64,000 nt of DNA. Source: Arthrobacter sp. MYb229 (GTDB taxonomy: Bacteria; Actinomycetota; Actinomycetes; Actinomycetales; Micrococcaceae). The DNA is taken from NCBI RefSeq assembly GCF_002975405.1, contig NZ_PCPS01000002.1, positions 186,001 through 250,000 of the forward strand, read 5' to 3'. Positions 1 to 64,000 of this stretch are shown piece after piece. A program made the translations under genes and the position numbers. The notes beneath the pieces were generated by a model. The model was not told the DNA's origin and did no database searches. It was given only the letters and a program-made list of their open reading frames with translations. Position 1 is the first letter of the stretch. The number at the start of each line of letters is the position of its first letter.

Positions 1-1
1 T

Positions 2-538
2 GATGACCGCTTCACCGGGCATAGCGCTGCGGCCCTGGCCGCCTTGGGCGCAGACGGCGGCAAGATGCTCACCCGGATCAGCTACGAGGATCCGGACACC
101 GTGAAAACCCTGGCTGCCACCGCCGATGCCGTCTCCGATTTGGCTCGGCACCAGCTGGTCGCCATGGTCGAACCGTTCATCTCCAAGCGGGCCGAGGGCA
201 AGGTAGTCAACGACCTGCGCCCGGAGGCAGTGATCAAGTCCATGGGCATCGCCTCCGGACTGGGCGAAACCAGCGCCTACACCTGGCTGAAAATCCCCGT
301 GGTCCAGGAAATGGAGCGGGTTATGGCCGCCACCACCCTGCCCACGGTCCTGCTCGGCGGAGATCCCGCAGGCAGTCCCGATAAGGTGTTCGCCTCCTGG
401 CAGGATGCCCTGGCCCTGCCCGGGGTACAGGGACTGACCGTGGGCCGGACCCTGCTGTATCCCGAGGACGGGGATGTGGCCGCCGCCGTGGCCACCGCCG
501 CATCGCTCTTGAACACCACCACTCCTGTACGCAGCTGA
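2..538 (+). CDS. Cgl0159-type (beta/alpha)8 barrel protein of the iol operon (5' end outside window)
   Basis: The frame is open from base 2 with no start inside the window, so only the C-terminal ~178 residues are present; the first in-frame ATG at 65 lies inside the domain. The visible part resembles the class I aldolase-like barrel proteins found beside iolC/iolD in actinobacterial inositol clusters (Cgl0159 family), with a strand reading PTVLLGGDPAG and a late glycine-rich VGRTLLYPEDGD loop of the phosphate-binding kind. It ends 15 nt before iolD and shares its transcript. By position it may act as the aldolase of the pathway (the IolJ step), but that is inference. Truncation is only the window edge; no lesion is seen. 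Confidence 0.75.
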   Translation, partial: DDRFTGHSAAALAALGADGGKMLTRISYEDPDTVKTLAATADAVSDLARHQLVAMVEPFISKRAEGKVVNDLRPEAVIKSMGIASGLGETSAYTWLKIPVVQEMERVMAATTLPTVLLGGDPAGSPDKVFASWQDALALPGVQGLTVGRTLLYPEDGDVAAAVATAASLLNTTTPVRS

Positions 539-553
539 GAAGGACAAAGCTCG

Positions 554-2497
554 ATGACTACACGCAGAATGACCGTTGCTCAGGCGGTCGTAGAATTCCT
601 GGGACGACAGTACACGGTGGACAACATCGGTGGAGCTGCCTATCGAGAGCGCCTGATTCCAGGAATGTTCGGCATCTTCGGCCACGGCAATGTCGCCGGG
701 GTGGGGCAGGCCCTGAAGCAATGGCAGCTCAAAGACCCGAGCCTCATGCCGTACTACCAAGGTCGCAACGAGCAGGCGCAGTCGCATCAGGCGGTGGCCT
801 ATGCCCGGCATACCCGCCGCCGCGCCACCTATGCGGTCTCCACCTCCATCGGTCCTGGCTCCTCCAACCTGCTCACCGGTGCCGCGCTGGCCACCGCTAA
901 CCGTTTGCCGGTATTGCTCTTGCCCAGCGATACCTTCGCCACCCGTGCCGCCGATCCAGTACTCCAGCAACTGGAAATGCCGCACGGCTACGACATCACC
1001 GTTAATGATGCCTTCCGCCCGCTATCCAAGTACTTTGACCGGGTCACCCGGCCGGAACAGTTGGCCAGCGCACTGCACCACGGTCTGCGCGTGCTCACCG
1101 ATCCGGCCGAAACTGGCGCGGTGACCATCTCCTTGCCGCAGGACGTCCAGGCCGAGGCCTTTGATTTCCCGGAAGAGTTCTTTGCCGAACGCGACTGGAA
1201 GATCCGCCGCCCGGCCCCGGAAACCGAAGACATAGCCCAGGCTGCGCAGCTGATTCGTGCTGCCAAGCGCCCGTTGATCGTTGCCGGTGGCGGAGTGCTC
1301 TATGCCTATGCGTCCGAGGAGCTTGCGGCCTTCGCTGAGGCCACCGGAATTCCGGTGGGCAATACCCAAGCCGGCGTTGGCGCCCTGCCTTGGGACTCGA
1401 AGCATTCGCTAGGAGCCATTGGTTCCACCGGTACTTCTGCGGCCAACGCGTTGGCCGCAGAAGCCGATCTGATCATCGGTATTGGTACCCGTTATGAGGA
1501 CTTCACCACGGCCAGCCGTACGGCCTTCCAAAACCCCGGAGCGAAGTTCGTAAATATCAACGTTGCCGCACTTGATGCGTACAAGCACGCCACCGTGCTG
1601 CCGATCGTCGCGGATGCTCGCAAGGCGCTCATTGCCCTGCGCGAAGCGCTCACCGGGTATCGGGTGGAAGGCGCTCTTGAGGTGTTCACCGCCCAAGAGA
1701 AACAACGTTGGGATGCGACCGTGGATGAGGCATTCGCCGAAAGGCTCAGCCCGTTAGTCAGCCAGAATGCCATTATCGGCGCAACCAACCAGGCCATGGA
1801 TTCCCGCGACGTTGTAGTGTGCGCGGCAGGATCTTTGCCCGGAGACCTGCATAAGATGTGGCGGGTTTCGGACCCCTTCGGATATCACGTGGAATACGGC
1901 TTCTCCTGCATGGGTTACGAAATCGCCGGTGGGCTGGGACTGAAGCGTGCGGTGCTTGCGGAGACCGCGCGCGGCGCGGAAAACCGTGACGTAGTGGTCA
2001 TGGTCGGCGACGGCTCCTATCTGATGATGCACACCGAACTGGTCACCGCAGTGGCCGAGGGGATCAAATTGATCACGGTGCTCATCCAGAACCACGGTTA
2101 TGCCTCCATCGGGTCGCTCTCCGAATCATTGGGATCCCAGCGTTTCGGCACCAAATACCGTGCACTGGACACCCAAACGCACTCCTTCGACGAAGGGCAA
2201 ACGCTGCCAATCGATTTGGCGCTGAACGCCGAATCATTAGGAGTCAAGGTCATAAGAATCGCCCCCGGAGATCGGGCCATCGAGGACCTATCGACCGCCA
2301 TCGCCACCGCAAAGGCAGCGCCGGAAGGATCCGGCCCAATCCTCATCCATATTGAATCGGATCTCTACGCCGATGCGCCTTCCAGCCAGTCTTGGTGGGA
2401 CGTGCCGGTCAGTGAAACATCCGAGCTGGATTCCACGACGAAGGCCCGTGAAGTCTACGAAAGCCACAAGGCGCGGCAGAAGCCTTATCTAGGCTAA
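554..2497 (+). CDS. iolD: 3D-(3,5/4)-trihydroxycyclohexane-1,2-dione hydrolase
   Basis: This ThDP-dependent enzyme opens the ring of the diketone made by IolE, giving 5-deoxy-glucuronate. The 647-residue length is normal for IolD. The N-terminal ThDP domain has the activating glutamate E73 in GRNEQAQSHQ; a central nucleotide-fold domain follows (about 210-350); the C-terminal domain carries the GDG motif at 485-487 and QNHGYASIG near 512, the ThDP-Mg binding pair. The start is set by GAAGGA at 539-544, 9 nt upstream of ATG. It lies between the barrel gene and mmsA in the same direction, so the ring-opening step is co-expressed with the later oxidation steps. Nothing is missing. Confidence 0.96.
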   Translation: MTTRRMTVAQAVVEFLGRQYTVDNIGGAAYRERLIPGMFGIFGHGNVAGVGQALKQWQLKDPSLMPYYQGRNEQAQSHQAVAYARHTRRRATYAVSTSIGPGSSNLLTGAALATANRLPVLLLPSDTFATRAADPVLQQLEMPHGYDITVNDAFRPLSKYFDRVTRPEQLASALHHGLRVLTDPAETGAVTISLPQDVQAEAFDFPEEFFAERDWKIRRPAPETEDIAQAAQLIRAAKRPLIVAGGGVLYAYASEELAAFAEATGIPVGNTQAGVGALPWDSKHSLGAIGSTGTSAANALAAEADLIIGIGTRYEDFTTASRTAFQNPGAKFVNINVAALDAYKHATVLPIVADARKALIALREALTGYRVEGALEVFTAQEKQRWDATVDEAFAERLSPLVSQNAIIGATNQAMDSRDVVVCAAGSLPGDLHKMWRVSDPFGYHVEYGFSCMGYEIAGGLGLKRAVLAETARGAENRDVVVMVGDGSYLMMHTELVTAVAEGIKLITVLIQNHGYASIGSLSESLGSQRFGTKYRALDTQTHSFDEGQTLPIDLALNAESLGVKVIRIAPGDRAIEDLSTAIATAKAAPEGSGPILIHIESDLYADAPSSQSWWDVPVSETSELDSTTKAREVYESHKARQKPYLG

Positions 2498-2559
2498 ATC
2501 GCCGCACGTTATCGCCGGCCCAACACTTTTTCGCTACTAAAGGAAGACGAGAGCTAATC

Positions 2560-4074
2560 ATGAGCACAACCGCCACCGAAATTACCGACATCAAGCACTT
2601 CATCAACGGGCAGCCAACCGCGGGCAGCGGAACAGCCACCCAGCCGGTTTACGACCCGGCAACCGGCGAAATTACCGGTCAGCTACATTTGGCTAGCCCC
2701 GAAGACCTGGTCCAGACCGTGGCAGCGGCCCGCGCCGCCGCCGACAGCTGGGGCGAAGTCTCCATCGTCAAGCGCACCAAGGTCATGTTCCGCTTCCAGC
2801 AACTGCTCACCGAACACACCGATGACCTGGCCCGCTTGGTAACCAGCGAGCACGGCAAGGTACTCTCGGATGCGGCCGGCGAAGTAGCCCGCGGTATCGA
2901 GGTCGTGGAATACGCCGCCGGAATCTCCCAGTCACTCAAGGGGGAATACTCGGACCAGGTATCCACCGGCATAGACGTGTTCTCATTCCGCCAGCCACTA
3001 GGCGTAGTTGCCGGAATTACCCCGTTCAACTTCCCGGTCATGGTTCCCTTGTGGATGGCGCCAGTTGCCATCGCTACCGGCAATGCCTTCATCCTCAAGC
3101 CTTCCGAGCGTGACCCTTCGGCTGCGCTGTTGATTGCCGAGCTTTTCAAGCAGGCGGGGCTTCCCGACGGAGTATTCCAGGTGCTGCATGGCGGCAAGGA
3201 AACTGTAGATGGTTTGCTGTCCCACCCAGATGTGGACGGAATTTCATTTGTCGGGTCTACACCCATTGCCAAGTACGTACACGAGACCGCAACCAAGTAC
3301 GGAAAGCGCGTCCAGGCATTGGGCGGTGCCAAGAACCACGCGGTCATCATGCCGGATGCGGATATGGAGCAGGCTGCAGACCATATCAATGCTGCGGCAT
3401 TCGGCTCGGCAGGCCAGCGTTGCATGGCGATCTCCGTGGCCGTGGCCGTTGGCGAGGCCGCTGACATCCTCGTGGACAAGCTAGCCGAGCGAGCCCGTGG
3501 CGTGAACGTCTCCCACGGCTTTGATGAAAAAGCAGATATGGGACCGGTCATCACACCGGCATCAAAGACTCGCCTGCAGAAGATTGTTGGCGAGGCCGAA
3601 CAAGCCGGTGCCGCGCTCATCTTGGACGGTCGGGAGCTAGTGGTCAAGGACCATGAAAACGGGTTCTTCGTTGGCCCGACCATCTTGGACCGGGTGAACC
3701 GAGAAATGAGTGCCTACACCGAGGAAATTTTCGGTCCGGTACTCGTGGTGCTTCGCGTTGATTCCTTGGATGAAGCCATCGACACGGTGAACGCCAACCC
3801 ATACGGCAACGGCACCGCAATCTTCACCTCCTCGGGTTCGCACGCGCGCAACTACACCCGACGTATTCATGTGGGCATGGTCGGGGTAAACGTTCCGCTC
3901 CCGGTACCGGTGGCATGGCACTCATTTGGTGGGTGGAAGAATTCGCTATTTGGCGAGCACCACATCTATGGCCCGGACGGTGTGCGTTTCTACACCCGCG
4001 GCAAGGCGGTCACGCAGCGTTGGCCGGAGCCGGCGCAGCTGTCCACCGCCTCGTACAACTTCCCCTCTAACTAG
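2560..4074 (+). CDS. mmsA: (Methyl)malonate-semialdehyde dehydrogenase, CoA-acylating
   Basis: This aldehyde dehydrogenase superfamily enzyme performs the last inositol step, malonate semialdehyde to acetyl-CoA and CO2 using NAD and CoA (IolA). The 504 residues match the family. The nucleophile C288 lies in GQRCMA, the C-M pairing being typical of the CoA-dependent MMSDH branch, preceded by GITPFNFPVMVP (oxyanion Asn) and FVGSTPIAKY. Typical of MMSDH, the general-base Glu motif of hydrolytic ALDHs is replaced by LGGAKNHAVIMP. AAAGGAAG near 2539 serves as ribosome site. It sits 62 nt after iolD. It could also serve valine catabolism, but the iol context favours IolA. Confidence 0.95.
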   Translation: MSTTATEITDIKHFINGQPTAGSGTATQPVYDPATGEITGQLHLASPEDLVQTVAAARAAADSWGEVSIVKRTKVMFRFQQLLTEHTDDLARLVTSEHGKVLSDAAGEVARGIEVVEYAAGISQSLKGEYSDQVSTGIDVFSFRQPLGVVAGITPFNFPVMVPLWMAPVAIATGNAFILKPSERDPSAALLIAELFKQAGLPDGVFQVLHGGKETVDGLLSHPDVDGISFVGSTPIAKYVHETATKYGKRVQALGGAKNHAVIMPDADMEQAADHINAAAFGSAGQRCMAISVAVAVGEAADILVDKLAERARGVNVSHGFDEKADMGPVITPASKTRLQKIVGEAEQAGAALILDGRELVVKDHENGFFVGPTILDRVNREMSAYTEEIFGPVLVVLRVDSLDEAIDTVNANPYGNGTAIFTSSGSHARNYTRRIHVGMVGVNVPLPVPVAWHSFGGWKNSLFGEHHIYGPDGVRFYTRGKAVTQRWPEPAQLSTASYNFPSN

Positions 4075-4102
4075 GTTCCTGCACTGCAACTAATTTCCAT
4101 CG

Positions 4103-4137
4103 TGCCGATGCCGGCCGGTAAACGGTCGGCATCGGCA
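4103..4137 (+). other. Intercistronic stem-loop between mmsA and iolE
   Basis: A 15-bp stem (4103-4117 with 4123-4137, one G-T wobble) closes a 5-nt GTAAA loop. No T-run follows on the + strand, so it is more likely an mRNA-stabilising or partially terminating hairpin than a full terminator. It would let iolD-mmsA and iolE-iolG-iolH be expressed at different levels. Confidence 0.6.
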
Positions 4138-4166
4138 ATGAGCATTGAAAGATTCTGGTACATGCC

Positions 4167-5087
4167 ATGGCACAGAACATCACCATTGGAACTGCCCCCG
4201 ACTCCTGGGGCGTCTGGTTTGCCGATGACCCCAAGCAGACACCCTGGCAGCGCTTCCTCGATGAGGTAGCCGAGGCCGGCTACAAAACCATCGAGCTGGG
4301 CCCCTACGGGTACCTGCCTACCGACCCGGCCCAGCTGGCCGATGAGCTGGCCGCCCGCGATCTGAACGTCTGCGCCGGCACCGTCTTCACCGCCTTCCAC
4401 CGCGGCATCGACGGCAGCGCCAGCGCCTGGGAGCAAGCCTGGGAGCCAGCCCGCAAGGTGGCCGAGCTGACCGCCGCCATGGGCGGGGAGCATATTGTGG
4501 TGATCCCGGCCATGTGGCGCGATGACGTCACCGGGCAAGCCGTCGAATCCGGCACACTGGACGCCGCGGCCTGGGACTCGCTGGCCAAGGGCCATGACCG
4601 GTTGGGCAAGATCCTGCAGGAAGAATTTGGCCTGAAACAGCAGTTCCACTCGCACGCCGACTCGCATGTCTGCGGCCAGAGCGACATCGAGAAGTTCCTT
4701 GAGCTCACCGACCCGCAGTTCACCACCCTGTGCCTGGATACCGGGCATGCCGAATACGGTGGAGCTTCCAGCGTGGATCTGATCCGCCGCTTTCCGGAGC
4801 GCATCGGCTACCTGCACCTGAAGCAGATCAACCCGGACATCCTGGCCACGGTGCGCGCGCAGGACCTGACCTGGGCCGCGGCCAACCTCGCCGGGGTCAT
4901 GTGCGAACCGCCTTCGGGCCGGCCTGACCTCAATGAGGTCTTGGCGGAAGTGGAGAAGCTGGGCCGCCCGATCTTCGGCATTGTCGAACAGGACATGTAC
5001 CCGGTCGCCGACTTCACGGTGCCGCTGCCCATCGCCACCCGCACCCGCGACTACCTGCTCAGCTGCGGCTCGCACACCCGCGTCTAG
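4167..5087 (+). CDS. iolE: Myo-inosose-2 dehydratase
   Basis: This xylose-isomerase-like TIM barrel removes water from 2-keto-myo-inositol, giving the diketone substrate of IolD. The opening segment with DSWGVWFADDPKQTPWQRFL is characteristic of IolE, as is VVIPAMW near residue 115; metal-ligand candidates include HSHADSH (about 157-163) and DTGHAEYGG (about 191-199). The 306-residue length is right. The ATG at 4167 is chosen because an earlier ATG at 4162 is out of frame; its ribosome site (GAAAG near 4147) is weak. It precedes iolG by 54 nt and follows an intercistronic hairpin. A related sugar isomerase is possible but unlikely given the context. Confidence 0.9.
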   Translation: MAQNITIGTAPDSWGVWFADDPKQTPWQRFLDEVAEAGYKTIELGPYGYLPTDPAQLADELAARDLNVCAGTVFTAFHRGIDGSASAWEQAWEPARKVAELTAAMGGEHIVVIPAMWRDDVTGQAVESGTLDAAAWDSLAKGHDRLGKILQEEFGLKQQFHSHADSHVCGQSDIEKFLELTDPQFTTLCLDTGHAEYGGASSVDLIRRFPERIGYLHLKQINPDILATVRAQDLTWAAANLAGVMCEPPSGRPDLNEVLAEVEKLGRPIFGIVEQDMYPVADFTVPLPIATRTRDYLLSCGSHTRV

Positions 5088-5141
5088 GCCAGCTTGCCTA
5101 ACTCAAACCAGGACCACCAAAAAATCTTGAAAGGACTCATC

Positions 5142-6155
5142 GTGCCAGAAATCCTGCGCGTCGCCGTCGTCGGAGCCGGACGCATGGGCGCCGACCACAT
5201 CCAGCGCATCCACCACCGCATCTCCGGCGCCGAAGTGGCGGCCGTTGTCGATATTGACACCGACCGGGTCAACGCTGCCATCGCAGACATCCCGGGCGCC
5301 AAGGGCTACACCGACCTGCCCGCGGCGCTCGCCGACGGCGAGGTCAACGCCGTACTGCTGGCGACCCCCGGTTTCTTGCACCACGATGCGCTGCTGACGG
5401 TGCTTGCTGCCGATATTCCGGTGCTGTGCGAAAAGCCGCTGACCCCGGATGCCGCTTCCTCATGGGAGATTGTCGAGGCGGAGGCCAGACTGGGCCGCAA
5501 GCGCATCCAGGTGGGCTTCATGCGCCGCTTTGACGCCGAGTACCGGCAGCTGCGCCAGCTGATCGAGGACGAGAGCCTGGGTGAATTGCTGGTGCTGCAC
5601 CACCAGCACCGCAACCCATCCACCCCGGAAGGCTTCACCAATGAGATGCTGATCAACGACTCGGTGGTCCACGAGTTCGATGCCATTCGCTACTTCACCG
5701 GCGCAGAGATCACCTCGGTGCAGGTGCGCTTGGGCAAAGCCACCCGCAATGCACCCAACGGCCAGCATGACCCACAGCATGTGCTGCTGGAAACTTCTGC
5801 CGGAGTGCTCGCCGACGTGGAGATCTACGTCAACGCGAAGTTCGGCTACGAGGTGGCGACCCAGGCATCCTTTGAAGATGGCATCGTGTCCATCGGCAAT
5901 GACGCCGGACCGTATGTGCGTACCGCCGGGCAGTGGGGCGGCAAGGTCACCCCGGGCTTCGAGGAGCGTTTCGGCGCCGCCTACGACACCGAAATCCAGT
6001 CGTGGGTTGACGCCGCGCTGCGTGGGGAATTGGGCGGGCCGAGCGCCTGGGACGGCTACGCCACCGCGGCATGCTGCGAGGCTGGAGTCGAGGCCCAGCG
6101 CACCGGCGAAAAGGTGGCAGTCAAGCTGAACAGCAAGCCGGATCTCTACAGCTAG
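5142..6155 (+). CDS. iolG: Inositol 2-dehydrogenase (Gfo/Idh/MocA)
   Basis: This enzyme performs NAD-dependent oxidation of myo-inositol to 2-keto-myo-inositol, the first pathway step. The N-terminal Rossmann fold opens with GAGRMGADH, the catalytic lysine lies in CEKPLT, and the paired Asp/His site is in HEFDAIRY. I place the start at GTG 5142 (337 residues): GAAAGGA at 5129-5135 is 6 nt upstream, and homology begins right after it. An upstream in-frame ATG at 5094 would add 16 residues unlike the family. It is followed after 7 nt by the IolH-type barrel gene. Two further Gfo/Idh genes lie downstream, so isomer specificity among the three cannot be read from sequence. Confidence 0.92.
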   Translation: MPEILRVAVVGAGRMGADHIQRIHHRISGAEVAAVVDIDTDRVNAAIADIPGAKGYTDLPAALADGEVNAVLLATPGFLHHDALLTVLAADIPVLCEKPLTPDAASSWEIVEAEARLGRKRIQVGFMRRFDAEYRQLRQLIEDESLGELLVLHHQHRNPSTPEGFTNEMLINDSVVHEFDAIRYFTGAEITSVQVRLGKATRNAPNGQHDPQHVLLETSAGVLADVEIYVNAKFGYEVATQASFEDGIVSIGNDAGPYVRTAGQWGGKVTPGFEERFGAAYDTEIQSWVDAALRGELGGPSAWDGYATAACCEAGVEAQRTGEKVAVKLNSKPDLYS

Positions 6156-6162
6156 GGGCATC

Positions 6163-7047
6163 ATGAAATACGCACTGGACCCGACCCCGTTCCATTCCAC
6201 GCACTCGCTGCTCCAGTTCCCGGAACTGGCAGCGGAGCTGGGCTATGACTGCATACAGCTGACCCCGCATGCGGATATGATTCCGTTCTTCACCCACCCC
6301 AAGGCCGACGATGACCTGGTCGCGCAACTCGCGGCCCGGTGCAAGGCCGCCGGGGTGGGGATCGCTTCGGTGCTTCCGGTGCTGCGCTGGTCCTCGCCCG
6401 AGGAGAATTTGCGCCAGGCCGCGGTGCGCTATTGGAAGCGCGCCATCCAGATCGCCGTGGATTTGGGCGTGAACCAGATGAACACGGAATTCTCCGGACG
6501 GCCGGAACGCGCCGAGGAGTCCGAGGCCGCGTTCTACCGTTCCATGGAGGAGCTCGTGCCAATCATTGAGCGCGAGGGCATTAACGTGGCCATTGACCCG
6601 CATCCGGATGATTTCGTCGAAGAGGGCTTGGCAGCTTGGCGGGTAATCCGCGGGGTGAATTCGCCGAATCTGTCCTTTGTCTACGTCGCCTCTCATTCCT
6701 TCCATATGAAGGATGAACCGCTGGAAATCATGCAGACCGTGGGGGAGAGGCTGCGGGTGGTGCATGTGTCTGACACGATGAACCATCATGCCTCGCACGG
6801 GTTGCGCTACATCACCAATCCGCCGGGCAATCCGGTGCGCGTGCACCAGCACCTGAAGCTTGGTGATGGGGACGTGGACTGGGATGGATTCTTCTCCGGT
6901 CTCGTGGCCAACGGTTTTGCCGACCGCGAGGAGAGCGTCATGGTCTCCAGCGTATTTGCCGAGAACGAGAACGCCGTCGAGGTCTCCAAATTCCAGTTGG
7001 AGCAGATGCGCAGCCGTGTAGCTTCCGCCCAAGCTGCGCGTTCCTAG
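6163..7047 (+). CDS. iolH: IolH-like sugar phosphate isomerase/epimerase family TIM barrel
   Basis: A 294-residue barrel of the xylose-isomerase-like fold (AP endonuclease 2 superfamily). Metal-site candidates follow strand ends: NTEFSG (about 106), IDPHPDDF (about 144), HVSDTMNHHASHG (about 204), and a C-terminal VSSVFAENE. IolH-type proteins are a constant part of iol operons, but their reaction is not firmly known; isomerisation or epimerisation of an inositol-derived keto sugar is the usual suggestion. It starts 7 nt after iolG and is the last gene before a very strong terminator, which defines the 3' end of the iolD-mmsA-iolE-iolG-iolH transcript. Confidence 0.8.
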   Translation: MKYALDPTPFHSTHSLLQFPELAAELGYDCIQLTPHADMIPFFTHPKADDDLVAQLAARCKAAGVGIASVLPVLRWSSPEENLRQAAVRYWKRAIQIAVDLGVNQMNTEFSGRPERAEESEAAFYRSMEELVPIIEREGINVAIDPHPDDFVEEGLAAWRVIRGVNSPNLSFVYVASHSFHMKDEPLEIMQTVGERLRVVHVSDTMNHHASHGLRYITNPPGNPVRVHQHLKLGDGDVDWDGFFSGLVANGFADREESVMVSSVFAENENAVEVSKFQLEQMRSRVASAQAARS

Positions 7048-7073
7048 CAAATCAGGCAACGCCGAGTTGAGTT

Positions 7074-7123
7074 GCCGGATGACGAAAGCCGAACCCTTGC
7101 GGGTTCGGCTTTCGTCATCCGGC
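7074..7123 (+). terminator. Perfect 23-bp stem terminator after iolH
   Basis: Arms 7074-7096 and 7101-7123 are exact reverse complements with a TTGC tetraloop. The stem contains GAAAGCC/GGCTTTC. No long T-run follows, but the stem alone is unusually stable. It closes the left iol operon. Confidence 0.92.
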
Positions 7124-7243
7124 CCGGGAGTCATCCTCAGCACAGGACGGCTCGAGAAGAGCTCGCAGAATTCCAGATTGATTTGTGCGTACAGTCTCGG
7201 GAACTAGCGGTCGGCAGGGCCGGTGCGGCAAGAAAAACGGCAT

Positions 7244-7307
7244 TTGTCAGGACTTAATAGCCAATAATGCTTGCCCGCTAAACACTGATGACGTATTGTC
7301 CTTACAT
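7244..7307. promoter_or_regulatory. Two candidate GntR operator sites in the 340-nt region before the iolT-like gene
   Basis: The gap 7124-7465 has no convincing gene. It contains TTGTCAGGACTT (7244-7255) and TTGTCCTTACAT (7296-7307). In opposite orientations these match 10 of 12 bases of the TTGTCCTGACAA site found in the promoter of the GntR gene at 13.8-14.0 kb. The simplest reading is that the GntR protein also controls the transporter. The promoter itself I could not place securely. Confidence 0.55.
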
Positions 7308-7465
7308 AGGGGCTGTGAAGCCCATCACTTTCAGTTATCGGCAAGGAACCAGAATGATGCGAATTGGTTCCCGCCGAACCGAGTGGAGGAAGCCGGATCG
7401 CAGTCGATCCGATGGATGGCCCAAGGCCAGTAATGCTTTCACCCGGGCAATCCAAAGGAGTTCCC

Positions 7466-8956
7466 ATGTCTAGTGCGCAGCAAGCTTCTGCAGAGTCAAG
7501 CCTGCCGCCCCTCACCGCGGGGCCTCATGTTAAGCGACTCGGTTTGATCTCCATCATCGCCTGTTTTGGCGGATTGCTTTTCGGATACGACACCGGTGTT
7601 GCCAATGGCGCCGAAGGTCCCATGGCAGCGGAACTCGGCCTGAACCTTCTGCAAGTTGGCGTGGTGATCAGCTCACTGGTCTTCGCCGCCGCGTTCGGAG
7701 CGCTCATCGGCGGACAAATTGCCGATGTATGGGGTCGGCGCAAGACCATCATCTTGCTGGCAGTCCTGTTCTTTGCCGGAACCTTGCTCGTAGTCTTCTC
7801 GCCTGCCGGCCCGGAAGCGGGAACTTTCTCGCCACTGGGTTTTGGTGTTTTGATCGCCGGACGCATCATGCTCGGATTGGCCGTGGGTGGCGCATCCACG
7901 GTCGTGCCGATCTACTTGGCCGAATTGGCCCCGTATGAAATTCGCGGATCCATCACCGGTCGCAATGAGCTGGCCATTGTCTCGGGTCAGTTGGCCGCCT
8001 TCGTGATGAACGCGATCATTGGAACCGTCCTGGGTGGAACCGTGGATGGCGTCTGGCGCATCATGTTCGCAATTTGCGCACTGCCAGCGCTGGCGTTGTT
8101 CTTCGGCATGCTGCGCATGCCTGAATCTCCGCGCTGGCTCGTGGAAAAGCGCCGCTATGCCGAGGCGCTGCGAGTGCTCAAGACAGTGCGTTCGCCTGAG
8201 CGTGCACTGGCCGAAGTCCACGAGATCGAGATCGTTGCCGACGAGGAAAAGCGGAACAACAAGCCGGTGGGCATCAAGGCCGTGCTGAAAAACAAGTGGT
8301 TGCTGCGCATCGTCGCCATCGGCATCGGCGTTTCCATGACTCAGCAGCTCACCGGCATCAACTCGATCATGTACTACGGAACACGCGTGCTGGAAGAGTC
8401 CGGCATGTCAGAGCAGCAGGCAGTCCTGGCGAATATCGCCTTCGGCGTGGTTGCCGTGATTGGCGGCATCATCGCCCTGCGCAATATGGACCGTATGGAC
8501 CGCCGCAAGACCTTCCTGATCGGCTTGGCGCTGACCACCACCTGCCACCTGCTGGTAGCCATCGCGGGCATGCTGCTGCCGGTCGGCAGCCCTATCCGAC
8601 CAGTGGTGATCCTGATCTTGGTGGTTGCCTTCGTGATGTCCATGCAGACATTCCTCAACGTGGCTGTCTGGGTGTGGCTGGCTGAAGTCTTCCCGCTGCA
8701 TATGCGCGGGCTGGGAATTGGCATCTCGGTGTTCTTCGGGTGGGCCACCAACGGTGTGCTGGCGCTGTTCTTCCCCTCTTTGGTCTCCGGTGTCGGAATT
8801 ACCGGATCATTCTTCATCTTCGCAGGCATCGGTGTGCTGGCGCTGATCTTCGTGGCCACCCAGGTTCCCGAAACCCGCGGACGGTCACTGGAAGCCCTGG
8901 AAGAGGACGTCTCCACAGGAGCGATCTACCAAGTCAAGCCGGCGGTCAACGCCTAA
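7466..8956 (+). CDS. iolT: Sugar-porter family MFS transporter, probable inositol importer
   Basis: A proton-coupled importer of the plasma membrane with 12 predicted helices. It has the sugar-porter signatures: GYDTGVANGA in helix 1, DVWGRRKTI after helix 2, PIYLAELAPYEIRG after helix 4, PESPRWLVEKRRY before the central loop, QQLTGINSIMYYG in helix 7, and PETRGRSLEALEED at the end. I choose ATG 7466 (496 residues) because AAAGGAG at 7454-7460 lies just upstream; an in-frame upstream ATG at 7364 would add an unrelated hydrophilic tail. Location between iol gene groups and candidate GntR sites upstream point to myo-inositol, but another sugar cannot be excluded. Confidence 0.88.
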   Translation: MSSAQQASAESSLPPLTAGPHVKRLGLISIIACFGGLLFGYDTGVANGAEGPMAAELGLNLLQVGVVISSLVFAAAFGALIGGQIADVWGRRKTIILLAVLFFAGTLLVVFSPAGPEAGTFSPLGFGVLIAGRIMLGLAVGGASTVVPIYLAELAPYEIRGSITGRNELAIVSGQLAAFVMNAIIGTVLGGTVDGVWRIMFAICALPALALFFGMLRMPESPRWLVEKRRYAEALRVLKTVRSPERALAEVHEIEIVADEEKRNNKPVGIKAVLKNKWLLRIVAIGIGVSMTQQLTGINSIMYYGTRVLEESGMSEQQAVLANIAFGVVAVIGGIIALRNMDRMDRRKTFLIGLALTTTCHLLVAIAGMLLPVGSPIRPVVILILVVAFVMSMQTFLNVAVWVWLAEVFPLHMRGLGIGISVFFGWATNGVLALFFPSLVSGVGITGSFFIFAGIGVLALIFVATQVPETRGRSLEALEEDVSTGAIYQVKPAVNA

Positions 8957-8982
8957 GGCGCGACCATTCGCTGAGCTAGTGA

Positions 8983-9012
8983 GCCCAGCCCCGCCAATTG
9001 GCAGGGCTGGGC
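8983..9012. terminator. Bidirectional terminator between convergent iolT-like and lacI genes
   Basis: Arms 8983-8995 and 9000-9012 pair over 13 bp with one mismatch and an AATT loop. The position between two convergent genes suggests it serves both. Confidence 0.75.
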
Positions 9013-9018
9013 CCCCTG

Positions 9019-10026
9019 CTATGCCCGGCGCTGTCCGGTACTGCCGCGCACCACCAGCTGCGGCGCATGGGTGCTGGATGCTCCCGGGGAATTCAGGGCC
9101 GCCTGCATGGCGGCCTGGGCCAGGGCTGCGACATCTTGGCGAACGCTGGTCAGATCGGCATGCGCAAGCCTGGCGAATTCGCTGTCGTCATATCCGGCAA
9201 GGCAGATCTGCTCGGGAACCTGCAGGCCCGCAAGATCTATCGCTTGCCGGGCGCCGAGCGCCGCGCGGTCATTAAAGGCCAGTACCGCCGTGGCGCGTTC
9301 GGCCTGGGGCATTTTCTCCAGATACTCGCGCAGGACCGCAAAAGCGGTCGCCTCGTCAGGACCCGCTGGAAGGATCTGGCCGCTGGCGCTGGCGCTGGCG
9401 CGGGCAGCGGATTCGATGAAGGCATCTCGCCGCTGTTTCGCCGAGACGGCGGATCCGCCATCCAGATGCAGCAGCCGAGTGTGGCCGCGCTGCACCAAAT
9501 GGCTGACGACTTGTTCAACGCCGGCAGCCTCGTCGGTAATGACTGAGGGGATGCCTTTGACCTTGCGCAGCAGGCTGATGACGGGAAGCTGCTTGGACAC
9601 CTGGACCAGCTGCGCGGCTGGCAGTTCGGGGAACACTCCGATCACCGCTTCGACTCCGGCGTCGATGAGGGTATTGAGCACACGGCGTTCATCTCGGTGT
9701 CTGCCGGTGGCGCCCAGAATGATTTCAAATCCGCTCTGGTCCGCCTGCGCGTATAAAGCATCTGCCAGTTCCGCGTGCAGCGGCTCTCCCAGCGCCAGGG
9801 CCAGGCCAAGCGTTCTGCTGCGGCTGCTGCGCAGCGACCGTGCACGCGAGTCCGGGCGGTAGCCCAAATCCGCGGCGGCCTGCTTGACCCGGGCCCGGGA
9901 TTCTCCGCTGGCGCCCTCAGCCTCGCGCAGCACGATCGAGGCCAGTGCTACCGAGACCCCTGAGGCGCGGGCGACGTCGGCCAACGTAGGGCGTTTGGCG
10001 GGGCGTGGCGCAGATGCATGCGGCAT
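9019..10026 (-). CDS. LacI-family transcriptional repressor
   Basis: A 335-residue LacI/GalR regulator. The N-terminal helix-turn-helix and hinge read PTLADVARASGVSVALASI, with LGYRPDSRARSLR as hinge, followed by a periplasmic-binding-protein-like effector domain (about 65-335). The recognition helix has VALAS instead of the usual TVSRV. The gene is divergent from the dehydrogenase at 10123, with two copies of a CTAGAAC-GTTCTAG type palindrome between them, so autoregulation plus control of the dehydrogenase/isomerase pair is likely. The effector is probably an inositol or a keto-inositol, inferred only from neighbours. Confidence 0.9.
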   Translation of the reverse strand: MPHASAPRPAKRPTLADVARASGVSVALASIVLREAEGASGESRARVKQAAADLGYRPDSRARSLRSSRSRTLGLALALGEPLHAELADALYAQADQSGFEIILGATGRHRDERRVLNTLIDAGVEAVIGVFPELPAAQLVQVSKQLPVISLLRKVKGIPSVITDEAAGVEQVVSHLVQRGHTRLLHLDGGSAVSAKQRRDAFIESAARASASASGQILPAGPDEATAFAVLREYLEKMPQAERATAVLAFNDRAALGARQAIDLAGLQVPEQICLAGYDDSEFARLAHADLTSVRQDVAALAQAAMQAALNSPGASSTHAPQLVVRGSTGQRRA

Positions 10027-10041
10027 TGGCGGAACTTTCTT

Positions 10042-10112
10042 CTAGAACGTTATAGACACCTGCTATCCAGTGTGCCATGATTTTCCTGAACACTTTATCT
10101 AGAACGTTCTAG
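10042..10112. promoter_or_regulatory. Paired LacI operators in the divergent promoter
   Basis: CTAGAACGTTCTAG at 10099-10112 is a perfect 14-bp palindrome with the central CG typical of LacI/GalR operators. CTAGAACGTTATAG at 10042-10055 is the same with one base changed. The centres are 57 bp apart, and one copy lies next to each divergent start. I saw no third copy in the window, so this looks like a private operator pair. Confidence 0.85.
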
Positions 10113-10122
10113 GAGACGCTCC

Positions 10123-11214
10123 ATGGCTTACCAATCCCTGCCAGAAAATTCCGCACGGCCACTGCGCATTGCGGTCATCGGCACCGGGTGGATCGGCGCA
10201 TTCCACGCCCGCACTGTGGCACAGCACCTGCCAGATGCACAACTGCACGTCGTGGCAGATCCGGCACCAGGCCGCGCCGCCGAACTGGCCGCAGAACTGG
10301 GTTGCACGAACTACACCGAAGACATTGCGGACGTGTTTGCCGACGAAACCGTAGACGCTGTGGTCATCGGCGCGCCTTCAAGCTTCCATGCCGGCTTGAT
10401 CGCCCAGGCCGCCGCGGCGGGAAAGCACATCTTCTGCGAAAAGCCGGCAGCGCACGCGCTGTCAGATCTCGACACCGCCTTGAAAGCAGTGGAGGATTCC
10501 GGAGTGCTGCTGCAGATCGGTTTCAACCGGCGCTTCTCCCGCGACTTCGCTGCCGTGGCAGAACAGGTGTATTCCGGTGCAATCGGCACCCCTCAGCTGC
10601 TGCGGTCGCTGACCCGCGATCCAGAAGTTGCAGGCGGGTTGCCCAACGCGGCGAAGATCCGCTCGCACGTGATTTTCACCGAAACCCTGATCCACGATTT
10701 TGACACCTTGAACTGGTTGAACCCGGGTGCTGAGGTTGTAGAAGTCCATGTCATGGCGGATGCCTTGGTGGCGCCAGAGCACCGGGATTCCGGTTTGCTG
10801 GATACCGCCGTGGTGAGCCTGCGCTACTCCAACGGTGCGATCGCTGTGGCCGAGGCGAACTTCTCGGCAAGCTACGGCTACGACGTGCGCGGAGAAGTCT
10901 TTGGTTCAAAGGGCATGGTGCAGGCAGGGAATCCAGTGCAGCTGGCAGCGGCCAGCTTTGACAGCGCGGGCGCCCATGCACCAACCGAACGACTGAACAT
11001 CAAGCTGTTTGCCCAGGCCTACCGCGAGCAGCTCTCGATCTTCGCTCGCAAGATCCGTGGCCTGCGCGATGGTTCGGCCGATGCGGCCCTGGAGGTCCCG
11101 ACCGGCGCGGACGCACGCGCAGCGCTGCGCGTGGCACTGGCGGCCTTGGAATCCTCGGAAACCGGCCTGCCGGTGAAGCTGGAATCGGCCACCCGGCTTG
11201 CGGTGAACGCATGA
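10123..11214 (+). CDS. Second Gfo/Idh/MocA dehydrogenase (IolG-like)
   Basis: A 363-residue NAD(P)-dependent oxidoreductase. The Rossmann motif is GTGWIGAFHA (about 20-29), the catalytic lysine is in CEKPAAHAL, and the Asp/His pair in LIHDFDTLNW. AGGAGA at 10111-10116, overlapping the operator edge, precedes the ATG. Its last base pairs overlap the next gene by 4 nt (ATGA), so the two are translationally coupled. Given a separate iolG at 5142, it probably handles another isomer (scyllo- or D-chiro-inositol) or a related keto sugar; this is inference. It is controlled by the adjacent LacI protein on operator evidence. Confidence 0.88.
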   Translation: MAYQSLPENSARPLRIAVIGTGWIGAFHARTVAQHLPDAQLHVVADPAPGRAAELAAELGCTNYTEDIADVFADETVDAVVIGAPSSFHAGLIAQAAAAGKHIFCEKPAAHALSDLDTALKAVEDSGVLLQIGFNRRFSRDFAAVAEQVYSGAIGTPQLLRSLTRDPEVAGGLPNAAKIRSHVIFTETLIHDFDTLNWLNPGAEVVEVHVMADALVAPEHRDSGLLDTAVVSLRYSNGAIAVAEANFSASYGYDVRGEVFGSKGMVQAGNPVQLAAASFDSAGAHAPTERLNIKLFAQAYREQLSIFARKIRGLRDGSADAALEVPTGADARAALRVALAALESSETGLPVKLESATRLAVNA

Positions 11215-12005
11215 GTGCGCAGCTGGCGGTCTGCGCCGAAATGGTCTTCCTGGACCTTCCGCTGATCGACCGGGTCAAGCGCCTTGACGAGGCCGGTTTT
11301 GAAATTGAACTCTGGGATATCAGAGACAAAGACCTTCCGGCTTTGGCGGCCACCGGTGCCCGCTTCGGCTCCATGACAGGCTACAGCGAAGGGAGCCTCT
11401 GCGATCCGGGCAGCGCGCACGAAGTGGTTCGCACCGCCAAGGAATTGATTCCGGCCGCCCGGGAGCTGGGCATCAACCGGCTGGTGGTGCATCCGGCTCA
11501 GCTCATTGACGGGCAGGCCGCCACCCCACGTTTTCGGGCTACCGGAGACATGTGGCTCACCGCAGCGCGAACTCTGGAGGAGCTGGGCCGGATCGGGGAA
11601 GAGCACCAGGTCACCTTCATGCTGGAGAACTTGAACACGATTCTGGATCACCCGGGCATCCCGCTGGGACGCGCCAAGGACACGATGTCTCTGGTCAAGG
11701 CCGTGGGACACCCGAACGTGAAGATGATGCTTGATCTGTACCACGCTCAAATTGGCGAGGGGAACCTCATCGAGCTGGTGCGTTCGGCACTGCCGCATAT
11801 CGGAGAAATCCAGGTCGCAGACGTTCCCGGGCGTTGCGAGCCGGGCACCGGGGAAATCAACTACCTTGCAATTGCCCAGGCTCTGGCGGATCTGGATTAT
11901 TCTGGCCCGATCGGCATGGAAGCCTACGCCAGCGCGGATTCCAATGGTGCCATCGCGGCTTTTGCCCAGGCTTTTGAACCGCTGGCCAAACCCGTGGTGG
12001 GCTAG
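11211..12005 (+). CDS. Hydroxypyruvate isomerase-like TIM barrel protein
   Basis: A 264-residue xylose-isomerase-like barrel closest in style to hydroxypyruvate isomerase (Hyi) and its relatives. Metal-site candidates are MLENLNT (about 139), MLDLYHAQIGEG (about 172), QVADVPGRCEPGTGEI (about 200) and a final GMEAY (about 238), the same strand-end layout as Hyi. It overlaps the upstream dehydrogenase by 4 nt and is followed by a perfect terminator, so the pair forms a complete two-gene operon. A keto-inositol isomerase or epimerase role fits the pairing, but glyoxylate-pathway hydroxypyruvate isomerase is not excluded by sequence. Confidence 0.78.
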   Translation: MSAQLAVCAEMVFLDLPLIDRVKRLDEAGFEIELWDIRDKDLPALAATGARFGSMTGYSEGSLCDPGSAHEVVRTAKELIPAARELGINRLVVHPAQLIDGQAATPRFRATGDMWLTAARTLEELGRIGEEHQVTFMLENLNTILDHPGIPLGRAKDTMSLVKAVGHPNVKMMLDLYHAQIGEGNLIELVRSALPHIGEIQVADVPGRCEPGTGEINYLAIAQALADLDYSGPIGMEAYASADSNGAIAAFAQAFEPLAKPVVG

Positions 12006-12037
12006 GGGATCATGGACCGGGCGATGGATTGAGAGTT

Positions 12038-12085
12038 AAAGCCCAGCGGCGGCAGCAGGGAAACCTGCTGCCGCCGCTGGGCTTT
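12038..12085. terminator. Perfect 22-bp stem terminator with GAAA loop
   Basis: Arms 12038-12059 and 12064-12085 are exact reverse complements, starting AAAGCCC and ending GGGCTTT, around a GAAA tetraloop. It sits between convergent genes and carries a T-run on one side and an A-run on the other, so it can act in both directions. Confidence 0.95.
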
Positions 12086-12098
12086 GCAACCCGGGTGG

Positions 12099-13001
12099 CT
12101 ACGTGCCGGCTCCGAAGGGCAGGCGCGGATCCATGCTCTGCGAATCCCAAGTCTGGCGGATCCAGCCATGGTGGGGATCATCGCTGATCAGCCAATCGCG
12201 CACGCGTCCCGGGCCGGCCATGACGTTCAGATAGTAAAGGTCATAACCCGGTCCCGCCATGGCTGGACCATGCCAGCCGTAGGGGACCAAGACAACGTCC
12301 CCGGTGCGGACTTCGGCATTAACGTCAATGGGGCGTTCATCCGAGGCATAAACGCGCGCATAGCCGATGGGATCGGTGGCCGCTTCGGCGGGCATGCCCT
12401 GGGCTAGTTGCGTCTCGAAGTAATAGATTTCCTCGAGGCTGGTCTCGCCTTCCTTCTCCTGATCATGCTTATGCGGTGGATAGGAAGACCAGTTGCCCGC
12501 CGGAGTAATGACTTCGCAGACGATGAAACGGTCTGCTTCCAGTGCGGCCGGGGTGCCGAAGTTATGGACTTGGCGGGAGCAGTTTCCTGCTCCGCGCAGC
12601 TCCACCGGAATCTCTTCTGCCTTGATCAGGCGGGTTGGGTAGGACTGCTTGGCCGGGGCCAGTGCCACGGCGACCCGGCCCCCCTCGGCTGAGCTGATGG
12701 ACAGCGCTGTGTTGATGCCGGTGTAGAGGACATCGGCTGGTCCGGCAAAGACTGATTCGCGAGCGCTGAGAACATATTCTTCGCCTGCGATAGCGACGTT
12801 GAATGATGCGCCGCTGAGCGGGACGACAATGCGTTCTTCGGCGGTGGCCGCCAGTTCGACTGTTTGACCGGGAGCCAGCTCGGCTACCTTGAGCCCGGTG
12901 TGGGCCCAGCCCTCGATGGAAGCGGTCGAGTCATGGGCGCCGAGCGAGATGCTCCAGTCTCCGTTGGCGGCGGAACCTGCAGGGTAAATCCAATCGGTCA
13001 T
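12099..13001 (-). CDS. iolB: 5-deoxy-glucuronate isomerase
   Basis: This bicupin converts 5-deoxy-glucuronate from IolD to 5-dehydro-2-deoxy-gluconate for IolC. The 300-residue protein has the metal site in YPPHKHDQ followed by the ligand glutamate in EEIYYFET, the IolB hallmark, and a late VPYGWHGPAMAGPGYDLYYL segment. It lies 32 nt downstream of the GntR gene on the same strand and ends against the shared terminator. It is separated from iolD/iolE by about 7 kb, yet its operon partner is the presumed iol regulator, so expression should still follow inositol. iolC is not in the window. Confidence 0.95.
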   Translation of the reverse strand: MTDWIYPAGSAANGDWSISLGAHDSTASIEGWAHTGLKVAELAPGQTVELAATAEERIVVPLSGASFNVAIAGEEYVLSARESVFAGPADVLYTGINTALSISSAEGGRVAVALAPAKQSYPTRLIKAEEIPVELRGAGNCSRQVHNFGTPAALEADRFIVCEVITPAGNWSSYPPHKHDQEKEGETSLEEIYYFETQLAQGMPAEAATDPIGYARVYASDERPIDVNAEVRTGDVVLVPYGWHGPAMAGPGYDLYYLNVMAGPGRVRDWLISDDPHHGWIRQTWDSQSMDPRLPFGAGT

Positions 13002-13033
13002 CAGTCATTCCTTTCGACGGCGGTGCCAGGTGC

Positions 13034-13774
13034 CTAGCGTTGCACCAAGGTCATTTCAAAGCTGTAGGCATCAGCGCGATATACGTGGGCACCGGTCTCC
13101 ACGTTGCGCCCGGTGTCATCCACGGCAGTGCGCTGCATGGTCACCAGGGCCGAACCTGCCGCCGTGTCCAAGGCCTTGGCTTGGATATCGTCGGCGGTGG
13201 TCGCCCCGATGCGCTGCTGGGCCAGCCGGAAGTTGACCCCTGCTTCACGCAGAAGCTCGTACAGGCCATGTGCTTGCAGGGACTTTTCATCCAGCTCAAC
13301 AATGTCGTCGCGAACCCAGTTCTCCATCAGTGCCAGTGGGCTTCCGCTGGCAGAACGCAGCCGGGTGAAGTGGTAAACGGAAACATCCTTGGGCAGTGAG
13401 AGAAGTTCCTGGATCTCCGTTGGAGCTGGAATATGTTCAAAGCTGAGCAAGCTGGTAGAAGGCTTCTTTCCGGCGCGCTCAAGGTCATCATTCAGGCTGG
13501 ATAGTTCAAGGTGCCGCCGGATCTGGCTGGAAACAACCTGCGTTCCCACACCGCGCTTGCGCACCAGAAGGCCGGACTGGACGAGGTCGTCCATGGCCTT
13601 GCGAATGGTGGGGCGTGAAAGCCGCAGTCGCTGGGCGAGCTCGATCTCATTTTCCAGTCGAGTGCCCGAGGCCAGCGAACCGTCGCGGATCGCGCCCTCG
13701 ATGCCTTGCGCTACCTGGTGGTAGAGGGGAATCGGTGAAGATCGGTCGATCTTGATGCTCAGGGGTGTGCTCAC
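13034..13774 (-). CDS. GntR-family regulator (HutC/UTRA type), probable iol regulator
   Basis: A 246-residue GntR protein. The winged helix covers PIPLYHQVAQGIEGAIRDG to RLSRPTIRKAMDDLVQSGLLVRKRGVGTQVV (about 10-80), and a UTRA effector domain follows (about 90-240). The start is GTG 13774: an AAGGAG stretch lies 6 nt upstream on the minus strand, while the in-frame ATG at 13825 would put 17 odd residues before the conserved part and overlaps an operator. It forms an operon with iolB and is divergent from a Gfo/Idh gene. Repeated TTGTCCTGACAA-like sites in its own promoter and before the iolT-like gene make it the likely inositol regulator. Confidence 0.88.
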   Translation of the reverse strand: MSTPLSIKIDRSSPIPLYHQVAQGIEGAIRDGSLASGTRLENEIELAQRLRLSRPTIRKAMDDLVQSGLLVRKRGVGTQVVSSQIRRHLELSSLNDDLERAGKKPSTSLLSFEHIPAPTEIQELLSLPKDVSVYHFTRLRSASGSPLALMENWVRDDIVELDEKSLQAHGLYELLREAGVNFRLAQQRIGATTADDIQAKALDTAAGSALVTMQRTAVDDTGRNVETGAHVYRADAYSFEMTLVQR

Positions 13775-13813
13775 AGTTGCTCCTTGCCGGCGACCTTGTC
13801 TGGATATGTCGCT

Positions 13814-14004
13814 TTGACAGGACAAACTCTATATGAAAGTTCATGATTTGGGCATCTCTTGGCTGGATATCTTCGCGATCCATGGATTTTTCGCTGCTTA
13901 GCGGTGAAGGCCAAACGCTTGGCCAAGCGTCGCTTTGGACCTGAAATGCGATCGCGACAAGGGAATTTGGACAATATGGTCCGTTTGTCCAATTGTCCTG
14001 ACAA
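13814..14004. promoter_or_regulatory. GntR divergent promoter with inverted pair of 12-bp operators
   Basis: TTGACAGGACAA (13814-13825) is, on the other strand, TTGTCCTGTCAA and matches TTGTCCTGACAA (13993-14004) at 11 of 12 positions. One copy lies near each divergent gene. A separate inverted repeat, TTGGACAA (13967-13974) with TTGTCCAA (13985-13992), adjoins the second copy. The whole 13775-14134 gap is otherwise free of genes and forms the control region for the GntR-iolB and dehydrogenase-LacI transcripts. Confidence 0.7.
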
Positions 14005-14134
14005 AAAATCTGTTGGAATTCATTGCCCAAGGCTTCGAGCGGAACATATGGTTTTTGGAACGGTCCAAGACTTGGGACAAGCCGCGGCGGCCGCAGGGAA
14101 TCACGGCGTGAAGCGCCACAGACAGGAGAAAATC

Positions 14135-15343
14135 ATGAACGAACAGCGCAGCATCGGCGTGGGGCTGATCTCGGTGGGCTGGATGGGCAAGCTGCACGCT
14201 CGCGCCTACAGCTCAGTGCCCTATGTCTATCCAGAGTTGGGAATCAAGCCAAGGCTGGTCGCAGCCGCAGATACCGAGCAGTCACGAGTCGACTTCGCGA
14301 TCTCAGCGCTGGGCTTTGAACGCGGAACGCTGGACTACCACCAGGTGCTCGCAGATCCCGAAGTGGATGTCGTCTCGATTTGCGCACCGAACTTCCTGCA
14401 CGCCGAAATGGCGATCGCCGCAGCTGAGGCCGGTAAGCACTTCTGGATCGAAAAGCCCGCTGGTCGAAGCCTGGCCGAAACGCAGGCTATCGAGCAAGCC
14501 GCCATCCGCAACGGCGTAGTCACCTCCATCGGCTTCAACTACCGCCATGCTCCAGCTATAGAACGAGCGCGCCAGCTGGTGCGCGAGGGCCGGTTGGGAT
14601 CCATCACCAATGTCCGCGCCAGCTTCCTTGCCGGATATGCGGCAGACCCCCGTGCGGCTCTGTCGTGGCGTTTCAACCGGGAACTTGCCGGCAGCGGCGT
14701 GCTCGCTGACCTATTCAGCCATGCAGCAGATCTATGCAGTCATGTTGTTGGCCCCATCCGGAGCATTTCCGCATCAACCAACGTCATGATCCCATCCCGG
14801 CCGAAACTGTCCATGGGACAGGGCACGCACTTCGACCTGATCGAAGGCGGCGAGCAAGGTGAAGTCGAGAATGAGGACTACGCCGCCGCGTTGCTGCGTT
14901 TCAGCCCAGAAGGCGTGGCGGGCCGCGCGATCGGAACTATTGAGGCATCCCGAGTGGCCGTGGGCCCGCAGTGCGGCTATCGACTCGAAATCTACGGCAC
15001 GGAAGGTTCGGTCAAGTGGGATTTTGAACGCTTGAATGAACTGGAGGTCGTGCTCGGTCGAGACAATGACGAACAGGGATTCACGACGGTGATTGGCTCG
15101 CCAAAACATGGCGAATACTCCCGGTTCCAGCCAGGCCCGGGAAATGCGATGGGCTTTGATGACCTCAAGACCATCGAGGCTAAGAAGTTCCTGCTGGCTG
15201 TCTGCGGTGGCGAGAAAGCGAACTCCACCATCGCCGATGCGGTGGCCGCGGCCGCACTGGTGGAAGCGGCCGAAACATCTGCCGCAAGCGGCACATGGCA
15301 GGCGCTGGATGAGTCGGTGCGCGCTGCGACTGTGCAATACTGA
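14135..15343 (+). CDS. Third Gfo/Idh/MocA dehydrogenase
   Basis: A 402-residue oxidoreductase, longer than the other two here. The nucleotide fold starts GLISVGWMGKLHARAY, the catalytic lysine is in IEKPAGRSL, and the active-site segment reads GVLADLFSHAADL rather than the HEFD type of iolG, placing it in a different branch of the family. The start is ATG 14135, with CAGGAG 7-10 nt upstream; a longer in-frame reading from 13859 would run through the operator region. It is divergent from the GntR gene and followed after 5 nt by a lacI gene. Its substrate is probably an inositol isomer or uronate-like sugar; not determinable from sequence. Confidence 0.87.
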   Translation: MNEQRSIGVGLISVGWMGKLHARAYSSVPYVYPELGIKPRLVAAADTEQSRVDFAISALGFERGTLDYHQVLADPEVDVVSICAPNFLHAEMAIAAAEAGKHFWIEKPAGRSLAETQAIEQAAIRNGVVTSIGFNYRHAPAIERARQLVREGRLGSITNVRASFLAGYAADPRAALSWRFNRELAGSGVLADLFSHAADLCSHVVGPIRSISASTNVMIPSRPKLSMGQGTHFDLIEGGEQGEVENEDYAAALLRFSPEGVAGRAIGTIEASRVAVGPQCGYRLEIYGTEGSVKWDFERLNELEVVLGRDNDEQGFTTVIGSPKHGEYSRFQPGPGNAMGFDDLKTIEAKKFLLAVCGGEKANSTIADAVAAAALVEAAETSAASGTWQALDESVRAATVQY

Positions 15344-15348
15344 CCGCC

Positions 15349-16362
15349 ATGCCTGACTCGCCGCGCCGCCGCCCCACGATCCGAGACGTCGCCAAGCGGG
15401 CCGGGGTCTCCAAATCATTGGTGTCCCTGGTGCTCTCGGATCCGAGCAGGGTCAGTTCGCTGCGGCGTTCGCTGGTCGAGGACTCCATCCGCGAGTTGGG
15501 CTATCAGCCCAACCTGGCGGCTCGCTCGCTGGTTGCCGCGAACCGGCATGCCATTGGTGTCGTCCTAGGGGAACTGCATAATCCCTGGGTACTGACCGTC
15601 GCGGAAGTGGTTCGCGAACAGTTGCAAGCAGTGGGGTGTGACGTGCTGTTCAGTGCGGCCGCGATCCACGATGGTCTGGGTGTTGGCCCCGCGGAATTGC
15701 AGGCCCTGCGCGATTTGCGGGTCAGTGGAATCCTCGTCGTTGGATCAGCCGATGATGCAGCCAGCTTCGAAGCCGCGTTGGGTGAGACTCCCGCTGTATT
15801 TGTGGGCAGCGGGCGTCAGGCGCAATCAAATACTGCTGCGGTTTCAGTAGATGATGAGCAGGGCTTTGGCTTGGTGATTGACCACTTGGTTCACTGCGGG
15901 AATGAGCGGATCATCCATATCGCCGGTGGCGCTGGGCCGGTTTCGGCGGTGCGCGAAGCTGCCTATCATCGGGCGATGCTGCGCCATGGGTTGCGCCAGC
16001 AAGTGCAGGTGGTGGAAGCCGGACCAACGGTTCAGGCCGGCTATGAAGCCGTGGTGCGGTTGCTGGCCTCGGGGGCACGGCCTGAAGCGCTGGCCTGTTT
16101 CAATGATCTTTCCGCATTTGGCGCGCTGCAGGCTCTTGATGAGGCTGGCTTGTCTGCGGCGGTGACTGGCTACGACAATATTTCTCTATCGTCGCTGGGG
16201 AGAATCTCGTTGACCAGCGTCGACTCGGATTCGCAAGACATCGGTCGCAGCAGCGTGCGGCTGCTTCTCCAGTTGATGCGGAATCCGGACGGAAAATTTG
16301 CACGTCAATTGATGATTCCGCCACGGCTTATCGTGCGTTCTTCATCCCTTCCGCGCCGTTGA
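15349..16362 (+). CDS. LacI-family transcriptional regulator
   Basis: A 337-residue LacI/GalR protein. The DNA-binding domain reads PTIRDVAKRAGVSKSLVSLVLSD with hinge LGYQPNLAARSLV, followed by the effector domain. It begins 5 nt after the dehydrogenase stop, so it is made from the GntR-controlled transcript, an unusual layered arrangement. About 210 nt downstream begins the ABC importer operon, which is its most likely target besides its own operon. I could not identify a clean central-CG operator for it. Confidence 0.88.
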   Translation: MPDSPRRRPTIRDVAKRAGVSKSLVSLVLSDPSRVSSLRRSLVEDSIRELGYQPNLAARSLVAANRHAIGVVLGELHNPWVLTVAEVVREQLQAVGCDVLFSAAAIHDGLGVGPAELQALRDLRVSGILVVGSADDAASFEAALGETPAVFVGSGRQAQSNTAAVSVDDEQGFGLVIDHLVHCGNERIIHIAGGAGPVSAVREAAYHRAMLRHGLRQQVQVVEAGPTVQAGYEAVVRLLASGARPEALACFNDLSAFGALQALDEAGLSAAVTGYDNISLSSLGRISLTSVDSDSQDIGRSSVRLLLQLMRNPDGKFARQLMIPPRLIVRSSSLPRR

Positions 16363-16427
16363 ACCAGGAGGAAGCAGCACCTGGCTTCGCCTGTTGAAGG
16401 TCGCAAAGTTCTCGTCTTCACATCCTC

Positions 16428-16480
16428 ATGTCTTTACAAAGTCTTGACGGATCGCTTTTTGTCGCGCAGACTTTAGACAT
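16428..16480. promoter_or_regulatory. Inverted repeat in the promoter region of the ABC importer operon
   Basis: In the 210-nt gap 16363-16572, ATGTCT (16428-16433) and AAAGTCT (16438-16444) are mirrored by AGACTTT (16468-16474) and AGACAT (16475-16480). A TTGACG at 16444-16449 inside it is a possible -35 element, but no good -10 at standard spacing is seen. It could be an operator or a leader hairpin. Confidence 0.4.
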
Positions 16481-16572
16481 CTTGTGATTCAAGTCACGGA
16501 AATCTTGTTAAGGCGGCCCGCTCCAGGGGACTATCGGGGTGCGTCGACGTAGCCCTGAAGGGGAAAACGAAT

Positions 16573-17568
16573 ATGGGAAAGCCAACTTGGCGCAAACTCG
16601 CAATCACACTCGCCATCATTCCAGCCCTGGGATTGGCGGCTTGCTCATCAACGGGCGGGCGTGCACCAGAACCGGAAAGCAGTGCGGGCGGTGGGGCTGT
16701 TGCGGCCACCGATCGCATCAAAGTCGCAGTGATCACCCATGCGGCTCCGGGGGATACCTTCTGGGACATCATCCGCAAGGGTGCCGAAGAAGCTGCGGCC
16801 AAGGACAACGTTGACCTGCAGTACTTGAGCGACCCCGATGGCGGGCGCCAATCCCAGCTGATTGAGCAGGCCATTGACCAGGGAGTGGACGGCATTGCCG
16901 TAACCCTGGCTAAGCCGGACGCCATGGCCGGAGCGCTGAAAAAGGCCACGGACGCAGGAATTCCCATCGTCAGCCTGAACGCCGGCGAAGACCGCTTTAA
17001 GGACATCGGCGCGTTCGCCCACTTCGGGTCCAATGAGCAGCTCGCAGGCCAGGCTGCCGGCGAAAAGCTGAAGGATTCGGGCATCAAGAAGCCGATATGC
17101 GTCATCCAGGAACAGGGGCACGTTGGCCTTGAAGCCCGCTGCGCCGGCGTGAAGAAAGTTGTCCCAGGCACCGAAATCCTCTACGTGCAGGGCACTGACA
17201 TGACCCAGGTCGAGTCAACAGCAACTGCCAAGCTCCAAGCGGACAAGCAAGCCGATGCAATCATCGGGCTGGGCGCGCCATTTACCATGACGCTGATCAA
17301 AGCCAAGGCTACGGCCAACTCAAAGGTCGAGGTAGCCTCCTTCGACATGAACTCGCAACTAGTCCAAGAAATCACCAAGGGCAACGTGCTGTTCACCGTT
17401 GACCAGCAGCCATGGTTGCAGGGCTACATGGCAGTTGATGCGCTGTGGCAGAACCACCGCGGTGGCTTCACGATCGGCGGTGGACAGGCGACTCTGACCG
17501 GCCCGGCCATCGTTGACAAGACCGTGGCCGAAAAGATCACCAGTTTCGCCGAAGAAGGCGTCCGCTAG
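16573..17568 (+). CDS. Sugar ABC transporter substrate-binding lipoprotein
   Basis: A secreted, lipid-anchored binding protein of the ribose/fructose/inositol class (Peripla_BP_4). A signal peptide with lipobox LAAC precedes a Ser/Gly linker (about 24-45), then a two-lobe binding domain starting KVAVITHAAPGDTFWDI. The hinge-region motif GQAAGEKL and the nucleoside/sugar pocket style are those of the RbsB/FrcB/IbpA family. The total of 331 residues is usual. The order binding protein - permease - single-domain ATPase resembles frcBCA. Placement at the edge of the inositol region suggests an inositol or related polyol, as an inference only. Confidence 0.88.
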   Translation: MGKPTWRKLAITLAIIPALGLAACSSTGGRAPEPESSAGGGAVAATDRIKVAVITHAAPGDTFWDIIRKGAEEAAAKDNVDLQYLSDPDGGRQSQLIEQAIDQGVDGIAVTLAKPDAMAGALKKATDAGIPIVSLNAGEDRFKDIGAFAHFGSNEQLAGQAAGEKLKDSGIKKPICVIQEQGHVGLEARCAGVKKVVPGTEILYVQGTDMTQVESTATAKLQADKQADAIIGLGAPFTMTLIKAKATANSKVEVASFDMNSQLVQEITKGNVLFTVDQQPWLQGYMAVDALWQNHRGGFTIGGGQATLTGPAIVDKTVAEKITSFAEEGVR

Positions 17569-17581
17569 CAACGATCCTCGG

Positions 17582-17620
17582 TGCGCGCCGAGCCTGCCGG
17601 TAGCGGCGAGCCGGCGCGCA
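17582..17620 (+). other. Intercistronic stem-loop after the binding-protein gene
   Basis: TGCGCGCCG (17582-17590) and CGGCGCGCA (17612-17620) are exact inverted repeats. A stem at this place, between binding-protein and permease genes, commonly protects the upstream mRNA and raises binding-protein output relative to the membrane parts. Confidence 0.5.
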
Positions 17621-17642
17621 GCCAGGACATGGAGGAAAACTC

Positions 17643-18707
17643 ATGTCTTCAACAACAGCCTCACCCACGCATAAGAAACCATCCCTCACCCAAGACGAAC
17701 GCGTTGGCAAGAAAAGCACGCTGTCAATTCTCCTGGGACGTCCGGAGATCGGTGCCCTCGTGGGCGCCGTCGCCCTGTTCATCTTCTTCGCCATCGTTGC
17801 ACCGGTCTTCTTGAGTCCCGCGTCCTTGGCCACCGTCCTCTACGGCGCTTCAACCATCGGCATTATGGCCGTTGGAGTGTCCTTGCTGATGATCGGTGGC
17901 GAGTTCGACCTGTCCACAGGTGTGGCAGTGATTTCCTCGGCACTCAGCGCGTCGTTGATCAGCTGGTACTTCGGGCTCAACGTCTGGGTCGGCATCGCCC
18001 TGGCTCTGGTCGTCTCACTGCTGATCGGGTTCATCAATGGAATCATCCTGATCAAGACCAAACTGCCATCCTTCATCGTGACGCTGGCCAGTTTCTTGAT
18101 GCTCACGGGCCTGAATCTGGGCCTGACGCGCGCCATTGGCGGATCGGTGTCCTCGCCATCCATTGCAGACATGGAAGGATTCCAGAGCGCCAAGGCGGTT
18201 TTCGCCTCTTCGGTGAATATCGGTGGGATCGACGTCAAGATCACCGTGTTCATTTGGCTAGCCTTGGTGATCATCGCTTCGTGGGTCTTGCTGCAAACAA
18301 AGATTGGCAACTGGATCTTCGCCATTGGCGGGGACGAGAAAGCCGCCCGCGCCGTCGGCGTCCCCGTGGTCCGCACCAAAATCGGGCTTTTCATGGCCGT
18401 CGGATTCTGTGGCTGGGTACTGGGCATGCACAACCTGTTCGCCTTCGACTCCGTGCAGTCAGGCGAAGGCATCGGCAATGAATTCCTCTACATCATTGCT
18501 GCGGTGATCGGCGGCTGCCTGCTCACTGGTGGTTACGGATCAGCCATTGGCGGGGCCATCGGGGCATTCATATTCGGCATGGCAAACAAGGGCATTGTGT
18601 ACGCAGAGTGGAACCCGGACTGGTTCAAGTTCTTCCTGGGCTTGATGCTGCTGCTGGCCACGGTTGTGAACATCGTCGTGAAGAAGCGCGCGGAATCCAG
18701 TAAATAG
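17643..18707 (+). CDS. Sugar ABC transporter permease (RbsC/FrcC class)
   Basis: A 354-residue inner-membrane protein with about 8-10 hydrophobic helices. The cytoplasmic N-terminal tail (about 35 residues) precedes the first helix. Family hallmarks include VSLLMIGGEFDLSTG (about 80-95), GFINGIILIKTKLPSFIVTLASF shared by RbsC homologues, and IGNEFLYIIAAVIGGCLLTGG near the end. It forms the translocation path and pairs with the ATPase encoded 12 nt downstream. GGAGGAAAA just before ATG is a strong ribosome site. Confidence 0.92.
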   Translation: MSSTTASPTHKKPSLTQDERVGKKSTLSILLGRPEIGALVGAVALFIFFAIVAPVFLSPASLATVLYGASTIGIMAVGVSLLMIGGEFDLSTGVAVISSALSASLISWYFGLNVWVGIALALVVSLLIGFINGIILIKTKLPSFIVTLASFLMLTGLNLGLTRAIGGSVSSPSIADMEGFQSAKAVFASSVNIGGIDVKITVFIWLALVIIASWVLLQTKIGNWIFAIGGDEKAARAVGVPVVRTKIGLFMAVGFCGWVLGMHNLFAFDSVQSGEGIGNEFLYIIAAVIGGCLLTGGYGSAIGGAIGAFIFGMANKGIVYAEWNPDWFKFFLGLMLLLATVVNIVVKKRAESSK

Positions 18708-18719
18708 GAAGCCAAGGAC

Positions 18720-19619
18720 ATGAACATGAAAACTCGAAAGAACAAGAAGGCCGAAGAGCTGCTGCAGAAGCTCGAACCCAAGACCAATGACAACCTGCTC
18801 ACGCTCAAAGGTGTAGGCAAGCACTACGGAAGCATTATCGCGTTGCGCGGTGTTGACATGGAAGTCGATCCGGGAAGGGTCACCTGCGTACTGGGCGATA
18901 ATGGTGCGGGCAAGTCCACGTTGATCAAGATCATCGCCGGTCTGCACCAGCATGATGAGGGCGAGTTCACGCTTCACGGGTCAGCCATCAAGCTCAAGAG
19001 CCCGCGAGTCGCCTTGGATGCTGGGATCGCCGCGGTATATCAGGATTTGGCGGTCGTCCCGCTGATGCCCATCTGGCGCAACTTCTTCCTTGGCTCGGAA
19101 CTGACTACCGGCGTAGGTCCCTTCAAAAAGCTTGATGTGCAGCGGATGAAGCAGATCACCAAGCAGGAACTGGCCGATATGGGTATCGATCTGCGTGATG
19201 TGGAACAGCCCATCGGGCAGCTTTCCGGTGGCGAACGACAGTGCGTGGCCATCGCCAGAGCCGTGTATTTCGGTGCGAAGGTGCTGATCTTGGACGAGCC
19301 CACGGCTGCTCTGGGTGTTAAGCAGTCTGGTGTGGTGCTGCGCTACATTCTCCAGGCCAGGGACCGCGGGCTGGGGGTCATCTTCATTACGCATAACCCG
19401 CACCACGCCTATCCGGTCGGCGACTCATTCCTGCTGCTCAAGCGTGGCCGCGCTATTGGCTACTATTCCAAATCGGAAATTACCGTGGAAGAGTTGACCG
19501 CCCAGATGGCCGGCGGTGCTGAACTGGCCGAGCTGGCACATGAGCTGGAACAGCTCGGTGGCCACGACGAGGAGTTGGCCGAAGCCGAGGCAGGTGCTGG
19601 ACCTCAGGTTGCTCGATAG
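18720..19619 (+). CDS. Single-domain sugar ABC transporter ATPase (FrcA type)
   Basis: This protein powers the importer encoded upstream. The Walker A is GDNGAGKST (about 61-69), the Q-loop YQDLAVVP, the signature LSGGERQ, the Walker [12 protein letters not shown] and the switch histidine in [11 protein letters not shown]. Unlike most RbsA/GguA relatives it has one ABC domain, not two, so it must act as a homodimer like FrcA. A lysine-rich N-terminal extension (about 25 residues) and an acidic, Glu-rich C-terminal tail flank the domain. The start could also be ATG 18726, which is better spaced from AAGGA at 18714-18718; the difference is two residues. Confidence 0.92.
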
Positions 19620-19635
19620 TTGCGAGCCAATTTGC

Positions 19636-19677
19636 CAAGGTGGTGGCCACTTCGGTCTTGAAGTGGCCACCACCTTG
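19636..19677 (+). terminator. Terminator of the ABC importer operon
   Basis: Arms 19636-19653 and 19660-19677 form a perfect 18-bp stem with a 6-nt loop, 16 nt after the ATPase stop. Confidence 0.9.
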
Positions 19678-19859
19678 TGCTCTTGCCGACGCCTTTTAAT
19701 GCGTGCCTCGAGTACTTCTGGTTCTGTACAGGGGGACCGGGAAAGGCATATTTGACTAAATGTCTCAACCATTACGAGTCAAGAAACTGAAGATGCTGGA
19801 GTTGCGAGAATGAAGCATTGAACCAGATGAAACCTAGGTCTGATTCCTTCACGGAACAT

Positions 19860-19879
19860 ATATTCCTATCATAGAATAT
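19860..19879 (+). promoter_or_regulatory. AT-rich inverted repeat upstream of the arabinose lacI gene
   Basis: Within the 19678-19948 gap, which has no gene, ATATTC (19860-19865) and GAATAT (19874-19879) form an inverted repeat in the only AT-rich patch. It probably marks the promoter of the regulator gene. No copy of the TGTTAGCGCTAACA operator is present here, so I see no sign of simple autoregulation. Confidence 0.35.
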
Positions 19880-19948
19880 AAATTTCGATGCTCCAGTCGA
19901 TCCGAGTTCAGAGAGGCTGCTCCGGCCCGCGGGTTAGTGTTTGCAATA

Positions 19949-21010
19949 ATGACGGATGTGAATACATTCAAGCCTGAAGATGGCAACGCATCGGATCGAC
20001 CGCCCTCGATGGCGGACGTGGCAGCCGTCGCCGGGGTCTCCCACCAAACCGTGTCGCGCGTATTGAATGATCACCCAAATGTCCGCGAAGGCACGCGAGT
20101 GCGAGTGCTGGAGGCCATCAAGGAGCTCGGTTATCGGCGCAATCTTGCCGCGCGCGCCCTGGCCACGGCGCAGACGCGCACCATCGGCATCCTGACCATC
20201 GGCAGCGAATTCTTTGGGCCGCAGTCCACCGTGCTCGCGGTGGAAGCCGCTGCTCGCGCACAGGGATATTTTGTCACCATGACCTCCATGGATAGTTATG
20301 ACTTTGGCGGTGCGGTCACGGCCCTGAACCACCTCACCGACCAGAGCGTGGACGGCGTGGTGGTGGTCGCCCCGCATGACAAGGTCACCGCCGCGATTGA
20401 CGACCTGAAGCTGAAAGTGCCGGTGGTGGTAGTAGCCGCACGGACCGATGTTCCGGCGGGGGATCCGGTGCACTACGTTTATGTCGATCAGCGCGACGGC
20501 GCCCGACAGGCGACGGAGCATTTGCTCTCCTTGGGGCACCGAAAGATCGTCCATGTTTCAGGCCCATCCGGTTGGTTTGATGCCACGGAGCGGAATATCG
20601 GTTGGCGTGAAGCCATGGCCGCAGCAGGCAATGACGCGGTGGAGTTCCCGGCGGAATCCTGGCTGGCCCCCAGCGGTTATGCCGCGGGGGTCAGCCTCGC
20701 GCCTCGGGTGAAGGCCGGGGAAATAACCGCCGTCTTTGCCTCCAACGACTATTTGGCCATCGGACTGCTGCGGGCATTCTGGGAGGCCGGCCTGAGCGTG
20801 CCGGAGGACGTATCGGTGGTTGGCTTTGATGACCTGCAGATCGCCGAGTTCTACATCCCGAAGCTCACCACGGTGCGCCAGCCCTTTGCCGACGTGGGTC
20901 GCGCCGCGCTAACCGAGTTGCTCGGTGGCGAACGAGGGCTGCAGGAGCCGCGCATGATCGCGCCCACCATGGTCGTCCGAGCCAGTACCGCCCCACCACC
21001 GCGAAACTGA
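19949..21010 (+). CDS. LacI-family regulator of the arabinose regulon (AraR-like)
   Basis: A LacI/GalR repressor of 353 residues from ATG 19949; an in-frame GTG at 19937 would add four. Neither start has a good ribosome site, so a leaderless or weakly translated message is possible. The DNA-binding domain reads PSMADVAAVAGVSHQTVSRV with hinge LGYRRNLAARALAT; the SHQTVSRV recognition helix is the class that commonly reads TGTTAGCGCTAACA-type operators. Exactly that palindrome occurs before the araB-like gene 175 nt downstream and before chvE at 26.9 kb. L-arabinose or its isomerase product is the expected effector. Confidence 0.9.
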   Translation: MTDVNTFKPEDGNASDRPPSMADVAAVAGVSHQTVSRVLNDHPNVREGTRVRVLEAIKELGYRRNLAARALATAQTRTIGILTIGSEFFGPQSTVLAVEAAARAQGYFVTMTSMDSYDFGGAVTALNHLTDQSVDGVVVVAPHDKVTAAIDDLKLKVPVVVVAARTDVPAGDPVHYVYVDQRDGARQATEHLLSLGHRKIVHVSGPSGWFDATERNIGWREAMAAAGNDAVEFPAESWLAPSGYAAGVSLAPRVKAGEITAVFASNDYLAIGLLRAFWEAGLSVPEDVSVVGFDDLQIAEFYIPKLTTVRQPFADVGRAALTELLGGERGLQEPRMIAPTMVVRASTAPPPRN

Positions 21011-21064
21011 GTTCAGCCCAATCGACAGGTAGCTAATCTTCGTCATGTGTTGCGCATCGCATTT

Positions 21065-21078
21065 TGTTAGCGCTAACA
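21065..21078. promoter_or_regulatory. LacI operator in the araB-D-A promoter
   Basis: TGTTAGCGCTAACA is a perfect 14-bp palindrome with central CG. It overlaps a possible -10 (TAACAT 21074-21079) that lies 18 nt after a possible -35 (TTGCGC 21050-21055), so binding would block the promoter. The identical palindrome recurs at 26866-26879. Confidence 0.88.
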
Positions 21079-21184
21079 TAATGTAAATGTTCCGACCGAA
21101 CCCTGTGATCTCTTCTTCCGAAGAACAGCGGTGCGGCGACGCAACGATAGCCACCTGCCGTGCGGGTGCGAGGACGGAGAATCC

Positions 21185-22798
21185 ATGACTGGCCAGCAAG
21201 CAGGTTTGTCCGCGCCCGAGGTGATTGGTTCGGGGCAGGCAGTTCTGGGGATCGAATTTGGTTCAACGAATATCAAGGCTAGTCTCATCGGTCCCAACCA
21301 CGAGCAACTCGCCACCGGCAACCACGGGTGGGAAAACCAGTTCGTGGATCGACGCTGGACCTATTCCCGCGAAGCAATGATTGCGGGTCTGCAGAGCTGC
21401 TTTGCGGATCTGCTGGTTGATACCCAGCACCAATATGGAGTGCGCCCCACTGCCTTTGCGGCCATTGGCGTCTCGGCGATGATGCACGGCTACCTCGCCT
21501 TTGATAAATACGATGAACTGCTAGTTCCCTTCCGCACCTGGCGCAATACCTCGACCGAACAGGCCTCCAATCAGCTCAGCGAGGCCTTTGGCTACAACAT
21601 CCCACTGCGTTGGTCGGTTGCGCACTACTATCAGGCGCTGCTGGATCACGAAGAACACGTAGGCGCGGTCTCAAGCTTGAATACCTTGGCCGGGTTCATC
21701 CATCATCAGCTCACCGGGCGCCGGGTGCTCGGTGCTGGTGACGCCTCGGGAATGTTCCCACTGGACAGCGCCGACCTCGGTTACGACAAGGCTTTTATAG
21801 AGACTTTTGACCGGTTGGCGAAGCCATTGGGAGTTGCAGGTTCGCTGGAGCAGCTCTTGCCGGAGGTCCTTGCCGCTGGAACCGAGGCCGGTAGCCTGAC
21901 TGAGGCCGGAGCACTTTTGCTTGACCCCACCGGGCAGCTGCAGCCGGGAGCGATCTGCTGCCCGCCGGAAGGGGACGCAGGCACCGGAATGGTTGCTACC
22001 AACTCCGTAGCGCAACGCACCGCGAACGTCTCGGTGGGAACCTCCATCTTTGCGATGGTTGTCCTCGATGCCCCGTTGCGTGAAGTGCACCCCGAAATTG
22101 ACATCGTCACCACTCCCACCGGAGATCCGGTGGCCATGGTGCACTGCAATAACGGTGCCAGTGAACTAGCCAGCTGGGCCGCGCTTTTCGGCCAGTTTGC
22201 CCAGGGGCTAGGACATGAAACCTCCACGGATCAGGTCTACCAGACGCTGCTTGCCGCGGCACTGGACGGTGCAGCGGACGGCGGTGGACTGCTCGCCTAT
22301 AACTACCTGTCTGGAGAACCGGTGACCGGGCTGCCCGAGGGGCGCCCACTGCTGGTACGCACCCCGGATTCAACGTTTAACCTTGCGAATCTGATGCGCA
22401 CTCAGGTGTATTCGGTATTCGCCACGCTGAGCTTGGGCATGGAAATCCTTGCCGGCGAGGGCGTGAAAATCCATAAGCTGTTCGCCCATGGCGGCATCTT
22501 CCGGACCGCGCAGGCAGCGCAGCGGCTCCTGGCGGCGGCGCTTAATGTCCCGGTATCGGTAGGCAGCACCGCGGAACATGGCGGTGCCTGGGGAATTGCG
22601 GTGTTGGCAGCCTACCGGCACCGGGTCGCGACGAACTCGGCGGCCAGCCTCGCGGAATATCTGGATTCGCAGGTTTTCGCGAACGCCAAATTGCAGGAAC
22701 TGGCCCCGCAGCAGCAGGACGTGGCCGGATACGCACAATACCTGCGCGCCTATCAGGCCGGTCTGGACATCGAACGCGCGGCCATCACGGCCATCTAG
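21185..22798 (+). CDS. araB: FGGY-family carbohydrate kinase, probable L-ribulokinase
   Basis: This enzyme phosphorylates L-ribulose from AraA to give the AraD substrate; the role is assigned because it heads the kinase-araD-araA operon. The 537-residue protein has the FGGY two-domain fold: phosphate-binding GIEFGSTNIK near the N-terminus, GVSAMMHGYL as the substrate-side motif, RTWRNTST, and a C-terminal nucleotide domain with AHGGIFRTAQAAQRLLAAAL. It differs in detail from classical E. coli-type AraB and looks closer to a separate actinobacterial/firmicute FGGY branch that accompanies araD. Start ATG 21185 follows GGACGGAG; the earlier in-frame start at 21131 lacks support. Confidence 0.85.
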   Translation: MTGQQAGLSAPEVIGSGQAVLGIEFGSTNIKASLIGPNHEQLATGNHGWENQFVDRRWTYSREAMIAGLQSCFADLLVDTQHQYGVRPTAFAAIGVSAMMHGYLAFDKYDELLVPFRTWRNTSTEQASNQLSEAFGYNIPLRWSVAHYYQALLDHEEHVGAVSSLNTLAGFIHHQLTGRRVLGAGDASGMFPLDSADLGYDKAFIETFDRLAKPLGVAGSLEQLLPEVLAAGTEAGSLTEAGALLLDPTGQLQPGAICCPPEGDAGTGMVATNSVAQRTANVSVGTSIFAMVVLDAPLREVHPEIDIVTTPTGDPVAMVHCNNGASELASWAALFGQFAQGLGHETSTDQVYQTLLAAALDGAADGGGLLAYNYLSGEPVTGLPEGRPLLVRTPDSTFNLANLMRTQVYSVFATLSLGMEILAGEGVKIHKLFAHGGIFRTAQAAQRLLAAALNVPVSVGSTAEHGGAWGIAVLAAYRHRVATNSAASLAEYLDSQVFANAKLQELAPQQQDVAGYAQYLRAYQAGLDIERAAITAI

Positions 22799-22830
22799 AA
22801 CACCTTCATCCCGGCACTTAGGAGAAACCG

Positions 22831-23547
22831 ATGAGCCATGCTCAAACTTTAGCCAGCTACCCGAACGCCATGCGCCAAGAAGTTGCCCGAGTCCGTGAGG
22901 TCGTCGCGGCCCTGCACGGAGAACTGCCTCGTTATGAGCTGGTCGTCTGGACCGCCGGCAATGTCTCGCAGCGCGTGCGGAACCCTGAGGTGCCCGACGG
23001 CAGCGCGGACCTGTTCGTGATCAAACCCTCGGGGGTCTCCTATGATGAGCTGACGGCCGAATCCATGGTGGTCTGCACGCTGGACGGTGAGCTGTTGGAG
23101 GGTACGCGCGCTCCGTCTTCGGATACCGCGGCGCATGCCTACACCTACCAGCACATGCCCCACGTGGGGGGAGTGGTGCACACCCACTCGACCTACGCCA
23201 CCGCCTGGGCCGCGCGCGGCGAGGAAATCCCCTGCGTGCTGACCATGATGGCCGACGAGTTCGGTGGGCCAATCCCGGTGGGCCCGTTCGCGATCATTGG
23301 AGATGATTCCATCGGCCGTGGCATCGTCCAAACTTTGCGTGAATCGCGCAGCCCGGCCGTGCTGATGCAAAACCATGGCCCCTTCACCATCGGCAATGAT
23401 GCCCGTGCGGCGGTTAAGGCCGCGGTGATGTGCGAGGAAGTCGCCCGCACCGTCCATATTGCCCGCCAGCTCGGTGATCCACTGCCGATGCGAGGCGAAG
23501 ATATTGACGCGCTCTACGCGCGCTACCAAAACGTTTACGGACAATAG
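22831..23547 (+). CDS. araD: L-ribulose-5-phosphate 4-epimerase
   Basis: A class II aldolase-fold zinc enzyme that converts L-ribulose-5-phosphate to D-xylulose-5-phosphate, feeding the pentose phosphate pathway. In the 238 residues the zinc histidines lie in [10 protein letters not shown] (about 112), with a third in [10 protein letters not shown] (about 178), and phosphate-binding residues in WTAGNVSQR (about 35) and [10 protein letters not shown] (about 65). TAGGAG precedes the ATG. It sits between kinase and isomerase in a three-gene operon. Confidence 0.95.
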
Positions 23548-23588
23548 CCGCTCGCTGGCGGCCAAAAACTTCAATCCGAAAGGACACC

Positions 23589-25100
23589 ATGAGCAAGGCA
23601 TATGAATCCAAGGAAATCTGGTTCTTCACCGGAAGCCAGGACCTGTATGGCGACGAAACCCTGCGACAGGTCGCCGAGCAATCGCGCGAGGTCGCCGAGG
23701 CTCTGGACGGATCCGAGCAGGTCCCGGCGAAGGTCATCTGGAAGCCGGTGCTCAAGGACGCGGAATCGATCCGCCGGGCCATGCTGGAGGCGAACTCGAA
23801 TGACAACGTGCTGGGCGTAATCACCTGGATGCACACGTTCAGCCCGGCCAAGATGTGGATCTCCGGGTTGAAGGCACTGGCCAAGCCGTTGCTGCACCTG
23901 CACACCCAGGCGAATGTCGAGCTGCCGTGGGACACCATCGACTTCGACTTCATGAACCTGAACCAGGCCGCCCACGGCGACCGTGAATACGCCTATCTGG
24001 CCACCCGGATCGGGGCCACCCGCACTACCGTGGTCGGCCACGTTTCCAATCCGGCGGTTGCCGGACGCGTGGGCACCTGGGTTCGCGGTGCCGCCGGCTG
24101 GAATGCCACCCAGTCGATGAAGCTGGTCCGCTTCGGAGACAATATGCGCAACGTCGCGGTCACCGAAGGGGACAAAACCGAGGCCGAACTGCGCTTTGGC
24201 GTCTCGGTCAACACCTGGGCGGTCAACGACTTGGTCGAAGCCGTAGAAGCGGTTGCCGAAGGCGATGTGGATGAACTGGTGGCCGAATACGAGCGTGAAT
24301 ACGATGTCGCCGCGGAGTTGCGCGCCGGCGGAGTCCGCCACGAGTCGCTGCGCTACGCCGCACGCCAGGAATTGGCCATCGAGTCGTTCCTGCGCGCGCT
24401 GGGCGCTTGGGCTTTCACCACTAATTTCGAGGACCTCGGCGGGCTCAAGCAGCTGCCGGGCCTCGCGGTCCAGCGGCTGATGGGCAAGGGCTACGGCTTC
24501 GGCGCCGAAGGCGACTGGAAGACCGCGGTGCTGGTGCGTGCCGCGAAGGTGATGGGCGCCGGGCTGCCCGGTGGCGCTTCGCTGATGGAGGACTACACCT
24601 ATGACCTGGCCCCGGGCAAGGAGCTGATCCTCGGCGCCCACATGCTCGAGGTCTGCCCGTCGCTGACCACCGACAAGCCGCGTATCGAAATCCATCCGCT
24701 GGGCATTGGGGGACGCGAGGACCCGGTGCGCATGGTGTTCAACGCCGCGGCTACCACCGGCGCCGTGGTGGTTTCGATGGCCGATATGCGCGAGCGTTTC
24801 CGCTTGACCGCAAACGTGGTTGACGTGGTGACCCCGCCGCAGGAACTGCCGAACCTTCCGGTGGCGCGTGCCGTGTGGCAGCCGCGACCTGACTTCTCCA
24901 CCTCGGCGGAGTCCTGGCTGACCGCCGGCGGAGCCCACCATACGGTCATGTCCACGGCCGCCGGAATCGAGGCCTTCGAGGTGTTCGCCGAAATCGCCGG
25001 CACCGAGCTGCTGGTGATCGACGAGAGCACCACGCGCCGCGGCTTTGCCGAACAGGTGCGGCTGAACCAGGCGTACTACCGCTTGGCTCAAGGCCTGTAG
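23589..25100 (+). CDS. araA: L-arabinose isomerase
   Basis: A manganese-dependent isomerase, L-arabinose to L-ribulose. The 503 residues match the family, starting with [16 protein letters not shown], a strong AraA signature, and including [13 protein letters not shown] (about 79) and MEDYTYDL in the metal-site region (about 334). GAAAGGA gives a good ribosome site. It is the last gene of the operon and is followed by a 12-bp terminator hairpin. Confidence 0.97.
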
Positions 25101-25118
25101 GCGCACAGGGACCTTAGG

Positions 25119-25146
25119 TTGGCCAGCACCACCGGGTGCTGGCCAA
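25119..25146. terminator. Terminator between convergent araA and the TIGR01777 gene
   Basis: Arms 25119-25130 and 25135-25146 form a perfect 12-bp stem with an ACCG loop, in the 52-nt gap between two convergent stops. Confidence 0.85.
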
Positions 25147-25152
25147 TGCCTA

Positions 25153-26547
25153 TTAAGGCTTGGACGGAAGCGAGTTTGCCTCGGCTCGGTCTCCCCGGGT
25201 CGGTGAACCCAAGCAGTGGGCCAGAGTTTGCTCGATTTGTGCGAAGCGGAAGTGGTGCGCGGCATCCAGCAGCTTCTGCGGGACCACCTGTTGATCTGCC
25301 ATGGCCAATAGCTTGGCGCCTTGGGTTCCCAGCAGCAGTTTCGGGGCGGCTGCAGGCACCGGAATGATGGCCGGGCGGCGCAGTGCCTTGGCCAAGGCGC
25401 TGGTGAATTCGGCGTTGCTGACCGGGTGAGGGGACACCGCGTTCACCGGGCCGCTCAGCTGCGTGTCCCACAAAGCCCGATGGTAGATATCAATGAGATC
25501 GTCGAGGCCAACCCAGGACAGGCGCTGTTCTCCCGTGCCCAAGCGGCCACCCAAGCCGGCGGCGAAGATCGGGCGCAGCACCGCGAGCATGCCACCCGAA
25601 GGGCTGAGCACCACGCCGGTGCGGATCTGCACCCGGCGCATGCTCGTCTCGCCTTGCCCGGTTGCTTGCTCCCAGCGTTGGACCACGCCGGATAAGAAGT
25701 CCGCGCCCCCTACTTCAGGAGGCGACTGCTCATCAATCGGGGCGGCTCCGGCCGAGGCACCGTAGATGCCGATGGCCGAGGCGCTGATGAATCGGGAGAC
25801 GCCGGAGCGATCCGCCAGCTCAGCCAGAGCCCGGGTGGGTTCGATGCGGCTTGCCTCGATCGCCTGCCGGTGCGAGTCGCTGAACCTGCCGAAGATGCTT
25901 GTTCCGGCGAGGTGGATGACCGCGTCGCAATCGTCTAGCAGGTCGTGCTCCGGAGCCAGCGGATCCCAACGTCGTTCGTCCGTGGATTGCGGCGCGCGGC
26001 GCACCAGCTTGATGACTCGGTGCCCGCCGGTGGACAAGAAGGCGCATAACGCGGTGCCGACCATGCCATTGCTTCCGGTGACCGCGATGGTCAACGGTTC
26101 CAGTCCGGCCTCGGACGCCCGCTCATGGGCGGCGAAATCGGCGGCGAGCTGGCGGTGGCGGTAGTCCAGCATCCGTTCGATCTGCGTTGCGGGCAGATTG
26201 GAGCTGACGCGGTCGGTGACGGTGGTGTGCCCGGATCCCGCGGGCTCGGTGAGGTGTTCATGACGCCAATGAGCCACGCGCGTGGGGGCCGCCCGCACGC
26301 CGCGAGCCTGCAGCTCGTCGACGAACCGCCGATTCTCGAGGTAGTCGGAGGGCTTGTGCTGGGCGTACCAGCGCAGGCCGCCAGGCAGCCCCAGTGCCGC
26401 GGTTCCCCCACGCAAGGAGCCGGCTTCTTCGATGACCTTGAGCGGAAGCCAGGGCGGCAGCAGCCGGCGAATCGCGCCCGGCCGGGCAAACCAGGCGGAT
26501 ACCTCGTCCGGGGGTGCCGGAAGAACGCTGGACCTTTGTGTAGTCAT
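25153..26547 (-). CDS. TIGR01777-family NAD-dependent epimerase/dehydratase with N-terminal SRPBCC domain
   Basis: A 464-residue fusion. Residues about 1-150 form an SRPBCC (polyketide cyclase-like) module with HKPSDYLENRRFVDEL and an arginine-rich middle; the rest is the Rossmann protein of the TIGR01777 group, starting VTGSNGMVGTALCAFL, with VIHLAGTSIFGRFSD and a C-terminal DUF1731-like end. The substrate of this family is unknown; some relatives affect cell division. The gene is on the opposite strand to the arabinose genes that flank it and has no operator of that regulon, so it looks like an unrelated single gene caught between two co-regulated operons. Confidence 0.88.
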   Translation of the reverse strand: MTTQRSSVLPAPPDEVSAWFARPGAIRRLLPPWLPLKVIEEAGSLRGGTAALGLPGGLRWYAQHKPSDYLENRRFVDELQARGVRAAPTRVAHWRHEHLTEPAGSGHTTVTDRVSSNLPATQIERMLDYRHRQLAADFAAHERASEAGLEPLTIAVTGSNGMVGTALCAFLSTGGHRVIKLVRRAPQSTDERRWDPLAPEHDLLDDCDAVIHLAGTSIFGRFSDSHRQAIEASRIEPTRALAELADRSGVSRFISASAIGIYGASAGAAPIDEQSPPEVGGADFLSGVVQRWEQATGQGETSMRRVQIRTGVVLSPSGGMLAVLRPIFAAGLGGRLGTGEQRLSWVGLDDLIDIYHRALWDTQLSGPVNAVSPHPVSNAEFTSALAKALRRPAIIPVPAAAPKLLLGTQGAKLLAMADQQVVPQKLLDAAHHFRFAQIEQTLAHCLGSPTRGDRAEANSLPSKP

Positions 26548-26815
26548 GGCCCAATACTATGTCCGGGATCCCTGCCGCCACGCGCACTGCGCGTCGACGG
26601 GCTTGCAAAGGCCATTCTCGCAGGGCTAACTGCGAGGGCTGCCGTGACAAGCATGGCCGTAGTAGCTTTACCTTGTCGTTCCTTGGGTGTTCCGAGCCTG
26701 CCATTACACACGCTGAAGGCGCTTCGGCAAGCCCCTTGGCCGCACTGCACCCGGGGGCAGTTAGGCGGTCATTCGCTCATGATCCACGTCAACATGCTGG
26801 AACCTCTAGGCTGTC

Positions 26816-26879
26816 TTGTCCGCTTAATATCAAATTGTTATCATCTGGGGTGGCGCAACTCACGTTGTTAGCGCTAACA
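26816..26879 (+). promoter_or_regulatory. Promoter and LacI operator of the chvE-gguA-gguB-galM operon
   Basis: TTGTCC (26816-26821) and TATCAT (26839-26844) are spaced by 17 nt, giving a transcription start near 26851. The operator TGTTAGCGCTAACA (26866-26879) lies just downstream, where a bound repressor would block elongation. The rest of the 26548-26933 gap holds no recognisable gene. Confidence 0.8.
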
Positions 26880-26933
26880 TGGTGTGAGCCCGGTCGCACT
26901 GCCGGGATGAATCGGAATACGCAGGAGGAAAAG

Positions 26934-28100
26934 ATGGCACGGAATAACTGGGCTCGTCGAGCGGTAGCCACGTTTGGATCCCTCGCGCTCGTCGGCGCAC
27001 TGGCAGCATGTGGCGGCAGCGGTGCCGGCGGTGGCGCGGGTGCCGAAGGCGAAAGCACGGCCCCGGAGGACATCCAGGTAGGCGTCGCAATGCCAACCGA
27101 AACCTCCGAGCGTTGGATCGCCGACGGTGAGGCCGTGAAGTCGCAGCTTGAAGAAGCCGGCTACGAGGTCTTCATGCAGTTCGCCAACGATGACATCCCG
27201 ACCCAGCAGCAGCAGATCGACCAGATGATCACCAAGGGTGCAGACATCCTCGTGGTCGCTTCGATCGATGGCACCGCACTGTCCAACCAGCTGCAGGCAG
27301 CAGCAGACCAGGACATTCCGATCATCTCCTATGACCGCCTGATCAATGGCACCGAGAACGTCGACTTCTACGTCACCTTCGACAACTACAACGTCGGCGT
27401 GCAGCAGGCCACCTCGCTGCTGACCGGTCTCGGCCTGGTCGACGAGCAGGGCGAAAAGACCGGCAAGAAGGGGCCGCTGAATATCGAGCTCTTCGCCGGA
27501 TCCGTGGATGACAACAACGCCCACTTCTTCTGGAAGGGCGCCATGGAAACCCTCAAGCCATTTATGGATGACGGAACCCTCGTGGTGAAGTCCAAGCAGA
27601 CCAAGATCGAACAGGCAGCTACCCTGCGTTGGTCCCAGGAAGAGGCCCAGAGCCGCATGGAGGACCTGATCACCGCGCACTACGCCGGTGGCAAGACCAA
27701 GATCGACGGCATCCTCTCGCCCTTCGACGGGATCTCCCGCGGCGTGCAGACCGCACTGACCAACGCCGGCTACGGCAAGTCCATCAAGGACGGCCTGCCG
27801 ATCATCTCCGGACAGGATGCCGAAATCGCTTCGGTGAAATTGATCGACGACGGCGTGCAGTACGCGACCATCTTCAAGGACACCCGCAAGCTGGCCTCCC
27901 AGGCAGTATCCGCCGTGAAGTCCTACGCCGAAGGCACCGAGCCGGAAGCCAACGACACCGAATCCTATGACAACGGCAAGAAGGTTGTCCCTTCCTTCCT
28001 GCTGGACTCCGACATCGTGACCGCCGATAACATCGAGTCGCTGCTCGTTGATTCCGGATACTACACCGCCGAAGAGGTCAAGGCAGGACAGACCAAGTAG
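26934..28100 (+). CDS. chvE: Multiple-monosaccharide ABC transporter binding lipoprotein (ChvE family)
   Basis: A lipid-anchored binding protein, 388 residues. The signal peptide ends in lipobox ALAAC (Cys 26), a Gly-rich linker follows, and the mature domain starts IQVGVAMPTETSERWI, a ChvE signature. Further signatures are MITKGADILVVASIDGTAL, ISYDRLINGTENVDFYVTFD (split here only by counting) and VKAGQTK at the end. The ChvE family takes arabinose, xylose, galactose and glucose. The start ATG 26934 follows AGGAGGAAAAG; the long in-frame upstream stretch from 26559 runs through promoter and operator and is not coding. Operator sharing with araBDA makes L-arabinose the likely main ligand. Confidence 0.94.
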   Translation: MARNNWARRAVATFGSLALVGALAACGGSGAGGGAGAEGESTAPEDIQVGVAMPTETSERWIADGEAVKSQLEEAGYEVFMQFANDDIPTQQQQIDQMITKGADILVVASIDGTALSNQLQAAADQDIPIISYDRLINGTENVDFYVTFDNYNVGVQQATSLLTGLGLVDEQGEKTGKKGPLNIELFAGSVDDNNAHFFWKGAMETLKPFMDDGTLVVKSKQTKIEQAATLRWSQEEAQSRMEDLITAHYAGGKTKIDGILSPFDGISRGVQTALTNAGYGKSIKDGLPIISGQDAEIASVKLIDDGVQYATIFKDTRKLASQAVSAVKSYAEGTEPEANDTESYDNGKKVVPSFLLDSDIVTADNIESLLVDSGYYTAEEVKAGQTK

Positions 28101-28113
28101 CAGCCGGTCTTCG

Positions 28114-28153
28114 CTGCGTCGGCGGGATCGCACCGCGCCCCGCCGACGCAGCA
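28114..28153 (+). other. Intercistronic stem-loop between chvE and gguA
   Basis: Arms 28114-28127 and 28140-28153 form a perfect 14-bp GC-rich stem with a 12-nt loop and no T-run. This is the expected place for a structure that keeps the binding-protein message more abundant than the rest of the operon. Confidence 0.7.
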
Positions 28154-28199
28154 GCAGCGCTTCACGCAGTACACAGATCATGACAAGGACGGCTGCACT

Positions 28200-29738
28200 A
28201 TGGACAGCACCATCCTGCAGATGCAGGACATCACCAAGACATTCCCCGGGGTCAAGGCCTTGGACGGAGTAAACCTTTCCGTCCAGCAGGGTGAAATCCA
28301 CGCCATCTGCGGCGAAAACGGGGCCGGGAAATCCACCCTTATGAAGGTGCTTTCCGGCGTCTACCCCCATGGCAGCTATGACGGGAAAATCCTGTTCAAC
28401 GGCCAGGAGCTGAAGGCCTCAAGCATCAAGGATTCCGAGGCCCAGGGCGTGGTGATCATCCACCAGGAATTGGCCCTCGTGCCCTATCTGTCGGTGGCCG
28501 AAAACCTCTTCCTAGGCAACGAGACCAAGCGCGGGGTATTCATCGACTGGAACGAAGCCAACCAGCGGGCAGCCAAGTTATTGGCCCGGGTGGGATTGGC
28601 CGAAACGCCGGTCACCCCGGTAGGCCAGCTCGGCGTCGGCAAGCAGCAGCTGGTGGAGATCGCCAAGGCGTTGAATAAGGACGTCAAGCTGCTCATCCTC
28701 GATGAGCCTACGGCCGCGCTAAATGATGATGACTCCGCACACCTGTTGAATCTGTTGCGTGAACTGCGCGAGCAGGGAATCACCTGCATCATCATCTCGC
28801 ACAAACTCGGCGAGATCGAAGATATTGCCAACAACACCACGATCATCCGTGATGGGCAGACCGTGGAATCCCTGGATATGGCCGACCCCGCCTCGACGCA
28901 GAGCCGCATCATCCAGGGCATGGTGGGCCGCGAGCTGTCGGCACGCTACCCGGAACGCGAACCGGAGATCGGCCAGGTGGTCTTCGAGGTTCGCGACTGG
29001 ACCGTACGCCACCCCACCCAGCACGATCGCATTGTCGTCGACAAGGCCTCGCTGGACGTGCGCGCCGGCGAAATCGTGGGCATCGCCGGGTTGATGGGCG
29101 CCGGACGCACGGAGCTGGCCATGAGCGTATTCGGCCACAGCTACGGCCGCGGGATCTCCGGCACCGTATTGATGGACGGGCGCAAGGTGGACACCTCCAC
29201 CGTGGGCAAGGCCATCAAGGCGGGTATCGCCTACGTGTCCGAGGACCGCAAGAAGTTCGGCCTGAACCTCATCGAGGACATCCGGGTGAACACCACCGCC
29301 GCCGGGCTGGGAAAGATCTCCTCTGCCGGGTTCGTCAACGGCAATAAGGAAATCCAGATTGCCGAGCACTACCGCAAATCGATGCGGATCAAGGCACCGA
29401 GCGTACTGGCGAAAACCGGAAACCTCTCCGGCGGCAACCAGCAGAAGGTTGTCCTGGGCAAATGGCTGCATACCGCCCCCGAGCTGCTGATCCTGGATGA
29501 GCCGACCCGCGGAATCGACGTCGGCGCGAAATACGAGATCTACACGATCATCAATGAGCTGGCGGCCTCCGGCAAGGCGGTCCTGGTGATCTCCTCCGAA
29601 CTGCCCGAATTGCTGGGTATCTGCGACCGCATCTACACCCTTGCCTACGGCCGGATGACCGGCCAACTCCCGCGAAGCGAAGCCACCCAGGAACGCCTCA
29701 TGGAGCTTATGACCATCGAGAAGGAAAACGCCCGATGA
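28200..29738 (+). CDS. gguA: Multiple-monosaccharide ABC transporter ATPase, two ABC domains
   Basis: A 512-residue fused ATPase of the RbsA/XylG/GguA type. The first domain has GENGAGKST (about 38-46), [16 protein letters not shown] as a signature variant, and [11 protein letters not shown]; the second has a degenerate Walker A ([10 protein letters not shown], about 296-305), the signature [15 protein letters not shown] and [20 protein letters not shown]. Having one degenerate site is normal for the family. The stop overlaps the permease start by 4 nt. AAGGA near 28185 provides ribosome binding. Confidence 0.95.
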
Positions 29739-30916
29739 CACTGAAATCCGAGCTGAAAGACATTTTCACCAAGAATCTGCGCACCAGCGGCATCTATATC
29801 GCCTTCGTGCTCATCGTGGTGCTGTTTACCATCATGACCGACGGGTTGCTGCTCAGCCCGATCAACCTGACAAATATCATCCTGCAGTACTCCTACGTGC
29901 TGATCTTGGCCTTGGGCATGATCATGGTCATTGTCGCCGGGCATATCGACCTCTCGGTCGGCTCGCTCGTGGCGCTGACCGGCGCGGTCTCCGCGGTATT
30001 GGTCATCAAAACCGGGGCCCCGTGGTGGGTAGGCATTCTCGCCGCGGTAGCGGTGGGCGCGCTGTGCGGTGTGTGGCAGGGATTCTGGGTGGCTTATGTA
30101 GGCATTCCGGCTTTCATCGTCACCTTGGCCGGCATGCTGCTCTTCCGCGGGTTGACCTATGAGGTGCTGAACAACGTTTCACTTTCCCCCTTCCCTGGCG
30201 AATACCAGGAGGTGGCCGGTGGCTTCCTCAATGGCTTGCTCGGCGGCTACGGCTTCGACATGTTCACCGTGCTCATCGGTGTGGTCGCGGTGGCCGGTTT
30301 GGTTTGGTCCCAGTATTCCACCCGCCGTGGACGCGTGAAGTTCGGCCAGGATGTCGAGTCGATGGCCATGTTCATCGCGAAGAACGCGCTGGCCGCCATC
30401 GTGATCCTCTGGTTCTTCTGGCAGATCTCCATCAGCCGCGGCATGCCGATTGTGCTGATGATCCTGGGCGTGCTGGTGATCGGCTACCACGTGCTGACCA
30501 CGCGGACCGTCTTTGGCCGCCACATCTACGCGATCGGTGGCAACCTCTCGGCCGCGCGCCTTTCCGGCGTGAACGTCAAGAAGGTCAACTTCTGGATCTT
30601 CGTGAATATGGGCATGCTCGCCGGTATCGCCGGTGCGGTGTTCTCCTCGCGTTCCAACGGGGCGCAGCCCGGCGCGGGCAATATGTTTGAGCTTGATGCA
30701 ATTGCCGCCTGTTTCATCGGTGGCGCCTCGACCACCGGTGGTGTGGGCCGGGTGACCGGCGCGATTGTCGGTGGCCTGGTGATGGCGGTGCTCTCCAACG
30801 GCATGCAGCTGATGGGTGTTGGCGCTTCCACGCAGCAGATCGTCAAGGGCCTGGTGCTGCTGCTCGCGGTGGCCTTCGACATCTACAACAAGCGCCGCGC
30901 AGGTGCGGGCAACTAG
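29735..30916 (+). CDS. gguB: Multiple-monosaccharide ABC transporter permease
   Basis: A 393-residue membrane protein of the XylH/GguB class with about 10 helices. Markers are [20 protein letters not shown] (about 68-87), [19 protein letters not shown], and [20 protein letters not shown] near the C-terminus. It overlaps gguA by ATGA, which indicates translational coupling, and precedes galM by about 90 nt containing a hairpin. Confidence 0.95.
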
Positions 30917-30934
30917 CATTTGATTAGCGCCAGG

Positions 30935-30964
30935 GGCCCTCTCGCACGCAATTGCGGGAGGGCC
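30935..30964 (+). terminator. Hairpin between gguB and galM
   Basis: Arms 30935-30946 and 30953-30964 pair over 12 bp with one mismatch. There is no T-run, so read-through into galM is likely, perhaps at reduced level. Confidence 0.45.
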
Positions 30965-31008
30965 TGTGCGTGCCCGATGGTTTCCCAGCACAGCAGAAGG
31001 ATGACGAA

Positions 31009-31953
31009 ATGGATCGCCAAGCAATGCCGCAGCAGGACACCGCCAACGGAACGGTGCTCACGCTGCGAGCCCACGGCTTCACCGCGCAGCTGGCCACGGT
31101 GGGCGCCACACTGGTGTCCCTGGACTACGGTGGCCGCCCGCTGGTGCGCGCCTTCGATCCGCATGGCGCGCGCCCGGTGTTCTCCGGCGCCATCCTGGCC
31201 CCCTGGCCCAACCGGGTGATCAACGGGGCCTACCACTGGGAAGGCCAGGAGCTGCAGTTGCCGATCACCGAGCCGGAGCGCGGCCACGCGCTGCACGGCC
31301 TGGTGGCCGATACCAGCTTCGAGATCACCGGGCGCCGCGGCAGCTCCGCCCAGTTGCGCACCGTGATCGCCCCGAACCCCGGCTACCCCTATGAGGTGCA
31401 GCTGGTGATCGACTACCGGCTGGAAGCCGGCGGGCTGCGCACCATCGCCACCGCCACCAACCTCGGGCAGGGCACCGCGCCCTTCGCCTGGGGTTCGCAC
31501 GCCTACCTGGTCGCACCGGGCAAGAAGGCGGATGAATGGACTTTCACCCTGCCAGCCGGCAAGGTGCAGCTCACCGACGGCGCGCGCCTGCTGCCGCGGG
31601 AGGTGGTTCAGGTGGCTGGCACCGAGCTGGATTTCCGCACCCCGAAGCCGATCGGGGACCTCTTCATCGATCATGCCTACACTTCCCTGGCCGCCGACGC
31701 GGACGGCTCATTCAGCGCATCGATCACCGACACCAAGGGCCTCGGGTCGCAGATCACCTGGGACGAAGCCTGCCCGTGGGTCCAGATCCACACCGCAGAC
31801 CGCGATGATCCGGCGCTTGACCGCACCGGGCTGGCCATCGAGCCGATGACCTGCCCGCCCGGCGGCTTCAACTCCGGCCAGGACGTCATCGCGCTGGCCC
31901 CGGGCGCCAGCCATGAAGCCAGCTGGCTGATTGGCCCGGTCCAGCCGCGATGA
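31009..31953 (+). CDS. galM: Aldose 1-epimerase
   Basis: A mutarotase of 314 residues that interconverts alpha and beta anomers of aldoses (galactose, arabinose, glucose). Typical segments are FSGAILAPWPNRVINGAYHW (about 62-81), a histidine in ERGHALHGLV, the catalytic-side histidine in WGSHAYL, and the late CPWVQIHTADRDD with AIEPMTCPPGGFNSG. AGAAGGA supports ATG 31009; the upstream in-frame start at 30952 lies in the preceding hairpin. Position at the end of the arabinose-regulated importer operon, and next to lacZ on the other strand, suits either sugar. Confidence 0.92.
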   Translation: MDRQAMPQQDTANGTVLTLRAHGFTAQLATVGATLVSLDYGGRPLVRAFDPHGARPVFSGAILAPWPNRVINGAYHWEGQELQLPITEPERGHALHGLVADTSFEITGRRGSSAQLRTVIAPNPGYPYEVQLVIDYRLEAGGLRTIATATNLGQGTAPFAWGSHAYLVAPGKKADEWTFTLPAGKVQLTDGARLLPREVVQVAGTELDFRTPKPIGDLFIDHAYTSLAADADGSFSASITDTKGLGSQITWDEACPWVQIHTADRDDPALDRTGLAIEPMTCPPGGFNSGQDVIALAPGASHEASWLIGPVQPR

Positions 31954-31974
31954 GCGGCAGGGAAGTTCGCGGCG

Positions 31975-35971
<3,997 letters not shown>

Positions 35972-35975
<4 letters not shown>

Positions 35976-36904
35976 GAGGACTTCCTATTGGTCAGGCGCA
36001 GGAAGGCGAATGAGAGCGCGAATGCGGCCAAGGCAATGAGAACGGATTGCGCAGCCGCAACATTGTAGTCGTTGTAGGCGAACGCGGTTGTGTAGGCGGA
36101 AAGGTTAGGGGTGTATTGGCTGTCGATGGCGGGTGCGACACTCATGAGAACTTGCGCTTCGGCGAAAAGCTGCAAGGTGCCAATGATGGAGAAGACCGTG
36201 GTCAAGACCAGTGCCGGGCTGATGAGCGGCAGCTGGATATGCCATGCCACACGCAGTGGACCCGCCCCGTCCAAGCGTGCGGCTTCGTAGATCTCGCCGG
36301 GAATTGCCTTGAGCTGCGCGATGACGATCAGCATGTTGTAGCCCGTGTAGCTCCATGTCACGATGTTGGCGATGGACCACAAGATGCTCTGTGGCCCGAG
36401 GAAATCGACTTCCAAGCCGACGGCTGAGGCGGCATCGATGATCGGGCTCAGGCCGGGAACATAGAGGAATGACCAGAGGATAGTGGCAATGACCCCCGGC
36501 ACGCCGTAGGGCAGGAAGTACGCCGCCCGGAAAAAGGCCGGCCATTTGGCGCTCGCCGACTCAAGCAGCAGAGCCAGGACCGTGCAAAGAAGGATCATGA
36601 TGGGAACCTGCACGATGCCGAACACGATCATGCGGCCAATCGAAGCAACGAAGGCTTCGTCTCCCAGGGCTTGCGCGTAATTGCCGAATCCAGCGAATTC
36701 GCTGTGCACGCCGGCTTCTCCGAACAATCCGCGCCGTGTGATACGGGTGAAGCTGGCTTGTATGGCTGCAATGATGGGCAAGATGAAAGTCAGGGTGAAG
36801 AGCGCGAGGAAAGGCGCGAGCAACAGCCACGGGGCGAGCTCAAACCTGCTTGGTGAGGGACCACGTTTTCTCCGGGTGCCTCGGGTGATGGTCGGCGTGC
36901 TCAC
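35972..36904 (-). CDS. Carbohydrate ABC transporter permease (MalF class)
   Basis: A 310-residue membrane protein with six helices; the EAA loop reads IYEAARLDGAGPLRVAWHIQLPLISPAL. I place the start at GTG 36904, preceded on the minus strand by AAGGAGG with good spacing and overlapping the binding-protein stop by 4 nt (GTGA). An in-frame start at 37066 would lie wholly inside the binding-protein gene. It pairs with the MalG-type permease in a heterodimer. Confidence 0.93.
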
Positions 36905-38241
36905 GATGCCTCCTTGCGGATCTTCAGGCCCTTGTTGCGGAATGCCGCAATGATTTCCTGCTCTGCGGATACCACCGAATCGACCAAGCTGGTTCCGGCG
37001 GCTTTCCGGCGGAATCCGTCGGAAAGGATATTGAAGGATTGCTGGGTGACCGGCCACCAGCTCCAATTGGGATTCTGCGATTTGCTGGCTGGGACAATGA
37101 CTTGCTTGTTGTACGATTGCCCGCCGAAGAATTCGGAGGGGCCTTCGCGCGACTCGCCGATGATGCCCGGAACCGGTGACCAGCCAATGCCGCTGTGCGC
37201 GATTTCGTTGCTGATCCCGGCTTCCGTGGACGTCATCCAGGCGGCGAACTCCAAGGCCTCATGCGGATGGCGGCTATTAGCCAGAACCGCAACCGTCGAT
37301 CCGCCCAGGTAGCTGGAGCCGTATCCGCCCGGGGTCCACTTCGGCATCGATGCGACCCTCCATTTGCCCTGTCCGCCAGCGACAGAGCTGACAAGCGCAT
37401 CAGCCCAGTTCCCACTGGTGACAGAGGCGAGCTGGCCGGATGCAGCCGCAGCATACCAAGACGGGCTGAAGGGCGAGATCGCGGTAGTTACGACATCTTC
37501 GTCGATGGCCCGGTCGAAGAACCTGGCGACTTCCAGTGTTGCGTCGTCGGTCATATTAATGACCCAGCCGTCGTCGGATGGCCGAAGCCATTGGGCTCCT
37601 GCTTGTGCCGCGTAGGACACGAAGTAGGAGGCATCACTGAGGGAGAAGCAGTCGATGTAGCTGTTGGCTTGACGCAGTTCTGACCCGATCTCGGCCCATT
37701 GCGCCCATGTTTCCGGGGCGACGGCGCCGACTTTGTCCAGAGTTTCTGGCTGGTAGAACATTGCCATCGGCCCGGAATCCTGAGGCATGCCGAATATTCC
37801 GTTGGGAAAACTGACCTGGCCCCACAGTGACGGATCATATCGGTGAGCGTACTGCTGCGCACCGTATGCCGCGAGATCCACGACGCCATTGACGAGCATG
37901 AACTCCGGGAGGGTGCGGAATTCGATTTGGGCCAGATCGGGTCCTCCGCCTGCTGCGAGAGCAGAGTAGAGCTTTGGGTATCCGCCTTGATTTCCACTGG
38001 GGATCCAAACCGCCTCAACATGGATATTCGGATGCATGGCGTTGAAAGCATCTGCGACTCGCTGGATATCCTTGAGCCAGCTCCAATATGTCAGCCTGAC
38101 TTTTTCTCCTGGGGCGGCCGGCGCAATGGTTGGCATGGCATCTGCAGACCGGGGGCCTGCGGTGCCGCATGCAGTCATTACGCCCAGGGCGGCGGCGCCC
38201 AGGCCGGCCTTGAGAAGGCGGCGTCTTGTTGTCAATGGCAT
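36901..38241 (-). CDS. Carbohydrate ABC transporter binding lipoprotein with Tat signal
   Basis: A 446-residue extracellular sugar-binding protein (SBP_bac_1 class). The N-terminus TTRRRLLKAGLGAAALG has a twin-arginine motif, followed by lipobox VMTAC (Cys about 25), so it is exported folded by Tat and then lipid-anchored. The mature part starts VRLTYWSWLKDIQRVADAFN, typical of the family, and includes PDLAQIEFRTLPEFM. It heads the operon for two permeases and beta-galactosidase. Lactose or a plant galactoside is the probable ligand by context. Confidence 0.92.
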   Translation of the reverse strand: MPLTTRRRLLKAGLGAAALGVMTACGTAGPRSADAMPTIAPAAPGEKVRLTYWSWLKDIQRVADAFNAMHPNIHVEAVWIPSGNQGGYPKLYSALAAGGGPDLAQIEFRTLPEFMLVNGVVDLAAYGAQQYAHRYDPSLWGQVSFPNGIFGMPQDSGPMAMFYQPETLDKVGAVAPETWAQWAEIGSELRQANSYIDCFSLSDASYFVSYAAQAGAQWLRPSDDGWVINMTDDATLEVARFFDRAIDEDVVTTAISPFSPSWYAAAASGQLASVTSGNWADALVSSVAGGQGKWRVASMPKWTPGGYGSSYLGGSTVAVLANSRHPHEALEFAAWMTSTEAGISNEIAHSGIGWSPVPGIIGESREGPSEFFGGQSYNKQVIVPASKSQNPNWSWWPVTQQSFNILSDGFRRKAAGTSLVDSVVSAEQEIIAAFRNKGLKIRKEAS

Positions 38242-38321
38242 CCGTGCTCACTTAAAAGTAGTTTTCTTTATGGTGCCCGGGACGAGGGCATGTGAAATAG
38301 GTTACTGCAAAAATAGAGTGA

Positions 38322-38420
38322 TTACTCAGTTTTGGTCAAATTTCTTGTTTGCCGATCATGCTGGCTTGCTAGGCCGATGCATCATTTTCGAATACTGCTG
38401 GGCCTACCTACACTGAGTAA
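38322..38420. promoter_or_regulatory. Inverted 9-bp sites in the TetR / galactoside operon divergent promoter
   Basis: TTACTCAGT (38322-38330) and its exact reverse complement ACTGAGTAA (38412-38420) lie 90 bp apart, the second touching the GTG start of the TetR gene. They are candidate operators, one for each direction of transcription, for the TetR protein. Confidence 0.5.
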
Positions 38421-38422
38421 CT

Positions 38423-39025
38423 GTGACGAGCAATGAATCCGGCCGCCGCCGGCGCGGTCCATATGCCAAATCTGCAGCCCGAAGGGAACAGATCGCCCAG
38501 GCTGCCCTCCAGGTATTCGGCGCGCGGGGGTATCGCGGCGGAACTGTGCAGGATGTTGCCGACGCGGCAGGCATGAGCCAAACCAGCGTTTTGCACCACT
38601 ATCCGAACAAGCAGGAACTTCTCATTGCCGCTCTCAAGCGCCGCGACGCCGTCACCGACGGCACGCCGGGCACTGGTGAGCGCTTTGCCCAGTCCATTGT
38701 CGAGCAAGCGCAATTCAACGAGGGTGCCGCGGAGTTGATCGAGCTCTACGCAGCCCTTTGCGGGGAATCAACCACTTCTGATCATCCGGCGCGCTCGTAT
38801 TTCGAGGCCCGCTTCGAGCGCTTGCGCGGCGAGTACGGCGCTGAATTCGAATTCATGAAGAGCATTGGTCGGCTGCGCCCCGGGGTGGACCCGCATGTGG
38901 CGGGAGCGTCGCTGCTGGCCCTGTGGGACGGGATCCAAGTGCAGTGGCTCTTGTCTCCCGACGATGTTGACATGGCTGGCACCCTCAAGGCGTATCTGGA
39001 CCTGGTCATTTTGCCTGAATCATGA
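38423..39025 (+). CDS. TetR-family regulator of the galactoside operon
   Basis: A 200-residue TetR protein with helix-turn-helix segment GGTVQDVADAAGMSQTSVLHHYPNKQELL (about 36-64) and a C-terminal ligand domain. The GTG start has no clear ribosome site, so translation may be leaderless or weak. It is divergent from the binding-protein/lacZ operon with only 181 nt between, so that operon is its natural target. TetR control of a lacZ operon is less common than LacI control. Its ligand is unknown. Confidence 0.88.
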   Translation: MTSNESGRRRRGPYAKSAARREQIAQAALQVFGARGYRGGTVQDVADAAGMSQTSVLHHYPNKQELLIAALKRRDAVTDGTPGTGERFAQSIVEQAQFNEGAAELIELYAALCGESTTSDHPARSYFEARFERLRGEYGAEFEFMKSIGRLRPGVDPHVAGASLLALWDGIQVQWLLSPDDVDMAGTLKAYLDLVILPES

Positions 39026-39217
39026 GGGGTGTTTGCCGAAATTGGCTCCGGGGCGCCGTAGCCGCGCGAAAATCCAGCTCCCCACTGCGCGCGGACTTGG
39101 CGCAAGCAGGGCGAAGCACTTGCAGCGGCACGCCGGAGCGATGATCCCGAAGTATTTTCGGGGCTGATATCTACGTTCTCGGGCTGCCCGGCAAGTGGAC
39201 GGTTCTGGTTGAAAATA

Positions 39218-39256
39218 TGTTCAAATGTGTTCAAATATGTTTGAGTGTGTTTGAAT
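39218..39256 (+). repeat. Four 10-bp-phased operator repeats before the deoR-gal operon
   Basis: TGTTCAAAT (39218), TGTTCAAAT (39228), TGTTTGAG (39238) and TGTTTGAAT (39248) follow one another with an exact 10-nt period, so all face the same side of the helix. Tandem, helically phased repeats are characteristic of DeoR-family operators. They lie 58-96 nt before the DeoR gene start. Confidence 0.85.
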
Positions 39257-39313
39257 TAGGGTTGTATCGCTTTACGGAGCGTGTTATTTCAACCTGTCTG
39301 CCAAGGAGTCCCG

Positions 39314-40105
39314 ATGAGCGAGAACTTCCCAACCCAGCGTCGACGGCGGATTCTGGATAGAGTTCGTGCCAACGGTGCAGTCAAGGTAGCCCAGTTGGCT
39401 GAGGAATTTGGCGTTTCGCACATGACAGTGCGCCGTGACCTGGACCGCCTGGTCAAGGACGGCGAATTGCATAAGGTCCACGGAGGCGCACTGCTCCAGG
39501 AATCTGCGTCTGCTGAAGAGCCGGGATTCCAGCGCAAGTCAACTCTGCAGTTGCCGCAGAAGGCGGCCATTGCCCGTGCGGCGGCGCAAATGGTTGAACC
39601 AGGAATGTCCATCTCCCTTACGTCGGGGACTACGACCTATGAGGTGGCCCGTCTGCTGCGGGCAGTTCCCGACCTCACGATTGTGACCAACTCTCCGCGC
39701 ATCGCCGACCTCCTACAAGATGCCCCGGCTGCAGGCCAGACCGTGCAGCTCACCGGTGGCCTGCGAACGGTATCCGACGCGTTGGTCGGTCCACTGGCCA
39801 CTGCGGCCCTGCGGACACTGCACGTCGACCGATGCTTCATGGGGGTCCACGGGTTCAGCGTCCAGGACGGAATCACGACACCGAACATGCTCGAGGTGGA
39901 AGTCAATCGACTTTTCCTGGAACGCTGTGACAGCCGCGTGGTCGTCGCGGATTCCAGCAAATGGTGCTTGGCCGGTTTGTACTCCAGTGCTCCATTGCAC
40001 GAAATCGACACACTCGTCAGCGACGACGGCTTGGACGAGACGGCCGTCGAGGAACTCCGCCAGCACATCGAGAACTTGAAAATTGAAAAGGTGGTCGAAT
40101 CATGA
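39314..40105 (+). CDS. DeoR/GlpR-family regulator of the Leloir operon
   Basis: A 263-residue regulator. The N-terminal winged helix reads RRRRILDRVRANGAVKVAQL and FGVSHMTVRRDLDRLVKDGELHKVHGGAL, the DeoR signature; the C-terminal sugar-phosphate sensor domain (DeoRC, about 75-250) has LTSGTTTYEVA and DRCFMGVHGFS. AAGGAG supports ATG 39314 instead of the GTG at 39281. It overlaps galT by 4 nt, so regulator and enzymes share one transcript, and phased repeats upstream indicate autoregulation. A galactose-derived phosphate is the expected inducer. Confidence 0.92.
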   Translation: MSENFPTQRRRRILDRVRANGAVKVAQLAEEFGVSHMTVRRDLDRLVKDGELHKVHGGALLQESASAEEPGFQRKSTLQLPQKAAIARAAAQMVEPGMSISLTSGTTTYEVARLLRAVPDLTIVTNSPRIADLLQDAPAAGQTVQLTGGLRTVSDALVGPLATAALRTLHVDRCFMGVHGFSVQDGITTPNMLEVEVNRLFLERCDSRVVVADSSKWCLAGLYSSAPLHEIDTLVSDDGLDETAVEELRQHIENLKIEKVVES

Positions 40106-41217
40106 GCGTTACCGGCAGGATCCCTTCTGGCCTGATATCACACCGGGTCCATCACCTGGCCGATGGCCGCGAGGCGATCTTCTTCGCCGATGCCAATGCC
40201 ATCGCCCCCGAACCGGCACCCGACACCAGGGCGCTGGATCCGCGCGGGGAACCTGGACAGCTGCGCTACGACCGGTTGACCGGAGACTGGGTAGCCGTCG
40301 CGGCCCAGCGGCAGTCGCGCACCTACCTTCCGCCCAAGGAAGAATGTCCGCTGTGCCCTAGTACCCAGGGCCGCCACAGCGAGATTCCGGCCGAGGATTT
40401 CCACGTGGTGGTTTTCGAGAACCGCTTCCCCTCGCTGGGACCGGATCTGGGCCGGATCCCGGCTGCTGCTCCGGTGCAGGTTCCTGCCCCGGCCTACGGC
40501 CGCTGCGAAGTCGTGGTGTTCACCCCGGAGCACGAGGGTTCCTTCGCCTCGCTGGATGATGCCCGGGCGCGCACCGTCATCGACGCGTGGGCGCAGCGTA
40601 CCGCGGCCCTGTCGGCGATGGAAGGCATTGCCCAGGTGTTCCCATTCGAGAACCGAGGCCAGGATATCGGCGTGACCCTGCACCACCCGCACGGACAGAT
40701 CTACGCCTACCCCTACCTGACCCCGACCGCCACCAAGATGGCCGCCCAAGCGGTGGCCCACCTGGAGAAGACCGGACGCACCCTGATGGGCGACATCCTG
40801 GACTTCGAACGCAAGGAAGGTACGCGCATGGTTGCTGCCGGCGAGCACTTCTCCGTGTTCGTGCCCTTCGCTGCACGCTGGCCGTTGGAAGCGCACCTGG
40901 TGCCGCATCGCCACGTGCCGGACTTCGCCGCGCTCAATGAGGCGGAGAAAGACGAGCTGGCCGTGGTGTACCGCGATCTGTTGCGCGGATTCGATGCCCT
41001 CTATGAGACTCCCACCCCGTACATTTCCGCCTGGCACCAGGCGCCGGTGGCAGGCAAGGAACGTGAAGCTTCCCGCCTGCACCTGCAGCTGACCAGCCCG
41101 CGCCGGGCCGCCGACAAGCTCAAGTTCCTGGCCGGCTCCGAAGCGGCCATGGGTGCATTCATCAACGACGTTCCAGCCGAGCAGACCGCGGCACGACTGC
41201 GCGAGGTCATGCCATGA
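40102..41217 (+). CDS. galT: Galactose-1-phosphate uridylyltransferase
   Basis: A Leloir enzyme exchanging UMP between UDP-glucose and galactose-1-phosphate. In 371 residues, zinc ligands C82 and C85 lie in CPLCP, and the uridylylated active-site H197 in HHPHGQIYAYPYLTP. Further family segments are FENRFPSLG and FVPFAARWPLEAHLVPHR. It overlaps the DeoR gene and galK by 4 nt each. Confidence 0.96.
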   Translation: MSVTGRIPSGLISHRVHHLADGREAIFFADANAIAPEPAPDTRALDPRGEPGQLRYDRLTGDWVAVAAQRQSRTYLPPKEECPLCPSTQGRHSEIPAEDFHVVVFENRFPSLGPDLGRIPAAAPVQVPAPAYGRCEVVVFTPEHEGSFASLDDARARTVIDAWAQRTAALSAMEGIAQVFPFENRGQDIGVTLHHPHGQIYAYPYLTPTATKMAAQAVAHLEKTGRTLMGDILDFERKEGTRMVAAGEHFSVFVPFAARWPLEAHLVPHRHVPDFAALNEAEKDELAVVYRDLLRGFDALYETPTPYISAWHQAPVAGKEREASRLHLQLTSPRRAADKLKFLAGSEAAMGAFINDVPAEQTAARLREVMP

Positions 41218-42410
41218 GCATCAGCAACTCCAAGGAAACCACGCAGCGCATGGCCGCTTTGCACCAGAAGTTCGCCAAGATCTACGGGCACCAGCCAGAA
41301 GGCATCTGGCGCGCCCCGGGACGGGTTAACCTGATCGGCGAGCACACCGACTACAACATGGGTTTTGTGCTGCCCTTCGCCATCGACAAGAATGCGCTGG
41401 TGGCTGTGCGCCGCAAGACGCAGCTCGACGCGGATCGCCAGACACTGGATTTTGCGTCTACCTACGGGTCAGGGGAACACCCGCCGATCACCTCCATCAC
41501 CTTCGATGAGCTGGTGCCGCGCGCGGTTCCCGGCTGGGCAGCGTACCCGGCGGCCGTGCTCTGGGCGCTGAACCAGCTCGACGGGGTGGAACTCGGCGGG
41601 ATCCAGCTGCTGGTGGACTCCGATGTTCCGGTGGGTTCGGGACTGTCCTCCTCGCACGCCCTGGAAGTGGCAACCATCGTGGCGTTGGATGACCTCTACG
41701 AGTTGGGCCTGTCCAAGGTGCAGATGGCGCAGTTGACCCAGCGCGCCGAGAATGAGTTCGTCGGCGCCCCGACAGGCATCATGGACCAGAGCGCCTCGCT
41801 GATGTCCCACGCCCAGCACGCCCTGTTCCTGGACTGCCGTTCCATGGAAACCCAGGCGGTGCCACTGCCGCTGGCACAGCACGATGCGGTGGTGCTGGTG
41901 ATGGACACCCGGGTGGAGCATTCGCATGTTGATGGCGGGTACGCCGCCCGGCGAGCCAGCTGCGAGCAGGCCGCCGCCGCCTTGGAAGTCCAGTCGCTGC
42001 GCGAAGTCACCGTCGTGGCCGAGCTTGAAGCCATCGAGGATCCGGTAGCCAAGCGGAGGGCCATGCACATCGTGACCGAGAACCGCCGCGTGCTGGACAC
42101 CGTCTTCGCACTGCGCGAAGGGGACCTGGACGCCGTGGGCAAACTGCTGTACCAGTCCCACGAATCCATGCGCGATGACTATGAGATCTCCAGTGAGGAA
42201 CTGGACGTTGCCGTGGAAGCTGCGATGGCCGCCGGAGCCATTGGCGCGCGCATGACCGGTGGAGGTTTTGGCGGCAGCGCCATCGCATTGATCAAGCGCG
42301 AGCACATCGATAAGGTTAGCCAGGCGGTGCGTGAAGCATTTGACCAGGCCGGCTATGTTGAACCGGCTATTTTCACCGTGATCGCAGACGAGGGAGCAGG
42401 AAAAGCATGA
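41214..42410 (+). CDS. galK: Galactokinase
   Basis: A GHMP-family kinase making galactose-1-phosphate. The galactokinase signature GRVNLIGEHTDYNMG lies at about 36-50, the ATP-binding loop VPVGSGLSSSHALEVAT at about 137, and the third GHMP motif in GARMTGGGFGGSAIAL near the C-terminus; the 398-residue length is normal. It overlaps galT and galE by ATGA, indicating tight translational coupling. Confidence 0.97.
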   Translation: MSISNSKETTQRMAALHQKFAKIYGHQPEGIWRAPGRVNLIGEHTDYNMGFVLPFAIDKNALVAVRRKTQLDADRQTLDFASTYGSGEHPPITSITFDELVPRAVPGWAAYPAAVLWALNQLDGVELGGIQLLVDSDVPVGSGLSSSHALEVATIVALDDLYELGLSKVQMAQLTQRAENEFVGAPTGIMDQSASLMSHAQHALFLDCRSMETQAVPLPLAQHDAVVLVMDTRVEHSHVDGGYAARRASCEQAAAALEVQSLREVTVVAELEAIEDPVAKRRAMHIVTENRRVLDTVFALREGDLDAVGKLLYQSHESMRDDYEISSEELDVAVEAAMAAGAIGARMTGGGFGGSAIALIKREHIDKVSQAVREAFDQAGYVEPAIFTVIADEGAGKA

Positions 42411-43369
42411 GTTGGCTAGTGACCGGCGGAGCCGGGTATATCGGATCGCATGTGGTTCGCTCGCTGTCCGCTGCGGGCCTTGACGCGGTGGTCGTGGACT
42501 CGATGGCCAGTGGCGTGCGCGGCTTCGTGCCCGATCAGGTTCCGTTCTACCAGCTGAACATCCTGCAGACCGAAAAGCTCGTGGAAATCATGAAGCGCCA
42601 TGACGTTTCCGGGGTCATCCACCTGGCCGGCTACAAGTACGCGGGCGAATCGGTGAAGCACCCGTTGCTGGCCTTCGAGCAGAACGTCACGGGCACCGCG
42701 CATCTGCTGGAAGCCATGGAGAGCTCCCGCGTGCACAATATGGTCTTCTCTTCTTCGGCCGCCGTATACGGCACCCCGGATGAGGACCTGGTTACCGAAG
42801 CCACCGGCACCTTCCCCGAATCCCCGTACGGGCAGAGCAAGCTGGTGGGCGAATGGCTGATTCGTGATCAGGGCGTTGCCGCCGGGCTGAAGCACACCTC
42901 GCTGCGCTACTTCAATGTGGTCGGTTCGGGCAGCGACGAGCTCTACGACGCCAGCCCGCACAACCTGTTTCCACTGGTCTTCCAGGCATTGAATGCGGGG
43001 AAGACTCCGAAGATCTTCGGCACCGACTACGGCACTGCCGATGGCACCTGCGTGCGCGATTATGTGCACGTGGCAGACCTCGCGCTGGCCCATGTCGAGG
43101 CCGCGAAGAAGCTTGAGGCGGATGCGCCGCTGGAGCCGGTCTACAACCTGGGTTCCGGCGATGGCGTTTCGGTGCGCCAGATCATGGACGCGGTGGCCAA
43201 GGTGACCGGCATCGAGTTCAGCGCCCTCGAAGAGGCCCGCCGCCCCGGGGATCCGGCGCGCATCGTTGCCGATGGCACGTTGGCCGCCCGCGACCTGGAC
43301 TGGAAGATGCGCCATAGCCTTGAGCAGATGGTGGACAGTGCCTGGCGGGCCTCGGCGCATCGGCGCTGA
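42407..43369 (+). CDS. galE: UDP-glucose 4-epimerase
   Basis: An extended short-chain dehydrogenase that regenerates UDP-glucose from UDP-galactose. GGAGYIGSHV (about 6-15) binds NAD, catalytic Y141 and K145 lie in YGQSKLVGEW, and a C-terminal KMRHSLEQMVDSAW is typical. The 320 residues match. It is the last gene of deoR-galTKE; I see no terminator before the convergent amidohydrolase gene 12 nt away. Confidence 0.95.
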   Translation: MSWLVTGGAGYIGSHVVRSLSAAGLDAVVVDSMASGVRGFVPDQVPFYQLNILQTEKLVEIMKRHDVSGVIHLAGYKYAGESVKHPLLAFEQNVTGTAHLLEAMESSRVHNMVFSSSAAVYGTPDEDLVTEATGTFPESPYGQSKLVGEWLIRDQGVAAGLKHTSLRYFNVVGSGSDELYDASPHNLFPLVFQALNAGKTPKIFGTDYGTADGTCVRDYVHVADLALAHVEAAKKLEADAPLEPVYNLGSGDGVSVRQIMDAVAKVTGIEFSALEEARRPGDPARIVADGTLAARDLDWKMRHSLEQMVDSAWRASAHRR

Positions 43370-43381
43370 GCAGGTGCTTAC

Positions 43382-45022
43382 CTAGCTCGCGCTCGCCGGG
43401 AGCGGTTCGGGCGAATCGAGTTCCGCATGGGTATCCACTCGAACGCCGTCCAGGTAGGTTCCAAGCACCTCGACGGTACACAGTTCCTCGGGGGAGATCG
43501 CCAGCGGATCTGCCGCGAAGACGGAGAGGTCTGCTGGCATGCCCAGAGTCAGGCGCCCGCCGGTCGTGCCGGTGCTTTCATAGACGTTGGCGGTGTAGCC
43601 TTCCAACGCCTCTCGTGCCGAGAGCCGGTGGCGTGGTTGTGCGCTGTCGCTGTCGGGCACCTCGGTACGCCGGCGGGTCTGCGCATCGGCCATGATCAAC
43701 CGCGGGTCAAAGGGGGCGATAGGCCAGTCGGAGCCCAGCGCCAGCACCAGTCCGGCGTCCTTGACGTCGCGTAGCCGGAATGCAAACTGCGCGCGGCGCT
43801 CACCGAGGCGCCGGGACCAGGCGTCCGAGCCGTCGGCGCGCACAAAATGGGTGCAATGCGTAGGCTGCATGCTGATGGTTGCGCCCGAAGCCTGCAGCCG
43901 GGCGAAGTCCTCATCATTGATTTCTTCCAAATGCTCAATGCGGTGCCGTAATCCATCCTTGGGCAGGGCGGCAATCGCCGAAATGACAAAACCGATGCCC
44001 CGATCCCCAATGGCATGCGTGGTGGTGGTAATTCCGGCCGCGGCTAGCGCATTGAGATTCCTGAGGTACTGCTTCGGATCCAAATACAGTGAATCCATGG
44101 ATTCGCCTTCGGTATCCGGTTCGTAGAGCCACGCGGTGCCGTTGTCCACGGTCCCGTCAATCATGAGCTTTGCGCCGCGCACCTGCCAACGCCGGCCGTG
44201 TTGTCCCTGTAGCTCGATGATCCGTTCCAGCGCTTCGGCGCCGTCGCTCGCCATCAGCCAAGGCGCAATCCGCAGCTTGATGGGAAGATCGCCGTACTGT
44301 TCGAGGCGTCGGAAGACCTCTAGGGAATCGGGGTCGGCAAAATCGAGCATTTCTCCGCCGGTCAGCCCGCTGGCGGCCATCTCGCGCAGCAGCCGGTAGA
44401 CGGCGTGCACCTTGTCGTCAATGCTCAAAACGGGCAGGGAGCTCTCGACAAGCGCCATGGCAGCAAACTCCCGCAGGAAGCCGGTGGGATTGCCCTGCAG
44501 GTCAACCACGACGCTGGAACCGTCGGTAAAGCTTTCCGTGCCGCTGATGTCCGCAAGCTGAAGCATTGCCTGCGAAGCGAGAGCCGAATGGGCATCGAAG
44601 CAGGTGACGTAGCTTGAACGGCCGGGTGCTGCCGCTTCGAGAAACTGCCCGTTGGGTTCGGCCGATCCGAAGATCGCCACATTCAGCCCATGTCCCAAAA
44701 GGATCTGATCGGATTCTCGCGTGCGTGCATACTCAGCGAAAAGGTGGGTCGCTTCTTCCACGGTTCGGGCATCGCCGAGGAAAATTCCGCGGGTGACAGA
44801 CTGACCGAAAACCGGGTGGATATGCGCATCGACGAGCCCCGGGGTGATGGCGGCATCGCCGTGGTCGATAATTTCCGTATCGGCGGTGAGCCAATCCCGC
44901 GACTGGTCACGGTTGCCGAGATGCGAGATCACTCCGTCGGTGATTCCCAGTGCGGTTATTTCCTGCTCCTGAGTCAGCGTGTGTATGGTCGCTGCGTACA
45001 GCACCGTCTGGGGTCCGTGCAT
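43382..45022 (-). CDS. YtcJ-type amidohydrolase (Amidohydro_3)
   Basis: A 546-residue metal-dependent amidohydrolase. The N-terminal small beta domain is followed by the metal pair H67/H69 in VDAHIHPVFG; later histidine motifs are in TTHAIGDRGIGF and RHRIEHLEEI, and the metal aspartate in LGSDWPIAPFDP. The YtcJ family cleaves C-N bonds in varied small molecules, and substrates are rarely known. It is divergent from a TetR gene, with an ATTAA/TTAAT palindrome in between, so it is probably inducible. A PuuP-like permease lies beyond the TetR gene and may supply the substrate. Confidence 0.9.
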   Translation of the reverse strand: MHGPQTVLYAATIHTLTQEQEITALGITDGVISHLGNRDQSRDWLTADTEIIDHGDAAITPGLVDAHIHPVFGQSVTRGIFLGDARTVEEATHLFAEYARTRESDQILLGHGLNVAIFGSAEPNGQFLEAAAPGRSSYVTCFDAHSALASQAMLQLADISGTESFTDGSSVVVDLQGNPTGFLREFAAMALVESSLPVLSIDDKVHAVYRLLREMAASGLTGGEMLDFADPDSLEVFRRLEQYGDLPIKLRIAPWLMASDGAEALERIIELQGQHGRRWQVRGAKLMIDGTVDNGTAWLYEPDTEGESMDSLYLDPKQYLRNLNALAAAGITTTTHAIGDRGIGFVISAIAALPKDGLRHRIEHLEEINDEDFARLQASGATISMQPTHCTHFVRADGSDAWSRRLGERRAQFAFRLRDVKDAGLVLALGSDWPIAPFDPRLIMADAQTRRRTEVPDSDSAQPRHRLSAREALEGYTANVYESTGTTGGRLTLGMPADLSVFAADPLAISPEELCTVEVLGTYLDGVRVDTHAELDSPEPLPASAS

Positions 45023-45038
45023 GGTTTCACTCCAAGAT

Positions 45039-45053
45039 ATTAATAGTGTTAAT
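45039..45053. promoter_or_regulatory. Candidate TetR operator between amidohydrolase and tetR
   Basis: ATTAA (45039-45043) and TTAAT (45049-45053) form an inverted repeat around TAGTG, in an AT-rich patch 17 nt upstream of the amidohydrolase start. It is the only palindrome seen in this divergent gap. Confidence 0.55.
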
Positions 45054-45134
45054 TATTTTTGAGTCTAACCTCGGAACCACCGAGTGTCCATGGTTGGATG
45101 GAGGTGGAATTGTCGAAGAATCGGGATGGTCTGA

Positions 45135-45800
45135 ATGTCGCAACGAGTCGCCGGCCGGCCGGCCACGCCAATCCTGTCGCAGCAGGGAATTGTCGATGCC
45201 GCTTTCGCCCTGCTTCAAGACGTGGGGCCGGAAGAATTTTCCATGGGGCGGCTGGCCCGCGCCTTGGATGTGCGGACACCGGCGCTGTATAACCACGTGG
45301 AGAATCGGCAGCATCTGGTGAACCTGATGCGTCGAGACATGGTGCGTTCCATCGACCGAAGCATGCTTGCCGACCTGCCCTGGACCGAAGCGCTCTTCCA
45401 CTTTGCGGTGTTATTCCGCGAAGCCTTGCTCCGTGTTCCCGCAGCCGTTGAGCTGATTGTCGCTACACCGATCTCCGAAGAGTCCGAATCGGGAGTGATC
45501 TACGAAGAGATGGGACGGCTCCTGCGCCGTGCAGGTGTTGCCGTGCCGAGAATCTTGATGGTGATGGTTGCCATTGAGTCGCTGGTGGTCGGCGCGGCAT
45601 TGGACATCGTGGCACCCGGCGCGCATGTTGCCGCGCTACCCGAGCAGGGCGGTGAAGGCGGTGGCAACAGCCACGGGGAAGTCATGGAAAGCGGGGAAAA
45701 ATATGCGCGGCAGGCTCGATCCACGGTTAGCGATCAATCCTTTGAATTTGGGCTACGTGCCATGATTGCTGCCATCGAGCGGGAAGTCGCCCAGCCTTAG
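45135..45800 (+). CDS. TetR-family regulator
   Basis: A 221-residue protein resembling TetR proper: N-terminal helix-turn-helix FSMGRLARALDVRTPALYNHVENRQHL (about 36-62), and a C-terminal TetR_C-like domain with a hydrophobic middle. A Gly/Ser-rich stretch near 165-190 is low in complexity. The ribosome site is weak. It faces the amidohydrolase gene and precedes a permease gene on its own strand, so both may be its targets. Confidence 0.87.
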   Translation: MSQRVAGRPATPILSQQGIVDAAFALLQDVGPEEFSMGRLARALDVRTPALYNHVENRQHLVNLMRRDMVRSIDRSMLADLPWTEALFHFAVLFREALLRVPAAVELIVATPISEESESGVIYEEMGRLLRRAGVAVPRILMVMVAIESLVVGAALDIVAPGAHVAALPEQGGEGGGNSHGEVMESGEKYARQARSTVSDQSFEFGLRAMIAAIEREVAQP

Positions 45801-46015
45801 TCTCGGTCGGGTTGAGCTGTCGCCATGTTTCAAACAAATTAATCTTATAAATTTCTTTTGAACATCGAGGTTGACTGAATGGGCTTCTTCGAGTTTTCCG
45901 AGTGATCAAAAAGTTCCAAGTCATTCTGCCTAAGTTGGCCGTAATTGCAGGGCTCAACTCGTTCTCCCGGTCGATCTCATGAGCTTTGAACGCCTTGCTG
46001 GCCACTATGACCCCC

Positions 46016-46044
46016 TTGCTAATGGTGAGGCCTATCACTACATT
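46016..46044 (+). promoter_or_regulatory. Possible promoter of the PuuP-like permease gene
   Basis: TTGCTA (46016-46021) and TACATT (46039-46044) are spaced by 17 nt. They lie about 105 nt before the permease start in the 45801-46148 gap, in which I see no gene or other structure. Confidence 0.4.
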
Positions 46045-46148
46045 AAGTGAACGGTCTTCATTATTTTCGATGGTGCGCCTTCGCGTGCTGGAAAGTCCGT
46101 CGCTTCACGCGGCGGCAGCAGCGGGGCACCTGCAGAGAGGTAACGGTC

Positions 46149-47510
46149 ATGAAACAGGCTCAGCAATATACGGAGGGCGTGACGGAGGCACCCACGCAGA
46201 TGAACCGGGTACTGGGGCTTCCAAACCTCGTGCTCTTCGGCATGGTCTACATGGTGCCGCTGACGATCTTCAGTACCTATGGAATCGTCACGGAAATTAC
46301 CGGCGGGCGGTTGCCGGTGGCCTATCTAATTACCCTGATAGCTATGCTGTTCACCGCCCGTTCCTACGGGCTGATGTCACGGGCATTTCCCGTCGGGGGT
46401 TCCGCGTATGTTTATGCACAGCGGTCATTCGGTTCAAATATCGGGTTCATGGCCGGTTGGGCATTGCTGCTTGACTACCTCTTTTTACCCATGATCAACT
46501 ACCTGCTCTTGGGGATCTACCTCAACGAGTTTTTCCCGTCGATACCTCCGTGGGCCTTCATGCTAGCCGGGATGGCGCTGGTTACCGTGCTGAACATTAT
46601 CGGCATCGTCTCGGTGGCCCGGACAAATATCGTGATCATCGGCTTCCAGTTCCTGTTCATCATCCTCTTCATCGGATTCTCCCTCGCGTACCTGCGGGGT
46701 CAAGCCACGGTAGATCTGTTTGCGCCCCTGCGGGGGACCGGGGACCCGGGTGGCTTTGCTCCGCTTGCCGCGGGAGCGGCAATTTTGTGTCTCTCGTTCT
46801 TGGGGTTCGATTCAATCACGACGTTCGCGGAAGAGGCACGCAATCCCAAGCGGGATTTGCCAAGGGCCATCGTGCTCACCACCCTGATCTGCGGATTTCT
46901 GTTCGTGGTGCTGGCCTACGTCTCGCATCTTGTCTACCCCAGCCACGAATTTACGAACGCTGATTCCGCTTCCATCCAAGTTGTCTTCGCGGTCGGCGGG
47001 CAATTCCTGTCGATCTTCTTCACGGCTGGTTTCATTTGCGGTGCAATGGGTTCTGCCTTGGTATCGCAGGCATCGGTGTCACGGATCCTCTACAGCATGG
47101 GCCGCGACGGGGTGCTGCCGCGCCGAGTATTCGGCTATCTTCATCCGCGGTTCAAGACTCCAACATTTGTCATCCTGATCGTTTCCGCCGTCTCACTCAC
47201 CGCGCTTTTTGCCAGCCTGGAAATGGTGTCCGCCATGATTAGCTTCGGAGCGCTGGTGGCGTTTTCGGCCGTAAACCTCTCGGTCATCAAATATTTCTTC
47301 CTGGCCCACCGGCACCGCGGATTGGCAGCCACCATTAATTATCTGGTGCTGCCGCTCATTGGCGTGGCGCTGACTATTTGGTTGTGGACCAGCCTCAGCG
47401 CATTGTCCTTGACGTTCGGTCTGGCTTGGATCGTTTTGGGGCTGGGATATCTCGCCTATGTAACCGGTGGATTCAAGCGAAAAGCGCCGATGCTGGATCT
47501 TGCCGAGTAA
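46149..47510 (+). CDS. APC-superfamily permease, PuuP-like (putrescine/amino acid importer)
   Basis: A 453-residue membrane protein with about 12 helices. Early segments GLPNLVLFGMVYMVPL, MLFTARSYGLMSRAFP, GGSAYVYAQRSFG and GWALLLDYLF match the layout of PuuP/PlaP putrescine importers; LGFDSITTFAEEARNPKRDLP is the general APC motif. The start ATG 46149 follows GAGAGG; an upstream in-frame GTG at 46047 would add 34 residues unlike the family. The amidohydrolase upstream and nitrilase-family hydrolase downstream suggest uptake of a nitrogenous compound, but the substrate is unproven. Confidence 0.88.
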   Translation: MKQAQQYTEGVTEAPTQMNRVLGLPNLVLFGMVYMVPLTIFSTYGIVTEITGGRLPVAYLITLIAMLFTARSYGLMSRAFPVGGSAYVYAQRSFGSNIGFMAGWALLLDYLFLPMINYLLLGIYLNEFFPSIPPWAFMLAGMALVTVLNIIGIVSVARTNIVIIGFQFLFIILFIGFSLAYLRGQATVDLFAPLRGTGDPGGFAPLAAGAAILCLSFLGFDSITTFAEEARNPKRDLPRAIVLTTLICGFLFVVLAYVSHLVYPSHEFTNADSASIQVVFAVGGQFLSIFFTAGFICGAMGSALVSQASVSRILYSMGRDGVLPRRVFGYLHPRFKTPTFVILIVSAVSLTALFASLEMVSAMISFGALVAFSAVNLSVIKYFFLAHRHRGLAATINYLVLPLIGVALTIWLWTSLSALSLTFGLAWIVLGLGYLAYVTGGFKRKAPMLDLAE

Positions 47511-47569
47511 GTCTTGTCTGGCAGGCCCGATCCTTCTGGTTCATGCCAGGAGGAAGCCCGGCCGCCGGC

Positions 47570-48364
47570 CTACAAGTCCACAGCGTTGGCGAGTACGGGC
47601 AGTTGCTTTCGAGCGTGCGCGACCTGATCCAGATCAAGGTCAACTACCAGCAGCTGCGGTTCTGTGCCCGCCTGGGCAATGATCCGGCCCAAGGGGTCCA
47701 CCACCACGGAATGCCCGACTCCCAATGGTGCGGCGCCCGTAACCTGCCGGCCAATGCTGGCAGGGTCGGCCTGGTCAACGGCCACCACAAAAGTCGTGGA
47801 ATCCAGGGCTCTGGCCTGAGCCAGAGTGGTCCACTGTTCGGCCTTGCCCTCGCCCTGGCCCCAGGAGGCGGCGACGATATTAACCTTGGCTCCCGCCCGG
47901 GCATGGTGGACGAACAATTGGGGGAATCGCAGGTCATAGCAGGTGGCCAGTCCGACAATGGTGCCTTGGTGGTCAAACTGCACCGGAGTGTTTCCGGCGG
48001 TCACGGTATCCGACTCGGAAAAACCGAAGGCGTCGTAGAGGTGGATCTTGTCGTAGTGCGTATCGACACCATTGCCTGCGACCAATAAGGTGTTCCGCAC
48101 CCGGCCTTCTTGGCCCGGGGTGAACATGCCCACGGCGATGGTGATGCCGATGTCGCGGGCCTGCTGGCGGACTAACGTAGCCCACGGCCCGTCTAAACGC
48201 TGGGCAAAGTCGGCTAGCGGGTGGCCAAAGGACACCTGCATGGCTTCGGGAAAGACCACCAATGTTGCGCCGGCTGCTTTCGCTTGCCGCGCATGATCAC
48301 GGATGGTCACCAAGTTTCGCTGCGGATCTGCGGTGCTCAATACCTGAGCCAATGCGATTCTCAT
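47570..48364 (-). CDS. Carbon-nitrogen hydrolase (nitrilase superfamily)
   Basis: A 264-residue amidase-type enzyme with an intact catalytic triad: E40 in FPEAMQ, K106 in YDKIHLYDAFGF and C142 in LATCYDLRFPQLF. Size and motifs place it near the Nit1/Nit2 (omega-amidase, deaminated glutathione amidase) branch, not the N-carbamoylputrescine amidases, although the PuuP-like neighbour makes a polyamine link conceivable. It is convergent with the permease gene and has no obvious operon partner. Confidence 0.9.
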   Translation of the reverse strand: MRIALAQVLSTADPQRNLVTIRDHARQAKAAGATLVVFPEAMQVSFGHPLADFAQRLDGPWATLVRQQARDIGITIAVGMFTPGQEGRVRNTLLVAGNGVDTHYDKIHLYDAFGFSESDTVTAGNTPVQFDHQGTIVGLATCYDLRFPQLFVHHARAGAKVNIVAASWGQGEGKAEQWTTLAQARALDSTTFVVAVDQADPASIGRQVTGAAPLGVGHSVVVDPLGRIIAQAGTEPQLLVVDLDLDQVAHARKQLPVLANAVDL

Positions 48365-48515
48365 GGTGGGCTAGTCCTTCCTCGCCAAATACTGGAAATA
48401 CCCTACGCTCGAAACTCTACGCAGTAGCGGTGATAAGCGGAAACGGGTGGCAGAGCTGAGCGGTTGAACAGCCAGTGCGGATGAATGCTCCGGGTTTAAC
48501 CCGCGGGGCTCAGCA

Positions 48516-49547
48516 CTATAAGTTCGCCATCTGCTGTTCTTCGCGGCCCTTGGAAACAGAATAGATGTCTCGTTGACGTTCGCCGTCGACTTGAGCAGCC
48601 AAGGCATCCAACTCGTTCATTGATAGTTCGGAGAGCCGAATGTTCAGCGCCTCCAAGTTGTCATCAAAATGGGCACGGAAGCGGGTGCCCGGAATTGGTG
48701 AAACGGCCACGCTGTGGCGGTCAGCCTGCTCGTAGACCCAGCTCAGCGCCACCTGCGCCGTGGAGAATCCTTCACGTTCGGCCACGGCCTCGATGACCTT
48801 TCGCAGCCGCAGATTCCGCTTCATGCTCGTTGGTTCGAAGCGTGGGAAATTATGCCGGATATCGCCGGACTCCAACTGCTCCAGCGAGTCCACCTGTCCG
48901 GTGAAGTAGCCGCGGCCCAGCGAGGCATAGGGAACCAAACCGACCCCGAGCTCGCATGCCGTCGGAAGCAGCCAGCGCTCAATATCCCGGCTGAAGATCG
49001 AGTACTCCATCTGAATTGCGGTGATCGGGTGGATTTGATGTGCCCGACGAAGCTCGTTGGAGGTTACCTCGGATAATCCGATGTGTTTGATCTTGCCGGC
49101 TTGAACCAGTTCAGCGTAGGCTCCGACGGTCTCCTCGATCGGCACGCGGCTATCAACCCTGTGGTAGTAGTACAGGTCCACTTCGTCGACACCGAGTCGT
49201 TGCAGGCTCGCATCGAGACATTCCTTGATGAAGGCCGGATCGCCATTGGCTCGTGGATCGCCCGGGTTTTTTGGGCGAACAATGCCAGCCTTGGTGGCCA
49301 GCGTAACTTCATCGCTGCGCGTCTTGAGCACCCGGGACAGCAGGGACTCATTATGTCCTTCGCCGTAAATGTTGGCGGTGTCGAGGAAAGTAACTCCGCT
49401 ATCGATGACGTGATTTAGGGTGCGCAGAGATTCGTCATCCTCGGCCGAGCCATAGGGTCCGCTAAGTGACATGCTCCCGAACCCTTGACCGGTTATCTGC
49501 AGCCCTTGCCCGAGCTCGATGGTGCCTACCTTGATGTCCTGTGCCAT
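48516..49547 (-). CDS. Aldo/keto reductase
   Basis: A 343-residue NADPH-dependent reductase. The catalytic Asp/Tyr lie in FLDTANIYGEGHNE, the Lys in LATKAGIVRP, and the active-site His in DLYYYHRVDSRVPIEE; the cofactor phosphate site is in SPIPGTRFRAHFDDN near the C-terminus. It resembles the YhdN/IolS-like AKR group. It is divergent from a TetR gene with a GAGACTGAGTCTC palindrome between them. The substrate is not predictable. Confidence 0.9.
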   Translation of the reverse strand: MAQDIKVGTIELGQGLQITGQGFGSMSLSGPYGSAEDDESLRTLNHVIDSGVTFLDTANIYGEGHNESLLSRVLKTRSDEVTLATKAGIVRPKNPGDPRANGDPAFIKECLDASLQRLGVDEVDLYYYHRVDSRVPIEETVGAYAELVQAGKIKHIGLSEVTSNELRRAHQIHPITAIQMEYSIFSRDIERWLLPTACELGVGLVPYASLGRGYFTGQVDSLEQLESGDIRHNFPRFEPTSMKRNLRLRKVIEAVAEREGFSTAQVALSWVYEQADRHSVAVSPIPGTRFRAHFDDNLEALNIRLSELSMNELDALAAQVDGERQRDIYSVSKGREEQQMANL

Positions 49548-49693
49548 GCGAATCCCTCATGTCTGCATTGTTATCTATTATCGAGCCTAACTAAGAGGTC
49601 CTAAGTATGACGTCAAAACGGGTTGATTGTTGAGATTCGTTAACTTGCCTCTATGCGACACGCCGAGAATAAATTGTCCCTGATATGGGCGAA

Positions 49694-49706
49694 GAGACTG
49701 AGTCTC
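49694..49706. promoter_or_regulatory. Palindrome in the aldo/keto reductase - tetR gap
   Basis: GAGACTGAGTCTC is a perfect 13-bp palindrome about a central G, 36 nt upstream of the TetR gene start. It is a candidate operator for that regulator. Confidence 0.55.
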
Positions 49707-49742
49707 AAAAGAGGTCGATCATCTCAGAGTAAAGTTTTTGCC

Positions 49743-50339
49743 ATGGTCCCTGCGGTGCGTGAACGAGTGCGCGAGAAGATGAAGGTCGAGTTGGCAGAAC
49801 AGATCTATACCCTGTTCGCCGAGCAAGGACTGGAGAACGTTACTGCACAGCAAGCCGCTCAATCAGTGGGCATTTCCCGGGCTACCTTCTTCAGGTATTT
49901 CTCCTCGAAGGAAGATGCGGTGATCACCGCCCTAGGTTCGCTGAATGTGCATTTTTCTGAAGCGTTGGCGTCCATGGCCTCTCATCCCGGAGAAAGCCTG
50001 CTGGAACTTTTGCGCCGAAGCTTTGAATCGACGGTCGTGGCCGCAGAACAAGACCCAGAAGCCCTACGGGGACGAATTCAGCTGGTGTGGGGGAGTCCCG
50101 CGTTGCGCGCCAGCTGGCAAGAATTTAGACGTGAGCAGCAGGCTTCCCTGGCGCAGGCATTATCGTCATTTTGCGCCAACGTTCGTCGGGCGGAAACCTC
50201 TGCGCTGCTGGCCATGGCGCTCTATGACCACGCGTTAGTTCGCTGGGTTAGCGCGCCCGAAGAAAGCTTGCGCGAAATCCTAGATGAAGCATTCGACTTT
50301 GCCGCCATGATCGATGATCAGTGGGCCGGCGCGAAATAG
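49743..50339 (+). CDS. TetR-family regulator
   Basis: A 198-residue TetR protein; helix-turn-helix VTAQQAAQSVGISRATFFRYFSSKEDAVI at about 35-63. I choose ATG 49743 because family homology begins there and the palindrome lies before it; the in-frame start at 49653 would read through the operator. Divergent from the aldo/keto reductase, convergent with another TetR gene 14 nt away. No ribosome site of note. Confidence 0.85.
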   Translation: MVPAVRERVREKMKVELAEQIYTLFAEQGLENVTAQQAAQSVGISRATFFRYFSSKEDAVITALGSLNVHFSEALASMASHPGESLLELLRRSFESTVVAAEQDPEALRGRIQLVWGSPALRASWQEFRREQQASLAQALSSFCANVRRAETSALLAMALYDHALVRWVSAPEESLREILDEAFDFAAMIDDQWAGAK

Positions 50340-50353
50340 CTTCCGCAGTGGGG

Positions 50354-50941
50354 CTACGGCAGGCGAAGAACTTTCATGGCGTTCGTGAGGAACTGAGCGG
50401 GGCTGAGTTCGTTGGATTGCGCCCAGCGGATCCACGCAGAGAAGGTGACGCTGCCAAAGGCCACCGAAAGGTAGTGGGCCTCATCTACGCTGAGTCCGCC
50501 GTCCACTAGATGCTGCAGCATTCGTCCGTTTTGCGGGGCCATCCGCAGGGGTGCCTGGGCCAACAGTTCGGGTTGTTCTGCGATTAGACGAAGCCGGCCG
50601 CGGGTGACTTCCAAATCCGGTAGCGATCGCAGGGCGGCTTGGATTGCCTCATGCATGGCGTCCAGCAACCGCATGTCAGAGCCTTGTGCGACATCCAATG
50701 CCTGTTCCGAAATTTCAGCAGCTTCGAGCAGTCCTCCCCACACCAGATCCGCCTTGGACGCGAAGTAGCGGTAGAGGCTTTTGCGTCCAATTCCCGCCTC
50801 TTCGGCAATTTGCGCCATGGAGACCGCGCCGTAGCCGTGTTTGGCAAAAAGTTCTAGGGCGGTGCGGGCCACCGATTCCGGATTAATGCTCTGCGGGCGT
50901 CCGGAGAGGCGTGTGGTGGAGAGATCCTGAGTGTCCGGCAT
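50354..50941 (-). CDS. TetR-family regulator of the neighbouring SDR gene
   Basis: A 195-residue TetR protein with helix-turn-helix YGAVSMAQIAEEAGIGRKSLYRYFASKADLV (about 33-63). It is divergent from the SDR gene at 51025, and a perfect inverted repeat of 9-bp arms lies in the 83-nt gap between them, which makes autoregulation and control of the SDR gene very likely. Confidence 0.9.
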   Translation of the reverse strand: MPDTQDLSTTRLSGRPQSINPESVARTALELFAKHGYGAVSMAQIAEEAGIGRKSLYRYFASKADLVWGGLLEAAEISEQALDVAQGSDMRLLDAMHEAIQAALRSLPDLEVTRGRLRLIAEQPELLAQAPLRMAPQNGRMLQHLVDGGLSVDEAHYLSVAFGSVTFSAWIRWAQSNELSPAQFLTNAMKVLRLP

Positions 50942-50963
50942 ATCTCAAGTATGACCCATTGAG

Positions 50964-50984
50964 TTATGACACTCTGTGTCATAA
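50964..50984. promoter_or_regulatory. TetR operator between tetR and SDR genes
   Basis: TTATGACAC (50964-50972) and GTGTCATAA (50976-50984) are exact inverted repeats around TCT. Length, symmetry and location 40 nt before the SDR start fit a TetR-family dimer site. Confidence 0.88.
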
Positions 50985-51024
50985 TATGAAGTTACTATTG
51001 TCTAAGTAATCAGAAAGAGCGGTC

Positions 51025-51801
51025 ATGAGCACGGAAAACGTTTGGCAGGAAAAAATCACCCCGGCACGTTTTGACGGCAAAACCGTCATTGTCACCGGCG
51101 CGGGTTCAGGCATCGGCAAGGCGACCGCCCTGCGCGTGGCACAAGAAGGCGGCAAGGTGATCGCGGCAGATATCAGCGGTGAGCGCCTCGGCGAATTGGT
51201 CGCAGAAAACCCGGAGCTGAGCATCGTTGCGGTAGCCGGTGACATCACCGATCAGCACGTCGTTGATCGGATCGTTGCCGCTGGCGAAGGCAAGGTCGAT
51301 GCCCTGGCCAACGTCGCGGGCATTATGGACAAGTTTGAGCCCATCCATGAGGTGGAAGACTCCACCTGGGAGCGCGTGTTCAACGTCAATTTGAATTCGA
51401 TCCTAAAGCTGACCCGGTCCGTAGTGCCCCTGATGCTAGAGGCCGAAAGCGGCACGGTTGTGAACGTCGCCTCGGAAGCGGGGCTGCGCGGCTCGGCAGC
51501 AGGCGTTGCCTACACCGCCTCGAAGCATGCGGTGGTCGGCATGACCAAAAACTCGGCCGTCATGTACGGGAAGAAGGGGATCCGCTTCAACGCAGTCGCC
51601 CCTGGTGCGGTGCAGACCAACATCGAGGCGCCGATGGATTCGGCATATGCCCAGCAGGTGATTGCGCCGCTGATGAGCATCATTCCCGGCATGGCAACCG
51701 CGGCTCAGTTGGCAGCTTCCATCACCTTCCTGCTCAGCGACGACAGCACCAACATCAATGGTGTGGTGCTTGCCTCGGACACCGGTTGGAGCGCCATCTA
51801 G
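51025..51801 (+). CDS. Short-chain dehydrogenase/reductase
   Basis: A classical SDR of 258 residues. The cofactor motif TGAGSGIGKA lies at about 20-29, NVAG at about 97-100, and the catalytic Y163 and K167 in YTASKHAVVG. The Asp in VIAADIS after the second strand predicts NAD(H) over NADP(H). A GAAAGAG ribosome site precedes the ATG. It appears to be the single target of the divergent TetR gene, an arrangement often linked to detoxifying or xenobiotic-responsive oxidoreductases; the substrate is unknown. Confidence 0.92.
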   Translation: MSTENVWQEKITPARFDGKTVIVTGAGSGIGKATALRVAQEGGKVIAADISGERLGELVAENPELSIVAVAGDITDQHVVDRIVAAGEGKVDALANVAGIMDKFEPIHEVEDSTWERVFNVNLNSILKLTRSVVPLMLEAESGTVVNVASEAGLRGSAAGVAYTASKHAVVGMTKNSAVMYGKKGIRFNAVAPGAVQTNIEAPMDSAYAQQVIAPLMSIIPGMATAAQLAASITFLLSDDSTNINGVVLASDTGWSAI

Positions 51802-52347
51802 TTTCGCAGATCTAATGCCCCAGTGCCGCTTTAGTACGCAGCTAGTAGGCGCCGGGCTAGGTTGCTGGCCAGAATTGCGAATTTGACCCAGGTGGGCAGA
51901 ACCACTGAACCGGTGCTTGTTCAACTCGGAGGAGGTCCCCGAGAAATCTTAGTTCCTTGGATAGCAGCCTAATCTTAGGTACCGGTGGGTGGGGTAGACA
52001 TTGATCCAAAGATCCACCCAGCGCTGCGCCTGGAAATGGCTGCCAAGCGCCCCGCTGGCTGGATCATTGTTCGTACGGTCTTCCACGACAAATCCAATCA
52101 CAGAGTTTGCCGCGTTTTTAGCTTTGGGGCGCCAATACCGGCAAGAACTTGCCCCATTGAATTTGGGATTCCCCGCGTTGCCCATCGGCGACCGCCGCGG
52201 CCTCTTTGAGCGAGGTGGTGACCATACTGAGCGCCGCGCACCTAGGTTGTCCAGCCACTGTTGTTTTGGATCGTCGCGTGACCCGGGTGACGGGCTACGT
52301 TCAACCAGACACTGTCGGAGGTTCTGAAAATCACCGGTTCGTGAATC
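51802..52347. other. 546-nt gap without recognisable gene
   Basis: The stretch lies between two convergent genes. Open frames of 74-108 codons on both strands overlap one another and show no recognisable domain or ribosome site. I found no clear terminator, inverted termini or direct repeats. It may be decayed sequence, but nothing in it can be assigned. Confidence 0.5.
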
Positions 52348-53280
52348 CTAGAATCCGACGTTTTCACGGCCCTTTAGCGTCAACATCTCGCGGGCCTCGT
52401 CGGGGGTGGCGACTTCGAAGTTCAGTGCCTCGAGGATGGTACGGATACGGGTTACTTGCTCGGCGTTTGAGGCGGCAAGTTGGCCGGGCCCGATCCATAG
52501 CGAATCTTCTAGGCCAACGCGGACGTGAGAGCCCATCGCCGCACCTATGGTGGCCAGTGGCATCTGATTTTTACCGGCACCCAGGATCGACCACTCGTAG
52601 GAATCGCCGAAGAGCCGGTCGGCGGTCCGACGCATGTGCATGAGATCCTCGGGGTGCGCCCCGATGCCGCCGAGCAGCCCGAAGACAGACTGGACGAAGA
52701 GCGGTCCGCGGGCCAAGCCGCGTAATTGGAAGTGCGCGAGGTTGTTCAGGTGCGATATGTCGTAGCACTCGAACTCGAAGCGGGTGTCGTTCGTATTCCC
52801 GATCTCCAAGATCTTTTGGATGTCGGCGAAGGTGTTTTTAAAGACGAGATCCCGGGAGTTCTCCAGACCTTCACGTTCCCACTCGTGGCCAAATTCCTTG
52901 AAGCGATCAAGCATGGGGTAAAGCCCGAAGTTCATCGATCCCATGTTCAGCGAGGCGAGCTCCGGTTTGAACTCGATTACCGGGCGCATCCGCTCTTCCA
53001 CGCTCATATGCGGTGATCCACCGGTAGTGATGTTGATGATGGCGTCGGTGTTGGCCTTGAGCCTGGCCAGAATGGGCTCGAAGTGGGCGGGTTCCTGCGA
53101 AGGGCGCCCATCCTTCGGGTCCCGTGCATGCATGTGCACGATCGAGGCCCCGGCCTCGGCGGCACCGATTGCGGCATCGGCGATCTCATCGGCTGTGACC
53201 GGCAGATAAGGGGACATGGTGGGGGTGTGGATGGCGCCGGTAACGGCGGAGGTAATGATGACCTTGCGTGATGTTGCCAT
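52348..53280 (-). CDS. Beta-keto acid cleavage enzyme (BKACE, DUF849)
   Basis: A zinc-dependent TIM barrel of 310 residues. BKACE enzymes condense a beta-keto acid with acetyl-CoA, giving acetoacetate and a new CoA ester. The zinc motif H49-M-H51 lies in IVHMHARDPKDGRPS, and the late EDS in HVRVGLEDSLW supplies the other metal-site residues. The start ATG 53280 has AAGGAAAT upstream on the minus strand; the longer in-frame reading to 53409 overlaps the upstream SDR gene. It follows the SDR by 16 nt, which is expected to oxidise a beta-hydroxy acid to the keto substrate. The side-chain specificity cannot be read here. Confidence 0.92.
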   Translation of the reverse strand: MATSRKVIITSAVTGAIHTPTMSPYLPVTADEIADAAIGAAEAGASIVHMHARDPKDGRPSQEPAHFEPILARLKANTDAIINITTGGSPHMSVEERMRPVIEFKPELASLNMGSMNFGLYPMLDRFKEFGHEWEREGLENSRDLVFKNTFADIQKILEIGNTNDTRFEFECYDISHLNNLAHFQLRGLARGPLFVQSVFGLLGGIGAHPEDLMHMRRTADRLFGDSYEWSILGAGKNQMPLATIGAAMGSHVRVGLEDSLWIGPGQLAASNAEQVTRIRTILEALNFEVATPDEAREMLTLKGRENVGF

Positions 53281-53296
53281 GATGGTGTCGATTTCC

Positions 53297-54073
53297 TTAG
53301 TAGAGCTTTTCGGTGTTGCCGTCAACTGCCATGGCCTGGCCATTGACGCTGCGGGCAAGGGAACTGGACAGGAACACTGCCATGTCGGCGATGTCGCCGG
53401 GTTCGGCAAGCTGGTTCAGCGAGGACTGGCGGTGGTAGAGATTGGAGACTTCCTCAAGCGGGCGATCGAGCATGTCTGCCTTGGCCTTGATGACGGCTTC
53501 GATGCGCGGTCCGTTCACGGCACCTGGGCAGATGGCGTTGACGCGAATGCGCTCGTCACCCAGCTCGATGGACAGTGTTTTTGTCAGCCCGATCACTGCC
53601 CATTTGGAAGCCGAGTAGGGGCTTCGCCCGGCCATGCCCAGTCGTCCCGCGGCCGAAGAGAGATTGACGATCGAGGCCTCAGACCCCTTGCGCAGCAGTG
53701 GTAGCAGGTGCTTGATGCAATAGAACTGCCCGTGCACGTTGACGTCGAAGGTGGCCTTCCAAGCTTCGGCATCGAGAGTCTCGACCGGTCCGGTGGGCCC
53801 GGCGATTCCGGCGTTGTTGACCAGCACGTCCAGTCCGCCCAGCTCTTTGCTGACCGTGGCGGCGAGTTCAATGACCTGGGATTCATCAGACACGTCGCTT
53901 ACTGCCGCAGCGAATCCTGCCTTGCGGGCCGCCTCGACGGCCGCCGGATTTATATCCGTGACGAACACGGACGCCCCGAGGTCCTTGAATGCGGTGGCGA
54001 TGGCCAAGCCAATACCGGCGGCTCCCGCCGTGACCAGCACCCTGCGCTGGGTAAAATCCAGTTTGTTCTCCAT
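53297..54073 (-). CDS. Short-chain dehydrogenase (probable beta-hydroxy acid dehydrogenase)
   Basis: A classical SDR, 258 residues: cofactor loop TAGAAGIGLAIA (about 15-26), NNAG (86-89), catalytic Y153 and K157 in SPYSASKWAV. The Asp in VFVTDIN favours NAD. Located between an ACS-family transporter and a BKACE gene on the same strand, it most simply converts an imported beta-hydroxy acid to the beta-keto acid that BKACE cleaves. The role is inferred from order, not from a specific motif. Confidence 0.9.
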   Translation of the reverse strand: MENKLDFTQRRVLVTAGAAGIGLAIATAFKDLGASVFVTDINPAAVEAARKAGFAAAVSDVSDESQVIELAATVSKELGGLDVLVNNAGIAGPTGPVETLDAEAWKATFDVNVHGQFYCIKHLLPLLRKGSEASIVNLSSAAGRLGMAGRSPYSASKWAVIGLTKTLSIELGDERIRVNAICPGAVNGPRIEAVIKAKADMLDRPLEEVSNLYHRQSSLNQLAEPGDIADMAVFLSSSLARSVNGQAMAVDGNTEKLY

Positions 54074-54106
54074 GGTGGTGTTTTTCTTTCTTGGTTCGTG
54101 GGAAAT

Positions 54107-55429
54107 CTAGTGTGCGGCGACGGAGGACTTTGCAGGGTCTTCGGTACCGCGCTTGAGCTTGCGGGTCAAAAGAGCGCCGATGGTGCACATGGCGACAATG
54201 AACCAGAGGCCTGAGATCTTGCTGCCGGTGGCTTCCTCCATGAAGCCCATGACGTAGGGGCCGAGGAACCCGCCGAAGAGGCCGATGGTGTTCACGAAGG
54301 CGATGCCGCCTGCCAGCGCTGCACCGGAGAGGCGCGTTGCCGGGTACGTGAAGAGGATCGGCTGCAGGGCGAAGAAGTTGAAGGCGGCCAGGCAGAAGCC
54401 GATCATGCCCAGGATCGGGCCTCCGATGGCCCCGAGTGTGAAACCGGCGACGATACCGACCATTGTGGAGGTGGCGATCAATCGGGAGCGGGATGCGTTG
54501 GTGGCCAGTCGCGGCAACAGCAGGGCGCCGGCGGCGGAGAAAATCCATGGAATGGAGGTCAGCAGGCCGATCTGGATAGTGTTCAAAGCGCCGTAGGTGC
54601 CGATGATCGAGGGCAGGAAGAAACTCAAAGCGTAGACGGCAATCTGGTGCGTGAAGTAGATGGCCACGACCAGCAGGATCTGTTTGTCCTTTAGCACGTG
54701 GCGCAGCTTCGAGTTTCCGGAGGCCTTGGCCCCTGCGGTCTCCTCTGCCAGGATGCTTGCCTCGAGGTCCTCGGCTTCCTCCCGAGTGAGGAATTTGGAT
54801 TCGGTGGGCTTATTGGGCAGGCACTTCCAGACGACGAAGGCAAGGATGCAGGCGGGGATGCCCTCGATGATGAACATCCACTGCCAGCCGTGCAGGCCGC
54901 CGAGTCCGTCAAGGGTTAGCAGTACGCCGCCCAGCGGGGCTCCGACGATGTTGGCGATGGAAACTCCGAGCAGGAACATGCCGTTGGCCTTGGCGCGGTC
55001 CTTGACCACGAACCACTGGGTGATGAAGTAGATGACGCCGGGGAACAGCCCAGCCTCGGCGATGCCCAGCAGCATGCGCAGGATGTAGAAGGACCATTCG
55101 CCTTGTACGAAAGCCATGCAGGCAGAGAGGATTCCCCAGGTGATCATGATGCGCATGATCCAAAAGCGGGCACCGACCTTGTGCATGATCAAGTTCGAGG
55201 GGATCTCAGAGAGGGCATAGGTCAGAAAGAACAGCCCGGCGCCGATGCCGTAGGCTGTGGCGGAGATTCCGAGGTCGATTTCCATCCGGTCTTTGGCCAT
55301 GCCGATGTTGGTCCGGTCGATGAATGCCATGACGTACGCGGCAATCAGCAGCGGCATGATGCGCCGGAAAATGATCTTGTTGACGACTTCGGGGGACCGT
55401 TTTGTGGTCGTCTTTGCTTGTTTAGACAT
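54107..55429 (-). CDS. MFS transporter, anion:cation symporter (ACS) family
   Basis: A 440-residue importer with 12 predicted helices. FIDRTNIGMAKDRMEIDLG in helix 1 is the ACS-family opening, and LLGIAEAGLFPGVIYFITQWF in helix 4 is its signature. The family moves organic anions such as hexuronates, tartrate, phthalate and aromatic acids with protons or sodium. It is 33 nt upstream of the SDR gene in an operon headed by a LacI regulator, so an organic acid is the expected substrate of the module. Confidence 0.92.
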   Translation of the reverse strand: MSKQAKTTTKRSPEVVNKIIFRRIMPLLIAAYVMAFIDRTNIGMAKDRMEIDLGISATAYGIGAGLFFLTYALSEIPSNLIMHKVGARFWIMRIMITWGILSACMAFVQGEWSFYILRMLLGIAEAGLFPGVIYFITQWFVVKDRAKANGMFLLGVSIANIVGAPLGGVLLTLDGLGGLHGWQWMFIIEGIPACILAFVVWKCLPNKPTESKFLTREEAEDLEASILAEETAGAKASGNSKLRHVLKDKQILLVVAIYFTHQIAVYALSFFLPSIIGTYGALNTIQIGLLTSIPWIFSAAGALLLPRLATNASRSRLIATSTMVGIVAGFTLGAIGGPILGMIGFCLAAFNFFALQPILFTYPATRLSGAALAGGIAFVNTIGLFGGFLGPYVMGFMEEATGSKISGLWFIVAMCTIGALLTRKLKRGTEDPAKSSVAAH

Positions 55430-55507
55430 GTCAATGACTTTCTGGATCGGGCATGGTGGAAGAAGGCGGGGCGAGCGTCAGGGGATCAAGATTTTAGAGA
55501 GAATGGT

Positions 55508-56566
55508 TTATTGGGCGCCAAGGTCGGCTTGGCAGCCGCAGGTGCGACCGGTATGCAGTCGGTGACCGCATACCGAATGTTTGTAGGTGCTTCGCGGACG
55601 GGTGATCTGGTCAAGGAGGAGTTCGAAGGAGCGCTCAGCCATTTCTTTGACGGGTTGGACGATTGTGGTCAGCCCGATTAATCCGGAACGGCTGTGCGGC
55701 AACCCGTCGCTTCCGACCACCGCCACGTCATCTGGGATGCGCAGTCCGAGAGATAGCGCATGTTCCATAACGCCAATGGCGATCTCATCGGAGCCGCAGA
55801 CAATTGCTCGTGGAGGATTCGGTGAGCCGAGGAGTTTTTCGGCGGCTACACGGCCGCCGTCTGAATTCAGCCTGGTACTGATCTTTCGCTCCCCGGTGAT
55901 GAGCACGCCGACGGCTGCGGCCGTGCGCACGAAGGCATGTTCACGGGCCAGCGACGCGGTTGAAAAACGTGGCCCGATGACTGTGGCTATGTCCGTGTAG
56001 CCGTGGCCCAAGATGTGGTTCATGAGATCGGTGGCGGCGGCATCGTCGTCGATGCCTACGAAGTCGCCGGGAAGGTGGTCCGAGCGACGGGAGAGGCATA
56101 CATAGGGGATGCGCTTTTGGCGCAGCGTTCGCAACGCCCTGGAGTCTTCGCGTAGCGCGGCGGCGGAGATGACGCCATCCACGTTCCTAGCAGCTAGAGT
56201 TCCGGCGACCTGGGCGAGCGATTCGGGCTCGTCCTGGGTGGTAGCTACGAAGACCTCGAAACCCTCAGCGGCCGTGGCATTAATAATGTGCTGCGCCCAA
56301 CCCGTGTACATCTGATTGACGATGTTCGGAAGAATTAATCCCACGACCCGAGTCAGCAGCGGATCTCGACCCGCGATGTTCCTTGACGGGCGGAATCCCA
56401 TTTCATTGGCAATCTTCACGACGTGCCGCCGAGTCTCCAAAGAGGCTCCGGGGCGCCCATTCATGATGTAGCTGACAGTGGCCGTGGAAACGCCCGATGC
56501 ACGGGCTACCGCGGCGGCTGATACGCGGGCCGGACGGACTGGTGGGGTTTCGGTCGTGCTCGGCAT
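55508..56566 (-). CDS. LacI-family regulator of the BKACE operon
   Basis: A 352-residue LacI/GalR protein: DNA-binding domain AAAVARASGVSTATVSYIMNG with hinge MGFRPSRNIAG, then the effector domain. The C-terminus ends in an unusual Cys/His-rich stretch (CGHRLHTGRTCGC), a feature seen in several LacI proteins with similar HRL..C ends. GGAGG on the minus strand precedes the ATG. It reads in the same direction as the MFS, SDR and BKACE genes with a 78-nt gap, so regulator and pathway may share a promoter. Confidence 0.9.
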   Translation of the reverse strand: MPSTTETPPVRPARVSAAAVARASGVSTATVSYIMNGRPGASLETRRHVVKIANEMGFRPSRNIAGRDPLLTRVVGLILPNIVNQMYTGWAQHIINATAAEGFEVFVATTQDEPESLAQVAGTLAARNVDGVISAAALREDSRALRTLRQKRIPYVCLSRRSDHLPGDFVGIDDDAAATDLMNHILGHGYTDIATVIGPRFSTASLAREHAFVRTAAAVGVLITGERKISTRLNSDGGRVAAEKLLGSPNPPRAIVCGSDEIAIGVMEHALSLGLRIPDDVAVVGSDGLPHSRSGLIGLTTIVQPVKEMAERSFELLLDQITRPRSTYKHSVCGHRLHTGRTCGCQADLGAQ

Positions 56567-56643
56567 CTTTGCCTCCTTTTGCGGTGTCGCTTCTAAAGCG
56601 TGTTATTCCTTGGCGTGTGATGACCATTACAGACCTGAGATTT

Positions 56644-56662
56644 ACGTTAAGCAACGTTAAGC
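56644..56662. promoter_or_regulatory. Direct repeat upstream of the LacI-BKACE operon
   Basis: ACGTTAAGC occurs at 56644-56652 and again at 56654-56662, a 10-nt period, about 80 nt upstream of the lacI start. The second copy contains AACGTT, a central-CG core usual in LacI operators. Possible autoregulatory site. Confidence 0.45.
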
Positions 56663-57455
56663 GACCGGAGCCAGGGCGAATTCCCCCTTTTGATTGGAAC
56701 CGGAACGATCCTTCGCCCGGTCATCAGCTGATTCATAAACTACGAAAGAAAGAGCGCATAAAGTTTCTTACTAAAGCCCATGCCTTGATTCTGACCTCGA
56801 GTGCCTGAGGCGCAGGCTGAGTGAAACCGCAGCAATGCGCACAGCCGTCGCAATGGGCGGTGAAATCTAAAGTAGATATTCTGGATGTCGTCGGTGCACG
56901 GTCTCGGTTTCTTTGTCCGTAGGAACTCGTAGACAGACTAATTTTCCGCGAACTTCGAATCTCGGCACAGTCAATCTGCCGTGAGAGTGAAGGCATCGCA
57001 GGCCTACTGCCACACGTACACGCCCGTACCGGATGGTGCAGATTCATGGAATGTGCGCGAATTTATGAGGTGATCTGCATACTGGACACGTGGCTCATCT
57101 TCCAGAAAAAGGGGCGAGGAATCCGCGACCCGGGTATGAACAATGCCTGGACCGCGGGACACTCGCATATTGGTCATCGAGCCAGCAGAATCGTCTGCGG
57201 ATTCACGTGAGCGAGGAATTGGATCCGGAAAACGAAAAACAGCGACTCCTGGCCACTCTCTATCGGTGGCAAGCTAGGGATTGGATCCATGTTCGTGCGA
57301 TGATTGTTTTAAATCTATCCCCGCGAGAGGCAGGGGGGTTGGCCGCCACTCGGCGGAAAAATTCTCGAATCGACACACCACCCTAAAGGCTAGACTGCGC
57401 AGCAGGAAGCCCAGAGGCGACGGAGTGTACTTTCGACAGACAAGGAGGACCCAAG
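56663..57455. promoter_or_regulatory. Long control region before the GntR(FCD) gene with two ATTGGATCC sites
   Basis: Almost 800 nt separate the divergent LacI and GntR genes. Open frames of about 60-105 codons lie on both strands without recognisable domains. ATTGGATCC occurs at 57218-57226 and at 57280-57288 (extending to ATTGGATCCAT), matching the sites that flank the downstream catabolic promoter. These two are probably autoregulatory GntR sites; the rest of the stretch is unexplained. Confidence 0.55.
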
Positions 57456-58127
57456 GTGCTAGGGGAATTACCATCAGCCATCAGTGGGCAGCGAGTCGCC
57501 GACGAATTGCGGAGACTGATCCTCGAAGGCGAATTCAAGCCGGGGCAGCGTTTAGGGCAGGAAATGTTGGCCGATCGGTTCAATGCGAGCCGAATGCCGG
57601 TTCGCGAGGCCTTGCGCCAACTTGAGGCCGAGGGGTTAGTCTCGATCGTCCCGCATAGCGGCACCTGGGTGGCTAAGCTGGATGCCTTCGAATTTGATCA
57701 AACGTACAAGATGCGCGAGGTTGTCGAACCACTAGCTGTCCGCGAGAGCATCCCCAACCTCTCAGATGCTCAAATCGACCGGCTCGGCGAGTTGGTCGAG
57801 GAAATTGACGCGACTGCAGGACCGCATCGCGACGTAGAGGGATTCCTTCGCTTGGATCGGGAATTTCATTTGCTCACGTACGCAGGTGTGCGCCACCAAC
57901 CGCTTCTCGATTTAGTTCTGCGGCAGTGGAACACTACGCAGCACTATCGTCGCCTGCTTGTACACCGTCAGTCGGTGGAGGATGTCGTCGCAACGAATCT
58001 GGACCACGCGCTGATTCTCGATGGAATCCGACGCCGGGATCCGGAATCTGCCGCCGCCATGGTTCACCTGCATATTCGACGGACCAGGAATACCTTGGTT
58101 GACCCTACAGATGACACATTCGTGTAA
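57456..58127 (+). CDS. GntR-family regulator, FadR/FCD type
   Basis: A 223-residue regulator. The winged helix covers AISGQRVADELRRLILEGEF and NASRMPVREALRQLEAEGLVSIVPHSGTWV (about 5-72); the all-helical FCD effector domain fills the rest, with metal-site candidates D128 region (RLDREFHLLTY), and HALILDGIRRRD and HLHIRRT histidines. The GTG start is preceded by AAGGAGGA. FCD proteins usually sense small organic acids. Four ATTGGATCC sites and one near-match surround the gene and the downstream promoter, so it is very likely the regulator of the dehydrogenase-Liv operon. Confidence 0.9.
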   Translation: MLGELPSAISGQRVADELRRLILEGEFKPGQRLGQEMLADRFNASRMPVREALRQLEAEGLVSIVPHSGTWVAKLDAFEFDQTYKMREVVEPLAVRESIPNLSDAQIDRLGELVEEIDATAGPHRDVEGFLRLDREFHLLTYAGVRHQPLLDLVLRQWNTTQHYRRLLVHRQSVEDVVATNLDHALILDGIRRRDPESAAAMVHLHIRRTRNTLVDPTDDTFV

Positions 58128-58138
58128 TTGGATCCAAA
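58127..58138. promoter_or_regulatory. ATTGGATCCAAA site at the end of the GntR gene
   Basis: The stretch contains the 10-bp palindrome TTGGATCCAA (58128-58137), straddling the GntR stop codon. Same motif as at 57218, 57280 and 58353. Confidence 0.6.
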
Positions 58139-58169
58139 TCTGAGTTTAGTGTAAATATTAATTACCCTC

Positions 58170-58197
58170 ACGCCGCTACCAACGCAGGTAGCGGCGT
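58170..58197 (+). terminator. Rho-independent terminator after the GntR gene
   Basis: Arms 58170-58180 and 58187-58197 form a perfect 11-bp stem with a 6-nt loop followed by a T-rich run (TGTTATTTT). It separates the regulator transcript from the catabolic operon. Confidence 0.93.
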
Positions 58198-58299
58198 TGT
58201 TATTTTCCCCGTGTTTACTGTATTTTTTGGGAAATCTATTCTTGCATCGTAATGTCCGATGCTGTAGACGCTGGTAGTTTGATGAAGTGTTTTCTCACG

Positions 58300-58364
58300 A
58301 TTGGATACAATTTACTTGACCTGAGTCACATGCCTGTGTTTATCTGGAACCTATTGGATCCAAT
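58300..58364 (+). promoter_or_regulatory. Catabolic promoter flanked by two GntR operators
   Basis: TTGACC (58316-58321) and TTTATC (58339-58344) are 17 nt apart, giving a start near 58351. ATTGGATACAAT (58300-58311) lies just before the -35 and the perfect palindrome ATTGGATCCAAT (58353-58364) just after the start point; they differ by one base. Binding at both would enclose the promoter. Confidence 0.82.
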
Positions 58365-58447
58365 CTTGAATCTTGGATCTCCGGGTTACCGAACGCTCCG
58401 GCGTCGGAGAGCCCCAAAAATACGTACTTATGAAAGGCAAGACGACG

Positions 58448-59644
58448 ATGTCAAACCCATGGTGGCCTTCGGCTTCTGCTGATTCGGTGTTCCTCTCCCC
58501 GGCAGCCGTGATCGGCGGAGCCGGAGCGGTGCGCAATCTCTCGGAGATTCTTTCCACCCAGCTCGCAATCAAGACTGGATCCATTTTGCTGGCCGTGGAT
58601 GACGCCGTGGCAGCCGCCGGGCTCATCACTCCCGTCGAGGACGCACTGCGCGAGGCGGGCTACGAAGTCCACACCCGCGGAGGATTCGGTGCCGAACCTT
58701 CGGCAGAGATCGTTGATGCAGTGGCCGCCGAAGCTCGGGCGGCTGGTATTTCCGCGGTCGTTGGCATCGGTGGCGGTTCGGTTTTGGATTCGTCCAAGAT
58801 CGTCGCCCTGCTGTTGCGCAACGAAGGCGGTTCGGGGGACTGGACCGGAGTGGTGGCCCCCGAAAATGGGGTGGCACCACTGGTACTTGTTCCCACCACC
58901 TGCGGCACCGGCTCGGAAGCCACTCGCATCGCTATGGTCACGGTGGAGGGTAGCAAGCGTGCTTCCAGTTGCGCCCTGTATGTCCCGCGCGTCGCGGTGA
59001 TAGACCCCGAATTGGTGTCTTCGCTGCCTAAATCCGTGATCGCGGCTACCGGGATGGACGCTCTGGCCCACGCCATCGAAGCGCTCATGTCGACCAGCGC
59101 CTCCGTGCTCTCCTCCCACCACTCCCTGCGCGCCATCGAGCTGCTGGTCGGCAACCTGGAAAAGGCATACAACGGGGACAAGGATGCGTTGGCCAATGTC
59201 CTGTGGGCCTCGCATATCGCGGGCCAGTCACTGAACGCGGGCGTAGTGCTCGGCCACTCGCTGGCCTACTGCCTCGCGCACGAGCAGCCCATGCCTCACG
59301 GGGTGTCCTGTGCGATCGCCCTGCCTTACTGCATTGCCTACAACCAGAACCTGGAACCTGGATTGGCCAAGCTCATCGCCTCGGCGCTGACCGGCGGGCA
59401 AAGCGAGGACCTGCGAGTCGCCGCTACGGAGGTTTCGGAGCTCTCTGGTCGCATGGGACTTCCGCGGACGCTTGCCGAAGCGCGCATCAACCCCGACTCC
59501 GTCCCGGAAATGGCGAGATTGTGCGCGACCGACTATCCACGTCCCACTAACCCGGAGCCCTTCGACGAGCAGCTCCTTGCGGATCTTTTCCGCTCCATGG
59601 AGTCCGGCGATTTGGATCTCGCCTTCGCCGCCACCGCCCGCTGA
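58448..59644 (+). CDS. Iron-containing alcohol dehydrogenase
   Basis: A group III (Fe-ADH) enzyme, 398 residues. The NAD domain includes GIGGGSVLDSSK (about 108-119) and VPTTCGTGSEATRIAMV (about 150-166); metal-binding histidines lie in GMDALAHAIEAL, GHSLAYCLAHEQPMPHGVS. The start ATG 58448 has GAAAGG 9 nt upstream; the in-frame ATG at 58373 lies next to the operator and would add residues unlike the family. First gene of the operon, 28 nt before the aldehyde dehydrogenase, so the two probably act in series on an alcohol or hydroxy acid. Maleylacetate reductase is a related alternative but shorter. Confidence 0.92.
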   Translation: MSNPWWPSASADSVFLSPAAVIGGAGAVRNLSEILSTQLAIKTGSILLAVDDAVAAAGLITPVEDALREAGYEVHTRGGFGAEPSAEIVDAVAAEARAAGISAVVGIGGGSVLDSSKIVALLLRNEGGSGDWTGVVAPENGVAPLVLVPTTCGTGSEATRIAMVTVEGSKRASSCALYVPRVAVIDPELVSSLPKSVIAATGMDALAHAIEALMSTSASVLSSHHSLRAIELLVGNLEKAYNGDKDALANVLWASHIAGQSLNAGVVLGHSLAYCLAHEQPMPHGVSCAIALPYCIAYNQNLEPGLAKLIASALTGGQSEDLRVAATEVSELSGRMGLPRTLAEARINPDSVPEMARLCATDYPRPTNPEPFDEQLLADLFRSMESGDLDLAFAATAR

Positions 59645-59672
59645 CACATCCTCAGAAGGAAAGACTTTAACC

Positions 59673-61124
59673 ATGACTTACGGACTACTGAAGAACCTCG
59701 TCAACGGGGAATTCGTGGCCTCCGATTCCGGAGCCCAGATTGATGTCTACAACCCCGCAACCGCCGGGGAAAAAGTCGGCTCGGTGCCGGCCATGAGCAG
59801 CGATGAGGTCGCCCGGGTCTTCGCCGCCGCCGAAGCCGGGGCGAAGACCTGGAAGAAGACCAACCAGCTTCAGCGCGGACGTGTCCTGCTCAACGCCGCG
59901 GCGTTGATCCGTGAACGCAGCGATGAGCTGGCCTCGCTGATCGTCACCGAAATGGGTAAGACAAAGGCCGAGGCTACCGGAGAGGTCGGCAAGACCGCCG
60001 AATTCTTCGAATACTACGGTGGCATGGGCCGCGACAGCTACGGCGACTTCCTCGCCGACGCCCGCCCCGGAACCTTTGCCGCGCGCATCGTCGAGCCGCT
60101 CGGCGTAGTCCTGCTCATCACCCCGTGGAATGACCCCTTCCTGACCCCGGCCCGCAAACTGGGTCCGGCGCTGATCTCCGGCAACGCGGTGGTCATCAAG
60201 CCCGCCACGGTAACCCCGCTGATCACCCTGCGCCTGGCCGAAATCCTGCACGAGGCTGGTCTGCCCGCCGGCGTGCTGGGCACGGTTACCGGCCGCGGTT
60301 CCGAGCTGGGCGACGCACTCTTCGACTACGCCGGACTTCGCGCGGTGTCCTTCACCGGTTCCACCGCGGTGGGCAAGGGCATCCAGGCGAAACTGGCCGG
60401 CGGCGGCATCCGCGTGCAGACAGAAATGGGCGGAAAGAACGCGGCGGTCGTCCTAGACGACGCCGACCTTGACCTGGCCATTCCGACCATTGTCGCGGGG
60501 GCCTTCGCGCAGGCTGGACAGCGTTGCACGGCCACCAGCCGACTGATCGTCCAGAAGGGGATTGCCCTCGATGTGCGCACCCGCATTGCCGATGCCGTGG
60601 CGAAGCTGCGCGTCGCGGCCGGCTCTGGTGAGCAGGTTGACCTCGGACCGGTAGTGGACGAGGGCGCGCAGAGCACGATCCGCGGCCACGTCGAGAGAGC
60701 CATCACGCAGGGTGCCGAGGTGATTGCCCGCCGCGAGCTCGAAGGCGAGGCCGCCACCGCGGGCGCCTTCGTGGAGCCTACCTTCCTGGGCATCACCACC
60801 GAGCATGACATCTGGAAGGAAGAGGTCTTCGGGCCGGTGCTGGGCATGGTCGAGGTGGATTCGCTCGACGAGGCAATCGCCGCGGTCAACGACTCCGCGT
60901 ACGGGCTGTCCAGCGCAATCTTCACCCGCGATCTGGCCAACGCCTTCCGCTTCCTTGAAGAGGCTGACACCGGCCAGATCTCGATCAATCAGCCCACCAC
61001 CGGCTGGGACATCCACCACTCCTTCGGCGGATTCAAGGATTCCGGCTCCGGGTACAAGGAGCAGGGTCGGGACGCGCTGGCGTTCTACACCCGCATCAAG
61101 GCCGCGGCAATCCGCACGCACTAG
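59673..61124 (+). CDS. NAD(P)-dependent aldehyde dehydrogenase (ketoglutarate-semialdehyde type)
   Basis: A 483-residue ALDH with catalytic C285 in GQRCTATSR, general base E251 in TEMGGKNAAVV and oxyanion Asn in ITPWNDPF. The C-terminal ISINQPTTGWDIHHSFGGF and GSGYKEQGRDALAFYTR resemble 2,5-dioxovalerate (alpha-ketoglutarate semialdehyde) dehydrogenases, so a semialdehyde substrate is likely. The start at ATG 59673 follows AGAAGGAAAG; longer in-frame readings from 59472 overlap the Fe-ADH gene. Oxidises the product of the preceding dehydrogenase in the simplest model. Confidence 0.92.
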   Translation: MTYGLLKNLVNGEFVASDSGAQIDVYNPATAGEKVGSVPAMSSDEVARVFAAAEAGAKTWKKTNQLQRGRVLLNAAALIRERSDELASLIVTEMGKTKAEATGEVGKTAEFFEYYGGMGRDSYGDFLADARPGTFAARIVEPLGVVLLITPWNDPFLTPARKLGPALISGNAVVIKPATVTPLITLRLAEILHEAGLPAGVLGTVTGRGSELGDALFDYAGLRAVSFTGSTAVGKGIQAKLAGGGIRVQTEMGGKNAAVVLDDADLDLAIPTIVAGAFAQAGQRCTATSRLIVQKGIALDVRTRIADAVAKLRVAAGSGEQVDLGPVVDEGAQSTIRGHVERAITQGAEVIARRELEGEAATAGAFVEPTFLGITTEHDIWKEEVFGPVLGMVEVDSLDEAIAAVNDSAYGLSSAIFTRDLANAFRFLEEADTGQISINQPTTGWDIHHSFGGFKDSGSGYKEQGRDALAFYTRIKAAAIRTH

Positions 61125-61151
61125 GGCAGAAACTTCGAGAGGAAACGCACC

Positions 61152-61910
61152 ATGAACAACGAACTCTTTTCCTTGACCGGCCGACGCGCCGTCGTCACCG
61201 GCGGCGGTCGCGGGTTGGGCAAGGCCATTGCGGCCGGTCTGGCCTCCGCGGGCGCCACCGTGGTGGTGGTCTCCCGGACCGCCGCGGACGTCGAATCAGC
61301 TGCTGCGGAACTGGGCGCCAATGTTCATCCGCTCTCCCTCGATGTAGCCAGCGGCGCGGCCGGGCAGATGGTTGACGCCATGGAAAAAGCAGCTGGCGGG
61401 GCCATAGATATCGTGGTCCACGCGGCCGGGGTCCAGCACCGCCAGCCGGCCGAGGAATTCGACGCCGAGGCTTGGGATCACGTGTTGCGAGTCAACCTCA
61501 CCGCTCCCTTCGCGCTCAGCCAGGAAATCGGCCGACGCCAACTCGCGGGGGAGCGGGGCGGCAGCCACATCTTCGTCGGATCGCTCACCAGCCTGATCTC
61601 GGTTCCGGATGTGGCCGCCTATACGGCTAGCAAGTCCGGAGTCTATGGGCTGGTACGCAACCTCAGCACCGAATGGTCCTCGCGCGGCATCCGGGTCAAT
61701 GGGATCGGGCCCGGGTACTTCCGCACCGCGCTGACCGAGAAGGTCTTCGCCGACGAGGCGCGCTACCAGAAGATGCTGGACCGAATTCCCATGGGCCGCT
61801 TCGGCAATCCGGAGGAATTGGCCGGCACCGCGGTATTCCTCGCTTCGGATGCTGCCAGCTACCTCACCGGCCAGCTGCTGATGGTCGACGGCGGCTGGAC
61901 CGCCTCCTAG
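61152..61910 (+). CDS. Short-chain dehydrogenase (gluconate 5-dehydrogenase/KduD-like)
   Basis: A classical SDR of 252 residues: TGGGRGLGKAIA (about 16-27), HAAGVQH, catalytic Y147 and K151 in AAYTASKSGVYG, and the C-terminal GRFGNPEELAGTAVFLASD with a family-typical end. It resembles sugar-acid SDRs such as IdnO and KduD, pointing to a polyhydroxy acid or keto sugar. It lies 27 nt after the ALDH gene and 50 nt before the binding-protein gene. Confidence 0.92.
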   Translation: MNNELFSLTGRRAVVTGGGRGLGKAIAAGLASAGATVVVVSRTAADVESAAAELGANVHPLSLDVASGAAGQMVDAMEKAAGGAIDIVVHAAGVQHRQPAEEFDAEAWDHVLRVNLTAPFALSQEIGRRQLAGERGGSHIFVGSLTSLISVPDVAAYTASKSGVYGLVRNLSTEWSSRGIRVNGIGPGYFRTALTEKVFADEARYQKMLDRIPMGRFGNPEELAGTAVFLASDAASYLTGQLLMVDGGWTAS

Positions 61911-61960
61911 GCGCCAGCCATTCGACCACCCATCACTCACACCGAACATCGGAGACAAAG

Positions 61961-63229
61961 ATGTCACCCACCGAGCGTGGATTTAACCGGAGGTCATTTC
62001 TCCGGTACTCCGGAGCGGGTCTGCTTGCCTTGGCTGCGGCTCCCGCACTGGCCAGTTGCGCCTCCCGCGGCACGGACGCAACCACCCTGCGACTGGGGGC
62101 CATGTACCCTGTATCGGGCACTAACGCTCTGCTCGGCGAGGAATCATGGCGCGGAGTGCAGATCGCCACCGACCTGCGCAACGCAGGTGGAGGTGTCGCT
62201 GGCAAGCAGATCGAAATGGTGTTCGCCGACGTTCCGGATGTGAACACCGCGGCCTCGGAGGCCCGGCGCCTGGTGTTCAACAAGAACATCAAGCTCGGCT
62301 TCGGCACCTACAGCTCGTCGCTGGCTCTGGCGGCGACCGAAGTCTTTGCCCGCACCGGAAACGCCTACGTGGAGCTCGGCGCGGTCTCCGAGGCAGTGAC
62401 CACCCGAGGCTATGACAAGGTCTTCCGACTGAACCCCACGGCCGCGGACATGACCGGACTGCATATGGACTTCATCCAGAACTACCTGGCCGGAGCGCTG
62501 GGCAAGCCAGTGAAGGATTTACGCGTGATGATGCTCCACGAGGACTCCTCCTACGGGCAGTCCATCGTTTCGCTGGCCAAGGCAGCGGCTGACAAAATCG
62601 GCCTGCAGCATTTCGAAGCGGAACCCTACAGCGCCAAGTCCACCGATCTGTCATCCACCGTGCTGCGCATGAAGTCGCAGGAGCCCGACATCGTCCTGGC
62701 CGTGTCCTATGCCGCGGACGCGGTCCTGCTCGGCCGCCAAATCCGCGACAACAATGTCAAGCTCGGCGCCTTCGTGGGCACCGGTGGCGGCCACAGCCTG
62801 GCCAGCTTCCAGAAAGCGCTCGGCGATGCGGCGGACGGGGTGTTCGACGTCGACTTCACACAGATCCACGTCAACCGCGACTTCACGCCGGGCATCGAGG
62901 ACTTCATCTCCGAATACCACAAACGCTGGAACGCGGAACCGGCCTCCGGACATTCGCTGAGCAATTTCACCGGCGCCCAGATGCTCTTCGACATCCTGGA
63001 GACCACCGGGGGAAACGACGATCCGGAGGTGTTCGCCGCCGCGGCGCGAAAGTACCACCGAGAGGCCGGGACTTCGGCCGCCGGGTGGGGCTACGAGCTC
63101 GACGCGCAGAACCAGAACCAACAGGGAAGCATGTACGTCATGCAATGGTCCGGCTCCAAGCTGGAGACCGTCTACCCGCCCGAGGCCGCCGTCCGCGCGC
63201 CGAAACTCATCACACCATTCGGTTTGTGA
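61961..63229 (+). CDS. Liv-type ABC transporter binding lipoprotein with Tat signal
   Basis: A 422-residue binding protein of the LivJ/amide class (Peripla_BP_6). The N-terminus FNRRSFLRYSGAGLLALAA carries a twin-arginine motif and lipobox LASC (about Cys 32). The mature domain starts LRLGAMYPVSGTNALLGEE, typical for the class. The start ATG 61961 is preceded by GGAGA; the in-frame reading from 61673 overlaps the SDR gene. Liv-type importers also take urea, amides, aromatic acids and other non-amino-acid ligands; the dehydrogenase neighbours argue against ordinary leucine/valine import. Confidence 0.92.
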   Translation: MSPTERGFNRRSFLRYSGAGLLALAAAPALASCASRGTDATTLRLGAMYPVSGTNALLGEESWRGVQIATDLRNAGGGVAGKQIEMVFADVPDVNTAASEARRLVFNKNIKLGFGTYSSSLALAATEVFARTGNAYVELGAVSEAVTTRGYDKVFRLNPTAADMTGLHMDFIQNYLAGALGKPVKDLRVMMLHEDSSYGQSIVSLAKAAADKIGLQHFEAEPYSAKSTDLSSTVLRMKSQEPDIVLAVSYAADAVLLGRQIRDNNVKLGAFVGTGGGHSLASFQKALGDAADGVFDVDFTQIHVNRDFTPGIEDFISEYHKRWNAEPASGHSLSNFTGAQMLFDILETTGGNDDPEVFAAAARKYHREAGTSAAGWGYELDAQNQNQQGSMYVMQWSGSKLETVYPPEAAVRAPKLITPFGL

Positions 63230-63245
63230 CCGATAGGAGCCTCTG

Positions 63246-64000
63246 ATGGATTATCTCTTGCAAACAATGGTCGCCGGGCTAATGCTCGGAGGCGTGTACG
63301 CCCTCGTGGCGGTCGGACTGAACCTCATTTTCGGCGTCGTGAAGATCATCAACTTCGCGCATGGCGAGCTCGTCATGGCGGGCATGTACCTGACCTGGTG
63401 GCTGTGGAGTGCTTGGAATATGAACCCCTACGTGTCGCTGGTCATCGTCACCCCGGTGATGTTCTTGGCCGGCATCGCGATCCAGAAGTTCATCCTGAGC
63501 CCGATGCAGAATTCCTCCCCGACCATGAAGATCTTCGTGACCTTGGGGTTGTCGGTGTTCTTGCAGAATCTGGCCCTCTGGATGTTCGGCGGCCAGTTCC
63601 GCGCGGTGAACTTCCCCTGGGCCGAGCAAAACCTGAGCCTGCTGGGCATCAACGTGACCTACGGCCGGCTCACCGCGTTCATCGTGGCGCTGGCTCTGGT
63701 GCTGGCGCTTTTCTACCTGATGAAGCGCACGCTCGTGGGCAAGGTGCTCAACGCGCTGGTCGAGGACCGCGAGACCGCGGGCCTGATCGGCATCCCGGTG
63801 AAGAAGTACTACCTGGCGGCCATGGGCATCGGAATTTCCCTGGCCGGCATCGCCGGCACCCTGATCATCCCCTTCCAGGCCGCCTACCCGCTGGTCGGCG
63901 CGCACTTCACCCTGCTCGCCTTCGTGGTCGTGGTGCTCGGCGGACTGGGCAACATGGCCGGCTCGCTGCTCGGCGGGTTGATCCTTGGAATCGTTGAAAC
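63246..64000 (+). CDS. livH: Branched-chain-type ABC transporter permease LivH (3' end outside window)
   Basis: The open frame from ATG 63246 runs to the window end without a stop, giving the first ~251 residues. AGGAG at 63234 supports the start, 16 nt after the binding-protein stop. The LivH hallmarks are present: GGVYALVAVGLNLIFGVVKI near the N-terminus, NFAHGELVMAGMYL, and LGGLGNMAGSLLGGLILGIVE near the edge. livM, livG and livF are expected beyond the right edge. Confidence 0.93.
   Translation, partial: MDYLLQTMVAGLMLGGVYALVAVGLNLIFGVVKIINFAHGELVMAGMYLTWWLWSAWNMNPYVSLVIVTPVMFLAGIAIQKFILSPMQNSSPTMKIFVTLGLSVFLQNLALWMFGGQFRAVNFPWAEQNLSLLGINVTYGRLTAFIVALALVLALFYLMKRTLVGKVLNALVEDRETAGLIGIPVKKYYLAAMGIGISLAGIAGTLIIPFQAAYPLVGAHFTLLAFVVVVLGGLGNMAGSLLGGLILGIVE

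Follow-up and report, generated by a model that had tools for sequence, protein, structure and literature searches.

The window, a stretch of 64,000 nucleotides from Arthrobacter sp. MYb229, carries between positions 56566 and 52348 four intact and co-oriented genes on the minus strand, preceded by two short upstream elements. The features are as follows, with the substrate assignments of the permease and enzymes being predictions from sequence comparison.

56647..56660, minus strand: operator-like element TTAACGTTGCTTAA, a putative LacI site upstream of lacI
56616..56631, minus strand: site TGTAATGGTCATCACA, matching the pattern TGT[AG][AT]-N6-TCACA, which we take to be CRP/GlxR-like
55508..56566, minus strand: LacI-family regulator, encoded at the head of the operon (PF00356 and Peripla_BP; orthologous within the family)
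54107..55429, minus strand: ACS-type MFS permease, probable 2-deoxyribonate importer (PF07690; MFS clade)
53297..54073, minus strand: SDR, probable 2-deoxyribonate 3-dehydrogenase (PF13561/PF00106; 74-row clade)
52348..53280, minus strand: BKACE, probable 2-deoxy-3-keto-ribonate cleavage enzyme (PF05853; NF053538; clade)

The intergenic gaps are 78 bp between lacI and the MFS gene, 33 bp between the MFS and SDR genes, and 16 bp between the SDR and BKACE genes, in agreement with an earlier note on this DNA that had described a single-direction operon with short gaps downstream of the MFS gene. BKACE is assigned an ATG start at 53280, where the alignment with the solved structure 3E49 begins, and on the same alignment the open reading frame 52348-53409 is over-extended as a description of the gene. 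Divergent Fe-ADH, ALDH and SDR genes at 57-62 kb and a further SDR at 51 kb were considered as operon parts and rejected, because they do not belong to clusters common to at least three of 40 neighbourhoods. No plasmid showed a near copy of the operon in a DNA search with window positions 40001-64000. The four-gene set is present with its order unchanged in three of 17 other genomes of the genus, and, of 395 genomes sampled from the window's family, 35 encode a close ortholog of its BKACE (at least 85%); most of the 35 family loci contain the set with variations, and this repetition across genus and family indicates that the arrangement exceeds chance. Two of the 35 (L181 and L187) have no SDR, MFS or lacI gene beside BKACE despite sufficient flanking sequence. 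Locus counts are taken from a tblastn table; the gene caller missed several SDRs, and some BKACEs under longer shadow frames.

The BKACE protein matches PF05853 at 360 bits (cut-off 24.8) across profile positions 1-274 of 274. Its active site was compared with others by sequence, and the HxHARD and VGLEDS motifs – which, following the Kce literature, we take to be the zinc-ligand motifs – are present and invariant in an alignment of five sequences, so that the motifs are indeed intact, as first noticed. A tree was built by a quick method from 155 of 157 chosen loci, leaving out L016, which has no such BKACE, and L021, whose BKACE is only 28% identical. The window's protein falls in a clade of 56 rows (SH-aLRT 98) that includes Pseudomonas loci with the published gene order for deoxyribonate oxidation, and it is 71% identical to the BKACE of a P. 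simiae-type locus in that clade. By hand-made counts, a partner SDR accompanies 49 of the 56 rows of the window clade and 19 of 20 P. bryophila-type rows, and none of the 79 others.

2-Deoxyribonate is the oxidised form of the sugar of DNA. Its oxidation has been attributed in P. simiae WCS417 to the cluster PS417_07245-07265 by a study covering four genera, which assayed the dehydrogenase in vitro, deduced the cleavage step from genetics, and reports a mild lactonase phenotype on deoxyribonate itself (Price 2019, PMC6365646). Loci of the P. simiae, P. bryophila and K. michiganensis types were recognised here by gene order, and the similarity figures refer to stand-in loci; P. simiae, P. phytofirmans and P. 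bryophila were not among the best 80 of 592 relatives in a scan of genome contigs. The P. simiae gene order occurs in five of 18 fetched Pseudomonas-family loci, whose BKACEs and MFSs are 70-71% and 54-57% identical to those of the window, and whose lactonase and second MFS are 69-70% and 66-67% identical to copies linked to the operon elsewhere in the window's family. The window has SDR, BKACE and MFS in common with P. simiae, and its BKACE shares a clade with loci so arranged, but its own gene order differs, the operon is headed by lacI, and it lacks the lactonase and second MFS, which have matches only in some relatives of the window; the SDR is only 44% identical to that of a P. simiae-type locus. 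Relatives of the window also link a glycerate kinase and a CoA-transferase, unlike P. simiae. The P. bryophila cluster (H281DRAFT_00640-00644, PMC6365646) likewise keeps SDR, BKACE and MFS together, but its P. caribensis stand-in has a BKACE of another clade (55%), an MFS at 40%, an AraC regulator and one extra dehydrogenase gene, and this type was set aside as the nearest relative because the Pseudomonas loci are closer. In K. michiganensis (BWI76_RS23695-23730) Price reports a CoA-ester route with a synthetase and a thiolase, and neither a deoxyribonate dehydrogenase nor a BKACE (PMC6365646). The K. pneumoniae stand-in, a plasmid cluster with the K. michiganensis gene order except for an inserted IS element, shares with window relatives a lactonase, a second MFS and a glycerate kinase, and its first MFS is 53% identical to that of the window. 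We note separately that Caballeronia cordobensis carries three SDR-BKACE clusters, possibly with different substrates; an early reading of these paralogous clusters as reflecting a different substrate was weakened by the comparison of the Pseudomonas loci.

The permease, a match to MFS_1 (PF07690), is similar to TIGR00893 (267.7 bits, cut-off 395) and HpaX (260.5 bits, cut-off 615.4) but falls short of both NCBIfam cut-offs. In the MFS tree it groups with the MFSs of the Klebsiella and Pseudomonas clusters at a fork supported at only 87/83. A Pseudomonas oryzihabitans MFS encoded beside an enolase-type gene nests among these deoxyribonate-cluster proteins, and the clade is therefore not exclusive to deoxyribonate.

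From the gene content, the conserved linkage and the membership of these clades, we infer, with a probability of about three in four, that the operon encodes the oxidation and cleavage of 2-deoxy-D-ribonate, a five-carbon 2-deoxy sugar acid. Import of 2-deoxy-D-ribonate would fall to the MFS, the SDR would oxidise it at C3 to 2-deoxy-3-keto-ribonate, and BKACE would transfer the acetyl part onto acetyl-CoA, with acetoacetate and glyceryl-CoA as the probable products. A 3-oxoacid CoA-transferase encoded elsewhere in the genome could then convert acetoacetate to acetoacetyl-CoA, and a glycerate kinase, also encoded elsewhere, could yield 2-phosphoglycerate. The genome does contain two glycerate kinases (PF02595) and two CoA-transferase pairs, all unlinked to the operon, although both are general families and their genomic presence is weak evidence for the pathway. 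The order of events proposed in the earlier note, from permease to an SDR making a beta-keto acid and a BKACE releasing acetoacetate and an acyl-CoA, agrees with this predicted route, as does its guess at a polyhydroxylated, sugar-acid-like substrate; by the note's own test of placement in an assigned subgroup, the grouping of both BKACE and MFS with deoxyribonate-type clusters largely overturns its description of the substrate as unknown. Most likely this is a deoxyribonate-type route known in other bacteria and encountered here in a new lineage. It would provide a likely substrate for an operon of enzymes that otherwise carry generic names or one derived from 3,5-dioxohexanoate, would extend deoxyribonate-type catabolism from four genera to, apparently, the Micrococcaceae, and would suggest functions for the generically named solved structures 5UNL (SDR) and 3E49 (BKACE).

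The related loci of the family add further genes to the set. A glycerate kinase is linked in 20 of the 35 loci, from four genera, which speaks for glycerate being the C3 product; in 19 of them it lies directly downstream of BKACE, and in the locus L171 it sits at the operon's end. Identity between the linked kinase and its counterpart in the Klebsiella cluster is only 32%, and both linked glycerate kinases tested pass the TIGR00045 cut-off. A linked 3-oxoacid CoA-transferase is found in nine of the 35 loci, a thiolase in six, and a lactonase together with a second MFS in five. The window and its three genus mates have no linked glycerate kinase, CoA-transferase or lactonase, and no second MFS lies beside the window operon. 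The fullest arrangement described here, that of L171, has on one strand lacI, lactonase, MFS2, MFS, SDR, BKACE, scoA, scoB, thiolase and glycerate kinase, the last four genes overlapping by 1 or 4 bp or lying 12 bp apart. As a tentative suggestion, which we place somewhat short of even odds, ScoAB in these fuller operons could move CoA from glyceryl-CoA directly to the acetoacetate of the same turnover, which would leave glycerate to the linked kinase and supply the linked thiolase with acetoacetyl-CoA. If true, these operons would recycle CoA in a natural and self-balancing form of what was engineered in the CORE cycle, which also follows BKACE with a CoA-transferase and a thiolase acting on acetoacetate, but is synthetic and leads from malonate semialdehyde to formyl-CoA (PMC11961710). 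It would also fill the glyceryl-CoA hydrolase step that the curated pathway lists as unknown (PMC9007349). The family's complete operons offer a place to examine this one step of the pathway that has no known gene. Literature searches on 3-keto-5-aminohexanoate cleavage with glycerate kinase, and on DUF849 with Arthrobacter, found no paper.

The SDR, the enzyme on which the choice of substrate depends, is the least conserved part of the operon among proteobacterial counterparts. It belongs to a 74-row clade (100/99) with P. simiae-type and P. bryophila-type SDRs but forms a sister branch outside the proteobacterial clade, at 44-50% identity, and its sequence therefore does not fix the stereoisomer; equally close SDRs (48%) are found near the 28% BKACE (L021) and in L016, an aconitase-X cluster that is unrelated. 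This divergence is what would be expected if the operon served another 2-deoxy-aldonate, for example the C3 epimer 2-deoxy-D-xylonate, through the same or the mirror beta-keto acid and an SDR of different stereochemistry. Several proteobacterial loci pair BKACE with both an SDR and a 3-hydroxyacyl-CoA-dehydrogenase-type enzyme, as if handling two C3 epimers, and paralogous clusters can coexist in a single genome. We nevertheless consider such a substrate rather unlikely, as the lactonase and both MFSs of the larger operons match those of clusters with published relatives that show phenotypes on deoxyribonate.

A route for a C6 or other beta-hydroxy acid unrelated to sugar acids, such as 3,5-dioxohexanoate, is suggested by the NCBIfam equivalog NF053538, which the window's BKACE passes at 546.3 bits (cut-off 430), and by Paracoccus BKACE15, which matches it at 435 bits and whose confirmed substrates include 3,5-dioxohexanoate and 5-hydroxy-beta-ketohexanoate (PMC11961710). 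The same model, however, accepts the P. caribensis BKACE (512 bits), from a locus with the published P. bryophila gene order; because it takes in BKACEs of deoxyribonate-type clusters, its name does not separate substrates and was not adopted at face value. With the linked glycerate kinase also a misfit for a C6 methyl-ketone acid, this route is improbable. A carnitine-type operon is scarcely credible: dehydrocarnitine cleavage is an assigned BKACE role, and SDR and BKACE of the wider family adjoin carnitine-type genes in Pseudomonas, but this operon has no betaine transporter or carnitine dehydrogenase, its BKACE stands apart in the tree from those beside carnitine-type genes (e.g. L031) and so outside the dehydrocarnitine subgroup that had been raised, and the role is better suited to the genome's second full BKACE, about 33% identical, which adjoins a BCCT transporter and a gene resembling L-carnitine dehydrogenase (332.8 bits, short of the 414-bit cut-off).

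For the probable deoxyribonate operon itself, control presumably lies with the LacI protein, which has both the LacI HTH (PF00356) and the periplasmic-binding-like domain (PF13377) by which LacI/GalR members are recognised, though it passes no NCBIfam cut-off; its ortholog is present in 32 of the 35 family loci. The earlier argument from LacI control to a sugar-acid-like substrate arrived at a substrate type that holds up, but the argument itself is weak, since several proteobacterial relatives have GntR or AraC regulators. We suppose that LacI responds to a compound of the pathway and acts as a repressor at a single operator preceding lacI; it is probably autoregulating. No near-perfect palindrome common to all lacI upstream regions was found among the 14 loci listed, and a scan for promoters and terminators gave nothing usable (one promoter-like match against 2.2 expected). 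The operator-like element (56660-56647) was found through 10-mers common to lacI upstream regions; it is the only match in the genome with up to one mismatch allowed, and 27 of the 32 regions upstream of lacI contain its 13-base core without a mismatch. The pattern of the neighboring CRP/GlxR-like site is likewise found upstream of lacI in 25 of the 32 loci.

Four genes, all intact and with Pfam-confirmed families, follow an operator-like element on one strand:

56660-56647, minus strand, operator-like element TTAACGTTGCTTAA, a putative LacI site upstream of lacI
56566-55508, minus strand, lacI
55429-54107, minus strand, MFS transporter gene
54073-53297, minus strand, SDR gene
53280-52348, minus strand, BKACE (beta-keto acid cleavage enzyme) gene

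The gaps between lacI and MFS, MFS and SDR, and SDR and BKACE are 78, 33 and 16 bp, and the BKACE start codon is the ATG at 53280 rather than the TTG of the mechanical ORF. The operon is best classed as an oxidative sugar-acid operon of the deoxyribonate type, a known kind in a new lineage. Neither MFS nor LacI has an NCBIfam name above cut-off, and among the 25 best NCBIfam models listed for the SDR only a FabG-type subfamily model is above cut-off (230.9 versus 222 bits). The BKACE passes NF053538 (546.3 bits versus a cut-off of 430), the equivalog for 3,5-dioxohexanoate:acetyl-CoA acetone transferase; since this model accepts the BKACEs of the window and of the relatives' loci L030, L123 and L171, which represent two clades and differing gene contexts, the name probably over-annotates. 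By sequence match, the BKACE is nearest among solved structures to 3E49 (509 bits) and the SDR to 5UNL (226 bits, against 134 for the next best). We note that 5UNL, named 3-ketoacyl-ACP reductase in the PDB, aligns over the full length, at 562.7 bits, with an SDR (L241:4948-5745) from a GntR-SDR-BKACE-MFS cluster of Burkholderia multivorans, so a structure for this SDR type is already solved.

The deoxyribonate passages of Price et al. (PMC6365646) describe oxidation in P. simiae by an SDR (PS417_07245) and a BKACE (PS417_07250), with 07255 encoding a lactonase and 07260 and 07265 MFS proteins. They also cover P. bryophila, where the oxidation genes have a second arrangement, and K. michiganensis, which uses a CoA-ester route. 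We recognised clusters of these types by gene order, through stand-in loci. Within the family of a Stutzerimonas locus, 23 of 298 genomes have a BKACE at E <= 1e-90, in 27 places, of which 18 were compared; five (L228, L231, L233, L235 and L236) carry SDR, BKACE, lactonase, MFS and MFS on a single strand, and the remaining 13 comprise two of P. bryophila type, two mixed and nine without the set. These five Pseudomonas loci of P. simiae type encode BKACEs 70-71% and MFS proteins 54-57% identical to the window's, and lactonases and second MFS proteins 69-70% and 66-67% identical to copies linked in the window's family. The window MFS also led to a plasmid cluster of Klebsiella pneumoniae whose gene order is that of K. 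michiganensis, except that an IS element separates thiolase from MFS. The cluster's first MFS is 53% identical to the window's and its lactonase 70.1% identical to that of L228, the lactonases of P. simiae and K. michiganensis being 70% identical according to the same passages (PMC6365646); its kinase is only 32% identical to the one linked in the window's family. P. caribensis L030 (AraC, BKACE, MFS, SDR, SDR) stood in for P. bryophila. Among the titles and abstract openings listed for open-access papers on BKACE, deoxyribonate and glyceryl-CoA we found no treatment of this operon in actinobacteria.

Trees of BKACE (155 rows, quick method), SDR (92 rows) and MFS (53 rows), rooted for drawing only, bear on this comparison. 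A 56-row BKACE clade (SH-aLRT 98) holds the 35 loci of the window's family and L190, together with the five Pseudomonas loci and other loci from proteobacteria; P. bryophila-type BKACEs form a separate clade. A partner SDR of the deoxyribonate-dehydrogenase kind (>=40% identity, >=180 bits, <=6.5 kb from the BKACE; counted by hand) accompanies 49 of 56 BKACEs in the window's clade, 19 of 20 in the P. bryophila-type clade and 0 of 79 elsewhere, indicating that a single SDR lineage partners two lineages of BKACE. The BKACE of L021, at 28%, is below the threshold of this tree, yet a partner-kind SDR lies a few kb away. Partner SDRs form a single 74-row clade (100/99), separate from other SDRs, in which those of the window's family are sister (fork 80/91) to most proteobacterial ones; the window SDR is 44-50% identical to these, and the clade includes an SDR from an aconitase-X cluster. 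The MFS tree unites the window's family with Pseudomonas, Caballeronia, B. multivorans and the first Klebsiella MFS (87/83) and sets the P. bryophila type apart (97/100); nested in the window-family/Pseudomonas/Klebsiella clade is a P. oryzihabitans MFS adjoining an enolase-type gene. Caballeronia cordobensis has three SDR-BKACE clusters (L123, L125 and L126) spanning two BKACE clades, two of them with GntR regulators and an MFS or sugar-ABC transporter, and these may serve different epimers. Because SDR identity is low, SDR and MFS relatives occur in other contexts and C. cordobensis has three clusters, the substrate may be a stereoisomer other than 2-deoxy-D-ribonate.

In the proposed pathway the MFS would import the substrate acid, the SDR would oxidise it at C3, and BKACE would transfer an acetyl group to acetyl-CoA, giving acetoacetate and glyceryl-CoA; a CoA-transferase or hydrolase would convert the latter to glycerate, and glycerate kinase would form 2-phosphoglycerate. 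The family loci offer candidates for these last steps. When genes up to 7 kb from BKACE on its own strand are counted in the 35 loci (the window included), four of which (L167, L182, L184 and L187) are shortened by contig ends, lacI is linked in 32, SDR in 33, MFS in 28, glycerate kinase in 20, scoA and scoB (3-oxoacid CoA-transferase genes) in nine each, thiolase in six, and lactonase and a second MFS in five each. SDR, MFS and lacI are all absent from L181 and L187, though the sequence extends far enough to show them. Representatives are above cut-off for TIGR00045 (glycerate kinase), TIGR02429/TIGR02428 (CoA-transferase) and TIGR01930 (thiolase), and the representative lactonase belongs to PF08450. 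Linked kinases occur in four of nine genera (g10, g8, g23 and g32); in 19 loci the kinase gene immediately follows BKACE, and in L171 it closes the operon. No kinase was found near the other phylum BKACEs examined (L190-L194). Linked scoA occurs in five of nine genera. In genus g23 the CoA-transferase genes lie ~3-4 kb downstream of BKACE, past an opposite-strand gene in three of four such loci, and may represent a neighbouring operon. In L169, L171, L181, L182 and L188 (four genera) scoA/scoB are directly 3' of BKACE, and L171 has the whole gene set on a single strand, with overlaps of 1 bp (scoA-scoB) and 4 bp (thiolase-kinase).

The glyceryl-CoA step is given as an unknown hydrolase in the curated pathway of PMC9007349, and the P. 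simiae passages of PMC6365646 report that its gene was not found and that no CoA-transferase had a phenotype, which Price et al. ascribed to redundancy. Directly linked ScoAB in five loci offers a natural case in which to test for CoA transfer from glyceryl-CoA to acetoacetate, and the fuller operons give an interesting hint as to which enzyme the pathway lacks. This proposal extends an earlier one, since the Klebsiella passages of the same paper (PMC6365646) already suggest a CoA-transferase for glyceryl-CoA in that organism's different route. The CORE cycle, as outlined in PMC11961710, uses the same logic, formyl-CoA donating CoA to acetoacetate, but with that donor in place of the glyceryl-CoA proposed here. 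The plain alternative is that ScoAB is an ordinary SCOT with succinyl-CoA as donor.

Neither the window nor any of its three genus mates has a linked kinase, scoA/scoB, thiolase, lactonase or second MFS. The window genome has two glycerate kinases and two CoA-transferase pairs, all unlinked to the operon; one pair adjoins a thiolase and is 82-83% identical to a g23 copy. A short-chain fatty acid transporter (PF02667), which could handle acetoacetate, lies beside a genus mate's operon (L025:12554-13903) and the B. multivorans cluster (L241:8334-9797).

The simplest reading of regulation is that LacI would be a dedicated autoregulator acting at TTAACGTTGCTTAA. This element is the sole match in the 4-Mb genome at <=1 mismatch and the one match in the window at <=2 (0.05 expected). 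Upstream of lacI, 27 of 32 loci carry its 13-base core TTAACGTTGCTTA without change, while the three genus mates and L166 have one mismatch and L189 has two; the flanks vary, and TGT[AG][AT]-N6-TCACA follows in 25 of 32. The exact core is absent from all seven proteobacterial loci tested.

Six of 18 genomes of the genus have BKACE matches (E <= 0.001), four of them orthologs (87-100%, the window's own included) and two only partial (34-50%). At E <= 1e-90, even draws gave 39 of 395 family genomes, 35 at >=85% identity to the window BKACE, and six of 396 phylum genomes, one being the window's and the other five matching at 49-61%. DNA of window positions 1-24000 matches four plasmid records, best those of Arthrobacter sp. 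StoSoilB13 and Pseudarthrobacter psychrotolerans (31% and 17% covered, 73-74% identity), so the family is probably Micrococcaceae. The window's LacI, MFS, SDR and BKACE are 88-91%, 92-97%, 84-89% and 94-97% identical to those of four g23 loci, against 76-77%, 85-86%, 76-80% and 87-88% within its own genus, and the window proteins cluster with g23 in all three trees, which makes transfer of the operon between genera likely.

Several neighbouring and paralogous loci were also noted. The window genome's other full BKACE shares its locus (L029:7285-11588, G000:C21) with a BCCT transporter (PF02028) and with a gene that resembles L-carnitine dehydrogenase but scores below cut-off; this is a probable carnitine operon. 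Window positions 57456-63229, divergent, are probably a separate catabolic operon encoding GntR, an iron-type alcohol dehydrogenase, an aldehyde dehydrogenase, a KduD-like SDR and, by eye, a branched-chain-type ABC binding protein. At 50354-51801, outside the operon, a TetR regulator weakly resembling mycofactocin MftR (below cut-off) is divergent from an SDR. A second copy of the operon's BKACE survives as a 3' remnant (L028:8511-8750; G000:C19:186507-186749) of 80 residues, 96% identical (DNA 80% over 242 bases). It is flanked on one side by a gene that looks like truB and on the other by one for a P-type ATPase (PF00122), past which lie genes resembling ArsR and resolvase; the truB, ArsR and resolvase names were assigned by eye.
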